A stretch of 64,000 bases of DNA from Trichoderma breve (Eukaryota > Ascomycota > Sordariomycetes > Hypocreales > Hypocreaceae): positions 3,162,001 through 3,226,000 of the forward strand of contig NC_079237.1 in assembly GCF_028502605.1 (NCBI RefSeq), in the 5' to 3' direction. Below the pieces are notes generated by a model that saw only the letters and a list, made by a program, of their open reading frames with translations, was not told the origin of the DNA and did no database searches. Numbering within the stretch: the first letter of the stretch is position 1; every line of letters starts with the position of its first letter. This document shows positions 1 to 64,000 of this stretch, piece after piece. Both the position numbers and the translations under genes were made by a program.

Positions 1-3000
1 CATCTCTCGCCCTGGTCCCTTGCCTTGCAACTCCTCCGTTCTCCATGGGACTCCGTATGAGGATACTGTACGAGCCGATTACTGTAAACGGGCAGCTATG
101 TAAGTGGCGCCGTGTGTTTTGCGGCATCCTCCTCTCTTCTCAAGCCCCAAGCCATGTGGAAACGCTCCGCTCGCACCGCACCGTTACCCGTGCCGTTTGC
201 TCCTGTGAGTGGTCCGTCACTTTTTGGCGTGCGAGCCAGATAGCTTGAGCTTCAATCCCTCTTGGCTCCAGCGCTTTTTTTTCCCAGGTCACGTTCAGCT
301 TTCCGTCCGCTGGAGTTGCCCGCTTCTGCTGACGAGCTCTTCCCGCCCGGCGGACCGTCTAGATCCTTGGGAAACGGCTTATCGTAGTTTTCCATCCTGA
401 GTCGTATAGCTGAGCGAATTGGCGATGGTAAGCGGTGGCAATGATTGAAGCCCTCTCTCCTCCGCCTGTGGATATAGAGAAGCGGAGGGGACAGACGAGA
501 CCCAGCTTCAGCTCAGCACTCCGTTGCATGTACTCGCAACTTACCAAGGTGACTGACAAGCTCCGGCTCCAAAGTGGCTGCCCATCATCCAGTCAGGAGA
601 GCGTGGCTTGGGTCCTCTGGCACGGCTTTTCACTGGGGCTGGCCGTCGTCACCTGGTTGGCGCATCGGCGGCGTCGAATGGAATCCCTTGGAAGGCCCTC
701 TTGTCCATTTTGGCCGTCTCATCTGACAGGCCGGCCCCGTCCAATCACCCCAGACCTCATGGAGACCTCATGGCCTATTCCCACAGCCTCGCTGGCCCGC
801 CTGAGTTGACGACACCTGTTCCTGGATCTAGTGGTGGTTTGACGGGCTTAAGTGGCATGTTGTCTAGATTCCCTTTTTCTGCCAACCAGAAGCCACACAA
901 GCTGGCGTCCCTTAGTTCTTAGTGTCTGTCCCCTTCACCCCCTCCATCCTCCTGACTTGAGCCTTTCTCCACGCTGGCTGGCACTTTGCAACCCCTCGAC
1001 TCGAATGGACGAGTGAAAATGGGTGTGGGGGGAGCCAGCGCTGGCGACATGGACAAGGGATGAGTGAGGCGCGCCTGTCTGCGTGATAGGTGAGTGATGC
1101 TGTGATGGTGGAAGAGGGAAGAAGGAGAAAAAAAGGAGCCCCAGATGGTGTCATGCAGTGACGCTGGCGGCAACGAATTGCGACTCGCGGCCTCATGCAA
1201 GCCGGCAGGCCAGACGCGCAGCCAAGCAAGCCTGTCGGTGATATGCGATAATGGGCTCTGGATTTACAAGGGGCTCTTTTACCGCGAGTTGCGTGTATCG
1301 AATACACGAGCCTGTCGCGGAGCAGGACGCAGAGCTTAAGGTACATGTACATACAACCGAGTCAATCAATGTGATGCGATGCGATACGATACAGACATGA
1401 CCTGGATCTTACTTCTCCAGTGTCAGTGTTGCCTTATCCTACCCCATGGAGCTGGTCATGAATGGCGGCTCGTGATGCGGGCTACAGTGCTTCTGTGCGT
1501 CGTACATTACGGAGTACATGAGTCCTCGCATGCCCTGTGAAGCAAGGAGCGTCTCTGCTCCGTGCATCGGTTGCATGCTCCCATCATACATGATACATGC
1601 ATGTTGTATGTACGAATTGCCCTCTCGTACATGTAGCCTATGCTCCCCCAAAGCGGGGAGGAGAGACAGGATAAGAAGATCCATGGGCACTGCACTGGAG
1701 ACCAGAAACTCCAGTCTGCGAAGCGGGTCAGGCCGTTGCAGCTGGGATTGATTGATTCCGAGGCAGCATTTACAGATGGTCGCCCAGAGCGACGGGAGGG
1801 GGCTGGCCATTGTTTTGGCATCTCAGTCTCGTCTCCGTCTGTTTTGTTCGCGAAACTCGTAAAAGGCGTCTCGCCACCCCCCAGTCAAGTCAGGGACGCG
1901 CACACGCTTTTGGCGTGCTCGTACCTGTTCCGCGACGCATCTTTTGGAGACCTGGTGCCTCGCATATGCTGCTGACTGGCAGCAACTTGCTACTGCTAGT
2001 AGTGTAGTTGAGCAAGGATTCGGGCGAAGGAGGGAGGGCGCGGAGCCGCCACTTCATTGGGCGAGAGGCGAAGACGCAGGTCTACGAGATTCGGGGCATC
2101 CGGGGGGAGGAGAACAGAACAGACGCTCATGCGATGTGATTGCGTACAGCGAATGACGTTGGGCCAAAGGCAAGGGGAGGTAGCCGAGTGGTAGGCCGGG
2201 ACCCTTCTCGTGACTGCAGAGGCGACAGGCTGGCGATGGTGATGGCGCTCCTAAAGCTGCTCTAGTGAGGTGGTTGGCGATGCTGATATCGAGGCTCGTC
2301 GCGATACTCTTGGCCTCCGCACGAGTACCTGAGGCTACCTCGAGCTAGCAGCTGTTCCTTCTTTTGGAGTTACCTGTAGTAGATCGTGATGCAGCTGCGT
2401 GTCCCTTTAATCCGTATCTGGTCATCATCTTCATCGTGCTCTGATTGCCCGTGCCGTACGTGTAGTCGGGCCTCAACTTATAATAACCTCCACACAGGCA
2501 CGCTTGAATCGTTTGCGAGCCTCCCGCTGCTCCTGTCCAACCAACTATTCGCGGCCTGCACGCGGCAAGAGGGCAACAGTTGAGACGACTCAATCTCGCC
2601 ACACATAATACATTACCATCCGGCTCCATCTCTTTTGGGAGATGCTTGAGCTGCAGCCCGCTGTTGCATCTCGTTCCCTCCATCAAACTCCACAAATCTC
2701 ACTCTCTTCTGCTCGCTTGATCTCACAGGCTCCCTCTCGCTATTCCTAATTAATTGAAATCTTTCATTCTAGTCTTTTTCCTTGTCTTCCTTCCATCGAT
2801 AGTTGCAGTGGGGATTTCGAAAGCCCTGCTCCGCCGACAAGGGAGGAAGAAGCCCAGTTGCTTGCATTTTGATCCAATAATAGCCTCGACAGCTCTTTTT
2901 GACTCCAGACGACTTATACACACTTGACCCATTGCTAGCACCGTCTCAAACACCTTCACCGCCAGTATTCCGTCGCCGGGTCAATTGCAAGAGATCGTCT

Positions 3001-5318
3001 TTCGACTGTTGACATTGAAATCATCGTTTGTTGTCATTGTCCTGCTTCCTTGATTTTTCCTCTTGTTTTATTACACATCTGTTTTTTGGTATCTCGTTCT
3101 TGCTGCATTGCTTTGTTGGCCGCAATTTGTCTGCCTTGTCCGAATTGATCTACCTGTCACGAATATCCGCATTTTACACGCGGCTCCTATAAGCGCCTGA
3201 AGCAGTCGCCACTACAGCGCACAGTTACAGCGACTCACAGTTGCCTGCGCCCGGCCACGCCAGCATCAATCTGTCATCCCGAGGTCATCTTACAGCACGC
3301 GCAATTGGAATCAGAGAAGCTGAAACGCCAATTAACTCATCAGCCTTGCTTGCCTTTCGCTTTTCCGGTTCATTGCCTCTGTCCGGCCTAACAATTGACT
3401 CATCCGCTATAAGACGAAAGAATCCATTGCTCACTCACTCGTGCCTTCGTCATCCGCATACCTAACCTAATACTCGTTCGTATACAGTCATCGTCATTGT
3501 CTCTTCGGCCCTTGCACCAGTACCGTTCGACAAGCTCCGTTGGGGCCCGTCCGCTACGCGGAGTGTACATCAGCCGATAGCTGCACCTGCGCAACTGGCC
3601 CCTCGTTTCGTCTCACGACCTGGGTACCGCCCGCGTCTTTTTTGTCCCCTTTGGTTTAGAGCATAAAGTACCGGTGCAGGGCCTTGCTGATCCGTCCGTG
3701 TCATTTTTTCTCGCGCATTGTGTACGGATTGAGGAGTTCCCAGAGTCTGTGTGGTCATCAGGTTGTGAACTTGTGTTGGGTGTACTTGCACCGTCCGAGC
3801 ATAGCTGGTATTATTACATCGACGGGAACAGAGAATTAGAGAAAAGAAGAGAAGAGAGAACGAGAGAACGAGAACGAACCGGCTCAACTCATCTCATCAT
3901 CCACCTCGCTCTACTTACTCACTGCTCGCTCATCCTGGCTCTCTTGTCTTGCTTGGCTTTGTCACGCGCTCGCACCTTTTGGCTGACGCATTCACTGGCG
4001 CAACTCCACCAATCCCGTGCGTCTGTCCAGCTTCTTCTCTCGCCTTCTCCGAAACCGAGGACGCCGGAATCTGAATCTGGATGCTGCTAGCATTATTACA
4101 GTCCATTACAGTAGCATTCATGAGCATGAGCAAGATCCCGAGCCCGAGGATTTGAGAGCACAGATTCTCGCCAATTCCGCCGTCAGTCATCAATTCGCAT
4201 TAGTTAACCAGCCAGCATCATCGTCGTCGTCGTCCGGCCTCACTCAGCCACAGCTCGATTCGCCGCCTTTAAACCCAACCTGTCGTCCGTCCGTCCTCTC
4301 TCTTCCCGTCCCGCCACCGGACCAGAACCAGACCTGACTTGACCCCTCGCCATCAAGACACTGGACTACACTGGACTCGACATATCTCACCATCCACAGC
4401 CCACTCGACCTCCCCACCCTCTCTCTCTCCCTCACGCCAAGCGTTCGTCCACGGCTAGCAGAAACGGATCCTGCTTGGGCTAGTTGAGGCACCAAGAAAA
4501 AAGGCCGCTTGACTCGACTCGCCCCTCCTTTTTTTTTTCCCTCGCCCGCTAGTCTCTACCTGTACGAGGCCCCCCCCCCGAACCTGCACTGTACCCGTAC
4601 CTGTTGCCCGCCCCTGTACCAGTACCTGTGCCGTCGCTTGTACTCGCTACATGTACATGCCAACGTGCTCGTCCCTCCCACAGCAGCTCCTCCCCCCCTG
4701 GCCCACCTTTTCCCGCCCATAACGAATCACCGCGTGCAGCGCTCCTCAGGCCCGTGACCTCACGACTTTGCTCGCCTTCAGGTACAAGGTACAGCGATCC
4801 CCGTCCCCCTCCAGGCCGCAAGAAATCCAAAAAGGGACCTGGCCCAGATCTTGATTCTTTTTGCAAGCCGTGTGTGCTTCGTTGCATCTGTCCACCATCT
4901 GCCTCCCGGTTTTACCCCGTCGCTCGTCTGATTTCCTTTCACTTTCCTTCTGATTCTGCTTGCATTGCTTTGGTCCTTGGAAAGCTGTCATTCCTTTTTA
5001 AATCAGCGGCGGCTGGCATTCCATTGCGGCGCCTGGGCTTTTGTTATTCGCCGCCTCACTGCCGCCCATCTATCAATCTATACAAGAACAAGAACAACTC
5101 AACCCAACTCAACTCAACTCACAGCTCGCCTCCCCTCAGGCCTATTTCTTAACTCTCTACTACACCTGCGCGGTTGCATTTAGCAGACGTTGAGGATCTT
5201 GTCGCAGCCTCAATCGCCCCTGCTCGGAATTCGATGCAAGCTGCCTAAGGCAAAGCTCGCACAGCCAGACTTGAAATAGCCTCATCCGCCTCCAACCCCC
5301 CCTCGATCCTCCTCCACC
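1..5318. other. Long gene-free region upstream of the J-protein gene
   Basis: I see no open frame here with domain-like content; the many short frames lack recognisable motifs and overlap each other on both strands. The last 2.5 kb is rich in C and T tracts, with short tandem motifs such as CAACT copies near 5098-5120, a GA-rich run near 3840-3880 and TGTACC/GTACC-type copies near 4590-4660. That composition is usual for promoters and 5' leaders of filamentous fungi, so part of it is probably the promoter and untranslated leader of the gene starting at 5319. A non-coding transcript cannot be excluded. Confidence 0.5.
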
Positions 5319-7148
5319 ATGAGCTCTACGCCCCCTCCGGATCACTACAAGGTTCTCGGTGTCGCCAAGGATGCGCAAGTAGCGGAAATTCGTCTGGCCT
5401 ATCGCAAGCTTGTCCTCAAGTGTCACCCCGACAAGGTGCAGGACCCTGCTCTCAAGGCGCAGAAGCAGGAGGAATTCCAAAAGGTCCAGCAGGCCTACGA
5501 GCTGCTGACGGACGAGGATGAACGCCGAAAGTACGACGACCAGGTGAAGCTGGCCGAGCTCAAGGAACAGCTGCGCAAGACAAATGTTAGCGGCACCCCG
5601 CGATCAAATTCAAAGTATGCCGAGTATGAAATTCGCACTGCCGAGCCTCGCGCCTCGTCTTACAAGCCGTCCACCAACGTCCCCCCATCCGCCGCCAAGG
5701 GATACACGTATCCGCGATCTTATGAAGACGATGTGACCTTCAGCCCCCGAGTTTACCAGACTGGCTCATCTCGCACCACAAGACGGGAAACCACCTACGT
5801 CGACAGCCGCTCCAAGCGCGAGAGCGAGCGAGATCGCGAAGCCAGGGAAAAGGAAAAGGACCGAGAACGCCGGAAGAAGGCCGAAAAGGAAGACGCTGCT
5901 CGTCGCGAAAAGGAGGCCAAGGAGGCCAAAGACGCCCGCCGGGAAAAGAGAGCAAAGGAGAAGCAGCGCGACAAGGACATCAAGCGCGAGTCTGAAGACA
6001 AGAAGAAGCACACCAAGGCTACGGCCTACGTGGTTGATGATTACAGCGATGATGCTCCCGCTCCCGCTCCCGCTTCTAAATCTGACAAGAAGAAGTCGTC
6101 GAGCAAAAAGTATGACGAGAAGCGCGATCGCTCTTCTCAGCGCGAAGACATTCACATCGTGTCTCCCCAGCCCCCAGCCGTCCGCTCCTTTCCAGAGTAT
6201 GTGACCAGCAAGTATGTGGAGCAGCCTCCACGAACTGTGCCGGCCGCCCCAGAACCATCGTCTTCATGGGAAGACACCCACAGCAAGCTCAAGGATGCTG
6301 CCTCTTATATCGAGGCGGCTCGAGCCAAAGAGGGTGTAGCTGGCCCTGGTGGCCTTAAGCGATCTATGACTTATGCGCCGCGCATGAACCAACCTCCCGC
6401 TGCTCCTACCCCCCCTCCCGCTCCTAATCAGACGTCTCCATTTGCTGCTCCCGATGACGACGATGTTCGTCGCTCAGCGGCGCGACCTCGCCGTGGCTCC
6501 ACGGAGAGCAACCGCCCGAGAGACAGGTATAGCAAGTCGTCGAGGGAGCCCCTCACCGAGCCCGTCGTCATGAGCGCCTCTCCCAACAACCGCCATGCCG
6601 CTCACCCCGCCATGTCCGGCTCCCCTCCTCACCTGTCCAGGACACACACCATGCCTGCCGATGCGCAGAGCTACCCACGAGCTGTGCCCATCACTCGCTC
6701 CCAAACCTACAACTACGGAGAGGCAACCGACCCTCGTGGCCGCAACCGTACACGCTACCAGTCGCAAATCGACGAAGAAGACGCCGATTCAGACGACGTC
6801 CGTGACCAACGTGCCAGAGACCGCAGGCACCGCGGCAGCAGGAGGGAACAATCCGTCGATCAAGGATATGGCGAGACTTCTCGATACCCCTCTGGATATG
6901 AGAGCAGCCGACAGCCGTCGTACAGCCGTCGCGCTGCTGATCCGGAATCAGATCGATATGGCTACTACTCTTCCGGTCACAATGATGCCCGACCTTCAAT
7001 GCCAGTCCGCGACAGCAGCTATTCTGCCTCTGCAGGAGCTGCTCACTTTGCCAAGGTCAAGACGTCCAAGGCTTACGGATACGACGACATCCAGTACACC
7101 AACTACCACCACAGCCAGAAGCCACGTGAAGAATATACTTATGCATGA
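5319..7148 (+). CDS. J-domain (DnaJ/Hsp40-type) co-chaperone with long charged low-complexity tail
   Basis: Single-exon gene of 609 residues. Residues about 8-74 form a J-domain: DHYKVLGV opens helix I and the HPD tripeptide at 36-38, which in J-proteins stimulates Hsp70 ATPase, is followed by the QQAYELLTDEDERRKYD segment. After the J-domain there is no zinc-finger or substrate-binding domain of class I/II J-proteins. Instead there is a highly charged Arg/Lys/Glu stretch (about 165-235, probably helical or coiled) and then Ser/Pro/Arg-rich disordered sequence to the end, so this is a class III type. The start has a good context (CACCATGA). The client and compartment cannot be read; no signal peptide or membrane segment is seen. 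Confidence 0.9.
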   Translation: MSSTPPPDHYKVLGVAKDAQVAEIRLAYRKLVLKCHPDKVQDPALKAQKQEEFQKVQQAYELLTDEDERRKYDDQVKLAELKEQLRKTNVSGTPRSNSKYAEYEIRTAEPRASSYKPSTNVPPSAAKGYTYPRSYEDDVTFSPRVYQTGSSRTTRRETTYVDSRSKRESERDREAREKEKDRERRKKAEKEDAARREKEAKEAKDARREKRAKEKQRDKDIKRESEDKKKHTKATAYVVDDYSDDAPAPAPASKSDKKKSSSKKYDEKRDRSSQREDIHIVSPQPPAVRSFPEYVTSKYVEQPPRTVPAAPEPSSSWEDTHSKLKDAASYIEAARAKEGVAGPGGLKRSMTYAPRMNQPPAAPTPPPAPNQTSPFAAPDDDDVRRSAARPRRGSTESNRPRDRYSKSSREPLTEPVVMSASPNNRHAAHPAMSGSPPHLSRTHTMPADAQSYPRAVPITRSQTYNYGEATDPRGRNRTRYQSQIDEEDADSDDVRDQRARDRRHRGSRREQSVDQGYGETSRYPSGYESSRQPSYSRRAADPESDRYGYYSSGHNDARPSMPVRDSSYSASAGAAHFAKVKTSKAYGYDDIQYTNYHHSQKPREEYTYA

Positions 7149-9422
7149 CGGCGTTGGATTTCCATTCTTATACTTCATTTCATATTTTTCTTATTGTGCC
7201 TCCCTGTGTTCGACCTCCTCTCGGTTTTAGCAGAACGATATCTTGTTGACAACAACAAAACTCAACCGCAGGGATCCTGGTACTTCCCCGAGTACTTCCC
7301 TGATTTCTATTAACAGAATTGTTTACTTGCACCATTTTCCTTATTTGCAATCTATGCCAGAAATCACCTTTCGCTTTACTTTTTGTTTCTATTCCTGGTT
7401 TCACTATACGACGAGATGAGACGATCTATCTTATGACTACTACAACAATTACGCGGAGTGCACTGGTGTGCTTCCATGATACGGGATGATGGCCTTTCCC
7501 CCCCTTTTTCCTTATTTACAAGCGTGTATGCCGGATATTGGCAATCAATTTGTTTACTTTTCCTTTTTTCTTTTGGAGACTCCATATTTGGAAGAAATGA
7601 CGTTTCTATATTTCCCACAATTATCGAGATTGGATGCTCGAGGATACTGGAAGTGAAGCTTATCACTCTTTGTACCTTGGCGTGGAGAGGGAGATTTGTT
7701 TGATCTGCATGCGCACATGAAGCTGGGGACCCAGTCCCTTGAAGTGTGCCACAAGGCGTTTTCTGGAGGACCACTACACTATTATGACCAAGCCCAGGGA
7801 TACCAATTCGCTCTTTTATAGACTATGGGCACGATTTCGGAGGGAGAAGATTGATTGAATAGCGGCGGAGAGAGCAGTACTACTACCAAAGCATTTGGAT
7901 AGAGCCGCGACGCAACTGCGCGCAGGGACGCGGCATGACTTGATGACACTTAGCTGTTTGATGTTTCTACGTCATTTTTTTTTACTGGCCAAGGATGTTG
8001 TTTGTTGTTTATTTTGTTTTCTTTTTGAAAGGGGGTTTTCGTACACTGGAAACTTTTGAGATGGAGACAAATATTTAGCTACCTACCCAGCAATCTGCAA
8101 CATAGGCAGAAATTTGAATATGAATATGAACATAAGAATGGAACAAAGTGGTCTCCCTTTTTTTGGTTTACGAGTTGTGTGTGATTGTTTAAAGTAGATA
8201 CCACGTTACCCCTCACGGATCACAAGATTGTCCTGCAGCGGCACTTTGTGTGGCGAGGTGTGTCACGGTGTGGGCTTGGAGAGTGAATACGACGGTGATT
8301 AGGAAGGGTGGTGAGATTGTGACATAAGGATGGTTTGTACTCTCTGTATATACGACCAATTCTTCTAGGTATACTCGCTTGTCTACTAACCTAGGTAGTT
8401 ATGAAGACATGTGATGAAGTGGTTGAGATGGAAATTGACTGCTTACTGTGTCCACTCTGCTATTTCATTCATGATTACTATTCTTTTGCTTGTTCAAGCC
8501 TGTAAAGGAAGATACTATGGGGTAGTGATATGGGTGACCGGCTCTGTATGAAGTTTTGTGGCGTCAACTTTATTCGGAATGATTACTTTGAGTGATTCGG
8601 ATAGATCCGAGGAATTTACCATTTTCGGCGAACTCTCGCAAGGGTGAGAGTATGCTGCTGATATAATGTAGGGACTATGTAGTTCGAAGCGTTGCTCTCG
8701 ATGTCTTTTCTTGTGGAGGTAATCGGAGATGAATATTCCAAAGGGACTGACTCGTCGGTATGAGGTATATACGACTAAGTATCATTCTATGGGCGGCCAT
8801 TTTGCGGCAACTATTTCAACTGCCGTTGATGCATCCGGAGAAGACTATACGTGTATTACAGAACCCCAGAAGAAATGATTCCTCAAGATTAGGTTTATGT
8901 ACATTCAGGGATATCTGCGACTACGCTTGGAAATCCGTGGAAATCCGTATTGCCTCCTCATACTATTAAGAACATACCGAGGTGGGTACGCAGTAAGACG
9001 GCCGGCACGGGAATCGGATAGTAAGCTCTTAACAATCCTATATGCCTACTATCTCGCTCCCAACTCGTCCAAGTATCACCACCATGACAAACCACCTCAC
9101 TTTGATAAGCAATGCGCTGCTTTCTCAGCAACACTCCTCTTTTTGCAAACAGAAAATAACACCCAAATGAGACTATGGCTGCAATGTGGGTGTACCGAAA
9201 TACCCATCTCCGCTTTTTGGCGACTATATCCGGGGCTTCTGAGGTGGGGTCGCCGTACACGCACGATTTCTAAGCAACTGAGGGACAGAGAATCTGGGTT
9301 CGTTCGGGTCAACTTGGACCCAGTGGGAGGAGGCATCTGTCCGTCTTATTGCGAGGATATTACCTCATTGCTGGTTTAGTCAGGGTTGGATCTAACAAAA
9401 AGTCCTGGAGAAATACGTGGAG
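7149..9422. other. Intergenic region, J-protein to GST
   Basis: About 2.3 kb without a supportable gene. It should contain the 3' untranslated region of the J-protein gene and the promoter of the glutathione S-transferase. The listed short frames show no recognisable domain and several have no ATG start. Confidence 0.5.
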
Positions 9423-9435
9423 TATATATATATAA
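9423..9435 (+). promoter_or_regulatory. TATA-like element of the GST gene
   Basis: An uninterrupted alternating TA run of 13 bases lies 54-66 bp before the first in-frame ATG (9489) and about 100-110 bp before the second (9534). The placement fits a core promoter element that would put both ATGs in the transcript. Confidence 0.45.
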
Positions 9436-9488
9436 CCGCTATCCGCCGAGGTAGTTTCATCTCGACTTTAAACAACATTGGAAAGTAT

Positions 9489-10568
9489 ATGTCTGCTCGC
9501 ATATCACAGCTAGGACGGCAATTATTCAACAAAATGGGTATCCCTACTGACATTACGCTCTACACGGCTGCCACGCCTAATGGCATCAAGGCTTCCATCC
9601 TGCTTGAGGAGCTGGGCCTGGAGTACAAGGTGAGATGAGACATGTCACAGAGCATTGCATTGCATTGCACCTTGATCATGATTAACAATTCATTCTATTC
9701 TACAGGTCCACGCCATCGACATGACTGCCAATGAGCAGAAGGAGGACTGGTTCCTTGCAATTAACCCCAATGGCCGCATCCCCGCCCTCACGGACAAGTG
9801 GACCGACGGATCGGAGATTCGCATCTTTGAGAGCGGTGCCATTCTGCAGTACCTCGTGGACCGCTATGACAAGGACCACAAGGTTTCGTACCCCAAGGAC
9901 TCTAAAGAGACCTGGGAGGTGAACAGCTGGGTGAGTTATTGCTGTAAAATTTTTGAAATGTCATGGGACTGACTGTTAGGATGTAGCTGCACTTCCAGAT
10001 GGGTGGCCTAGGTCCTATGCAGGGACAGGCAAACCACTTTAACCGTGAGTTTATAACAACAGGAGCATCGTTAATGAGTTGTTGCTTACATGGTGAGTGT
10101 AGGATATGCCCCTGAGAAGATCCAGTATGGCATCAACCGCTACACCAACGAGACGCGCCGTCTCTACTCCGTCTTGAACAACCAGCTGGCCAAGTCCACC
10201 TCTGGCTTCCTCGTCGGCGACCGCGTCACCATTGCTGACATTGCCTCCTGGGGATGGGTTGCTTCTCACGGTAAGTTGCTTCACCATCTTCAACTTAATC
10301 TATTTCTCTCTCTTCTTGTTTCCATTGACGCTAATTGGGATGAATGCATGTTATAGCCTGGGCTGGTGTCTCGCTGGACGAGTTCCCTGCCCTGGACAAG
10401 TGGCTGCACACCCTTCTCGAGCGCCCCGGCTTCGAAAAGGGTCGACATGTGCCCAAGCCGCACACTGCGTTTGATTTGGCAAAGTTGAGCCCTGAGGAGA
10501 TGGATAAGAAGGCGGAGGAGACGAGGAACTGGGTGCAGAGCGGGATGCAGGCCGATGCGAAGAAATGA
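9489..10568 (+). CDS. Glutathione S-transferase, Ure2-like family, five exons
   Basis: Exons 9489-9629, 9706-9930, 9987-10044, 10103-10270 and 10357-10568; all introns are GT-AG and frames join cleanly. From the second ATG (9534) the protein has 252 residues; from 9489 it has 267. The N-terminal thioredoxin-fold half contains TLYTAATPNGIKASILLEEL and, after the first intron, the NPNGRIPALTD loop with the conserved cis-Pro and the ES of RIFESGAILQYL that contacts glutathione. The C-terminal helical domain has YAPEKIQYGINRY and the VGDRVTIADI N-capping motif. These are hallmarks of the Ure2/YfcG-type GST group that conjugates or reduces with glutathione. The first ATG has T at -3 and the second has A at -3, so leaky scanning is plausible; the extra 15 residues are basic and lack acidic residues. 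Confidence 0.9.
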
Positions 10569-11350
10569 GATTTTGCTGAGATACCAAATGTGAGACGATG
10601 CAATGAATTAAAATTGATGTTTTATTTTTTGAGTCACTGTTTTGATGATATGGAGCGGTGTGGAGTGTTGGGGATGAGATTGAGGGTTTGCATGAGGTCT
10701 GGTGTGAGACATGCAGCCTTGGGTTGATGGTTCAGTTTGATGATGACGGGTAAGTATGGTGTACTTGATGGGGAGTTTCATTTGTTTAGCTACGCAGTGC
10801 GAGTTGTACATCTAATCAAGGATACGATTGAATACTGTATTCAAGGGGTTACAATGCCAATCATTGCGTGCTCAACAGCCACACATGATCATGCATACGA
10901 ATAAACGAACTTACGCACCAAAACCAGCATACTTGACGACATCCGAATAAGCGGCCCATCGGCTCTGACTCACTTGCCGATCTCCAAACCATCTCAATCT
11001 GTCTAATTTTTTACTTGCTCTTTTCTCTTATTAACCCTAGCTAGTGAGCGTGAGCCCGAATCGGAAAATGATGCAGGGGGTGCTGCATCACGAAGCGGCC
11101 GGAGGCGATGGTGCAATGCGCTTGGTGTGGGCATTCTGTCGAATCACGGGGGGTGGATGCACGGCATGAGATCCTTGTCGGGGGTTGGTGGATGGCAATT
11201 ATGTGATTTGAGGTTGCAACTTATATATATCGTTGCCGTAAGAATAAAAAATCTCTGCAATTCTTTCTCTTTCATCTTCTTCTTTTATTAGTATTGTGAA
11301 AAGACTGCTCTCAACTTCATCCACAACAGACAGCAACTACCCACTCCACC
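10569..11350. other. Intergenic region, GST to MFS transporter
   Basis: About 780 bp with no gene seen. A TATATATAT run at about 11222-11230 lies some 125 bp before the transporter ATG and is a likely core promoter element; TC-rich sequence (11250-11285) follows it, as is usual near fungal transcription starts. Confidence 0.5.
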
Positions 11351-13301
11351 ATGGCTTCATCAACCCAAATATTTACACCGCCGCCTATATCAAAGTCTCC
11401 CTTAACCTCACAAACTTCTGATAACAACACTCAACCTCAAGTCGACGACATCGAAAGCCAGCGTCCCCCAGCCCAAGAAGACACGCCTCTCCTCTCCGCC
11501 CCCGATGAATCCTGGTCTCCCCCCGCGGGCTTCGTCTCCATCCAGCTGGCCATCATGACAAACGTCTTCCTCTACGGCTTCGACAGCACAATCACCGCCG
11601 CCACTTACGCCGTCATCAGCTCCGAGTTCGATGCCGCTAACAGCGCCTCCTGGCTGACTACGTCTTACCTCGTTACCTCTGCTGCGTTCCAGCCGCTGTA
11701 CGGGCGGGTGTCTGACATTTTTGGTCGAAGAACTTGCTTCTTTGTGGCCACGACGTTTTTTGCGCTGGGGTGTCTTGGGTGTGGAGTGGCGAAAAGCATG
11801 TTGGCGCTGAATTGTATGAGGGCTGTGACGGGGATTGGGGGAGCGGGACTTATGACTATGGGTGAGGCGAAAAACCAACCTGCTTTTACACGTCTTACAT
11901 GTATGCTGACTGACGTTCGTTATAGCTACCATTATCAACTCGGACATGATACCGTTCAAGAAGAGAGGCATGTATCAAGCCATGCAGAATGGAATTGTGG
12001 GAATGGGTGCAATTTGCGGCGCTTCTTTTGGCGGCACCATTGCCGACTTGGTTGGTTGGCGCTGGTGCTTCCTCTTCCAGATACCCTTTTCCATCTTTGC
12101 GTTTGGAGCAGGATACTTTGTCCTCAAGAATCAGCATCGTGGAATTGTCTCTGAAGGCGGTTTTGGTGCTGTGTGGAAACGAGTCGACTTCTCTGGCGCT
12201 CTTCTCCTCGTGGCAGCTGTTTCGACGCAGTTGTTGGGTATGAGTTTAGGTGGAAACGAGTTGCCTTGGGGAAGTCCCTGGGTGATTTCATCGCTTTCGA
12301 TTAGTGTTGTGCTGTTTGCCGCTTTTATCACCGTCGAGGGGAAGACGACAGCGTTGCCGATTATTCCGTTGAGGATGCTTCAAGGAGCAATGCCCATCGC
12401 CACGCAAATCGCCAACATCTGCGCTGGCATGTCGACATACGGGGTTCGTCTATTACACGGATGATCGCCCGAGACTAAAATCTTTGCTGACAAGCTACGC
12501 CATTAGTATCTCTTCATGCTTCCGCTCTTCTTTCAGGCCGTCCTTCAAGACTCAGCCACCAAAGCCGGCGCTCGTCTGGCTATCCCCTCGCTGGCCATGC
12601 CATTGGGTGGCTTGGTTGCTGGTACAGTCATGTCTCGCTGGGGGAAGCTGATTCCGCTCATGCGCACGGGGCTCGTACTCATGACAATCGGCCAGGCTTT
12701 GGTTACATCGTGGGCGTTTTCGGATGCCTCGTGGAAGTATGTCTTGTATATCTTTCCTTCTCACTTAGGAACAGGAATCGTGTACCCGGCAACTCTCTTT
12801 ATCTCGATTGCGTCCCACGCTCATTCAGGTATGTGCTTGCTTATAGGGCTTACTGATACGCCGAGATTCCTTCACTCACATGTGTATACAGACCACGCCG
12901 TGTCCGCTTCAACAACCTATCTCGTTCGATCTTTGGGAACTGTCTGGGGAGTGTCCATAACTTCAGCCATCGTCCAGAATACGCTCAGTGTACGCTTACC
13001 ACAGGTATTGAGCGAGGTACCAGATAAATGGAGAGTACGCCCCTTTTCCTTGGTCATTTTAAAAGCGCATAACTGGTAGGGAAATCGGCAACTGACGTAG
13101 ATTTCGACTTAGATTATCGACGAGATCCGACACTCGGTGGAAGCCCTGAGGACGCTTCCGCCTGATATCCAGCTCAGTGCCCGGCTGGTGTACTATGATG
13201 GACTGAGGCTCGCTTTTGGGGCAACGACTCTGGTGGCCGCCATTGGGGTGTGTGCTGCCTTTATTGCGAACCCAGCTAACCTGCGAAAGACGCACGAATA
13301 G
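11351..13301 (+). CDS. MFS transporter, 14-TM DHA2-like (vacuolar basic amino acid / multidrug type)
   Basis: Five exons: 11351-11861, 11926-12443, 12507-12828, 12892-13034 and 13113-13301, giving 560 residues. A hydrophilic N-terminus of about 55 residues carries an acidic di-leucine-like element (EDTPLL), a signal that in fungi often sends proteins to the vacuole. Membrane segments begin at VSIQLAIMTNVFLYGFDS. The loop 2-3 signature is GRVSDIFGRRT, followed by ALGCLGCGVAKSM and the MRAVTGIGGAGLMTM segment. The length and layout fit the DHA2 group that includes yeast Vba-type vacuolar amino acid importers and S. pombe Fnx proteins; a toxin or drug efflux role is the alternative. Substrate cannot be read from sequence. 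The neighbours give no pathway context. Confidence 0.87.
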
Positions 13302-15036
13302 TCGTGGCCGCAGCCATGTATATCTCCAGCTAGCCATGGTATGCAGAAAGTAGTGGACGTAGTACTCAGGATATAGCACTAGGGCATAGTTGCTTGTATA
13401 TACCATCCATTATTTAGCTTAAACTGTTAGAAGACAGAAGTGTTCGCTTCTGCTTTACCTTTCCCAATGTCGTAGGTTGGGAAAGTTGCTAGGCCCCTGA
13501 AATGTCAAAGTGTCCGACTTATCGCATAGATGTATTGTTACCTATATAACTGAGTTTTAATGACTACATCCCGGATATTACTTTCTTCTTGAGACTATAA
13601 CCTGATTTGGATGATAAGACATTCGTGAAGATGCGAACGGGTTTGAGGCGAATACTCAGAGCTTATAAGTTTTACCTTTAGAATATTGAGAACTGTGATG
13701 CCATTACGTCTTTTTCTCAAGTTTCTAACCTTGCATTTACTATTGCTACGCGTTAAAACCTGTAACGCGTAACAATAGTAAGGCTTCATTTGCTTTCTAG
13801 TAGTGCTATCTATCACTCCGCTTGCAACCATGCTGAAGCTAAGGTATAGAATCTGGAGAAATGATTCTTCGTACCTTGGCAATACAATTATCCCAAAAAC
13901 AATTGTTGTATAGTTGTATAGTACATAGTCACTACTGACTACGGCAGCAAAAAATGGTCATTGTGTGCGTAGCAAAGAGATCTGGAGTTGATCTAAGCAT
14001 AAAGCATGGCGAACTTCAAAAATGTTTCACGTTTCGATGAATGAAAATATGCATTCACACCTTTATGTAAACCAGAATCGGGATGTTTTGCTCCAGATAT
14101 ATCCAATCAACTAATAAGGTATCATGAATATGCAACGGTTGTCCACACTTGTTATCATGAGCTACCACTTATTTTCTTCGTTGGTGACAGTGTTTCGCCG
14201 TTAAATAAGATCTATTTCTGGATATGTCCTTTGAGATACAAAGTTGTCGACAGGCCTACCAGTCCGTTCTGTGCTGCACATCTAAGGCAACCAATTATTA
14301 GGGTGGCTATTCGCTTTTGCCAATCATATGCATCTAAGTTAACAGTGGTGTAGCTAACAATGTTTGGGACGAAACTTTAGAGTAGTTATCCTAAACGCTC
14401 TGAAATCGTTAAACATCATAAAAAAGTTATGTCTTCATCATGCGTGGCTTGGTTGTTACTGAGTAGTTCGAAGGTATGAGAAATGAAGAGACGGATGCTT
14501 ACGCGAATAATATAACTTATAGTATAACATATCCTTCTTCCGAAATCCCACAACTAAAGAAATATATGACATAGGAAACCTTTCATTTCTCTGAATATCG
14601 CAGATATTCTGTAGATAGATAAATACCCGAGGCTGAGACAAGACTTTGAGACTCCAGCTGCTGTGTAAGGCGCTTTTTCTTTCACATCATAAATCAGAAT
14701 ACTCTACCGCCTCCCGTAACCTTTTACCTGCCACGCATTAGGAGGGTGCCGGAGGTGATTAAGAAGGCCTGTCTAGCAATTTCACGATTCCCTCATACTC
14801 TCCCCAGACCAAATAAGTGTGTACCAAAATATCTCCCTTATGATATACTTGAATAATTAAATATTATGATATTTATAATATAAATTAAATTAAATTTAAA
14901 TTTTTTTTTTTAATATTACGCCCACCAATATAAACCTAAAACCTAAAAGTCTATGCCCTTGAAATAGCTAACCTTGTAGTGCCTATAGAACTCGGTTTAT
15001 TATCTTGTTCACATAGGAGAACTTATCCTTCGTATT
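13302..15036. other. Intergenic, partly AT-rich region between convergent MFS and ankyrin genes
   Basis: About 1.7 kb without a supportable gene. It holds a strong hairpin (13737-13781, listed separately) and a very AT-rich block at about 14845-14930, consisting of ATATTAT-, TTAAATTTAAA- and poly-T-like sequence. No transposase or reverse transcriptase fragment was recognised. Confidence 0.5.
13737..13781. repeat. 19-bp inverted repeat with 7-nt loop
   Basis: The left arm 13737-13755 and the right arm 13763-13781 are reverse complements except for one position (C at 13746 against T-type pairing in the other arm). The loop is AAACCTG. Each arm contains ACGCGT, the MluI-box hexamer bound by MBF in yeasts. 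It lies downstream of the MFS gene. It could be a hairpin in RNA, a cruciform, or a tiny remnant of a palindromic mobile element; the sequence alone does not decide. Confidence 0.8.
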
Positions 15037-18000
15037 TCAGTCTGCGCCGCCCTGCGCCAGCAACTTTACAATTGTCTCATATCCTTTCTCAGCCGCATAA
15101 GTTAGTGCCGTCCGTCCGTCCTTATCTGTTGCATTTATGTCTGCGCCACTTTGAACCAGCAGCTCCACGATTGCCTCATGCCCTCCAAAAGCCGCATGAA
15201 TCAGTGCCGTCCATCTGCGATAATCTTCTGTTCTTGCCTCTAAGTCTGCGCCTTTTTGGACTAGCAGCTCTACTACTGCCGCATGCCCATTTAAAGTCGC
15301 TAGCATTAGTGGTGTGTATCCCTCGTCATCCCTGGCATTCACGTCTGCGCCCTCTTCAGCCAGCAGCAACACAACTGCCTCATGTCCATTCTGAGCTGCG
15401 TGAGCTAGTGACGTGAGTACGGCAGTACCCTTTCTGTGTATGTCTGCGCCGTATTCAACCAGTAACTTTACGATTGCCTCACTCCCATGTATAGCTGCTA
15501 GTGTTAATGGCGTGTTTCCGTTATAATTCCTGCCGTTTAGATCAACTTTACCACCCTCAACCAGCAACTTCACGGCTGCTTCGTGCCCATTCTTGGCTGC
15601 CCATAACAGCGGCGTGAATTTTTTCCTATCCTTAGCGTTTGGGTCGACACGTTGATCTCCTAGCAATATCTGGACAGCATAACTATGTCCCATTTCCGAA
15701 GCGTGCGACAGAGGCGTCCGGTAATTTGCGTCTTGTGCGTTTGGAAATGCCCCCCAATCCATCAATTCTTTCATAGTCTTGATTCTTCCATTTCTCGCCG
15801 CTTGTGACAGTGCTGTTCTCGAATCATGGGCTGGGTCTTTGAAGTCCGGCTCTGCACCTAATTCAAGCATCGCAAGGACCACCTCTGTCCAGCCGTGCTT
15901 CGCCGCCAAGCCAAGAACCTTTCCTTTTTCTTTATCTGTCATTGGGATTGGCAGAGTGATGTAGAGTAAGGTTCCACTTAGATCATCTTCGGTCTGAGAA
16001 ATTTCGCTTGAATCATCTTCAGTATCATCGGTTTCATCACTTGAATCACCTATACCGTAAGAGTCTTCATCGGTATATTCATCGGTCGATTCATCTTTGT
16101 TCTCAGAGAACATATGTAGTCTGATGATACTGAGATCATTTCCATGCTGGACGACCCTTTTTGCAACATCATTGTAACGAGCAACAATTGCGTCATGAGC
16201 TGAAGGGCTCGGTGCTTGGCGGCTGGGTACCTGACAAGAGAGCCACTCAATACCACGCAAGCCGAATTCCTTCGTCTGATTATCTCGCATTGCCCACCTG
16301 TATAGCTCCCCTAATGCGATTGCTGCTTGTTGAGTGGGTTCGTCTTCGTGAAGCAGCTGGTCGTTTTGGCATTCATCTTTTCTTGGGTGAGGTTGAGACT
16401 TGTCACAAACCGCCCATGCCCATCGTAGCATCGTCTCTGCCTGCGCCCATTTGCCGGCCTTTCGTTGCTTGATTGCTATTCTCTTCGCTGCTACTACAGC
16501 GTTTTCTGTGGAAGACAACCTTAGTCGAGGTATCATCAGAGGCAAGATACACAGCAATGCATCTTCATTCGAGCCTAGCTGCGTTTCAGTGAACAATTTT
16601 ACCATCTCAGTCACCAGAGTATTCTCTAAGTGGAAAGACGGAATTTCTTGGATATCGATATCCCCGATATCATCCAAAATCTTGAGAATACTTGCGACGA
16701 ATGACCCAAACACTTCCTGGGCACACATAGATAAAAGAGTGCTGTCTGTATGAGCCGACATGACACTTAAGAGATCAGGGCTAGTGCCCCGTGACGTCTC
16801 TGTTGCGTGCCAAGCAAAGAATCGAATTTCCTTGCCCTGTTTATCGCCCAGTTTCCACTTGGTGATACCAGGGTCTCCTCGTTGGACGGAAGTAGGGTCA
16901 AGTTCGTATTTTGTAATAATGGGGATCTTGCCGCCGAGCCATATCTCCAGGTCAGTCGCTATATTTTTGTTGGTTGAAACGATGCGCTGCCTTGGGATTT
17001 CAGTAGCTCGGGATATAGTGAAATGACTTTGTGAGTCTGCTACCTCAACAGCTGGATCAGACTTCAATGACCAAACCCATAGTCCCAGAAGTCCTTCCAG
17101 CTCCAATTTGTTTTCAAGTTTCCAGGGAGTCGTGAGCTCTTCGCGCGTTAGTTTTAAATATACCGTATGCAGTATTGGTGGATCTTTGGAAGTACCACTT
17201 CGTTCCACGATTGCAACCTCGGAAGCAAAACTCCAGAACATGGACAGAGCATCTCTCCACTTGTCTCCGATTTCGGGGCTCTTCGAGAATATGGTGTTGA
17301 CTGCAGACTCAATGGCCAAAGCAAGGCAATGGGCAGTTTCTCGGACCTCAACCAATCTGACATCGAAATTCTCTGCGGAACCTGTGCCTTTTGTTTCAGT
17401 GTTTTGCGACTGGGTGAGTTGCGCGAGGCGAGTCCGGTAGGCTAATAATTTGGAAGCAACATTTAGCTCTCTAGAAGTTGGCAGGGCGTCTATAATTCCA
17501 TGTGTGTTCCTAGGCGTACCGCGGAATCTCCAAAGGAGACGTGGATAAGCTCGTGAATCCTGCGTTGGTGATGAATGCTTTGGCTCGCCTTGAAAGTCTT
17601 GTTCACCAAAACGTATGGCAAGCCAATCCAGCTCGTGCCCAACAACCTCGTCGGGGCACTGAGCAAGAAAGTTGTCCTCTGGTTTTAAGCGCTGCATGCG
17701 AAGCGCGGCTCGAGCGGCGCTCATGAGCATGATGGCTCCAAGCTGGGCCACAGATACTGCAGAATGGATGGCCCGCAGTCCAACAAACTGCATCACAAAG
17801 CCAGTGACAGAGATGCCAACGGCAGCCCACACCACAATCTGGGAAATCTTTGACTGGTTCTTCCACGAAGTGATGTACTCCTGCAGAGGTTCCATGTGGT
17901 CGCTGCAGCAAAAGGCGTCAAAGACTTGATCCCCAAGAACTTGACCCCCAGGCTGAACCCAATATAGAGCTTCTCTCGGAACATTCTTATCTCCGCTGTC

Positions 18001-18855
18001 TGGGTTTCTGCGAAATACTTGTTCTTTGGTGCTTTCACCGACGAGAAATGCACAAAGAAAAATGCCGCCACACAAAAGAAGTGTTCCAGTGATGGTGAGA
18101 GGGCACGCATACGATTCAGGATGACTGCCATCTTTCTCCCAGCGAAGGTAGTATGTCGTAAGGACTGCGAAGACTAAAACACCGGCTTGCAATACCATGC
18201 CAGTTATTGCGACTGTCAAGAAAATAAGAGGAGGTTTCCTCTTGATGCCCACGTTGAGAGAAAGGTTTGGAGAGAAATTTTGAGAAAACGCGTCAGACAT
18301 AGCCTCTTTGTTGTCTGGAGATCCTGGAGATTCCGGGGGCTGAATTCGAGTCCATTTCTTTGAATTTTTTTCGATAAATTCCTGAAATGTATATATTCCT
18401 GCTTTATCGTCTGTGAAGTTATGCTCGGGGTCGTATACAACCTCAAGAATCTTTGGCCGCCCAAAGACTCGCGCGATGCCGCCGTTGTTATAGAGCTCGC
18501 ACACATCTCGACTCGTAGAGGAGCACAGTTCTGCTTCGGCATTCCCTCCTCCTTCTTGTGCTCTGCCAATAAAGGCACGCAGTGACGGACTCCCGCACAC
18601 GCGAATCGCCGAAACGATGGCAGTCAGGATGCCCATCGGTGCCATTGCGAAAATGAAATAATCAATCGTAGCGATGCTTTCGCTGAGGTATTGCTTGGTG
18701 ATCTGCTCACCAAACAGGGATATAAATGGTGCCAGATCTGTCGCGAGTTTATTTGAGAAATCATCCCAGCCATCTGCACGGACAGCTGGGAGGGTGAGAA
18801 AGCCAAAGACGCAAGCTGTGAAGAACGTCTTCATATTGTACGTCAAGAACCGCAT
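15037..18855 (-). CDS. Membrane-anchored ankyrin-repeat protein (fungal, large)
   Basis: Single-exon frame of 1272 residues. The N-terminus has a hydrophobic signal-like segment; a second ATG at residue 8 would give an equally good signal. It is followed by several membrane segments: near 65-90, two or three between about 210 and 275, and one or two between about 335 and 390. A long soluble middle part has no domain I recognise. It ends in a Ser/Thr/Asp/Glu-rich acidic stretch (SSDETDDTEDDSSEIS) just before the ankyrin region. From about residue 945 to the end there are roughly ten ankyrin repeats with TPLxxAAxxGHEAxVxLLVExGAD pattern. The protein stops inside a repeat right after GGAD, and the sequence after the stop still reads like a repeat (see findings). 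Such proteins are common in fungal accessory gene sets; function unknown. Confidence 0.85.
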   Translation of the reverse strand: MRFLTYNMKTFFTACVFGFLTLPAVRADGWDDFSNKLATDLAPFISLFGEQITKQYLSESIATIDYFIFAMAPMGILTAIVSAIRVCGSPSLRAFIGRAQEGGGNAEAELCSSTSRDVCELYNNGGIARVFGRPKILEVVYDPEHNFTDDKAGIYTFQEFIEKNSKKWTRIQPPESPGSPDNKEAMSDAFSQNFSPNLSLNVGIKRKPPLIFLTVAITGMVLQAGVLVFAVLTTYYLRWEKDGSHPESYACPLTITGTLLLCGGIFLCAFLVGESTKEQVFRRNPDSGDKNVPREALYWVQPGGQVLGDQVFDAFCCSDHMEPLQEYITSWKNQSKISQIVVWAAVGISVTGFVMQFVGLRAIHSAVSVAQLGAIMLMSAARAALRMQRLKPEDNFLAQCPDEVVGHELDWLAIRFGEQDFQGEPKHSSPTQDSRAYPRLLWRFRGTPRNTHGIIDALPTSRELNVASKLLAYRTRLAQLTQSQNTETKGTGSAENFDVRLVEVRETAHCLALAIESAVNTIFSKSPEIGDKWRDALSMFWSFASEVAIVERSGTSKDPPILHTVYLKLTREELTTPWKLENKLELEGLLGLWVWSLKSDPAVEVADSQSHFTISRATEIPRQRIVSTNKNIATDLEIWLGGKIPIITKYELDPTSVQRGDPGITKWKLGDKQGKEIRFFAWHATETSRGTSPDLLSVMSAHTDSTLLSMCAQEVFGSFVASILKILDDIGDIDIQEIPSFHLENTLVTEMVKLFTETQLGSNEDALLCILPLMIPRLRLSSTENAVVAAKRIAIKQRKAGKWAQAETMLRWAWAVCDKSQPHPRKDECQNDQLLHEDEPTQQAAIALGELYRWAMRDNQTKEFGLRGIEWLSCQVPSRQAPSPSAHDAIVARYNDVAKRVVQHGNDLSIIRLHMFSENKDESTDEYTDEDSYGIGDSSDETDDTEDDSSEISQTEDDLSGTLLYITLPIPMTDKEKGKVLGLAAKHGWTEVVLAMLELGAEPDFKDPAHDSRTALSQAARNGRIKTMKELMDWGAFPNAQDANYRTPLSHASEMGHSYAVQILLGDQRVDPNAKDRKKFTPLLWAAKNGHEAAVKLLVEGGKVDLNGRNYNGNTPLTLAAIHGSEAIVKLLVEYGADIHRKGTAVLTSLAHAAQNGHEAVVLLLAEEGADVNARDDEGYTPLMLATLNGHAAVVELLVQKGADLEARTEDYRRWTALIHAAFGGHEAIVELLVQSGADINATDKDGRTALTYAAEKGYETIVKLLAQGGAD

Positions 18856-19897
18856 CTATTGCTATTCATGGTGTTGAATGTGTAATCTTAACGCTTATAT
18901 AAGAGGAGTATTTCCAAAGTCCAACCTTGGCGAGGCGCGGGAATTTGATGCTTCGTGCCCAACAATGGATTCAGCCTACAAGGCAGGCAACAACACCATG
19001 CGTGACCACGTCCGGAGTGGCGATTGGCAACGTGTCGCCAATTGACGTCCACCGAATACTGCAAGGAGCTGATATCTAGGCTCTCCAAGACCACCCATCA
19101 GTGCAGCAATCATCGGCTACCAATCAAAGTCTGGCAAAATAATTACGAGGCGCTTCACGTAATACGTGTACTGAGCTGAGAACAGGGGTTGGCGGAGATG
19201 TATCAGCGAATGGCTGATATTCAGCACAATAAATCGTTTCGGAAGCTGAGAAATAATCGCCTCAAGCCAAGTTGACATTAAGGACGAAGAGTAAGGACCG
19301 AATCGATACGAATTCGTCCGCGCAAATGAATTGAGGTTATGGTCTGTTTCATGGATCGACCACACGTATCGCAGATCTTAATGGCTCTACGTATACTGAG
19401 ATTTGGTGTGATAGTCAGCCAGCTGCTAATTCTACCTCATGCAGGTAAAATTAGCTGCAGAGCTGAACATCTCGGCTTATGAAGCAGAGGAGAGAAAAGA
19501 AGACACCAGAATCGTTCTTTGCTTATCTTGGTTCGTCGCAGCAGATTTTCAAGATGCCCTATCTGAGTTATTGTGTCAGACAAGTCCTGAATGGTTTCGG
19601 ATTCGAATTGGTTATTTCACCCGTGGCGTTAGTGAATATAAACAAATATTCTCGCACAAATCCATTAAGGTATCCCTAATCTCGCGACTCTAGACTGGAC
19701 AAAGGGAGATCATCACACTTATCCCTATCATGAAATCTCCAGCTGGTTTCACTGCGACGTTGTCATAGCACATAATTTCACCCTGTGAAACAACACAAGT
19801 CTGCTGTGTTATAGCAAAACTACATGGTACGAATCTAACAAAGATTTAAGCTCTATTGATCTGCCGCCCTAATAGCTTACGAAATCAGCCCCTTCCA
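18856..19897. other. Intergenic region between ankyrin and valyl-tRNA synthetase genes
   Basis: About 1.0 kb. It should hold the promoter of the minus-strand ankyrin gene at its left end and the 3' untranslated region of the minus-strand synthetase at its right end. No further gene or repeat was seen. Confidence 0.5.
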
Positions 19898-22800
19898 TTA
19901 CTCGAGCTTCAGCTGTCTAAACTGTTCAATTGTTGTTTCGAAGCCGTTCGCCTCGCTCTCCAGATCAGCCAACTTCTTTTTGTCGGCATTCTGCGTCGCG
20001 ACGGCCACCTTCTCGATGTACACCGGATCTTGAAGGAGCTTAGTCTGCTTTTGGACAGCGGCACGGGCCTTTTCCAGCTTCTTTGCCGCTTTGGCAATCT
20101 CCTCGTCCAAGTCGACGCGATCCTTGACGTAGATGAAGACGGAAACGGCACTGGACACGGGGAAGGCAACACAGCCGGTAGGGCGAGCATGATCTGGCGA
20201 GAGGATCTCGATTTCCATGGCGCCCTTGCCGCTGAGAGAACGGATGGATGACTTCTCCTCGGACACAGTCTTGTGTGACGCTGTGTCGTAGGCATGGATG
20301 AAGATCTTCGCTTCGTCTTTGGGTGAGTACTCGGCTACGAGAGACCGAATACCCTTTGAGCAGCCCAAAATGATGTCGTAGGCAGCCTCAGCTTCGGGGT
20401 TCTCAAATTGTTGGTCCCATTCGGGGTACTTCGCTATCATGATACTCTGTGTTCTATCATCCGGCCTTCTGGGTAATCTCTGCCACAATTCTTCTGTGAT
20501 GAACGGAAGGAAGGGGTGAGATAGGACGAGAGCTACTTCAAGAACGGAGTAGAGTGTCTGAAGCGCAGAATTTATCTGAGCTTCAGAACCCTCTTGGATC
20601 AAAGTCTTGGAGTTCTCGATGAAAACATCGCATCTAGATAGTAAACAGTTAGTCGAACCTTCATGTAAGCCAGGCTGCGCGGGGGGATTGGGGCCACATA
20701 CAGCTGGAAATACCAGTAAGAGTATACAAGGTTGGCGCTCCTCATGAAATCTCTCTGCTCGACAGCCTCATTAATTGCCTTGGTAGCATGGTTCATCTTC
20801 CCAAGAATCCAGAGCTCTGCTAGCGACTCATTTCCATTAAGAGCCAACTGCTTCGCAGGAACAAAGTCCTTGACAGCATCCAGCTTGCCGAGGACGTACT
20901 TGCAGGCGTTCCAGATCTTGTTACAGAAGCGTCTGTAAAGATGGATGACCTTGACGTCCAGATTAATGTCGCCACCGCCCGTACTGTAGGCGATGAGGGC
21001 AAAGCGAAGAGCGTCTGCTCCGCATTCCGGAATACCTTGCGGGAATGAAGTCTTCTGGTACGCGGTAGCCTTCTTGACTTCGGAGGCAGCGAGGTTGCCA
21101 GTAAGGAGCTTGTCATGCAGAGCTTGGAGCTCGATACCGCGAATGACGTCCAAAGGGTCAATAACGTTACCGAGTGATTTGCTCATTTTTCGACCTTCGG
21201 AATCACGAACTATACAAGGGTCAGCTCAAAGTGAGCTACGCCAACAGAGACTATGAACTTACTCAAAGAATGGCAGAATACCTCAGAGAATGGTACGGTG
21301 CCCTGTTTATCGAGTCAATATTGCCTGTCATAAACAGGAGACGGCATCCTACTTACTGTGAGCTTGATACCAAGGAAGATCATACGAGCGACCCAGAAAG
21401 GACTGCAAAGCTCCAAGTCAGTATGTGTTTTATAAACAAGATGAGATGTTCACGCATAGGGGTGAACTTACATGATATCCCACCCGGTCTCTAGGACACT
21501 GGTAGGGAACAGACGAGACATATCAGGAGTTTCCCTGGGCCAACCAAGAGTCGCGAAAGGCCAGAGACCAGAGCTGAACCATGTATCAAGAACATCCTCG
21601 TCCCGAATCTATTGTCTCATTCGTTAGCCTCCGAGATACTGGCCTCTGGCAAACCAAGAGAAAAAAGTTCACTGGGAAATGCTATCCCTGGTAACTCTGA
21701 CTCGTGTAGATCAAGAAAGGGATCTAGGATATTAACTAACCAGTTCAAACTTTTTGTCCGGCCAGGCCTTCTTGGCTTTGACAAAAGCTGCATTCTAATC
21801 AGTACCCGGCGCCTAGAGTAAGAGTTGGAATGCGAAGGTAATACCTTCTTCTTGAGTTCGTCCCGCGAACCATCTGTCGTCAGTATCCTGGTCATCTTCT
21901 CCTTCGAAGCGAACACGGTACACGGGGCACTGATGTCCCCACCACAGCTGTCTTGAGATGCACCAGTCGTTGATGTTGGCCATCCATTGAAGGTAGTTCT
22001 TTTCCGCCGATTCGGGTTTGATCTTGATTTGGCCCGTTTGAACAGCTTTAATCTACGTGACAAGTATTAGCAAATAAGACAAAGCACAGAGAACAGTGTA
22101 AGAAATGTGAGGCTTACTGCTGGTTCTGCGAGATCATCCATCTTCACCCACCACTGTGGCTTCATCATAGGCTCGACGACATCCTTGGTCCTCTCTGAAC
22201 GAGGTACAGTCATGGGATTGTCCTTCTTATCCACGTAGAGACCAAGTTTCTTCAAGTCTTCCTGGATGGAGTACCGGACGTCGAAACGTTTCTGTCCCTG
22301 ATACGGGCCACCGTTCTCGTTGATCAATCCGTTGTCCGTCAAGATGTTGATAAACTCGAGCTTATGCGTCATACCCAGCTTAAAATCGTTGACATCGTGT
22401 GCTGGGGTCAATTTGACGGCACCGGTACCGAACTCGCGGTCGACGTATGTATCGGCAACGATTGGAAGCCTGCGGCCCTTGATGAAGGGATGAACAGCAA
22501 ATTTGCCCACGAGATGTGTGTACCGAGGATCGTCGGGGTGTACGGCGATGCCACTGTCGCCTAGCATGGTCTCGGGACGCGTTGTCGCAACTTCAATAGT
22601 CTCATCTGAATTCTCGATTGGATATTTAAAGTGAACAATGATTCCAAACTCGACCTTTTTGTCGTATCCCGGTACATCAAGAAGCGTTCGCCCTGATAAT
22701 TCCTCGTTGTCAACCTCGATATTGCTGAGGGCAGTCGTCAGGGTGGAATCCCAGTTGACCAGACGATTGGCTCGATAGATGATGCCCTCTTCGTGGAATT

Positions 22801-23893
22801 TGATGAACACATCCGCGACAGCTGCTGAAAAGTGCTCGTCCTATTGACTTTTAGCATGAATGTTGTGGCAACGGCGTAATCCTGGGATGCGCACCATTGT
22901 AAACGCCTCTCTGCTCCAATCAAGACTGCTTCCCATTTTTCTGAACGCATTGTTGATCTTTTGGTGATACTCCTCCTTCCAATCCTGGACGAGTTCAACA
23001 AATTGTGCTCTGCCCAGATCATGCCTGGTCTGTTGTTTCCTCTTCCAGAGAGTCTTTTCTACAACGCTCTGTGTCGCAATGCCTTGGGGGTCATCAGATC
23101 ATGTCAATTAACCAAGGTATGTCGGGGGAAATCTTACCAGCATGGTCGCAACCGGGTAGCCACAATGTAGTCTTTCCCTTTTGCCGGTTGTAGCGGATCA
23201 TCAGATCTTGCAACGAGTTGCCCAAGGCGTGGCCCATGCTGTTCCATTGTCAATAATTCCTTGTTATGAGTATTGGAAATAGACGTATAGGGAGACTTAC
23301 TGCAGAGCTCCCGTGACATTAGGAGGAGGCACAACGATGACAAATTTGCCCTCGGGCTTGACATCGCCTTCTGGTGTGAACTGGGGCTTGAAGTACCCCT
23401 CCTTCTCCCACCAAGCATACCAAGCCGACTCAACAGCAACAGGATGATACGAGGAATAGTGAGAATCTTCAAAAGGCTTAAGTCGCTTCTTCTCTCCCTC
23501 TGGGGTGTCCTCGACGAACGGAGGCAGGACTTCGGCCGCGGCCTTTTTCTCCTTCTCCTTGTCCTTGGTCTTTTTCGCAGCGGTAGTGGCCGCCGCAGCC
23601 TTGGCAGCTTTCTTCTGCTCGTAAGCGGCGAGCTTTTCTGCCTTTTTGCGCTCCCGTTCAAGTTCTTTCTCGGTCTTTACTTTGGCTGGGGCGGGTGTTG
23701 TGTCCGAGGAACTGGGCTGAACGCCGGCCTCGATGCCGTCAGCCACCGGAGCCGGTGTACCCTCCGGCTGCGGGTCGGTTGCGGCGACTGCCCCGCGAAG
23801 AATATCTTGTTAGCCAGACCTTCGCTCTCGGGCCTTGATGAGGCATTCGTGGTTGAACTTACTTGGATTTTCTCGTGCGCTGTTGGTAGCCAT
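19898..23893 (-). CDS. VAS1: Valyl-tRNA synthetase, cytosolic and probably mitochondrial
   Basis: Twelve exons on the minus strand: 23893-23863, 23787-23301, 23238-23138, 23082-22895, 22840-22118, 22052-21845, 21787-21741, 21608-21472, 21402-21357, 21302-21263, 21209-20702 and 20633-19898, giving 1083 residues, close to the yeast enzyme. It attaches valine to tRNA-Val. The HIGH-class motif is HMGH (about 173-176), split by intron 2 inside the His codon. The KMSKS loop is KMSKS at about 677-681. Other class I marks are [21 protein letters not shown] and [14 protein letters not shown]. The editing (CP1) domain follows [13 protein letters not shown], with [10 protein letters not shown]. The anticodon-binding domain contains [14 protein letters not shown] and the end is a coiled-coil arm rich in Lys/Glu. 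A Lys/Ala-rich appendix (about 35-90) precedes the core, as in other eukaryotic ValRS. The ATG at 23893 is the only ATG in the upstream open frame. Confidence 0.95.
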
Positions 23894-24034
23894 TGCTAAT
23901 GTTCGGGAGGGAATCTTGAACAAACGAAGGTGACAGGCGCGCGAGGGGCGTTTAAAACGGCGGCCGAGCAAACATCGCAGCAACTGGTGACTCACAGCTA
24001 CATGTTTGCTGCCGTTGTGCGGCACAATGCCGGC
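23894..24034 (-). promoter_or_regulatory. In-frame, non-AUG upstream extension of the synthetase, presequence-like
   Basis: The reading frame of VAS1 stays open upstream of its ATG back to tandem TAA stops ending at 24035. Translated from the GTG at 24025, it adds 44 residues that contain ten Arg/Lys residues and no Asp or Glu, with alternating Leu and basic residues (for example LLRCLLGRRFKRP). That is what a mitochondrial presequence looks like. Known fungal genes for dual-localised synthetases start the mitochondrial form either at an upstream AUG or at a near-cognate codon; here only near-cognate codons (GTG 24025, ATT 24028) are available. Confidence 0.5.
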
Positions 24035-24035
24035 T

Positions 24036-24976
24036 TATTAAGGCACATTCCTGAGACCAAAGTGAGTGTTGGTCTGACTCAGTCAAACAAGAACCAGTCA
24101 TCATAGTTAACGACCACATTACCTGCTATATTTGTTTATTTGCAATGGCCTCAATGGCTTGTAGCTCCTTCAATGGCCAGAGTAAAATACAACTAAGCTA
24201 ACTGCAGAGACCGCCCGTGCGGAGATTTTATTGATCGACCATGTGGTTATGGAGCGATAAAGACCGTGACAACATGACAGATGAAAAAAGTCGGACAATA
24301 TTCGGCCACTGTCGGACGCAGTTGGCAAGATGAAATTGTTTCGAGGTTATGTTGAGGTGCTCGTTGTTCTATTCAATGCATTGTATAATTTTGTAAGAGA
24401 CGGCGGCACCCTTGCCCGTTTGAATACACAATGCGCGAGCAATGACTGATGCAACATCGTTTACGCGTGGCTTAATCTCGTTCGTCTCTGTTTGCTTGGG
24501 AAAAAATAATCCTATTATATGCAGCAATTAATCATCATTTGACATAAATAAGATGACGGCAATGGCTGGATTGACCGAAATAGTGTAATAGAAGAGTTTC
24601 TGATAGACCAATCTTGAGTTTGGTCAGCTGAGATAACCCAAAATGCCGTCTATAACACCGAAAGGCCGCAAATTCCCCGCAGTCAAGGCCGACACACCGC
24701 AGCAATATTGACTTCACTTCGGGAGTTACCGACAAGCAACATAATTCCAAACATCTCAGAACTTGCTATCAAATGGCATGTGTAAGGCAATTATTTTTTA
24801 ACTTTTGTAAGTATGTTTAAAGTTATCGCTGATACTGGAAGCGATTATAAAAGGATGTAAGGCTCGCGCTGAAATGTAGACAATGCAGCATCAATCAATT
24901 GAATAGCAAAGATCCTCAATCCAAACTATCTAATTTTATATAATAAACCTCTTAAATACTCTTCATTAACGATACT
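24036..24976. other. Intergenic region between VAS1 and the enoyl-CoA hydratase gene
   Basis: About 0.9 kb between two divergent genes, so it carries both promoters. The right part is AT-rich, with a TATAATAAA-like stretch near 24938-24947. No gene seen. Confidence 0.5.
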
Positions 24977-25855
24977 ATGCCATACGTCGCAGAGCCGTGG
25001 TCGTTCGACGACGTTTTAAAACTCACCAAAGTCAGCTCGGCCTACTGGAGAGCTACGTTTAATGCTCCGCCATTGAACCTCTTTACGCCACGAACCTATG
25101 CAGCATTGCGTACACTTGTCGAGCTTCTCGAAAACGACCGGGCAGTCAAGGTCATCGTCTTTGATAGTTCGGTTGAAGATTATTTCATCGCCCATTGGGA
25201 CTTGACGACTGGTGAGGACAAGCCGGAAGACGAAGAGACTGCTCCCATCTTTGACTGGGCCAACTTTGTGCTTCGTCTTGCACGTCTTCCCGTAGTAAGC
25301 ATTGCCGAAGTTCGTGGACGCACTCGTGGCCATGGCAGCGAATTCGTTCTGGCGTGCGACATGCGCTTTGGCAGCATTGAGAAAGCAATCTTTGCGCAGC
25401 CCGAGGCCGCTGCTGGCGTTCATTGTGGTGGTGGAGGAATCGAGTGGCTGCCTCGCTTGGTAAACCGCTCGCGAGCCTTGGAGATTCTTCTTGGGGGTGA
25501 GGATTTCGACGCTACGACTGCTGCTCAGTACGGGTACATCAACCGTGCGATCAAGGACTCGGAGTTGTCTGCCTTTGTGGACAATTTTGCGCGCCGGATA
25601 GCTGGATTTGATCGTAAGCCTCTGCTGGAAACTAAGCGGGCTGTTAATGATCGTGCTGGACTGCCTCGACTGACGGATCTTCTTTCATCTATGCAGGACT
25701 TTGTTCGAGCTTGTACTTGGCCTGAGACTACGAAGCGAATGAAAACTCTCTTTGAGATGGGCATCCAGCAGGTCGGTCCTTTGGAGAAGGATATGGGACG
25801 TCATCTTCATGAAGCTTCCATCAAAATGTATGGAAAGACTGAAGATGCACAATGA
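24977..25855 (+). CDS. Enoyl-CoA hydratase/isomerase (crotonase) family protein
   Basis: Single exon, 292 residues, ATG at 24977. The crotonase fold shows in order: NAPPLNLFTPRTYAAL near residue 29-44, VKVIVFDSS with the following FIAHWDL loop that takes the place of the usual AGAD oxyanion loop, RLPVVSIAEVRGRTRGHGSEFVLACDMRFG (the second oxyanion-hole region), and FAQPEAAAGVHCGGGGIEWLPRLV. Members act on acyl-CoA thioesters. The oxyanion loop is His-Trp-Asp-Leu rather than Gly-Ala-Asp, so hydratase activity on ordinary fatty acyl-CoA is uncertain. No peroxisomal SKL-type end is present; the protein ends in DAQ. Neighbours do not suggest a pathway. Confidence 0.85.
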   Translation: MPYVAEPWSFDDVLKLTKVSSAYWRATFNAPPLNLFTPRTYAALRTLVELLENDRAVKVIVFDSSVEDYFIAHWDLTTGEDKPEDEETAPIFDWANFVLRLARLPVVSIAEVRGRTRGHGSEFVLACDMRFGSIEKAIFAQPEAAAGVHCGGGGIEWLPRLVNRSRALEILLGGEDFDATTAAQYGYINRAIKDSELSAFVDNFARRIAGFDRKPLLETKRAVNDRAGLPRLTDLLSSMQDFVRACTWPETTKRMKTLFEMGIQQVGPLEKDMGRHLHEASIKMYGKTEDAQ

Positions 25856-26271
25856 GAATGCAGTCCTATTCGCATGCCATTTGCATTGCTCGGCTTGCGT
25901 ACATAGTTCGATAAAAGTCATCATGAACTCCATAAAATAAACTCATCGGCTTCTTCGTATATATTTCAGCGCTAGTTTAATTTTCTCCTTAGTGATGCAA
26001 GTAATTTTCCGACAGCAATGTGATCATCTCCGATTACTATTCGAACAAGTTGAAGACCAGCGGCTATGGACATCTAGCTCCTGTAGAAATGTCATATGAT
26101 AAACCATGAATAGAAAACTAGAGTCAACCATATGTGCAGTGGCGCATCATTACTCAATAAAGTAATCTATTATAATGGATAATTATTAATTTATTTACTG
26201 AAGTCCTGCTTAATTCTAGTCTATCATCACTTCCGGTCCCTTACTACAGCCAGTTATCAACCAACTTGTTC
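25856..26271. other. Short AT-rich convergent intergenic region
   Basis: About 0.4 kb between converging genes; it contains the AT-rich 3' ends of both. Nothing else was recognised. Confidence 0.5.
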
Positions 26272-27505
26272 TTAATTCCTGTCGTAATCCACCTTATACT
26301 CCGTCTTCACCCTGATCCCCAAATCTTTACCATTGCCCCTCGCATGTTCTTTTGCCTCAGAGTCAAGGATTGACTCTTCACTAGTGTTATCCGAGGTGAC
26401 CCGCGCCCTGGTAGTGCTGTGCCTAGCAGCCATGGTATCATCTATCGTTGCATTTGCCGATTTGCCTCGCGGCCCAGATCCACCGATGGTCTGCAACGAA
26501 AACATGTTATCCCCTGATTGGTCCCTATTTCTAATCCATCCGCTGCCACCTCCCGTACCGCTACTTCCTTTTGCGCTGGACAAACCCTCCAACCAGCCTC
26601 GGTAAAGCGGTCGACAGACAGGAATGCCGATACAAACCATGGTGGTACAGAATTCCGCAGCATGCCATATAATGATGCCAACAACATCTTTGAGGTAATT
26701 CGGGCTGCCCAAGAACTTCAATTGTATGGCTCTCTCAATGCCGCAAGCCCCGGCAATAACACCCAGGCTTAAAGAAGCAGCAATGACTCGTTTCTCCCGC
26801 TTCGGCATTTGAATATTCCATAGAAGATACCACGGAAAGGCTGCATACCAAAAGTCCGTTATGACAGACCAGGCGCCTGCGTAAGTTGAGATTGGGCCTG
26901 GGTCGATGGGGCATTTTCCGTCAGGGATTCGACGATCCCACAAGAAGGCCGTGGGATGACATGCAAACCAGAAGACGAAAAGCGAGGCTACGATGCCAGT
27001 GGCGAGGAAGAAGTTGGGAATCCAAATGATGATTTGATTGCGCTTATCTGGAACGAGTCGTACCAAGAAGAGAGCCATGGAAGTCTTGCAAAGGATCGTT
27101 CCGAAGACGAGGATGGTCTGACCGATGGCAGAGTAGAGAATTGCCCTCGTGACAGATTCCATTCCCACGACAGGACCTTTGAGGGCGATAACATCGTCGA
27201 TATTTCGGCCGAACCCATACGTCGACGCAATCGTCATCATTATGTCGTAGGTTAAAAGGGTAATCTGTTGATTTGTGAGTTCCAGGGCAACACATACAAC
27301 TCATCACATCTTCGCTGCCGAAGGTCGATGTACATACAAAGGAGGCATTATAGAAGTAGTCGTCCAATCCATACGCGCGAATTACTCTCACACGAGTATA
27401 CAAACGAAGAATGACAAAGACCAGCGCCAGCGCGGTAAGTGACCACAGCACAGCCAACATCTTGGGTGCATCTCCGCCCAGTCCCGTCTGATATTGGTTT
27501 GCCAT
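26272..27505 (-). CDS. Fungal integral membrane protein with rhodopsin-like (Pth11-type) fold
   Basis: Two exons, 27505-27338 and 27264-26272, 386 residues. The ATG at 27505 is the first in the frame and yields MANQYQTGL before the first helix. Seven hydrophobic segments are visible: MLAVLWSLTALALVFVIL, the segment around ITLLTYDIMMTIAS, TILVFGTILCKTSMALFLVRL, IIWIPNFFLATGIVASLFVFW, the SVITDFWYAAFPWYLLWNIQ helix with the family's typical D-x-x-x-A-x-x-P-x-x-x-L-W pattern, VIAASLSLGVIAGACGIERA, and IIIWHAAEFCTTMVCIGIPVCRPL. The Cys in FACHPTAFLWDRRIPDGKCP is also typical. There is no CFEM domain in front, so it belongs to the CFEM-less group. The Ser/Gly-rich tail is cytoplasmic. A sensory role is assumed for the family; no ligand is known. 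Confidence 0.85.
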
Positions 27506-29422
27506 GGCTGTTGTTGGTGGCTTGAAGCCCGTTCCAACCAAGTTCGATGCAAAAGGATGGCTCGTGTGTTGCAGAACATTCTAACAGGGAAAGGGGAGCA
27601 TGTTTTTGAATCTCTGGAGTAAGACTCACCCTGGCACCGAGTTGTCGGTTGGACCTGGGGTCACGCCCGTTACCAGAATCGCGGACAGCATTTCGGATGG
27701 ATACGGGTAATATAAAGAGGAAAGATCAGCAACGATACCTGTTCTAGGAAATATTACCAGTACCTGCAGTTGCTTAGTGGCAAGAAGGGAGCGGTAGTTG
27801 AAAAAATTTCATAAAAGTTTTACTCTTCATAATTCCTTTTTTGCTGTCTTCTAGCTGAGCATGGGTTTCTTCACTACATGTGCTGGGGTAGCACCGGGGA
27901 TCAGGGGGTTGTCTGTGATCTCTGCACCAAGCCAGTGTTCATTACCTAGTTCAGTATAGATGACCGCGGCAAACAGGAAACCGAGCCGTTAGACCCCGGC
28001 AAATATCTCACTTGGACAAGGGTGGAGGCCAAGCGAGGAACCACGAGCATGCTAAGACTTCTAGGTTGCAACGTAAGCGAAAATCAACTTTGTTTAGTTA
28101 TCATCCTTGGTTGAATCGCCTACGGACGTTGGGAGGATAGGCTGCACGCTACAGCTGCCAAACCTTTCCAAACCCTGCCAAGACCTAGGCTGAATATAGC
28201 TTCGATATCCGCGGGTGAGGGGGAAAATGGCTGCGGTGGTTAGGGGCTCGTGGGGGCCACTAGGAGATGCCGACCTGTAATTTGCAAGATTATTTGGCCT
28301 TTCCACGGCATGGTACGAGATATACGAGGAGGGAATTTCTCCAGTATATACCAGGCCACTATTTAGCGATAGCCGACTCCCGAGTTCTATCCGGATGGCA
28401 TTATTGTACAAGGAGTAGTGTATAGCCCTGTAAATAGGCTTTTGTCAAATAGTGGGCAAAGAGGCGGATAGACATCTTCGGGAACCCGCAACGGAAAAGC
28501 CCGCGGAGAGTGGACTCGGCCGAGTGACGGACAAAAGGCATCGGACTCCACGCTGAAAGCACGGAAAACAGGACACGCGTGGAGAGATAAAGCCGGGGCG
28601 ATGTCCATACCCAAAACACCCCAATCAAAGCACGCAAATTTGTTGTTGGTTTTGTTCTTCCCCCCCTTTGGACGGGTAAATGTAACGCCAGAAACTGGGA
28701 ATCGATGGGTCACCGTCTCCTTTCAGTTCCTGCTGCATAGGTTGATCATCCCCTGGCTGCGGAGAAGCACTACAGTACGCTTGCATTCAGCAAGGATGTT
28801 TGAACCAACAGCAGTCTCCTTATTTGCTCTTACGGAGTACATTGCTCCGTAATCGTAATACGACCTCAAGTTGTCACTTTCCCCAGAGAGAAGCAGTCGA
28901 TAAGGTTTGCATGAATAAAGTCATCGGAAAGGGAAATCTCCAGGATCTTTCCATTATTGAGATCTTCGAATTGAAGAACTCGTCCGGACCACGGGGTTTA
29001 AGTGCTTCCCCCGTTGCCAAAGGGTGAAACGTGCGTTGTGGAGACGAGTTGAAAACTTGGTTGAGGTCGACCCACCCCACTGATGAGAAAAAGGTGTAAC
29101 AAATCAGATATTTTGTCATTTCGAGTAGAGTCAAGGATAACGGCATCCCTGGACCCTTTTGTTGGTGCTAACTCGCTGCTGTTGACTATCCGTCGACTTG
29201 TGGATCACATTGGACGTAGAATTCCGCCTAATGATACGACATGCCTGAGGGGTCTCGGCCCCTATAGACAAGTTTGAGAGCAATTCTTCTTGCTGTTTGC
29301 ATGTGAACTACTAAGAGGGGTTCCCCGTTTATCTTCTTGGAAATTCTTCCAGAATAACCACACTGAAGCTGTAGTTTGTCTTGGTACGAGAACAGTCCAA
29401 GTTCTCGTGGAAGCTTGCCATC
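27506..29422. other. Intergenic region before the P450 gene
   Basis: About 1.9 kb between the divergent membrane-protein and P450 genes. Several short frames exist, none with a recognisable domain and most without ATG. It is probably promoter DNA for both genes. Confidence 0.5.
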
Positions 29423-31226
29423 ATGGACAATAACTCTGTTCCCAACTCAGCCCAAGGTGCTGGGCTCCTGCAAAATGGCCCGTCCATATTGGTTAAACCA
29501 GCGGTGATCTTCATGCTCCTTCCAGTCGCGACTTATGTCTTCTGGAGCTTTGTTTCGTACCTAATCTCGCCATTGAAGAAGTATCCTGGGCCATTCTTAG
29601 CATGTAAGTGAATATGAGAGCATCTTAAGCTGAAAGAGGGTCGTATCAGTAACATGTTGTGCGATATTAAGCCTATACCAACTTCTACCGAATGTATTAT
29701 GCCTATCGAGGAAATATGCACCTCTTGACCAAGAAACTCCACGACAAGTACGGTCCGGTTGTTCGCATGGGCCCCAACTACATCGACGTTGACTACCCCT
29801 CATTGATTAAGACGTGCTTTGACTTTGGGGGGGTTTGGAGAAAGGTAAGTCTCGACATTGCATTCTATTAGAGTGGACATTGGTTAACGTTTAGCTGTCA
29901 TATCACAGACTGATTGGCATGGCGTCAGTGGAGCAATGGTTGAAGGCAAGCTCTACTACAACATCTTCTCAGAGTGTAATCCCGAAGAGCATGCTCGGAT
30001 TAAGAAGCCAATTGCAAAGTATTGGTCTGCTCCTGGTGTCGCGCCAATGGAGCCGCACGTTGATTCTGTGATCTCTACACTGTGCCGGGCACTTGATCAA
30101 CGGTTCGCTGGCGACGAGGACTTTGGAAAGACCTTTGACTTTGCTGAATGGATGCTATTCTGTAGGACACTGCCTATGCCATGTCGTTGGAATCAAGCTG
30201 ACTTGTCTAGTTGGAATGGATGCGGTCGCCAAGACTACATGGAGTGAAGCGGTCGGATATCTCGAGAAGGGACATGATTTCGATGGCACTCTGAACGTCT
30301 CGGACAGAGCCTACGACTATCTCGTCACGGTCGGCATGAACCCTATTTTCGACAAATTTCTCGACAAGAACCCGATTATGCGATTTGGCCCGCCGTCGTT
30401 TGGAACCGTCACTGGAATTTGCCTTGGGCACCTCATGGCGCGCATGAAGGGCGAAGACGGCCACGACCAATCCAAACCCGACTTCTTGGACCGCTATCTT
30501 GAAGCTCAGCAGCAGAACCCCGAAGTTGTCGACATCTACCGTATCCTCTCCTACATGCTCGTCAATGTTGCCGCCGGCGCCGACACCACTGCGGCGAGCT
30601 TGCGCTCCATCTTTTACCTCTCGCTGAAGCACCCTGCCGTCTTCCGCCGTCTGAGAGACGAGATTGTCAATGCCAAGTTTTCGCAGCTGCCAGTTCCCTA
30701 TGCCGAGTCCCGACAGCTTCCGTACCTGGAGGCTGTCTCCCGAGAGTGTTTCCGATACATGCCCGGCAACTGCTTCGCCCAGGAGCGTTACGTTCCATCT
30801 GGCGGTTTGGCGCTTCCTGATGGCTCCGTCGTGCCGGCCGGTACTGCTCTTGGATTCAATGCCTACGTGCTCCACAGAAACAAGGAGGTCTGGGGCGATG
30901 ATGCTGAAGAGTTCCGCCCCGAGCGCTGGTTGCAGGCCGACAATGAGACCGAGGAGGAATACAAGAACCGCATTCAACAATTGAACAATGTGGACTTGTC
31001 TTTCGGTGCTGGTTCGCGAAAGTGCATCGGCATGAACCTTGGAAAGATGGAGGTTAGCAAGACAGTGGCAACACTCATTACCCTCTTCGACTTTGAATTG
31101 GAAGACCCCAAGAAGGAATGGAAGGTCCACAACAGCTTGATTCCCAGGGCGTCTGAGATTATGATCAAGATGAAGAAGAGACCGGGTGCTGGTCAACAAA
31201 TCAGCGAAATGAGCAGCCACTACTAG
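29423..31226 (+). CDS. Cytochrome P450 monooxygenase (pisatin-demethylase-like group)
   Basis: Four exons: 29423-29603, 29672-29844, 29909-30161 and 30211-31226, 540 residues. A membrane anchor is formed by ILVKPAVIFMLLPVATYVFWSFVSYLI, followed by the Pro-rich hinge KKYPGPFLA. The I-helix oxygen-activation motif is AAGADTTAAS. The K-helix ExxR is ECFR in SRECFRYMPG, then the FRPERW segment, and the heme-thiolate loop FGAGSRKCIGMN holds the proximal Cys ligand. This is therefore an ER-bound heme monooxygenase with all catalytic marks. It lies 300 bp upstream of a Zn2Cys6 factor gene read in the same direction and within 9 kb of a RiPP precursor, so a tailoring role in that pathway is a reasonable inference but not proven. 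The second intron end (AAG at 29671) is the least certain boundary. Confidence 0.9.
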
Positions 31227-31525
31227 TGCCGCTGACTTACTAGGGAGATGGGGGTATCTGCAGATTCAACATTGTGTTAATAGCTTTGCTACAAGATTGA
31301 CTATACCAACTTAATATGTATTCTTCAACCTTTCATGTTAGTAATTGTCCACTAGCTAGTCATGTCATAACTCGTACCAATAGAAAGCGACGGCGTGACG
31401 GATGTTCTTTGTGAAATCTTAGTTGAATAGTAATCACCGCTCCAGTGAATCTTCGTCTTATAAGCCCGCATGTCCCCACGCCGCCGGTTATAAGTCCGCT
31501 CACCTTACATCCTCGCGCATGCACA

Positions 31526-33433
31526 ATGTCCACTTCCAACGAAAGCCCGTCACCACGGCCTCGAGCCGTGGCAAATCACAGCACCCTCGGGGTTTTGGCT
31601 TTGCGGTGGTCTTGTGCGACATGCCGCCAATCGAAACGCCGCTGCGATAAAATATACCCGAAATGCACACTCTGCGTTCAGTGAGTCTGCCCTTCACCTC
31701 CGCTGCTGCGGATGATGCGAGGATGCAGCAAATCAGTGTTTAGTAACACCTGTGTAGGAAGAATACTCCATGTAACTACCCAGGCCGTCGGAAAAGAGAG
31801 AAGCTGAAGAACCGCATAAAGGCGATTCTGCCAGTGGGAAAATCCATCGTCGACCCGCCTCCCGTTGTATTGGCTGAGAAGAAGCACGACGTGCGCCAGC
31901 TCTCGTTTCCTTCTGCCAGTTCCAGCTTCATTGCGGAGAGTTTTCTCGATCCCGAGGTCTTTTCCAAGGCGCAGTTGAAAGTGGTAAACGCCGATGTGGA
32001 GGTGACAGATGACATAGCCGAGTTGGTCGGGAGCGTGCTGGACATTCAGGCCACCTCTGCCAAGTTCTTTAAGTCGGTTCACATGTGGATGCCGATCATA
32101 TCGAAGCCTCATTTTTGTGCGAACCTGCTCAATCGGTTAACCTACAAGAGAGCTGAGTTGTTTCTGCTCGTGCTGTCTATGAAGTTAAGCTTCACACGAG
32201 TCAAAACCTGGAACACGCCATTGTACGAGACGGTGAAGCTATTCCAATTTAAAATTGAGGCTTCAGGGGTATTGTCAACTCTAGTTCTCCAGGCTTCTAT
32301 TCTCATCGCACTCTACGAGTTAGGACATGGCATCTACCCGGCGGCGTATCTCTCGGTAGGATCCTGTGCTCGGTACGCAACGGCCCTGGGTATTGAAAAG
32401 TCTATTCTTTCATCAAGCGCTGCGCAGGGCCAATGGATTGAAGAAGAAGAATGCCGCCGTATGTGGTGGGCGATTTTGGTTCTCGATAGGTATGTGACAT
32501 CGACTGTCAGGTTCCTGGAATTTGCCATTTCTGTGAGGGCAACAGCAAGATATTGATGCTATTTCTAGATATCTGAACTTGAGTAATCCTAAACGGCACC
32601 TTATTACTACAGATGCAGGCTTAGAGAGTTACTTGCCTGTAGATGATGAAGTGTGGGAATCCGGAGTGAGTAAACTGTGAACATTATTTCACATCATCTC
32701 ACAGGGGAACTTCTAACGTTATCCCGCAGGTACTCAATCCTGATCGTATTTATACTTTGGCAACAGCCAATAGCTACCACCTGGGGCTCTTTGCGCGATT
32801 TGCGCAGGCCGCACATCTCCTCAGCCAGGTTCTACATCATGTCTCTGAGGAGTCCAACGAGACTGCCCAGTTGCGACGCACAATATTTGCGCTAGTCAAC
32901 GTCTCTAATATCGAGGCATCTATGAGACGATTAGAATACTGCAGCCAATCAGCAGTCTGTTACGCGTAGGGCAGTTCTCAACCTCTTCATACTAATGCAT
33001 GTTTGACTAATGTAGTAATAGTGGTATTCTCGCGCTCGACTACTCGTCTTTTAGCAAGGGTATGTGTGTAAGTGACTCTGGTCAAAAGCTCTCCTCCGAG
33101 AGTGCTATCATTTCACAAGCAACATTAGACATGGCTTTGACCTTGATCCATGGTGATTCAGAACAGCTCTGTGATGTTGCCAGCCCCTTTCTTGTTCATT
33201 TGTTATACAAGGTAGCCTCAATGCACTTGAGGATAGCACATAAGTCTCAGACAAGGGGCGATCGAGAGAAAGTTGAGATCTTGAGAAAAAGCATGAAACT
33301 CGTCGGAAATCGATGGCTTTGCACTTGTAGGTGGCTGTTTGAAGATTCGTAGAAATTGCTTCCACTAACAGCTTTTATAGCCGCGTACCTCTCGCTTTTA
33401 GAGAAGCAAGAGATTCTGCTTGTGATGGAGTAA
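31526..33433 (+). CDS. Zn2Cys6 fungal transcription factor
   Basis: Six exons: 31526-31680, 31758-32489, 32569-32665, 32730-32965, 33016-33326 and 33381-33433; the frames join to 527 residues. The binuclear zinc cluster is C30-x2-C33-x6-C40-x6-C47-x2-C50-x6-C57, split by the first intron between Cys50 and Cys57, with the basic stretch RQSKRR between Cys33 and Cys40; PGRRKREKLKNR follows. The middle part resembles the fungal-specific regulatory domain, with ECRRMWWAILVLDRYLNL being the best-conserved piece (the family signature is C-R-x-x-W-W-x-x-x-x-x-D-R). Such proteins bind CGG half-sites and often control the cluster they sit in. Here the gene lies between the P450 and the three UstYa-type genes, which suggests a pathway-specific regulator. 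Confidence 0.88.
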
Positions 33434-34035
33434 AATGTGCTCCTGGGTGTTATAATTTGTCGTGGCATTGATTGGATGCGGCTACATAGGGAAGCTTTGG
33501 GTTATGTTCAGGAATTATGCAGCAAAGTAATTAGGTATGATGTTTGATGTCTTATTCAAAAACCAACCTCAATGTCACTACAAGGTTCACACTAGGTACT
33601 AAGCACATCTCACGCTAACTATCGCTGATACTTCTCTTCTAATAAGGTATTCAAGTTATCCATCAAGGTGCATCATCGTGAAGTAACAATGCGGTGTTTT
33701 ACGGTGTTTGCGGTGTTTCAATCAAGTTTGCGGACTTGCGGGGTTTCGGGCTTACGGGCTGCGTTTGTCTGGGCACATTCTTCGTACGTTTACTGCCAGA
33801 TAGAGAAGTTTATCTGGGATGGTTAAATTGCTGGCTGCCGTTTAACATACGATTCCACAAGTTTGATTCCATACCCTTGATAATTGTCTTCACAACTTAT
33901 TATACAACTTCGTTAACCATGCAAGCGACAATGAGCGATGTGAGCGATGTGTTTGTGCAGATGATGACAGTTATGTATTATTTTTAGCCCACGTTCAACG
34001 ACCCTAATAAATCAGATCTATGTTGCTAGTCGGAA
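33434..34035. other. Convergent intergenic region, TF to first UstYa-type gene
   Basis: About 0.6 kb, containing the 3' ends of both genes. Near 33690-33770 there is a short run of similar words (GCGGTGTTT, GGTGTTTGCGGTGTTTCA). No gene was seen. Confidence 0.45.
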
Positions 34036-34898
34036 TTATGAGTGATCGTGGCCTGAGGGCTCTGCCATCGTGTGATTGTGAGTCGCCTCGTGGCCATTGT
34101 TCTTCGTGTTTTTTGTCTTTAGCCATTCCGGAAACTCAACCCACCGATGCCTATATACCCAATCGGCCATCGCGTTATAGTCGCGACAAGTATGTACTTC
34201 GTCGAGAACAAATTCTTCCAGGTCGTTGGTTGTGACAAGTGTCAAATCTGGATGGCAAAGTAGTTGGGAGCGAACGTAGTCAAGGCAGTGGAGCATGTGC
34301 GTCTCGTCCCATGGTGGAGGTGTCTCAGACATGAGGTTTTGTCGGATTGCGTTCTATGATATCCAGTTAGATTAGACTACATAATAGAGAATTGTAAGAA
34401 ATAAGAACATACTAAACAGTGAAGGGCATGGAAGACGTCCACTTGATAAATACTCTGGGAAGGATCTGTTGGGGATTGCGCTGATTGTCTCAATCCTTGT
34501 TTCCGAGCCCATTCTGTATTCAATGATATCACGCCTCCGCTATCAAGAAGATCTCTCCAATATTTATCAGCATCATGTGAATCAGCCATATATTTGGAGC
34601 CATCTTGAAATTTCATAGAAGTATTATATGATCCGAGCTGTGACAAGCCATCGAGGGAAACATTTGACCCTACAGCCCGCCTCGTCTGATTCAACACTAT
34701 GAAGCCTGCGATGAGGAGAGCACATAAGATCGCTTCTAGGAGGAGGATTGAAGCATGTATGACATTGAATCTTCTGAATGACTGTTCTAGAAGACTTAGC
34801 CGTTTGTTTGTCTGTGACTGTACGTTTTCTCCAGTATCTGAATCATCGCCTTCAGTAAGTCGTTTGTATTCAGCGTCTGGTACCTTGGACATAAACAT
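34036..34898 (-). CDS. UstYa-type DUF3328 oxidase, copy 1
   Basis: Two exons, 34898-34413 and 34353-34036, 267 residues. The ATG at 34898 is the first in frame (the frame itself opens further upstream at a GTG). A short cytoplasmic N-terminus precedes one membrane helix (about 46-70, ILLLEAILCALLIAGFIVL). The lumenal part carries two HxxHC motifs: HALHC at about 157-161, just before the intron, and HMLHC at about 181-185, followed by HPD. Paired HxxHC motifs define the DUF3328/UstYa family, whose studied members cyclise ribosomal peptides oxidatively in ustiloxin and asperipin pathways. The C-terminus WVEFPEWLKTK followed by a His-rich tail is in family style. Second of four consecutive genes leading to the repeat precursor at 38.8 kb counting the regulator; coded on the opposite strand to the precursor. 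Confidence 0.9.
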
Positions 34899-35326
34899 GT
34901 TGTTGTTTCCCTCATCAATCACCTCATATTCCTAGTGCTCTCAAAACTTTAAAAAAATTATCTAACTCTGAGGAGAAGTGTGGTCAGAGAGCATCTATCA
35001 AGTCCCAAGAAGGGTGGAGATTGAGTGATATCACACTCCATCAGCCACCGAATGCAACGTACCAGGGAGGGATGCATGATTCATGACTAGGCCAAGCGAG
35101 GCATATTGCTCAGAGTTAGTCTAGCCGGATTCTGCATATAAGATCTTGGTCTGAATCCTGTGGAGGCGAGTTAACGAAGGAGGGGGATCTGCAGTAGTAG
35201 GTCGACATGCACGTATCCAGCTTGTTCGGTACAACGCTCAGTTTTCAGTTAGAGCGAAAGTCATACATGATACAGGTTTGTATTATCTGGTTTTATCTTC
35301 TTAGGTCGTACAAAATGTGTATGCTA
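34899..35326. other. Short promoter region of UstYa copy 1 / 3' end of copy 2
   Basis: About 0.43 kb separating two genes read in the same direction on the minus strand. It must contain the promoter of copy 1. No other feature was recognised. Confidence 0.45.
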
Positions 35327-36049
35327 TTAAGCACAGATGGGATATTTGACAAAAATCTTGGTTCCAGAGTCCTTCATGCCACCCGGATCACCACCAATCA
35401 TCTTAACACAGTGATTTGTATGGTGGAAATTTGCCGTATACGAGTCAATCTTTCGGCTCGCATCTAAAGCTGCCCTGTGAATTCTTTTCCAAACGTACAT
35501 GCAGTGAACAACATGCCAGTCAAACGTCGTAGTAAAGTGACCATAGTCACCAAGATGAAGCTCATCCATGGTGAGATTTCTGCCATTGATTTCATATGGC
35601 CAATTGCGACCATCATACATGAGCTTTTCGTCTTCCATGTCATCATCCGTAAGGCAATCTTGGGGAAGCCAAGAGTGCAGCACGATGCTGTATCGGCAGC
35701 CGAGGGCTTGCGCGTCGGCGGGAGAGTTACCACAGTCGCCGTGAGACCAACTTAATGGGAGACCAGTTTTTTCATCAGCACCTTCGCGCATTTCGGGAAA
35801 AGGTCGATTTGTCCTTGTGTTGTGCTTATTGGCGATGATCATTTGCCATAGACCAAGTGCCAGCACTACAGTCAATGCGCCGAGTAAAAATGATGAGATG
35901 AGAGGAATCAGGCGCCAACGAGGCCGTGCAGCTGAAGTGGCTTGGTATAACAAAGCTTCTTCACTGTCATTGCCGTCAATTTGAGCATACTCTTGCTTGG
36001 ATGACTTTGTCTTGGTGAATAGAGAACTCTCGCGAAGTCGGTCCATCAT
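35327..36049 (-). CDS. UstYa-type DUF3328 oxidase, copy 2 (intronless)
   Basis: Single exon, 240 residues from the ATG at 36049. An ATG at 36130 in the same frame would add 27 hydrophobic residues; I prefer the inner start because family members begin with a short hydrophilic tail before a single membrane helix, here LIPLISSFLLGALTVVLALGLWQMII. The lumenal part contains YSIVLHSWLPQDCLTD, the DGRNWPYE segment, and two HxxHC motifs, HVVHC (in FDWHVVHCMYVW) and HTNHC, 33 residues apart. This branch differs from copies 1 and 3 in spacing and in lacking the LDVFHQLHC context, resembling the longer-spaced subgroup of the family. Probably an oxidative peptide-modifying enzyme of the secretory pathway. 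Confidence 0.87.
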   Translation of the reverse strand: MMDRLRESSLFTKTKSSKQEYAQIDGNDSEEALLYQATSAARPRWRLIPLISSFLLGALTVVLALGLWQMIIANKHNTRTNRPFPEMREGADEKTGLPLSWSHGDCGNSPADAQALGCRYSIVLHSWLPQDCLTDDDMEDEKLMYDGRNWPYEINGRNLTMDELHLGDYGHFTTTFDWHVVHCMYVWKRIHRAALDASRKIDSYTANFHHTNHCVKMIGGDPGGMKDSGTKIFVKYPICA

Positions 36050-36130
36050 GATCAAGTCGTTGCGGCGGCAAACGCATGTGCAAGTGAGGAAATGGATGAT
36101 GAAAATGGAGTATAACCCCAGAGTTCTCAT

Positions 36131-36966
36131 AGAACTTCGGACCTACGCCGAGACATAAAGGCGTCGGCTCTTTGTCACGCACGCTCGCCAAGATGATGAG
36201 TTTAGGATATGCTTCAACTGGAAATATCGGCCCTTGGTAACATGGATCAAGTCCACCTGTGTATTCGCATACCATTGTGTGGGGTTGAATCCTTCAACAG
36301 ACGGAGAGCTCGGGACCGTTGAGATACCCGAGATTCATTCCTTTTCCGGTAGGTGAAAGCTGAATTGCCGTAAGGCTAGACGGATTTGCGTGCTGACAAG
36401 GGTAATGGGGCAAAGACTAGCCATGCATATAACATTACGCTAAGGATGTTATCTCTTTAAGCTTAGCAATCGTTCCTATTTACAGGTACTTTTGAGAAAG
36501 CGATGGGCGGATAGACTACGTTACACGTCCGAAAATCTGTTCACGGGACTCAGATTGCGTTGTTTTGATCAAGCTGGGATTGCAGATCCAATCCTGCGCC
36601 CCCAAATATCCGTTTAGTCGGTGAAAAGGAAGTTAGAAGCGTGTAGATCATATTGAACATGATGCAATAAAAAGAGAGTCTCTTTGTACCTTCCCCATGG
36701 AGTTATGAGATGGGATATGATATCTCAAGGTCATTGCAATGACGTCCAGTTAGAATGAAGGATTGGCCTATCGGTCTCCTGTAATGTTGCCACTTGGTGT
36801 GTCAAAGTTAAAGTACATTGGTGGAAAAAAGATTCTGTTTATAGTGTTGCGATTTGTAGAATTGTTCGTTATGATACATATAATAGATCTGGAATTTATT
36901 CTTTTATCGTGTATCTACTTGCAGGAACTACGAAAATGACCATGCTATGTGATTCTAACGATACGT
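36131..36966. other. Promoter region of UstYa copy 2 / 3' side of copy 3
   Basis: About 0.8 kb between two minus-strand genes. It includes an inverted pair CTCGGG (36309-36314) and CCCGAG (36327-36332) separated by 12 bases, with CGG-GA-CCG at 36311-36318 inside, which is the sort of site a Zn2Cys6 dimer could bind. No gene seen. Confidence 0.45.
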
Positions 36967-37879
36967 CTAATTTGATTGCCGAATTGGAGCTCCCTCAACC
37001 TTATGAAACTGGTCAAAAGTCTCGTCCAATTTATGCTGAGCAGCCCATTCTCTTATTTTCTCAAAATTCTTGCATGTATGCGTTGTCCGTAGATTACCAA
37101 ACATCTTTTGCTTTGGCTCACTCCACTCCCAGTAGATAGTGCCTACGTCTGATGCGCACTGAATTGACTGCCTAAGCTGGTCGTAGCAGTGTTCCAGATG
37201 ATAGACATTGTCCTCGCCCTCTTCTGTGCCAGGTGTTAGATCAATTTTGAAAATGTCCGGATAGACAATCTTGCGCATGAAATTCAGGCAGTGAAGTTGG
37301 TGGAAGACGTCTAGTTCAACCATGTATTGTTTCGGGTCGTGAGCGGTTGGTGTTGTAGCATTGGGTAGTCGAGCTGCCATCGCCGCTGGAATCTGGGAAA
37401 TGCCAATCTCTTCAAGTTACAATGGGTTAACATGTTTTTCTCGTCTACATGGTTTCGTCATGGGAATTTGATTACCATTGAAAAGACTGTTCCACCTCTC
37501 ATTGACTTCCTCAGAGTATCCCTGGTAGGCAGATCTATCACCATGTAGACCCCCAGTGAAGACTACTGTCTTGTACTCAATTGCAGATTCAGCTGGAGCT
37601 ATTGACAAAGTTAGGATATCTGTCCGTCAACTTGTACGTTGGAGATAGTTACTCACAGTAAACTGCATTTAATATTCTTAGCTGTGCGAATTTCCGATAT
37701 GAGATTGCCCATGTTGATATTAGTGCCAAGAGTAGCACAACGTTGAACGCAACGGAATATGGGAGTAGTTTCGCCCGTGACACGTTTTTTGAAGGTCGTT
37801 CGTTGTGGCTTCTGTCTTTCTCATCATCACCTAGTAAATGTTCCTCGTCATGAAACTCTTCAGAGGCCACGGACGCCAT
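36967..37879 (-). CDS. UstYa-type DUF3328 oxidase, copy 3
   Basis: Three exons: 37879-37657, 37598-37476 and 37409-36967, 262 residues. The ATG at 37879 is the first in frame. The N-terminal cytoplasmic tail (DEEHLLGDDEKD) precedes one membrane helix, LLPYSVAFNVVLLLALISTWAI. The second exon encodes SPAESAIEYKTVVFTGG and YQGYSEEVNERWNSLF, which match the conserved YSPA...EY and Y-x-G-x-x-x-E-V-x-x-x-W pattern of UstYa proteins. The third exon carries HQLHC (about 152-156, in LDVFHQLHCLN) and HLEHC (about 186-190), then YDQLRQSIQC. It is the most canonical UstYa-like copy. The last intron ends at an AAG acceptor that I chose because it alone keeps the frame. It is divergent from the precursor gene across a 0.94 kb shared upstream region. 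Confidence 0.9.
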
Positions 37880-38818
37880 ATTGGTTGTTTGTCCTATGCG
37901 TAATATCACTTGGCGACTAAATGAGAGGTGAATAGCCAGGAAACACTTGAACTCCACCGTCTGTAGATTTCATTCACTGGCCCTTTGAGTAAAAAAAGTT
38001 AGCAGCTCGTCATGTTCTCATGACTAGAACGACACAGACGTTTTCAGGCTGGACAGCCAAAGATAGCCAATGGCAAGGATCTAGGTTACATTGGATTGGA
38101 AGCATGATACTAAATTCTTGCTATGAGCATAATTGCCCTTGTTTACTTGATAGACAACATTTTGATCATCCTTGTACTTGCATAACTGAGTCTCACCCAG
38201 ATTTGGTGATGCGGAGAAGTTGAACTAGCCCCCATGCACATCTAAGCGAAGGATTCGAGGTGGGCGCTAATCATGCAAGGTTACTTTTGGTATAGGATAT
38301 CATTTCTCCCGGAAAACCCGTACGCTGAGCTCAAATGCACGTCCTCTTACAAGTTTTGACAATCATTGGCCCAAAGAGTTCAAGAGAATGACGGAGGAGA
38401 ACCAAGTTTGCTGCAGAAGAAGAGGTCTGTGTGGGAACGATGCAACGTATCATAAGAATACACTTGCTTGGTCCGGAAAGAATTTCCATCTTTGAGCCAG
38501 TATTGGTCAGTAAATGATACTGAAATAGATACTCTTACTAAATGGAAATTGATGGAAGTTATCCGTAGAGAGATGCTATGAGATACAAGGTGGGCTCTCA
38601 TTCACATTCACCCATGTCCTAAGTAAAAGATAAGCGAGGGCAAATAAGTCCGCATACAAAGGTACTAAAAAGACCGGCAGCTTGAATTTAATATAGCTAT
38701 TCATGTATCCTACAAAACTCGGGCTCAACCTTGAACATCTCGCCTGTAAATTTTCTACACGAAAAGCAAATTTACAACTTGACGAGTCTGCCTTGCATTA
38801 CTCCACTCTTTCTACAAT
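37880..38818. promoter_or_regulatory. Bidirectional promoter of UstYa copy 3 and the RiPP precursor
   Basis: About 0.94 kb between divergent start codons. A CGG-N5-CCG inverted triplet lies at 38310-38320 and a TTAATATA-like element about 120 bp before the precursor ATG. A shared regulator acting on both genes would fit, but no motif could be tested. Confidence 0.5.
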
Positions 38819-39385
38819 ATGAAGATCTCCCAGCTTCTATCTTTGGGCCTGGCCCTTCTGGGCGCTGTCGACGCTGCTCCAGTTGAACAGCGTGGTACTG
38901 CTGTTGATCCTACGAACAATCAAGCTGGATGGGGAAGACGGGGTGATACTAGCGTCGACCTGGCTGATAACGAAGCTGGTTGGGGCAAACGCGGCACTGC
39001 GGTTGATCCTACAAACAACCAAGCTGGCTGGGGCAGACGAGGTACCGCTGTTGACCCTACGAACAACCAGGCGGGCTGGGGAAGACGAGGCGACACTTCT
39101 GTAGACCTCGCTGACAATGAAGCTGGCTGGGGCAAACGAGGTGATACTTCTGTGGACCTCGCTGATAATGAAGCTGGCTGGGGTAAACGAGGTGACACTT
39201 CTGTAGACCTCGCTGATAACGAAGCTGGTTGGGGGAAACGCGACACTGCCGTTGATCCCACGAATAACCAAGCCGGCTGGGGCAAGCGAGGTACCGCAGT
39301 TGACCCTACCAACAACCAGGCAGGATGGGGAAGACGTGGTACGAATGTTGACCCTACAAACAATCAGGCTGGCTGGGGCAGATAA
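38819..39385 (+). CDS. Kex2-processed repeat precursor peptide, dikaritin-type RiPP precursor
   Basis: Single exon, 188 residues. Residues 1-19 are a signal peptide (MKISQLLSLGLALLGAVDA) and 20-25 a short propeptide (APVEQR). Residues 26-188 are ten tandem units. Six are type A, consensus GTAVDPTNNQAGWG (units 1, 3, 4, 8, 9, 10), and four are type B, GDTSVDLADNEAGWG (units 2, 5, 6, 7). Units 1-9 end in RR or KR, the Kex2 signal; unit 10 ends in a single R and stop. There is no Cys, Tyr or Phe in the repeats. Secretory leader plus identical Kex2-bounded units next to UstYa genes is the signature of dikaritin precursors. The product would be short Trp-containing peptides, possibly cyclised. An alpha-pheromone-like precursor has a similar outline, but the three UstYa genes beside it argue for RiPP biosynthesis. 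Confidence 0.9.
   Translation: MKISQLLSLGLALLGAVDAAPVEQRGTAVDPTNNQAGWGRRGDTSVDLADNEAGWGKRGTAVDPTNNQAGWGRRGTAVDPTNNQAGWGRRGDTSVDLADNEAGWGKRGDTSVDLADNEAGWGKRGDTSVDLADNEAGWGKRDTAVDPTNNQAGWGKRGTAVDPTNNQAGWGRRGTNVDPTNNQAGWGR
38894..39382 (+). repeat. Ten tandem 45-51 bp coding repeats of the RiPP precursor
   Basis: Unit borders in residues: 26-41, 42-58, 59-74, 75-90, 91-107, 108-124, 125-141, 142-157, 158-173 and 174-188. Type A units are 48 bp (the last 45 bp) and type B units 51 bp. Copies differ mostly at third codon positions; the amino-acid changes are Gly to Asp at residue 142, Ala to Asn at residue 176 and Lys/Arg choice at the cleavage sites. Confidence 0.95.
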
Positions 39386-39933
39386 GAAGAATGAAAGATA
39401 CAAATTGGAGATTAACGACGGATTTGACTGATCGGAAAGGATGAAGCATTATTGATATATGGATGAATCTAATCTGGCATTTCTTACACTTACATATTGC
39501 AATGCTGTGAAATATAGAATCCCTCTTGTTTCGGTTTCATAAATTCTCTCCTGATTCCCCACGTGTAGGTTACACACTAGGATTCTCAATGCGTAAATCA
39601 TTATCATAGGCGTTTGCGGACTGAATGGATGGTTGGCCATCATCCATCTCCTGATTGGTCATACCTCCATTCAACGAAAACGGTGAGACATTCAAGGAAT
39701 GTTAGAAAGACGTCTGTTTGCATCTCATATTTTAGTGCTGAAACATCTAACGGCATTGATCAGGAAATGAGATGTTGTCTTAAAACGATCAGCTGTACTA
39801 ATGCATTCCAATTTTGCTTCATCATCTCATTTGTAATAAAGATCGTTTATCCTCCCATTAAATCTACCCAGCAAGGAGTGTATTGAAGACCTGAAACAAT
39901 CTGCAATCTCAAAAAATTATTTCACCCAATACC
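39386..39933. other. Intergenic region, precursor to dynamin-like gene
   Basis: About 0.55 kb holding the 3' untranslated region of the precursor and the promoter of the dynamin-like gene. No other feature seen. Confidence 0.5.
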
Positions 39934-42214
39934 ATGACCGCACAGAGCGATGGCGAGCCTCCAGATGGGAAGTTCAGTCACCTCCGGACTTCCAAATCTA
40001 GTCAACGATTAAACCAGGTCGAGAAAATCAGAGCGCACGGTGTAGGTGACCTGATCTCATTACCGGCATTGGTCGTCTGTGGAGACCAGTCAACTGGTAA
40101 AAGCTCAGTTTTGGAGGGCGTTACGGGAATACCCTTCCCTCGACAGGAAGGACTCTGTACTCGGTTTCCCAGTGAGATCAATCTTCGGCATACAGAATGC
40201 GAGTCGGTTACGATTACTGCCAGCATCAGGCCGCACATCTCGCGGCCTGCAGAAGTTCAGCAGACCCTCTCTGCGTATCGCAAACAATTGAAGGATATGT
40301 CAGAGTTGCCTGGTGTTATCGAAGAGGTGTCAAGGTTGATGAATATTCGTGGATATTGCGACAACGAAAACGCCAGCGCCTTCTCTGTTGATGTTCTTCG
40401 AATAGAGGTCACCGGTCCAATTGGATTGCACCTCAGTGTGGTGGATTTGCCAGGGCTCATATCTGTTGCCAACGAAGAGCAAACCGAAGAAGATGTCGAA
40501 GCTGTACACAATATGGTAGCATCATACCTTCAGAGCTCGCGAACAATAATTCTGGCTGTTCTACAGGCAAGCAACGATATGGCCAATCAACCTATTATTA
40601 AATTGGCGAGAACTCACGACCCCCTTGGTCAAAGGACCGTTGGGATCATCACAAAGCCTGATTTAATAAATCATGGCAGCGAAGCCAAAATCGTACTTGT
40701 GGCGAAGAATAAAGACAATATTAAGCTCAAACTGGGATTCTTTCTCCTTAAGAATCCCAGTCCTGCTGAGCTCAAAGAATGTGTCACTATGGCTGCACGT
40801 TCGAACCTAGAGCGGCGGTTCTTCTCTGGTCCGGCCTGGGCTAACCAAAATCTCGATATGAGTCGGGTAGGCGCAGAGAATCTCCGGATTTTCCTTCAAG
40901 ATCTTCTCGATACTCATATAGAGAGAGAATTACCCAAAGTGAGAGAAGAGATTAAGAAGCTGTTGGCTGAGAGAGATGCTGAGCTTAGGTCTCTCGGAGA
41001 GGCCAGGCCTACAACCGATCTCATTAGGAATTTCCTCACAGCCCTTAGCATGAGATTTTATGAGCTCTTGCAGGCCGCGCTTGATGGAAACTATCACAGT
41101 ATCGATACTAGGTTCTTTTCAGAGAGCGATATATCGAGACTACGAGCACGCGTGCAGAAGTCAAACACCAAGTTTGCAACCTACATGCGAGAGTCTGGGA
41201 AAAGACGAAAATTAAAAATTGAAGTCAATCGTGACAATACGGTGCCGGAGTCTGACGACTCGGAAGATGACAAATTGGATGACATTACGACACAACTTAT
41301 TGTAAACAAAGCGGGAATGGTGCGATGGGTGAAAGAGGTCAGTACATACATTTACTCATTTCAAGGGACATCGTTCTAATACTCGCCATAGGCATATGCG
41401 CGTACAAAAGGAAAAGAGTTGCCTGGGAACTACAACTCGGCGCTCTTGGCCGAACTGTTTCACGAGCAATCGCGTCGCTGGCCTATTATTGCAGAATCCC
41501 ACATCGATGCTATTCTCAAGATAGTTTCGGAGTGGATTCAGCTGGCTGTCGAAAGACTCATCCCCGAAGAGAGTATGCGAGCTCAAGTCCACTCAATACT
41601 GCAGCAATGGCTTGAAGAGACCGAGAAGAATGCACTCAGTGAGCTAGAAAAGCTTATCGAGGACGAACGACGCAGTCCGTTGACGTATAATCACTACTAT
41701 ACGGACAATGTCCAAAAAGCTCGGCTGGACGCGCAGAAGAAAGCGGTGGAAAATGCCGTTTCTGCTGAAAGAGACGTTCACGGAAAGTTACATGTTAGTA
41801 ACGTTCATGTGGATATCCAGAAGTTCATCGCTGCAGTTGGGTCTCGCATTACTGTGGATATGGATGAGCAGGCATGCCACGAGGCGATCACAGAGTTGGA
41901 CGCGTACTACAAGGTAAGGACCCACCGCCCCTTGGTTCCAGTATTAACTCTTTTTATAAAATGCTGACATGGGTGTCTTTTAGGTTACAATGAAGACTTT
42001 TGTCGATAACGTCGCGAGACAAGTCATCGAGCGCCACGTTATAGCACCCTTGCCAAATGCTTTCTCTCCAAATTCTGTTTCTCAACTATCCGAAGAAGAC
42101 TTGCTCCGAATCGGTTCAGAGTCTGAGAAACAGATCGCCAGACGGGAGAAGCTGGCATTGCAGGTGCAGGGCTTGAAGAAGAGCCTGAGAGATTTGCAAA
42201 AGAGCTCATTGTGA
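39934..42214 (+). CDS. Dynamin-family large GTPase (Mx-like fungal type)
   Basis: Three exons, 39934-41337, 41392-41913 and 41984-42214, 718 residues. The GTPase domain shows G1 GDQSTGKSS (50-58), the following PFPRQEGLCTRFPSEI with the switch I Thr, G3 DLPG in LSVVDLPGLI, and G4 TKPD in VGIITKPDLI. The middle/stalk region is helical, and the last about 90 residues (FVDNVARQVIERHVI, then RREKLALQVQGLKKSLRDL) look like the GTPase effector domain. There is no pleckstrin-homology or proline-rich domain, so it is the short Mx-like kind rather than classical endocytic dynamin. Members of this accessory fungal group have no assigned role. The first intron has a GTCAGT donor. An Asp/Glu-rich patch (ESDDSEDDKLDD) precedes it. 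Confidence 0.9.
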
Positions 42215-43125
42215 TGCCGTGACCGGCGCAGTCCGTTTTCCCATCGCAGCATTTTCGCTATGTTTACAATAACTTGAGTTGTAATGTCATCCAATTTGTA
42301 ATCTTCTGAATTATTGGACTTGGGTTTTGGTTGTTTCACGATTCTACCTCTTGGTTGTGGTTTTCCCACTGGGTTTTCCCACAACTGTAACGCAAATGCG
42401 GAGAGAGTATGTTAGTTTTGCATGAATAAATGAATGGATTTATCTAAATCATGATGATAAAGTAATATAATTAATAAGCCAGACATGTCATATGATTGAG
42501 TTGCGCTCGTATCTGCATCCGAGTTGGTTGACTTGGCGATGCGCGTCGAGTTCGGCGCTATCAATGGGGCGCCAAGGAATTGGGCTTCGCCATGTTATTA
42601 CCTTTCCTTCGTCTTATAATACGATGTTAATTGACGCTGTTTCTGATGTCATGTGAATATCATGCTGATGAGCAATCGAAATACCTTATTAACCCTTATT
42701 AACATTCGATCCAGAGGGAGTGCCCTCACATGTAAGCCCCCCTTTCACCTCATCAACTCCATGTACAATTGGCAGTATCAGTGCCCTTCTAGGCATGATA
42801 TAATAGAAAGATACCTCACGTATGTGATCAATCATGTGTTGCGTGTTGGTTGAACAGATTGAGTAAAATTCCTGACCAATTTCTTACCATACTCTGCTTA
42901 CACCACCGCCACAGAGGTCGAACGCTTATTCCCCTGTCAGCACTAAGAAACAATACGTTGGTATAGAGGCCCAGAAGGAATGATAGAATACGAGAGTGAC
43001 ACTTGGTCGGAACAGACGGATGCTGGTTCGAAGGTATAAAGACAAGCTGAATCCCTAAACAGTTGCTATACCAATAAACGACACTTACACATCAACGCCC
43101 CTCCAATAACACCGAATTGGCTACA
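42215..43125. other. Intergenic region, dynamin-like to acetamidase gene
   Basis: About 0.9 kb. Part of the dynamin coding text recurs on the other strand: at about 42265-42300 the minus strand reads SEDYKLDDITTQVIVNIAKMLRW, very like SEDDKLDDITTQLIVNKAGMVRW in the gene. So a short inverted duplicate of an internal dynamin segment lies just past its stop (see findings). No other gene. Confidence 0.5.
42230..42330 (-). pseudogene. Inverted fragment resembling an internal part of the neighbouring dynamin-like gene
   Basis: On the minus strand a frame reads SNNSEDYKLDDITTQVIVN then IAKMLRWENGL. The dynamin-like gene at about 41249-41337 reads SDDSEDDKLDDITTQLIVN then KAGMVRWVKE. The similarity covers around 30 codons in the same order, so it is not chance. 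It ends near the same place as the exon end in the intact gene. It is a partial copy in opposite orientation and cannot form a protein on its own. Confidence 0.7.
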
Positions 43126-44127
43126 ATGACCTGGAAACCTCTCGCCAAAACAATCCACCATGTCCACTATGAGACAGACAATACCTTCTATACCTTTTCT
43201 AAAGAACACAAGCCATCCCTCACAGTCGACTCAGGTGCTGAAGTGAGCTTTGACAATACCCATGCTGGATTCGTGAACCTCACCAGAGACTCAACCACAG
43301 CCGATGCTGTTGCATTGGATATACAATCCCCAAAAGATTTGGAGAAGCTCATAGGGCAACTCTATGTGAATGGCCCAGTATATGTGAATGGCGCTGAACC
43401 CGGCGACATTCTCAAAGTTGAAATCCTCGAATTGCAGACTGGTAGTTGGGGATGGACTGCTGTCATACCCGGAATGGGTCTGTTGCAAGACGAAATACCC
43501 GGACCGCACATCATGACCTTTGATCTTCCCGAAAGCCAAGACTACGCGGTATTCAAACCTGGCATTCACATCCCATGCCAACCATTCTACGGCACCATGG
43601 GCGTGGCCCCAGCTGAAGGCGAGCAGTTTGCTCTGTATCCGCGCAACGACATCGGCGGAAACTTTGACTGTCGCTATCTGGGTCAAGGTTCAACATTGTT
43701 TCTCCCGGTCAACGTTCCTGGAGCCTTATTCTCCGTTGGGGATGCGCATTTCTGCCAAGGAGACGGCGAAATTTGCTGCACTGCGTTGGAGACGACTATG
43801 CGATCACGAATGCGATTGAGTGTTATCAAGGGCAAAGGGAAGTTGGCTGGTCCTCACTATGAGACAGATCCTGAGAGGGTGAAACAGATGGTGAGCGTTG
43901 CTAGCAAGGGAGAACATGGCGCACTCATAACAGGTACCGATCGCGACACGGTTGTCAAGCAGGCTGTGAGGGAAATGATGAGGTGGCTGGAAGAAGAAAA
44001 GGGACTGACGCAGGTGGAGGGTTACATGCTGTTTAGTATTGTTGGTAATCTCAAGATGATGCATGAGATTGGGCTTGGCGTTTATACCGTGTCTGCAAGC
44101 ATTCCGCTAGGGATTTTTGTCGACTAA
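43126..44127 (+). CDS. Acetamidase/formamidase family amidohydrolase
   Basis: Single exon, 333 residues from the ATG at 43126. It matches the FmdA/AmdA family, which hydrolyses formamide or acetamide to ammonia and the acid. Visible family pieces are GPVYVNGAEPGDILKVEILEL, the GWTAVIPGMGLL loop, PFYGTMGVAPAEGE, the GGNFDCRYLGQGSTLFLPVNVPGALFSVGDAHFCQGDGEICCTALE block (the metal- and substrate-site region rich in Asp, His and Glu), and a C-terminal helix bearing MRWLEEEKGLTQVEGYMLFSIVGNLKM. The protein looks complete and cytosolic. It converges with the phosphatase gene with only about 90 bp between stops. Confidence 0.92.
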   Translation: MTWKPLAKTIHHVHYETDNTFYTFSKEHKPSLTVDSGAEVSFDNTHAGFVNLTRDSTTADAVALDIQSPKDLEKLIGQLYVNGPVYVNGAEPGDILKVEILELQTGSWGWTAVIPGMGLLQDEIPGPHIMTFDLPESQDYAVFKPGIHIPCQPFYGTMGVAPAEGEQFALYPRNDIGGNFDCRYLGQGSTLFLPVNVPGALFSVGDAHFCQGDGEICCTALETTMRSRMRLSVIKGKGKLAGPHYETDPERVKQMVSVASKGEHGALITGTDRDTVVKQAVREMMRWLEEEKGLTQVEGYMLFSIVGNLKMMHEIGLGVYTVSASIPLGIFVD

Positions 44128-44218
44128 TTTTGGTGGATGTAGGAATTGAAGGTAATGGAAATATCAGCCTATTAACTGTGTATCATTGAAGTAGCTAAGT
44201 AAGACAGTGTCTATTCCT

Positions 44219-45692
44219 CTATGAGTTGCAAAGAGCGATAATGTCCTCCGGTACATACACCTGGAGAATGTCAATCAACTGGTTCAGCGGGATCCAGTCG
44301 AGGCTGCCGTGAATGCTCTGCAGTGTGTGGCCAGAGTAAAGAACGCGAGCATAGTAAGCCTTCTTCGACTTTTCTGTCGTCTCCCAAACCTCGATGGCGA
44401 CGTTGGAGCCCATGGCAGGCCATCTCAGCTGGTTGATTCCCAGAGCACCCAAAACGGGACCAATATCACCGTCGTGGATGAAAGTGTGTGCGTAGACATA
44501 CTTTTGCTTCTTGCCCAAGACGGCCTCGAGGCGGTTGACAATCTCGCCGATGAAGAGACCCTCGGTGGCCTGGATATACTTGACGGCCTGAGGGTTGTTG
44601 CGCCAGTAGTAGTTCCACTCCCAGTCGCCAGCACGGAAGACTTCCTCGGCCTGGATCTTGGACACGCACTTGGAAGAGTCGGTGAAGCTGCAAGGAAGCT
44701 CGTATCCGTTGCAAAGGCGGGCCTGGAAGTTGTCGGAGAAGTGATCAAAGGTGCTCTGCCACGCACTGCTAGTAGCGCCGAGAATGCTTCCCAGAGACTG
44801 CCTGAGGTCAGCCGTCACGCTGAGATGCTGGTTCCATTCGGTGGTGGACTGAATGGACGACAGAATGGAGTTTCTGGCATTGCATCCATAGCCGTTGTTG
44901 ACGGTGTCGGGGCCGGGCTGCTGGTGAAGAGGCACAGCGCCAGAGTAGTGAGGCCAGAGACCGCGCAGGACGCCTCCAGCGCTCTGCTGGGTGAGAGCTG
45001 AGGAGCTGGATCGTAGCCAGACTTTGTCGTTGGGACTGGATGGGATTAGGCCAAGCTTCCCGCCATACAGAGCCCAGAGGTCCTTGCCGTGCTGGATACC
45101 ATCAAGAAAGCCGCCAGTGGTCAGCTGAGGGAAGAAGCAGGTCGAGTTAATGTACGGCAGAGCATCCACGAACGGGTTGCTCGGGTCCGTGTAGACGTCG
45201 GCAAAGACCTGAGCACCAGAGGTGCCGCGCACTTCGCCTCCATACAAGAAGGCTTCAAAGCTGGAGCAGTCAAATGGTTGGTTCTATCACGAGGCAGTTG
45301 TGTGTTAGCAGACCGATATCGCTGCGGTTCAACCACAATACAGTACAGGCTCTTACCTCTCCACCTGGGGCCAGGTTGTACATGGTGCGCCTCTGGTGTC
45401 GCTGGAGATACTCGAGATACACCAGCTTGGCGTGACGGTCATTGGGCAGCTCATACTCATTCACACGGGGATGAGGCATGGAGCAGTAGTCGTAGACGCC
45501 AAACGGAGAGCCCTGAGAGGCCCTGTTGGCGGGAGCGCTGTAGATGCCTCCATTGGTCCCCAGCGCGCTGTTGCTGATGTACGACGTGTCATTGAGCCCA
45601 GAGGGATAGAAAGTGTCGACAGGCGACAGATGCGATCCGGCAACAACGAAGCCCTGGGCCAAGACGCCCACTGCCATGGCGCGAGTCAGCAT
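44219..45692 (-). CDS. Secreted histidine-phosphatase superfamily (acid phosphatase) protein
   Basis: Two exons, 45692-45357 and 45283-44219, 466 residues. An N-terminal signal peptide (MLTRAMAVGVLAQGFVVAGS) is present. The phospho-histidine motif reads QRHQRRT, matching the RHxxRT form of the family branch related to 2-phosphoxylose phosphatase rather than the RHGxRxP of phytases. The second catalytic element is HDGDIG in AHTFIHDGDIGPVLGAL, supplying the proton-donor Asp. Several Cys residues (SSFEAF preceded by DC, STCFF, LCNGYELPCSF, KCVSK, and the final LCNS) could form disulfides. N-glycosylation sequons are seen (NDTS, NSTC). Substrate is not clear; phosphate scavenging outside the cell is a fair guess. 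Confidence 0.88.
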
Positions 45693-48600
45693 GATGGTGG
45701 TGGATTGAATGGATAGACAGTGAGTGAAGCCTAGGTTTCAATGTTACCTTGGAGGACTTCCTGGGGCACGTCAGAAGATATAACTCCGATGGCCTGCAAC
45801 GGCACCGCGACCACGTGTCTGTGCTTGAGCTTCATCTCATGCAGGAACACGCCCGAACCAGCACGGGTAAATTGATGGTGACGATATGGGAATGGATGAA
45901 TGTTTTCAGCTGCAGCCACCTATTCTCGAAGCACGTTAGCTGGAATGCTTCTAGGCGTTTATTGATGAAATTAGCAGCTTCGTCAGCACCTAATTCTGCT
46001 TCGAAATCGCCAGTCTCCTCGCCGATTCTTGACAAAAATCCCCCTCGACTGCTGTATGTGTTCGGTATTTCGGAAGCGCCAACGATCTGCGAGCCACTTG
46101 TTGGAGTTGATGGTCGCACGTGCCAGCCGCTGGCCTGCAGTAGATGGAGCGCTCACATTATCCGGCGGTCTAGGTTGAGCACCTCGACGGTGTCAAATCC
46201 GGTTAACATCCGATTGATGAAGGACTCTAGACAATGTAAATGACTTCATATTACTTTTTGTTCTTGTAAAATAATTATTTATACTTGAAAATCGGATGTT
46301 GTGGAGCCTCTAGAGCTGCGATATCGCTGACCGTCTATTACAGCTTGCCACTAGCACCAACTTATGTGTGTACCCGGCGTCTACAAGTTTATTCTTAGCA
46401 TAACAGCTTCACCCTTGTTGTAACACAAATTTACTCGCATCAATTGAATATTACTGTCTGTCGTCCATCATCAATTACAAGCTAGCACAAACTATTAACT
46501 GCCTAGAGTGGATGAATCAAGCCTGTGACGCATTAACGGCCAGATTCCGCAACGCCAGCCAACATCTTGCCTGGAATGACCTGTCAGGAACATCAACACA
46601 TCTAACTAAGGAATGACTTATTATATACTTAACAATATCTAGTAGTCCTACATTTTGTTCGTATTTTTATTTATAATACCTGCATCCGTAAAATTACTGT
46701 TTATGATTGTAAGCTACTAATACATCTTGAAGAGACCCTCACGTCTCATATCTAAGTGATGAAATATCCAACAATTAAGAATTCTGCATACACAAGTTAT
46801 TGGCTCATTTATTTCGTTGTATAAATACAAAGTTGGCCAATACTGGGCAATATTGTCTCCATACTTAATTGAAACATTATGAGAAGTGCCATTATCAACT
46901 CAACCTCATCCATCAGTGTTTATGCTTGTCATGACCACACTCACCTTTACCTCAATTCCCATATATAGCACTAATACAGTTAGGCCATAGATTATCATGT
47001 TTAATTCTATACTGTTATAGGGTGCTACTACAATATCTGCTCCAGACGGGAAAACATTGCCAGCCACGTTAGGGTAACAGTTCAGATCGCGAGTGTACTA
47101 TAATATGCCCTTCCCCCCTTCCGAGGTAGGCTATGTAAATAACAGCCATCTCCACATACGCAATCCAACGTCTAAAGTTATTTTTATGAAGAAAAGGGCA
47201 TCAATTCGGACACTATCCAACGGCTCGGCCCTGATTACTGTCTCGCCAACGGCTCATACTCCGTATCTAGCCTTCCTCTCGCTGTCTTTGCTGCTCACCG
47301 TTTTTAGATTCTGGTTTCGGAAGAGCGGCTGACCCAAGTCCCGGGGTGAGAAAGAATTTGCTATCGCAACTGAGACACTTACCGATCGCCGAAACATAAG
47401 ACATGTTATTTTCCAGCTTCGTGGGGGCTGGAGTGATGCGATTCGAGAGAATAGACTTTTTCCCCCTTGAGGACTGGAGGTGACATCGTGCACTCGGCAT
47501 TATAAATTTGTTTGACAATACGAAGACTTACGCTGCTAAGCGACGTTCTCTCTCCTTTCTCTGTTAGCCAGCGCAATTGATCTTTTGAACTTGCGATCTC
47601 GTTAGCTCTGTGCATACAATGCCCCTCATACTCCAAAGACAAAAAAACATCCCGTGGCAACAGATGTTCTCCTAGAATAGAGTTTGTTTCTTTCTCAAAC
47701 TGAACCAAAGGCAAAACAATGTGTCAGCCCTCCCTGAAATCCCGTTATTAGCTCAGAAACTCTGTAGCCCTTGTTAACCCCTTCGGTAAGCGAGAGCTAG
47801 AGCTATAAATCTGCAAGGGTGCAACACGGCTTGCATTTCGGATCGCATCCTATACGTCGATCCTATCTATTCGCGAGGGATTGGGTCCGAACTGAGGATA
47901 ATCAGGGATGAAAAATGTGTTCAAATGATCATCCACTGCTTAGCCGCATCATGTCTCTCGCGCTCAGGGCAATGACGGAGAGCTGATTGAGTGAGTTACG
48001 AGCGGAGCACGGAATACAGAATCCTATTGTGGAGTCGACGTTGCTAATCAGAGTCAACCAACGTACAATATTGGGGGCAAACGGTAAAGCTTCGTTGAGA
48101 TCTTTCTTGAAGCTATTTTTAAACTTGGCATCGCTGCGTAGACTGCCGTCTTGTCCTTCGGACTTATCATTGACTTACTCATACCCTTGGCGGCCGTTTC
48201 TCAGACCAAGACTGATTCGACTTCCGCCCCCTAATGTTTTAGCTTGCACTAATCAGCGGTACATCTGCTCCGAATGACCCTTTGAGTCAGGTCCCTGATC
48301 TCCGATGCCGATTTTTTGTTATCTGCTGGCGCCTTTGAACCACAATGGACATCACGAGAGCTAAAGAAATCCACTCGTTCAGAGCTAAAGCGATCTAAAT
48401 GGGGCCAAATGCTACCAACCCCGTTGATGCTATCCCCGGGATCGTAATTGGAATAATCTCATACGACAGTTCAGGCGAGGCTGAGGACGATCGATCCACA
48501 TTTTAAATAGGATAATTCTCTTTGTAGATGTGCGAAGATCAAAAAGAGCTACGGCCAATCATTACCGCTGCTTATTGGCTACATCCTGAGAATTACAACC

Positions 48601-49257
48601 CAGTCCATCACCATGGGTTGAGCAATTCCCAGGGTCTGGTATACACTTTCATATTACATTAAGACCTCCTTATTCATCACATTGGTCCAGCCTTCTTCTC
48701 GTGTCTCTCTCGAATTCCAAATCATCAGCACGCATATGATAGATGCCGCCTTAGACAAAACGGCTGAGGGGCCAACCACGGCCCGCAGAATGACAAATTC
48801 AGGATCCCGAATCTCTGGGTGGGCCACTTAGATCGGTAAAAGGCGAATCAGCCCAACTGCAGAGGAGAAGGAAAGACAATCTCAGACTCCGCGAAACAAC
48901 GGCATTGACTACTTGTATACAGGCGCCTGGACCGCGCAGACCGCGCTACTGCACCTACACCCTTGAGACTTGAGCCTGTGGAGACGTGCTCCGTAGAGAA
49001 AAGTAAATTGCGTCCTTCATACGAGATGTCTTAGACTGAGGGCCGACTTTGCCGCGAGCTGCAAAGAGGCGGAGAGACATGGGATCCTCTGACACTAGTA
49101 ATAGTGGTGTTTTGCTTTCGATATTATTGTTGAGTTCTAATTGAAGCTTAAAGAGGACGATCGCCCTCTCGAAACTGGATTCATTTATTCTCAAACAGAT
49201 CGTCACTAATACCGTTGACTTCGGTCTCGTACTATATCTATATTTATAATTGCCACA
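45693..49257. other. Gene-poor, AT-rich 3.5 kb stretch
   Basis: Apart from the possible broken frame at 45.8-46.2 kb, I recognise no gene. 46.25-47.1 kb is notably AT-rich. On the minus strand at about 47540-47714 a frame (LPRDVFLSLEYEGHC, ASSKDQLRWLTEKGE) followed by a GTAAGT donor looks weakly exon-like, but it belongs to no family I know. No transposase, terminal repeats or tRNA was seen. Confidence 0.45.
45832..46227 (-). pseudogene. Possible remnant of a protein-coding gene with an in-frame TGA
   Basis: The minus strand reads for about 130 codons in one frame, interrupted by a single TGA at 46155-46153 (context RRIM, stop, ALHLLQASGWHV). It continues through IVGASEIPNTYSSRGGFLSRIGEE-type sequence with protein-like composition to KRLEAF. 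A nearby frame at 45919-45731 (AAAENIHPFPYRHHQF, then LKHRHVVAVPLQAIGVISSDV) also looks coding. An AGCTAAC and AATAG pair between them resembles an intron end. I do not recognise the family. It may be a decayed gene or an unrecognised spliced one. Confidence 0.3.
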
Positions 49258-50087
49258 ATGCTTTTGTGCAATGTTTTTTCGTTTGCGGTTTTTGCTACGG
49301 CTGCATATGCCAGCGTCCAAGTTCAGCAGTGGATGCCGCCTGGACCAGATGATTCGCGAGGGCCGTGCCCAATGCTGAATACTTTGGCAAACCATGGCTA
49401 TCTGTAAGGCTCTCTATTACTTGATGCAAGGATGATCCAATGACTAACTGACTGTCCTAAAGTCCTCATAGTGGCCGCCATATTTCGCCTTCACAGATAG
49501 AAAACGCCTTCACAAACTTCCTCAATATCGAAGCAGGATTTGCAGCCGCTGCCAAGGACTTTGCCAAAGCATGGGGTAATGAGACTTTCGACCTTGATGA
49601 CCTCAACACACCAGACATACTGCAGCACATTGCATCCCTCACTCGAGATGATTACACGTCTCGTAATCCTCATTTGAAGCCAAACTTCCTCCGAATTGAG
49701 CGCCTCATGTCTGATAGCCCTACATCATTCATTAACATTGATTCTATTGCCAAAACCCGACTACGTGTGGAATCAGAGTCAATACCAAACGCGCTTTCCA
49801 AAAACCAGATGAATGCGGCTCTGTTTGAAGCCGCAATGGTCCTTGTCATGATGTCAGACCACAGCCCTGATGCTGAGTCTAACCCTCCTCTATCGGCGTA
49901 TCAGGGCCCTAAAGATCGCATTCGAGCATGGTTTGAGCAGGAAAGATTTCCTACGGAATTTGGATGGCAGCCATCAGCAAGGACTATCAAGTTGGCTGAC
50001 CTGAATCCTGCAATTGACGGTATTATTAAGTCTATGCAGAGACAGGATAACAGCGGGCGTGTTGCGCAAAAGTTTTCTGAAGATTAA
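49258..50087 (+). CDS. Small secreted heme-thiolate peroxidase (chloroperoxidase/peroxygenase-like)
   Basis: Two exons, 49258-49403 and 49463-50087, 256 residues. A signal peptide (MLLCNVFSFAVFATAAYAS) is followed by the proximal motif GPCPMLNTLANHGYLPHSGR, where the Cys of PCP ligates heme. The intron splits the Leu codon of GYLP. The C-terminal GWQPSARTIKLADL resembles the family's usual ending. In short peroxygenases an EHD motif (Mg-binding, near the heme propionate) precedes ASLTR; here the matching stretch is LQHIASLTRDD, so Glu and Asp are replaced by Gln and Ile. A later acid-base Glu may be that in LFEAAMVLVM. The enzyme may have altered or lost activity. Confidence 0.88.
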
Positions 50088-50268
50088 AATGTTATTGGTG
50101 ATCTATTAGCAGGCTATGAATGGCGTCATTTTGGTTCTGTGTACATGATATAATGGTAGTTTCATTTAATAACTGCATTCTTATCTAACACTTTGAATCA
50201 TATTTATGCTCTAGTATTCTCAGTACTCGCAAGAAACAAGCGCTCAAAAGTTTCCGTAGTCTATCTTT

Positions 50269-51615
50269 CTATGCTTTCCATGGGCTTACACTGTATGCTG
50301 CCCTCCATCTATTCAACAACTCCCGGTCAAAACTGACAAGAACCTCAAGATCGCCGTTGGGAAGTCTGGGAAACACAACCGGATACCGCTTAGTCTTGAA
50401 AGTCGGCAGTCTTACAACTTCACAGTGTCCTAGTTCAGTGCCCCAATCGAGCTCATAAACACCTTCATCGGCCCAAGAGACAATGGAGACGCTTGCGGGC
50501 TGCTCGCAGAGTTTGAGTCCTGTGACGTCCTCTTGAGCAGATAGATGATTGACAATGGTATTCATCTTGTTTTCATCAATAGCATTGACGCTTTGGCGAA
50601 CGGCAGCTGCAACATTTGCGATTGCTGATATAGAATATGTCTCTCCACTTGATCTTCCTATATCCATGAGATCGACTTTCTTAGCGGTCACCAGCGACAC
50701 TCCAAAAGCGGCCCCAAGGTAGTTCTTTGGTAAAGGTGGGTTGTAACGACTGCGACAGTTGACTGCAATACGCATAAAGCAGACATCGTTGGCAGTATCT
50801 TTATCATCATCTGAAGATTCAGAAAAAATAGCAGAGCCCCAAAGGAGAGCAGTTAATATGTCGCTAGTTGATACCCAAGAGGTCCCATCGGGCAAGTGCT
50901 TGCTAATTTCGGCCTTGAGACTTGTTAAAGATTCTGCAGAGTATCTGAAAAAAGTTGTTTCAATCTCCACGGGCTTTGACGGCTGGCTGGACGGGCTACT
51001 GTCTTCTTTGTGAAGGAGAAGCGGCGCATCAGCTGGAGCATGACGAGAGCTGTTGACAATTGCTGTGCGGTCCAGCCACAGTTGGCTAAATTGAATATCT
51101 TCAGAAGACCCAGTCCTACAATGCGACGCCCATATTTTCAACAGCGAGCCAAAAGCGGTAATATCGGCTGTTGAGTGGTTCAGACTGACACTGAGCAAAC
51201 AACCTCCCTTCACCAGAGATAAGACGGCGCGAAAGACCGGACTGGGCGACGTATTCGCGGGATTGAGGTCAGCAAAAAATAGATCCAGTCCATCAAATAG
51301 CGAAGGTCGAAAACCTCCCGCCTTCAGGTCGTTATAATCGACCGCCGTGGCGAGATCGTTGACACGAAATAAATCGCCTAATGAGTCACACGGTGGACTC
51401 AACGCAACGGAACCTTTAGGATGGGTCCTGGCCACTATCCTAGAGGCGAGATATGGAACATCTGCCAAAGTACTTGCGAGGCCATCTCGGAGGACTTCGT
51501 ATATTCGAGGATTTGTAGACGGAAAGCAGAGGATTTGGCTAATGAATGACCGCGGCATCACCCACTCGAGTGGAGATAGCTGGCTTAGCTCTTGCGGTGA
51601 TAGTGTTTCCGCCAT
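50269..51615 (-). CDS. Acyltransferase, BAHD/trichothecene 3-O-acetyltransferase-like
   Basis: Single exon, 448 residues, ATG at 51615. The catalytic HxxxD is HSTAD (in LSVSLNHSTADITAFG), where His is the general base in this superfamily and the Asp is structural. The second landmark, DFGWG in plant members, appears as LDWGTELGHCEVVRLP near the C-terminus. The N-terminal SPLEWVMPRSFISQILCFPST and the ADVPYLASRIV segment fit the fungal transferase family that moves acyl groups from CoA to hydroxyls or amines of secondary metabolites. The gene is divergent from an FMN reductase gene over a 0.6 kb shared promoter. No biosynthetic backbone enzyme is nearby. Confidence 0.88.
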   Translation of the reverse strand: MAETLSPQELSQLSPLEWVMPRSFISQILCFPSTNPRIYEVLRDGLASTLADVPYLASRIVARTHPKGSVALSPPCDSLGDLFRVNDLATAVDYNDLKAGGFRPSLFDGLDLFFADLNPANTSPSPVFRAVLSLVKGGCLLSVSLNHSTADITAFGSLLKIWASHCRTGSSEDIQFSQLWLDRTAIVNSSRHAPADAPLLLHKEDSSPSSQPSKPVEIETTFFRYSAESLTSLKAEISKHLPDGTSWVSTSDILTALLWGSAIFSESSDDDKDTANDVCFMRIAVNCRSRYNPPLPKNYLGAAFGVSLVTAKKVDLMDIGRSSGETYSISAIANVAAAVRQSVNAIDENKMNTIVNHLSAQEDVTGLKLCEQPASVSIVSWADEGVYELDWGTELGHCEVVRLPTFKTKRYPVVFPRLPNGDLEVLVSFDRELLNRWRAAYSVSPWKA

Positions 51616-52212
51616 GGTTTGCTGGAGCTGGCGTAAGGAGGAATGCCAAGAGGCTTGTTATCTGAGATGTGTTATAAGAGGGATTAAAACGATTTAGAAT
51701 GTCGACGCTATGCGAAGGATTATACTAGAGGTCCTTGTCAGCGATCGGCAGTTGTGTTAGTTGTAAAGCGCTCACGCCATCTGCCGAAAGCTACGGGCAT
51801 TGCACCTTTGGCTTGCATGTAAGCACAACTCGATATAAGTAAAATTGTAAGAGTATAACTCTTAAATCTAATTCGCTAGTCTAAATAAATCACTGTGTCA
51901 TTACTCCATAAATATCCCCGTATAGAGCACAGTTGCAAGAGTTTTCATCCTGCGTTCCGCAATAGCCGCTATCAGGCAGCGGCCATTAGGCAATACGCGA
52001 AGGCCGAGCAAAAGACCGCCGAGCCAAATGTCTAGTCACCGCGAAACTCGTTTTAGTAAGCGGCGGTTACCCTTTTGTAAGTCATTCATCCAATGATATT
52101 AAAGCTCCTGTTGGTAGCCTTCGGGTTCTGGTATATATTTACTGGGCAGCGCCTTCAGAAAATTGCTCTGAACCGACGCTCTTTTCTCTCTTCATTCAAT
52201 TAGACAATCACC
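51616..52212. promoter_or_regulatory. Bidirectional promoter, acyltransferase / FMN reductase
   Basis: About 0.6 kb between divergent start codons. A TATATTT-like element lies near 52132-52138, some 75 bp upstream of the reductase ATG. Nothing else was recognised. Confidence 0.5.
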
Positions 52213-52809
52213 ATGGCTGCTGCCAAGTCTATCGCTGTTGTCATCAGCAGTACTCGCCCTCAGCGCATTAACCCCTTCGTTGCTGGTTATGTCGCTTCTG
52301 TCATTAACTCTATTCCCCAGACTACTGCAAAGGTTGAATTACTCGATTTGGCAACACTCAATCTTCCTCTCTTCAACGAGCCTCTAGTTCCAGGCGAGGT
52401 TCCGGCTGATGATCCCACGCCTCATTATCATTACGAATATACCCGCGCCTGGTCAGCTCTTGTTCGTAAATATGATGGATTCATCTTTGTTACGCCACAA
52501 TACAACTGGTCTATCCCCGCGAGCTTGAAGAATGCTTTGGACTACGTATTTCATGAGTGGAATGGGAAGCCTGCTGCGATTGTGACATATGGATTCAGAG
52601 GCGGTGTTAAAGCTGAACCCCATCTACGCGAAATCCTGAACGGACTGCGAATGGTTACCGTTGAACCGACCTTAGCACTCAAAATCGTTAAAGGGGGGCC
52701 AGGAGAGAGGGAAAAGCTGATGGAAGAGACTTGGAAGGAAGATGGAGCGGACGAAAAGATAGCAACATTATTTGATAGTTTGTTAAGTCATTTTGAAGCA
52801 AAAAATTAA
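52213..52809 (+). CDS. NADPH-dependent FMN reductase (flavodoxin-like)
   Basis: Single exon, 198 residues, ATG at 52213 in CACCATGG context. The flavin phosphate-binding loop is SSTRPQRINPFVAGYV near residue 12, followed by the second FMN-contact motif TPQYNWSIPASLKNALDYVFHEWNGKPAAIVTYGFRGG. These match the NADPH-dependent FMN reductase family, which reduces FMN, quinones or azo compounds. It has no signal peptide, so it is cytosolic. It shares its upstream region with the acyltransferase, suggesting co-expression. Confidence 0.93.
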   Translation: MAAAKSIAVVISSTRPQRINPFVAGYVASVINSIPQTTAKVELLDLATLNLPLFNEPLVPGEVPADDPTPHYHYEYTRAWSALVRKYDGFIFVTPQYNWSIPASLKNALDYVFHEWNGKPAAIVTYGFRGGVKAEPHLREILNGLRMVTVEPTLALKIVKGGPGEREKLMEETWKEDGADEKIATLFDSLLSHFEAKN

Positions 52810-53703
52810 AATAGGGGTATGGTATTAGATAATGGAAGTATGTACTGATGCCTTAGGTAGTCATTATCCGTAACAATTTATGCCTTCTTCTCCTTAGCCT
52901 AACCAGAGCCTAAATGAAGAAAAACTAAACTTTAGTCAACGAAAATATTGCATAGTACCTTACATTACCACATAGCTCGAGAATGAACTCCGTAGCAAAA
53001 GCAAATGGCTATGCATGCGTATTCTCCTAGATACTATTTGACATGGATCTTTATTTAAGTAACCAATCAGCCAAATCCAGTCATGTAGATTCTACGATGG
53101 AGATACATTTGTGCATGTGATTGCGGCATACATGCTAGTGCTTTCACAATTGGTGCAGTTCTTGAGATTCTCAACGCCGCTGAATGTCATCAAGCGATCC
53201 TACCCACTCAGTGGCCTTATCTTCAGTCCATCCTAAGTAGCTCTATCATAGTTCAATGCTACCAAGCTCACTATATGTAGCTGTATATCCTTTACGAGAT
53301 ATTTCACATGACGACATGTAAATTATCACCCTTGCTTATATGTCAAGTCAAGAAAGTATCCTGCATTACCTCAGTGAGCGTCACTTTCACATCCTAAACA
53401 GGAGGCTAATAACAAAAGACAAAGAGAGAAAGAAAGAAAGAAAAGAGCAATAAGGTCAGCCACGCGAGCTACCTTCCCCGTAACTCCAGCTGGCCTCTTC
53501 TATTAGGATCTATGAACGTCTATTTTCTTATGATGTTCATATATTGATAAGAACAGATATATGCTAGTATGGTCCTTCGAGACTAGTGGTAGCTTTTCTC
53601 TCGTTCAACGATACTCCGTGTTGATGGCAGCACACCTCTAAAAGCGTCACAAAATGCCGGGACAAATAATAAAAAGTATGTAAATTAGGCAGACTCTCCT
53701 TCA
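52810..53703. other. Convergent intergenic region, FMN reductase to GTPase A
   Basis: About 0.9 kb, no gene. There is a purine microsatellite (AAAG units) near 53425-53447. The rest is ordinary AT-rich 3' sequence of both genes. Confidence 0.5.
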
Positions 53704-55056
53704 CTACATAACCACACAATCGCTTTCCTTTTTCTTCTTCCTATCCGCAGCTTCAGCTTCCTTTTTTACCAATTCTGCCTTCATGTCCCCTATTTGAGCT
53801 TCAAACTCATTCTGTTGTCTGGCTAGATCCAGCTGGATCCTGAGCTCCATCAACTGTTTTTGAGCTTCCATCTCTTTCTTGTGTGCTTCATCGCGCAATC
53901 GTTGTAGCTCCTCGTTCCGTTGGGTCTGTAGTTGCTTCACGTCGACACGCAAGCGCTCACTATCCTGGGCGGCAAGCCGAATTTTCTTCTCTAGGTCGAC
54001 ACGAACTTGAATAAAATCTTCTCTGGCACGCGCGTCACGCTTATTAAACTCCTGCTCCATTTCCTTGCGAAGCTTTTTTAGATCTTTTTTGTGCTTCTTT
54101 CGTAGGGCCGCCAGATCTGCTTGCACTTCCTGGCCTGCACTTGTCTCGTCTAGCGTCTTGCCGCTGGCCATCTCTTGCTGGATATCCAGGGTGATGCGCC
54201 GCCTTTGAGCGAAAATGTGCTCCATTACGGCTAATGCCGATACGGTACCCTTGTCCAGTCGGAGGACCTTGCTTCCCCTACTCACCATACCGGCCCAGTA
54301 TTCTGGCTTTGTCGAGAGGTCATGCTCGCGTCTCTCACCCTCCTCTCGCGACACCAACCCCCACATCGTTATTACAAGCACGACACAAGACAGGCCCTCA
54401 TCACCACAGAGTTTCTTGAAGATGCTCAGGTTCTTCAAAGCCGTTCCGCCCATACGGTTGTCTGTAATACGGTGAAGGTAGACGATACCAGCCAGCCGAA
54501 TCTGGGCTTGGTATGAACGGTTCAGCCAGTCAGCCACTTGACGAAGAATTTCCGTGTCGGATCTGTGGGTATCATCAAAGCCAGGGGTATCAATTAAGTA
54601 AAACTTCTTATCGCCAATAGTAGCGGCGTGGATACCGATATCAAAAGTGCCTAGGTAATAATAGAGTAGAGGAAGTTAGCCACAAAAATCAACTCGTATT
54701 CTGCCTTTGGCTGATAACATACACGACTGGAGTTCATGTCCGATTTTGGCGTCCGACGCAAAGTAAGAAATAAAGGTACTCTTTCCAGCGCCCGTAATCC
54801 CCATCACCGCGATAACAGTATCATCAGGTCTTGGGATTTAAAACCAGTTAGTCTTTTCCTCATGTAGACTGCTATATGGCATGAAGCATGATACACACGT
54901 AAGTTTCGGCAGTTCCAACTCTGCATTATCCGATTCCACAGATATAGTAGGGCTACTAACTCGGCTAAAGTCCATTGATTTATGGTAGACTGTCATGCTG
55001 CTTGGAAAGGGCCGAGATTTTGTAAATACATAAGGTGCCGCAGGTCGAGGAACCAT
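53704..55056 (-). CDS. P-loop GTPase with coiled-coil tail and CaaX box (paralog A)
   Basis: Three exons: 55056-54899, 54829-54723 and 54650-53704, 403 residues. The G domain shows P-loop GITGAGKST (63-71), switch I Thr in CTFDIGIHA, and G3 DTPGFDD, followed by LAGIVYLHRITDNRMGGTALKN and LVITMWG. It resembles the AIG1/septin-like clan of G domains common as orphan genes in fungi. From about residue 265 the protein is a long Lys/Glu/Arg/Gln coiled coil. It ends in KKKESDCVVM: Cys400-Val-Val-Met is a CaaX box expected to be farnesylated and to anchor the protein to membranes. Both introns match in place and phase those of the divergent paralog at 56.2 kb. Function unknown. Confidence 0.87.
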
Positions 55057-56230
55057 GCCAGATTATTTGGGCCGTTTTTTTAAAGCAGGAGTCCAGCAAT
55101 GTTTGGCTTGCAGGTGGCAATCGTTTTAAACTCTCTGGTTTTAGCCGCAGTATGCCTTGATGGCGCCTCAAAATCTCCGGTGAGTAATTGTACACGTCTA
55201 TTCGAATTGTTGGCCAACTACGAGTGCGGCTGACTTAGCTTCTTGGCCACGCAGATAGGAACTGGACGTGAGTTGGGCAGTTATGGGCACCAATTAATTC
55301 ATAGGTGTAGTATCTACTTTGTACGTGTACAGAATTGAGGCTCAATGCTACTCTGTAGGCGCCATACATACCTACCTAAATATAGGTAAGTAGGCAAATG
55401 ATATCATTTGCCCTAGGTGCCTAATCAAGCAATTGGTAGGTACTGTGTAAATGAGAGAGCCTGATGGAGGCCGTATTAGATTGAACGGGAAGATAAGCTG
55501 TTTCTAAAATATAATAAGAAAAGTATGTCTTTTTGTTCATTACTATACAAGAATGTTTGTTTGGCGATCTCCTCCCATGTTTCCTTTCTACCTACTCGTC
55601 ATCACATGTACAACTACATTAGGTATCCAAATTCGCATATTTATAAGAGTTTGTTACGACCTCAAACCTGGAAACCATTCCCTGCGGGTTCGGAGCAATG
55701 TATGTTGAGATTTTGAGCTCAGGTTCGTCCAATGGCTAACTAGCAATGCCCTACACTGCCCTCCATTAGCTACGCGGAGGCATTTGCTGCCCAAACATAT
55801 CACATTTCCTGCTGTGGTTAAGCTTGTGTGATTGAAGGATGAGATGGGGCCATTACTCGGGTTCTGCAAGTTGAACGCAGTCCGACCCAAGTTATTCTCA
55901 CATGAGGCAAGCCTACGCACGTCGCTCCGCACCGTAGCCTCTTATCGTCACCGAAAAAAATATGGGTGTGAGCTGGTGACGTGGTCTGCTTCCTGCCTAC
56001 CATTTTTTGGGTAGTCTATTTCGAATGAGCTCTCAGCCAGCACGTTTCTGCATGCCTAACGCCTTATTTCTTGCTCTCCCTCGATTAACAAAAGAGCTTC
56101 ATATGTGCTAGATGGAGTTCTCAAGTGCATTTATCTATCAGCTTGATAGTTGAAAAATGGATAACTAAAATCTGTTCAAGTTTCAGCACTAAATACAAAG
56201 CCTTAGCTTTCTTATAACATTGATATCACA
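55057..56230. promoter_or_regulatory. Shared upstream region of the divergent GTPase pair
   Basis: About 1.2 kb between the two start codons, with a perfect 20-bp palindrome at 55393-55412 and several TACCTA/TAGGTA words around 55365-55445. No gene was recognised in it. Confidence 0.5.
55393..55412. repeat. Perfect 20-bp palindrome
   Basis: GGCAAATGATATCATTTGCC equals its own reverse complement over all 20 bases with no spacer. It lies in the divergent promoter of the GTPase pair. It could be a dimeric regulator site. Confidence 0.9.
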
Positions 56231-57699
56231 ATGACTGCGATGAAGTCTCACCCACCGGGGAACCATGGTGTAGTGGACTCCAGCGCAAGACCAATGGACC
56301 TGAAGCCGAATGAACAACCCAGAGACAGCCCAGGGTCCAGGTTTGTCCGATTCACTTGAACCAGAATAATTCACCATGCTGAGCAATAGCCTATAGTGAA
56401 GATAGCGTTGCAATCGTTGTTATGGGGGGTACAGGTGCCGGGAAAAGTACTTTCGTCTCCTTGCTTACGGATCAAGAAGTTAAAATCGGACACGATCTGA
56501 AATCGTGTAAGATTTATCCGTCTGCTACATGACTCTCTGATACTCACCAAGATATAGGTACCACTGAAGTCGGCGTTTATAGCTTCCGTTATAATAACCG
56601 ACAGACTGTCCACATAATCGATACGCCTGGCTTCGATGATACGAATCGCCCCGATTCGGAAATATTGCAAGAAATAGCACTCTTTCTCGCAGCTCTATAC
56701 GCCAATAATGTACGATTGGCTGGGCTTATTTATCTTCATCGTATTACAGACACGCGAGTCTCTGGATCCAGCCTGAAAAATATGAATATTTTCCAGAAGC
56801 TCTGCGGCGAGAAAGCGTTTCCCTATGTTGTACTTGCCACCACCATGTGGGGTGCACTGGATGCCATTGAAAACGGAGATGAAACTGGGCGGCAACGCTG
56901 CAGTCAGCTTCAGCGCCCAGAGTTTTGGGGCGATATGCTCCAGAAAGGGAGTATCATGAGGAAGCATGACGGCTCGAAGGACTCAGCCTACTCTATCGTC
57001 TCCGAACTTGTTGAAAGGAAAGCCCATGTGGTCTTGGAGATACAAACAGAGATGAAGGACCGAAATCTCACTCTAGACGAGACCGGGGCCGGCCTTTATT
57101 TGCAGAAGAACTTCCGCGAAGCCCGCGAGAGATATGAAAAGGATCTTGCAGAGTTTCAAGAGAGCATTGAGCAGGCGCTTGCTGAGAAAGACGCAGAGGC
57201 GGTTGATTTCATCACGAAAGAAAGGGAAGCAGCCGAGTCTCGAATGGCCAAGCTCCAGAATGACAACACTCGGCTGCATCTTTCTCTAGGCCAGCTTGCC
57301 GCACAAGTAGCGGCACGCTTCCACTCAAGATTGCCTAATGTCGAGCCTTCGTCAGCAACAGTTCCGGACCCGTCGCTTGGGCCCCGCGTGAAAGACTTGG
57401 AGAGACGGTTTAGTCACTTTGAGCAGCGCCAAAGCACCAGTCGTGATCCTCAGAACTCGAGAACAAATGCTGCTCAGCAGCCCGCCGCAGTAAAAGACGT
57501 GCAAGAGCGCTCGAGAACGAAAAAGAGGAGCGCTTCGCAAAATAAACAAAGGGCTCCCCAGGAACATCACGCACATTCCACAGAGGAGACATGGAACGGG
57601 TGGAATATACTGACTCTACTGGAGTATCTTTGGAAGGACGTTTTTGGTTTTGGCGAAGATAGAGATGACCATTCCAGGCGTCGCCAGCATGCAAGATAG
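56231..57699 (+). CDS. P-loop GTPase with coiled-coil tail (paralog B)
   Basis: Three exons: 56231-56340, 56397-56506 and 56558-57699, 453 residues. P-loop GGTGAGKST (47-55), CTTEVGVYSF for switch I, G3 DTPGFDD, then LAGLIYLHRITDTRVSGSSLKN and LATTMWG, each matching paralog A nearly word for word. After the G domain come a coiled coil (LQKNFREARERYEKDLAEFQ and on) and a basic, Ser/Gln-rich tail ending in RRRQHAR. It lacks the CaaX box of paralog A but has a hydrophobic patch near the end (NILTLLEYLWKDVFGF). The first intron has a weak GTTTGT donor. Introns sit at the same places as in paralog A, so the two arose by an inverted duplication. Function unknown. Confidence 0.86.
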
Positions 57700-59269
57700 A
57701 ACTTTCTCTCAGAGATAATAGGTCACTTTGAACGCTTAGTTTACTTTCGCTGATTTTTTTTTTTTTTATATTTAATCGTCGCTCATTCCTATTCCTGGTT
57801 TGAACAGTATATGTAATCCCAAGCTTATACATACATATAATGTTCTTCGCAGAGAACTCTATTCTGATGCCTTCTACGCAATGACACAACTATCCTCACT
57901 GCCAGGATTCATATACTTACGCTGAAATTATCGGGGTGTCTCCCAACGTACATGTACATAGAGTTACATGCATGTAGGAAGGGTGCCCAAACTTGGCCTC
58001 TTGTTGGATCAATTTGTTGCATGCGTGTGCACATGTGCGCTTTCATTACTGCGGGTATGAGTATTACAAATACTACTAAAATACGTGGCCATAATGTATA
58101 GGTCATAGGTATTGATGCCCAGTCATTTTGATATTGTCATGAATTGTCATGACCAATACATGTGTAGCCTAGCCGGTCTTATTGCACGTCGGCTCGCGGC
58201 TCGTGACAGGGACAAGGTGATAGGAGTATGCATGCATCTAGTTGCATACTAGTAATCTACATGCAGTTCTCGGATTCTATTACCATGAATAAATCAGGTC
58301 ACCTTGTTGAAATTTGCAGATAGGCTGTATATAATTGAAGCTTTAGACACGGCCATGCTCTGCAAATACCTGCGGATGCGGCTCAAGCAAGCGACATATC
58401 GATGATGCAACCACGCATTGAGCATATGCACTTGGCAAAACTTGGTCATTTACTTTCGTCACTAATGCGTTGTCTTCCACCTGCAGGATTTCGGTGAGAT
58501 AACAGAGCACGTGGACTCAAATTTCTATTGTTCTCTCAGCCGCACGTAACGAAGACGTGGAATTACTATCCTCCCCCCGAAGCTGCCAATGTTGCTTCAT
58601 TTGGTTGAGAACTTTTGCACTCTATTGCATCTTTCACCCGACTAGGGCAATCCTGAAAATTCTTGAGATCGATGACGGTACGGATTGACGTCTAGTACTG
58701 CCCAGCATAGCCGCAGCCATTTCTGTAGATGTCTCTGGTAGTGACATGTTGTAATTACAATAACGTTAATAGCTCAACCAAAGAGGTGAATTCTCATCCT
58801 TGCTGGTGCGTCAGGCCAAGGGAGCATCTGTACTGCCTTAATGGGTATAACTGTCAGAACTTAAATTGTGGGCTAGTCAAACACGTTTCCAGAATAGCTG
58901 TTTCCAGCTCTCCGTTATCATGACTACCTAGTTCCTCCGAGTGTCCACTTGGCCCACGGAGTCGCCGGCCGAGTGGTCCCTCAGGTAGGTACTCGTACGA
59001 GTTGTTTACGTTGGAAACACCCTGATGGATCCAGATAGGTCTAATCTTATCATATCACGCATATGGCAAGTGGTATAGACAGAAAATATTTCATCGTCCA
59101 CTATTTCATGAAGCCGATTATATACAGAATAAGCATATGGAGCTATAAACATCATTCCGCTCAAGTCAGAAGCGTATGCATATACAAATCCTCCAACAAA
59201 TATACAACGAAAAACCTCTCCGTCAAGCGCATCCCTTCATAACAACCCATCCCTCAATCGATGAATCGC
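57700..59269. other. Intergenic region
   Basis: About 1.6 kb between converging genes, no gene recognised. It begins with a T tract (about 57757-57768). The few short frames have no domain content. Confidence 0.5.
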
Positions 59270-59890
59270 TTACTGGCGGGTCCAGAAAGCAACATCAGAC
59301 CAAGTGATGCTCATGGGACCAACGCCGCTGTCAGTGGTGTAAGCACCAAACTTGTCATAGAAGCTTCCGCCAGGAGCATTGTCGTCACGGAAAGCCAATT
59401 GGCCGTTGACATAGACGCGGTAGCTGTGGATGTCGGCGTTGTGGACAGTGTTGATGGTGACGCTCGAGCCGACGTTGGCAACGCCAGTAGCCAGAGTAGC
59501 ACCGCCCTCGACGCTGTACAGGCGGCCGCCGTTGTCGACGGCCAGGATGAAGTAGGGGCCGGTGTTTCCGTTAAAGGTCTGCTTGATGGCGATACGGCTG
59601 CCTCCCAGAGAGTTGATCTTGAAGGTGCCGGCGAACTGGTGGACGCCGGTGGTGTAGTCGTCGTTGTAGCGACGCTCGGCGCGGAGGTGGCCGTTGGAGC
59701 AGCCGGAGCCGCTGGTGCTTCCGTTGGGGTTCGCGGGGATGGAAAAGGTGCTGCCGCTGACGCTGCCTCCGGCACAGGTCTGGGTCGAGAAGCCTGGGTT
59801 GGCGGGAACCCAGTTGCCGCTCTCGAGGGGAGTGGCAGCAAAGACGGCGGTGGCAGCCGAGAGAGTGGCGAGGACGGACTTGACGAGCAT
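59270..59890 (-). CDS. Secreted concanavalin-A-like lectin/glucanase-fold protein
   Basis: Single exon, 206 residues, ATG at 59890. The first 18 or so residues (MLVKSVLATLSAATAVFA) are a signal peptide. The mature part is Gly/Ser/Asn-rich with beta-strand-like alternation: LRAERRYNDDYTTGVHQFAG, RIAIKQTFNGNTGPYFILAVDNGGRLY, IHSYRVYVNGQLAFRDDNAPG and YDKFGAYTTDSG. That is the pattern of small jelly-roll proteins related to lectins, glucanases and polyanion lyases (the KFGAY element is shared with alginate-lyase-like folds). The GC-rich third positions suggest strong expression. Exact activity cannot be assigned. Confidence 0.75.
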   Translation of the reverse strand: MLVKSVLATLSAATAVFAATPLESGNWVPANPGFSTQTCAGGSVSGSTFSIPANPNGSTSGSGCSNGHLRAERRYNDDYTTGVHQFAGTFKINSLGGSRIAIKQTFNGNTGPYFILAVDNGGRLYSVEGGATLATGVANVGSSVTINTVHNADIHSYRVYVNGQLAFRDDNAPGGSFYDKFGAYTTDSGVGPMSITWSDVAFWTRQ

Positions 59891-61469
59891 CTTGACGGTG
59901 GTATGGAGTTGAATTGGTGAAAGGCTTTGTCAATTGATCAAGACTTGAAGTTGCCTGTGAGAGAGAGCAGGAAGCAAGACATGATCAGCTGTCGATCCGG
60001 GCCGTCTTATATACAAGTTGTTTGCATCAATGGGTCGACGTCAGTCAGTGTGCCCATAATACTAGCTGTATGTACGAGTACGCAAGACAGCAGCATGGAT
60101 GTCCTGATTAATCCCATTCCATCGAACCAGCGGAGCTGATGGAATATTCCACCTATTACAACGGCGAGGCTTCTAGTACCGTCGTTTGAGCATGACCAGT
60201 TGGGAAGGTCTTTAAGCTGAGCCCCTGACGAGGCTAGCGTCGTTTGGCTTGGTATAGTGCCGTCAAGCCGTCTATTTTCGCACAGCCTTTGGAGAAATGT
60301 CGCTGTCTGTTCGATAGTTCTGCTTTGGGACACGAGTAGCTTGGCAGGGCGGAGCCTTGGTGATTGGTGGAAGAAACAGCAAAGACTATACACATATTAC
60401 TTACCTGCTCTATAGGGAGGAGGCACGTCGACCATTATTGCCCGTTGATAAACGCCGGTGAGAACCTAAAGTTTTGGCGTTGCGGTGGGACTACGGAGGA
60501 GTTGCAGCTATTTTTGACGAGTTTTGGGTCTCTTCACGGCCCCGCCAGCATGGACTGCGAAGGAAATTACCAAGTAGGGAGAAGCTCAAAGCTCACCTGG
60601 GTATCAAAATAGAGTATGGAGCAAGTACCCAAGTATGGAGTGTGTTGTGTGTTGTGTGTGTAATTGTATGTAAGACCAGCTAATGCCCGCCTAATCCCGG
60701 TAGTGAGCGTGAATTACAAAGCTATTGGCTGTGGAAATACGCAAAGTCGTTTTTCGGAGTTGACGGTGCGATACTCGTATAATACGAGACAGAAGGATTG
60801 ATGCATCCGTCAGCCCTTTTTCGGATTGAGTTGCCGGTTTGAATAACCGTCCTGAGCCATTTTCAACTGTCCTATTGCACGACTTTGCCGATTGGAATTA
60901 TGCCGGACTTTTTCACCGTGTCGGTCAATGGCAGTAGAGCTCGTACGAGGTCATCGGTAAATTTACCTTGAATAGTTTACAAATTAGGCAATGGCTGCGT
61001 GTGGCTGCATTCAATCGCTCGGCTGACTACATGTGCACAGCGTGTAATACAGCAATGATGATGTGGCAGTGAATGCCATAAATGGCAGAGATTTACGTGA
61101 TAGTTCGTCATGCATTAAGGTTCAGACATCAACAGGTCAATTCAGATCATAAAAGCTTTCCATCTATCAGTATCAGTATCGAATCATTGAGAAGCAAAAG
61201 AGCTGCACAGGCAGCGCCGTGAATCTGCGTCAAACACCCAATCCGGCAACTCAAAGCGCATCTCCTTGTTCACATCCTACGTTAAACCGCTTCCTGCCTA
61301 AAATCCCTATTGTACAACGTCTGTGAATAAAATCCACCAGTCAGAAATGCTTATACCATCATGTTCTCATCCAGCACAGTCGTTCGGGCAAAGCAAAGAC
61401 AAACAGCTCCTTTACAGATCAACTCGTCATCTCAGTCTCCAACCCATAAAGGCAAAAACCAGCACAACT
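59891..61469. other. Intergenic region upstream of the lectin-like gene
   Basis: About 1.6 kb: the promoter of the minus-strand lectin-like gene, then the 3' side of the zinc-finger gene. A GTGTT/GTGTG-rich stretch lies at about 60638-60662. No gene with an ATG start and domain content was found. Confidence 0.5.
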
Positions 61470-62807
61470 TCATCGCCGGTTACGGTCTTGAGTTTCCCCG
61501 AGAGTCTGGAACAGTGAGCTTATTTGCTCTTGGTAAGCCGCTCTCATCCGGTCCATTTTCTCCTTCATGCGTTCCAGCTCATCTTCCAATTCGCGATTCC
61601 TCTTTCTCAAGTTCTCTTCCCTCCACGATGGTGGCGTCATGAGGGCAATGTCTTGAACCGGCCGCTTCGTAGGGGTGATGAATTGAGTAGGTCGGGCATA
61701 TGTAGAGTCGGTAGCTGGCGGACTGATAGGAGTAAACAAGCTCCGGGTCCAAATTTCGGGAGTCGACGGAGGTACCGCTATTTCAGCTGGCTTCTGCTTC
61801 TGGGGAGTCTGGATCCTCGTGTTCTCCTGGTCTCTAGCACTGGAGCTGCCCATCGATCTCTTCCAATTTCCATACTCCACTGTTTTGCAATGCGCAACTG
61901 ACTTGGTATGCTTCGTGTGGTTTCCCTTGTTGAGAAAAGAGTGCTGAAACTTGGGGCACTCCGGTTCGTCGCACTCAAGACTGATTTGCGCAAACTTGAG
62001 TCGGATTTCCGATGTTGGAGACGTCGGGTCGGATGATGGACGTGGGTAAAGATGCTGGTCCGTCGCAATATGCCTATAGAAACTCTGACTAGTCCTCAGT
62101 TTCTCTCCGTATTTGGGACAGCCCTCGACAGTGCACCGGAACTCTCTAGCAGCTTCTTGCTCAGCCATGATGTCAACAATGGACTTGCCAGATTCTCGAA
62201 GAAACTCGGAGTATTTGATGGCGTTGACATGATTGTGGGATTCTTTGTGTCGAGTAAATTCGCTTTCAGTGTAGAACACTCGCTGGTACCGGCGACAGGA
62301 TGGCTCTGTGCACCTTTCACCCTCTTCTTCCGACAAACACTCCTCCGTTGTTTCTCCCTCCATTAGATTGGCAACCTCAGCATAGTTAATCTTCTTCACG
62401 GAAACTGGGCTGCTGAGAGGCTCTTCGGGGAATAAATGCTCATGACCTGGAGTGTTTAGGGCGTGGATCACAAACTCGGATTGACTGGCAAACAAGGTGC
62501 CTTTCAAATCGCATTTGTCTTCGAGGCAGATCCAATTAAAGTGTCCGCTGGCCTTGAAGTGCCTCTTCAAAGCCGGTCTCGCAGCAAAAGTTGAGTCGCA
62601 CTCGGAACAGAAGTATGGAGGGTTATGCCAATCATCCTCATGGATGCGACATTCCTCTACCGTTTCAAACGTGAAGCCATCGCAGCCCGAATGCGGACAA
62701 GCAAATTGTTGATCACCTTCCCCTTCCAAGGTGGGCTTATCCACGACATAGCCTGTCGGCGGAAGCTCCACGCGAAGGTCTATTGGTTCGTTGTTGAGGA
62801 TCTCCAT
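61470..62807 (-). CDS. Multi-C2H2 zinc-finger protein with C-terminal coiled coil
   Basis: Single exon, 445 residues from the ATG at 62807; the open frame extends upstream but without another ATG. Six C2H2-like units can be read: FACPHSGCDGFTF...H...H, YFCSECDSTFAARPALKRHFKASGH (the most classical, C-x2-C-x12-H-x5-H), ICLEDKCDLKGTLF...H...H, RCTEPSCRRYQRVF...H...H, FRCTVEGCPKYGEKL...H...H and LECDEPECPKFQHSF...H...H. Spacing is irregular, as in many fungal orphan zinc-finger proteins. The C-terminal 60 residues form a coiled coil (RKRNRELEDELERMKEKMDRM) that could drive dimerisation. Two TP-rich motifs precede it. It may bind DNA or RNA; targets unknown. Confidence 0.82.
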   Translation of the reverse strand: MEILNNEPIDLRVELPPTGYVVDKPTLEGEGDQQFACPHSGCDGFTFETVEECRIHEDDWHNPPYFCSECDSTFAARPALKRHFKASGHFNWICLEDKCDLKGTLFASQSEFVIHALNTPGHEHLFPEEPLSSPVSVKKINYAEVANLMEGETTEECLSEEEGERCTEPSCRRYQRVFYTESEFTRHKESHNHVNAIKYSEFLRESGKSIVDIMAEQEAAREFRCTVEGCPKYGEKLRTSQSFYRHIATDQHLYPRPSSDPTSPTSEIRLKFAQISLECDEPECPKFQHSFLNKGNHTKHTKSVAHCKTVEYGNWKRSMGSSSARDQENTRIQTPQKQKPAEIAVPPSTPEIWTRSLFTPISPPATDSTYARPTQFITPTKRPVQDIALMTPPSWREENLRKRNRELEDELERMKEKMDRMRAAYQEQISSLFQTLGETQDRNRR

Positions 62808-63334
62808 GGGTATCGACAGGGAGCGACGAAAGACTCGAGATGGATGAGAGCCGGAGAGTTGCGTTGGTGCCAAAAGCAATCGGGTCGCTGCTTGAAGTGG
62901 CAGTGGTTGGAGTAAAAGATGCGCATCATGTTGAATGACTCTTGAAGTTATTCTGGTAGTTGTTGAAGTGAAGAGAGAGCGGAGTGCAGAGGTGAGTTAA
63001 AGGTGAAGTGAGGATGGGGTGAATCTCGCAGCCTTGGTGGCTCACATTTCAGGCTCACATTTTCCTCGCTCTTTGGCATCAAAGCACGTGCTCTGTGCTA
63101 AGATAAATAAGCCAACTGATATTATACAAGTTCTTTCGCACCTCGTGGTTTACGACAATTGAAAAATGCCGTAACTAAAGATGATGCGAAAGCTTGCGTT
63201 CAGTCGATATGTGTACAGCATTTGTGAATTCTTTGTGCTAGGAATTCGTTTTCACAACTACCCGGTACCCATAATGAACAAATCACACTGAATACGAACC
63301 TGAAATTCACACCCTAGAAACCCCATGGTCTCGT
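62808..63334. other. Promoter of the zinc-finger gene / 3' side of the SnoaL-like gene
   Basis: About 0.5 kb with no gene seen. Confidence 0.45.
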
Positions 63335-63772
63335 CTATCCCAATGCCTCTCCCGTTTCCTTGGCCAAGCTGCTCACAAACTCCGACGAATACAGACTGTC
63401 CAAAAACTCCAGAATCCCATCCACTTTTTCCCCATCCTCACTAATGGTAATCATAAAGATGTACTCGTTATTATACGCCCCAATATCCGACTCTCCCGTA
63501 CTCTTCAAGTGCATAGTGACTCTCCTCGCCTCAACATCCACAATCCACGGCGATGTGTCCACAGAGTGTAGACGAAAGTTGCGGATGACGGGAATGGTGC
63601 GCTCAAGAAATTCTCCGAATTCAGCCCTGGTTTTGGCTGGTCGATTCCCAGGGAGAACGCGGTGCGTGCATGAGGGACTTTGTATGGAGAGGACGCCGGA
63701 GACGGTCCATTGGTTGTAGGCCGCGATGAAGGCGTTTGCCGTGTCGATGAGCTGGGATCGACTGGGAGCCAT
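63335..63772 (-). CDS. SnoaL/NTF2-like fold small protein
   Basis: Single exon, 145 residues, ATG at 63772. It starts with a helix (LIDTANAFIAAYNQWTVSGVLSIQSPSCTHRVLP) followed by a curved-sheet pattern ending in NNEYIFMITISEDGEKVDGILEFLDSLYSSEFVSSL. The helix, the His-Arg-Val element and the Tyr-x-Phe strand match the SnoaL-like polyketide cyclase / NTF2-like superfamily, whose fungal members are often single-domain proteins of this size next to secondary-metabolism genes. No catalytic triad can be assigned with confidence, and it may only bind a ligand. Confidence 0.75.
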   Translation of the reverse strand: MAPSRSQLIDTANAFIAAYNQWTVSGVLSIQSPSCTHRVLPGNRPAKTRAEFGEFLERTIPVIRNFRLHSVDTSPWIVDVEARRVTMHLKSTGESDIGAYNNEYIFMITISEDGEKVDGILEFLDSLYSSEFVSSLAKETGEALG

Positions 63773-64000
63773 TTTGGTGAATTAAACTGGGTATCGCAGA
63801 GCGCTGCTGTTATTCGATACAAATTTGTACTGTAATGTGTAATGATCCCATGGTGAAGCAATGCGATTCTAGCATCTTTTTATAGTCTCTCTCAACTCTG
63901 TCCATCATCAAAACACAACAAGCATCTCCAGTCCCGGAAGCATCTCCAGCTTACAAACGCTGCAACTGCTTCTTCCACTCCATTTCCACCTCTCTCCCCC
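63773..64000. promoter_or_regulatory. Promoter of the SnoaL-like gene
   Basis: Sequence upstream of the minus-strand ATG; a TATAAAA element read on the minus strand (about 63879-63885) lies about 110 bp before the start. The window ends here. Confidence 0.45.

Follow-up and report, generated by a model that had tools for sequence, protein, structure and literature searches.

The locus analyzed here raises the question of whether a repetitive precursor gene and three adjoining oxidase-like genes, all within a 64-kb stretch of Trichoderma breve DNA (hereafter, the window), make up a dikaritin-type pathway and, if so, which residue of the encoded peptides would be oxidized. The features considered are collected in Table 1.

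Table 1. Features of the cluster and candidate members upstream (positions in the window)
Feature	Position	Strand	Details
Cytochrome P450, possible member	29888..31226 (start uncertain)	+	PF00067, 147 bits on 30072-31223
Zn2Cys6/Fungal_trans regulator, possible member	31445..33400 (end approximate)	+	Zn_clus 23.2 bits, Fungal_trans 49.2 bits
Gene A, UstYa-family, 267 aa	34036..34898	-	exons 34898-34413, 34353-34036 (one intron); splice model
Gene B, UstYa-like companion, 239 aa	35327..36046	-	single exon, no intron; two HxxHC
Gene C, UstYa-family, 262 aa	36967..37879	-	exons 37879-37657, 37598-37476, 37409-36967 (two introns); splice model
Upstream region common to gene C and precursor	37880..38818		939 bp; divergent transcription
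Precursor gene	38819..39385	+	188-aa Kex2-processed repeat protein, signal-like start and ten units; from ORF
Ten peptide units	38894..39382	+	6 end NNQAGWG, 4 end DNEAGWG

A constrained repeat precursor

The precursor protein begins, as judged by reading the sequence, with a signal-like segment (MKISQLLSLGLALLGAVDA, followed by AP) that is not flagged by a 19-residue hydropathy scan at a threshold of 1.6. Nine of its units are followed by KR or RR, and the tenth, last unit by a single R and the stop. An earlier note on this DNA had described ten near-identical Kex2-bounded units; their number and coordinates are exact, but near-identity holds only within each of two types. Type I (units 1, 3, 4, 8, 9 and 10; 6/10) ends in VDPTNNQAGWG (...TAVDPTNNQAGWG and variants), and type II (units 2, 5, 6 and 7; 4/10) in VDLADNEAGWG (GDTSVDLADNEAGWG). 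A repeat detector returned 8 for the real precursor, and 0 in 19,999 and 2 in one of 20,000 residue shuffles. At its own threshold, Tandem Repeats Finder listed the precursor array as the only one across the 64 kb, and a repeat-precursor (KEP) detector found nothing further in the remainder of the window. Silent differences predominate among the units (pN/pS 0.03 for type I, 0.07 for type II and 0.14 for all ten); the units are under strong constraint at the peptide level. Searches of Pfam and NCBIfam with the precursor gave no match above a cut-off.

All ten units are devoid of Tyr, Phe, His, Met and Cys, which leaves Trp as the sole redox-active side chain. The computed [M+H]+ values are 1387.624 for GTAVDPTNNQAGWG (1385.608 after loss of 2H, 1383.592 after loss of 4H) and 1506.634 for GDTSVDLADNEAGWG (1504.619 and 1502.603, respectively); for the trimmed forms, they are 746.322 for NNQAGWG (-2H, 744.306) and 748.290 for DNEAGWG (-2H, 746.274). 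The earlier note did not recognize the unit from any described product, in agreement with our literature search, in which the long unit strings did not occur; EAGWG gave accidental matches in three papers (Bacillus, ant venom and shark antibody, judged by title).

A search for relatives of the precursor, along the lines proposed in the same note, recovered three homologues (E = 2.4e-18 to 1.9e-5). The N-x-A-G-W-G core is kept in 24/24 units of the four precursors, and the Tyr of the three homologous precursors is replaced by Thr or Ala in the T. breve units. A literature search by locus tags of the homologues produced no match.

Oxidase-like genes and a divergent companion family

The three adjoining genes had been described as UstYa/DUF3328 genes, each with a single helix and two HxxHC motifs. 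The structural part of this description is borne out: the motifs are HALHC and HMLHC in A, HVVHC and HTNHC in B, and HQLHC and HLEHC in C, and the hydropathy scan places one hydrophobic segment near each N-terminus. By sequence similarity, A and C can be securely assigned to UstYa/DUF3328 (PF11807), the exons of A scoring 31.1 and 44.8 bits and the last exon of C 119 bits, but B, at 13.7 bits, falls below the cut-off of 25. Spliced C is identical over its full length (100%) to the annotated T. breve protein T069G_09875. A PDB sequence search with C and a profile search with B gave no match; the single PDB match of the C profile (E 0.19) was taken as chance. The double HXXHC is the suspected active site (PMC12048977), and UstY enzymes are described as dicopper cross-linking oxidases (PMC12186524). 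Comparison of the region between C and the precursor with the remaining upstream regions revealed no common k-mer or motif in excess of what shuffles give.

Judged by its sequence relationships, B is a divergent representative of a poorly recognized companion family found near UstYa genes. Only one of its 75 homologues, P0130, has a precomputed PF11807 assignment. The T. breve genome encodes seven B-like proteins, six of them inside clusters of UstYa genes with a repeat precursor, and the six genomic relatives of B likewise stay below the PF11807 cut-off (best, 19.1 bits); surveys keyed to DUF3328 may therefore miss part of the machinery, perhaps including a needed subunit, and the B-like family could serve as a second sequence marker for such clusters. 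The predicted model of B (mean pLDDT 80.8) has an N-terminal helix followed by the two HxxHC motifs, each on a helix. Alignment of B with UstYa/DUF3328 by hhalign gave a probability of 6%; when 74 B sequences were used, the local mode gave 12% and the global mode 22%, and a set of ten diverse B sequences raised these values to 65% and 61%, respectively; in the local alignments, both HxxHC motifs are paired. A pattern search of viral contigs yielded six stretches with no relative among them, and the 22 pattern stretches from GTDB contigs included one Cutibacterium match (29% over residues 177-239, E 9e-5) taken as spurious.

Homologues of C (90 matches) and B (75 matches) share 20 equal contig sizes, equality being no proof of the same contig, and six pairs have adjacent locus tags; as far as these matches indicate, C and B homologues co-occur in other fungi. 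The precursor homologue P0001 and the B homologue P0161 also have an equal contig size (45,688), with the same proviso that equality does not prove a shared contig. By contig-size pairing, two of the three precursor homologues have no partner at all, and none has a C partner.

Class assignment and comparison with known systems

The gene content supports a dikaritin-type architecture. The precursor has the repeated units split by dibasic sites (KR, RR or KK) that are typical of KEPs, in nine of ten cases, and the UstYa/DUF3328 genes expected beside a dikaritin precursor are A and C. Tyr, part of the EDYXI core motif of ustiloxins and phomopsins (PMC6339444), is found in 0/10 units. With neither Tyr nor Phe in the units, the Tyr-ether chemistry of ustiloxin, asperipin and phomopsin is inapplicable as such. 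There is no tyrosinase or S41 peptidase near the cluster: the only PF00264 match in the genome is at 756 kb on C4 and the only PF03572 match at 6893 kb on C2, whereas the window lies on C6.

The cluster shares with the dikaritins (ustiloxin, phomopsin, asperipin-2a, victorin and epichloecyclin) a putatively secreted precursor with Kex2-site repeats adjoining UstYa/DUF3328 genes, and to this extent the ustiloxin/asperipin-class logic put forward in the earlier note is retained; it departs from that logic in the Trp-containing core without Tyr or Phe, the lack of the two enzymes nearby and the sub-cut-off score of one of the three oxidase-like genes. Epichloe belongs to the Hypocreales. Its gig cluster, composed of gigA, kexB, a DUF3328 gene and one hypothetical gene (PMC7317419), is similarly small, with a precursor, a DUF3328 gene and an unexplained gene, but its core contains Tyr and it has its own kexin gene. 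KEP type P-3 comprises W-containing repeat precursors near a DUF3328 gene, in which W is accompanied by P, and is set apart by this description (PMC7329392). Candidates of the W type beside DUF3328 genes have accordingly been noticed earlier, and proximity to a DUF3328 gene does not raise the share of W-containing repeats, which is 20.5% there and 24.5% in other places (PMC7329392). The lyciumin-type burpitide cyclases of plants join the Trp indole N to carbon in a copper-dependent reaction (PMC12186524); these are BURP-domain enzymes, unlike the UstYa genes here, and are comparable only in how they work. The cluster treated in detail in the Trichoderma RiPP study PMC7099791 is another one, from T. 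reesei. Layouts of this type are known already; the present cluster stands out by its Trp-only core and by the membership of B in a poorly recognized companion family.

Proposed pathway and alternatives

With a probability of roughly 0.6, we favor a dikaritin-type pathway in which C, probably with B, oxidizes the C-terminal core, likeliest at Trp. As the protein families suggest, the precursor would enter the secretory route, Kex2 would cleave after KR or RR, and a carboxypeptidase would remove the basic residues, yielding peptides of 14-15 residues that end in N-x-A-G-W-G. A, C and the UstYa-like B would each be held in the membrane by a single helix and work on the lumenal side, where C, probably together with B, would oxidize the conserved core by copper-oxidase chemistry, most likely by cross-linking the indole to Asn, Gln/Glu or Ala in its vicinity, each bond costing 2H. 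Because Trp is the sole redox-active side chain, a Trp-centred reaction is the likeliest. Oxidative tailoring of the unit peptides in some form is the more probable part of this scheme; that the product is cross-linked is inferred, and a Trp cross-link specifically has somewhat less than an even chance.

Counting for the pathway are the constrained dibasic repeat precursor, PF11807 in A and C, the HxxHC pair and single helix of A, B and C, the invariant core alongside the Thr or Ala found here in place of the homologues' Tyr, the co-occurrence of C and B, and the P0001/P0161 pair; counting against it are the mostly unpaired precursor homologues and the W share, which is not raised near DUF3328 genes (PMC7329392). 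None of the dikaritins in the literature examined is cross-linked through Trp; a Trp-only core, if true, would widen the known chemistry of DUF3328 copper oxidases. It is a tentative and rather doubtful extension that C and B form a paired copper oxidase cross-linking the invariant Trp, and that UstYa systems of fungi generally have a B-like protein as second subunit, which Pfam DUF3328 mining overlooks. The 2022 count of dikaritins stood at five, against candidate precursors numbering in the thousands (PMC10512285, PMC7329392), which makes a cluster that is small, conserved and clearly bounded, and for which exact masses can be predicted, a good target.

The cluster might be larger, with the upstream P450 and Zn2Cys6 regulator (29.9-33.4 kb) as members and the P450 further modifying the peptide. 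The domains are matched at these places with 147 bits for the P450, 49 for Fungal_trans and 23 for Zn_clus; moreover, ustiloxin biosynthesis involves a P450 (PMC12048977), and phomopsin-like clusters repeatedly contain zinc-finger regulators (PMC6514808). Such genes are, however, commonplace in fungal genomes, and we consider this extension, which is compatible with the favored pathway, somewhat unlikely. The frame upstream of the P450 domain (29888-30244) had no match in a Pfam search.

Less probable still is that the oxidases desaturate or hydroxylate unit residues without forming a ring, giving a linear modified product. The phomopsin UstYa homologues are needed for desaturation besides cyclization (PMC10512285), the units lack the Tyr used by ether cross-links, and with three oxidase-like genes for a single short peptide, more than one reaction could take place; however, the conservation of the invariant Trp would then have to be explained in some other way, and the reported dikaritins are all cyclic in the literature examined.

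Occurrence of the layout in the T. breve genome

The combination of repeat precursor and UstYa genes is not rare in T. breve: counting clear repeat precursors only, 9 of the 18 UstYa gene groups in the genome have one, namely this cluster and eight more. This frequency, the NxAGWG precursor and B homologue on equal-size contigs in another source, and the lack of resemblance of the unit to any pheromone known to us make it very improbable that a linear signal or cell-wall peptide is released without modification and that the adjoining UstYa genes serve something else. What speaks for such a peptide is that linear KEP peptides with minimal modification are numerous (PMC9769878, PMC7329392). Among the other genomic rows of the KEP detector, C6:892986 was discarded as a lysine-rich frame and C2:4239375 and C2:7095387 as off-frame readings, and C4:258997 was left as doubtful.

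The precursor and its units

The cluster is genuine, conserved and of known architecture, and its core peptide is undescribed as far as the literature found shows; the earlier note did not recognise the unit from any described product, and no description of the core was found. Dikaritins are described in PMC10512285 as peptides derived from Kex2-processed repeat proteins (KEPs) and cyclised by UstYa homologues, of which five had been reported by 2022. As proposed, the precursor contains ten Kex2-bounded units: KR or RR comes after each of the first nine, and a single R and the stop codon after the tenth. The description of the units as near-identical holds only within each of two types, ending in VDPTNNQAGWG in six units (type I) and in VDLADNEAGWG in four (type II). 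Within the last 13 residues, the ten units agree throughout at the T, V, D, N, A, G, W and G positions, and the codons differ among units at every one of these positions except that of Trp. Divergence among the units has thus been silent, with the peptide sequence conserved (pS 0.708 and pN 0.025 for type I; 0.486 and 0.034 for type II).

A protein search, in which the 7,999 candidates with the most words in common with the query were scored, yielded three precursor homologues at E ≤0.01 (263, 138 and 139 aa), with units of the form ...DILYNNQAGWGK(K)R. The four proteins together contain 24 units, all of which keep N, A, G, W and G, and the residue separating N from A is Q in 18, E in 4 and A in 2. 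Tyr directly precedes the core in the homologues; Thr or Ala occupies this place in the window units, none of which contains Y, F, H, M or C as read from the ten unit sequences. The constant aromatic residue across the four precursors is Trp, not Tyr. PMC7329392 reports 7,878 KEPs, with DUF3328 genes near 22%; where such a gene is nearby, 65.6% of the repeats contain Y. It also notes a W-type KEP with DUF3328 (type P-3), so Trp candidates as such are not new. Conserved core motifs are named in the text of PMC6339444, and NNxAGWG is absent from those named in the portion covered. The Trp-only core and the companion family of gene B are the points worth following.

The UstYa genes and the B-like family

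Of the three adjoining genes claimed as UstYa/DUF3328, A and C match PF11807 but B remains below its cut-off. The paired HxxHC motifs ascribed to each are present in A, B and C, and each protein has a single hydrophobic segment at its N-terminal end, in line with the proposed membrane helix. AlphaFold models of B and C (mean pLDDT 80.8 and 78.8) predict a single long helix at the N-terminus together with a domain in which each HxxHC is carried by a helix. In the literature, the double HXXHC is presented as the suspected active site (PMC12048977), and UstYs are reported to be dicopper enzymes (PMC12186524). Over its 262 aa, the spliced C protein shows no difference from T069G_09875 of Trichoderma breve (homologue P0004), and A has one partial relative of its first exon within this genome.

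A genome search with B (38.5 Mb, nine contigs) found seven B-like places, B itself included, which have in common CGx[ST]xx[ED]A....C, W[LMV][PA]..C and a pair of HxxHC motifs; the gene on C5 is split in two, and both parts contributed to the motifs read for it. None of the seven reaches the PF11807 cut-off, and precomputed PF11807 is found on one of 75 B homologues. Five of the six other B-like genes have a UstYa exon match no more than 10 kb away (four of them no more than 5 kb) and a KEP at 1.3 to 12.6 kb; the binomial P for the 10-kb proximity, 7.7e-10, assumes random places and ignores a possible side-by-side origin of B-like and UstYa genes as relatives. With the window's included, six of the seven sit in UstYa+precursor clusters; the isolated one is at C6:886952. 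Profile comparison of B with UstYa was weak with close B homologues (probability 6%, and in a second comparison 12% local and 22% global) and gave 61-65% with ten diverse ones; we read B as a putative remote UstYa relative. No description of the family was found in the literature, in a search for which its motif was not a key and most subscription journals were outside coverage; part of PMC11109268 describes RiPP cluster mining by a UstY-like profile and mentions domainless enzymes.

Comparison of 90 C homologues with 75 B homologues suggests that B and C travel together. Twenty pairs have an equal-sized longest contig, including contigs of 1,741, 2,329 and 3,889 bases, against 0 or 1 coincidence per offset when sizes were shifted by 14 offsets of 1-50 bases either way, and six pairs have consecutive locus tags. 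Many B/C matches lack an equal-size partner; the short contigs and 90% clustering are possible but uncertain reasons. Precursor homologue P0001 and B homologue P0161 share a contig size (45,688). By this measure neither of the remaining precursor homologues has a B partner, and none of the three has a C partner.

Related clusters in the genome

The genome contains at least 49 PF11807 exon matches, which we grouped into about 34 UstYa genes in 18 groups. The KEP scan covered the window and 28 loci around the 17 other groups, with flanks roughly 2.4-12.5 kb long; the absence of a KEP is soft evidence, given the short flanks and the possibility that introns divide a precursor. A clear KEP occurs in nine of the 18 groups, the window's included, and one further group is doubtful (C4:258997). 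The eight further clusters (L010-L027) each have a different unit, given in the table. Units as read are Tyr-free in three of the nine (the window's, C2:7062 and C2:7095), and six of the nine contain a B-like gene. A possible but doubtful tenth precursor by a UstYa gene (L033, C4:258997-259518) has three units like TDGNFLVERGGGCGYYG.

Features of the window, of its genome (C, contigs; L, stretches around UstYa groups elsewhere) and of other genomes
Feature	Location	Detail
Precursor ORF	38819-39385	188 aa; hydrophobic start, then ten units
Dynamin-like GTPase	from 39934	downstream of cluster
B, HxxHC helices (model)	residues 175-194, 207-218
C, HxxHC helices (model)	residues 149-163, 178-199
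UstYa+KEP cluster	C2:4236-4240 kb	DTQSTDGVANYEW/DTQSTDGVASYEW (C2:4239)
UstYa+KEP cluster	C2:7062-7067 kb	...DDEFGSWSD
UstYa+KEP cluster	C2:7095-7099 kb	GAGDEAWKEANLG
UstYa+KEP cluster	C3:3504-3524 kb	YNIPWTKNYGEYDE
UstYa+KEP cluster	C5:3827-3837 kb	YEGDDEGDGDRKGEK (C5:3829)
UstYa+KEP cluster	C5:4081-4087 kb	DKLQNLFYVPAGAEGESPE
UstYa+KEP cluster	C6:3310-3320 kb	EDTVVPDKQHYD (C6:3312)
UstYa+KEP cluster	C6:4045-4053 kb	TNDYPKYGKFGEFEAVNNE (C6:4050)
B-like gene	window 35327-36046
B-like gene	L011:4049-4708
B-like gene	L014:6629-7573
B-like gene	L017:5393-6184
B-like gene	L019:3251-3970
B-like gene	L020:6052-7116
B-like gene	L028:6953-7672
C/B adjacent pair	PT974_07037/07036	Cladobotryum
C/B adjacent pair	QQS21_012431/012432	Conoideocrella
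C/B adjacent pair	FHETE_973/974	Fusarium heterosporum
C/B adjacent pair	F66182_8878/8879	Fusarium sp.
C/B adjacent pair	CCM_06856/06857	Cordyceps militaris
C/B adjacent pair	NLG97_g4517/g4516	Lecanicillium

Genomic neighbourhood

A P450 and a Zn2Cys6/Fungal_trans regulator lie upstream of the cluster. Genome matches to tyrosinase occur only at C4:756 kb and the sole S41 peptidase match is at C2:6893 kb; the window is C6:3162001-3226000. Elsewhere in the window, an uninterrupted 1,272-residue frame (15040-18855, strand -) has numerous ankyrin repeats towards its C-terminus. Genes for a Peroxidase_2 (49461-50084), a Transferase/TRI-like acyltransferase (50272-51657) and an FMN reductase (52204-52806) stand side by side at 49461-52806 and are possibly another metabolite cluster.
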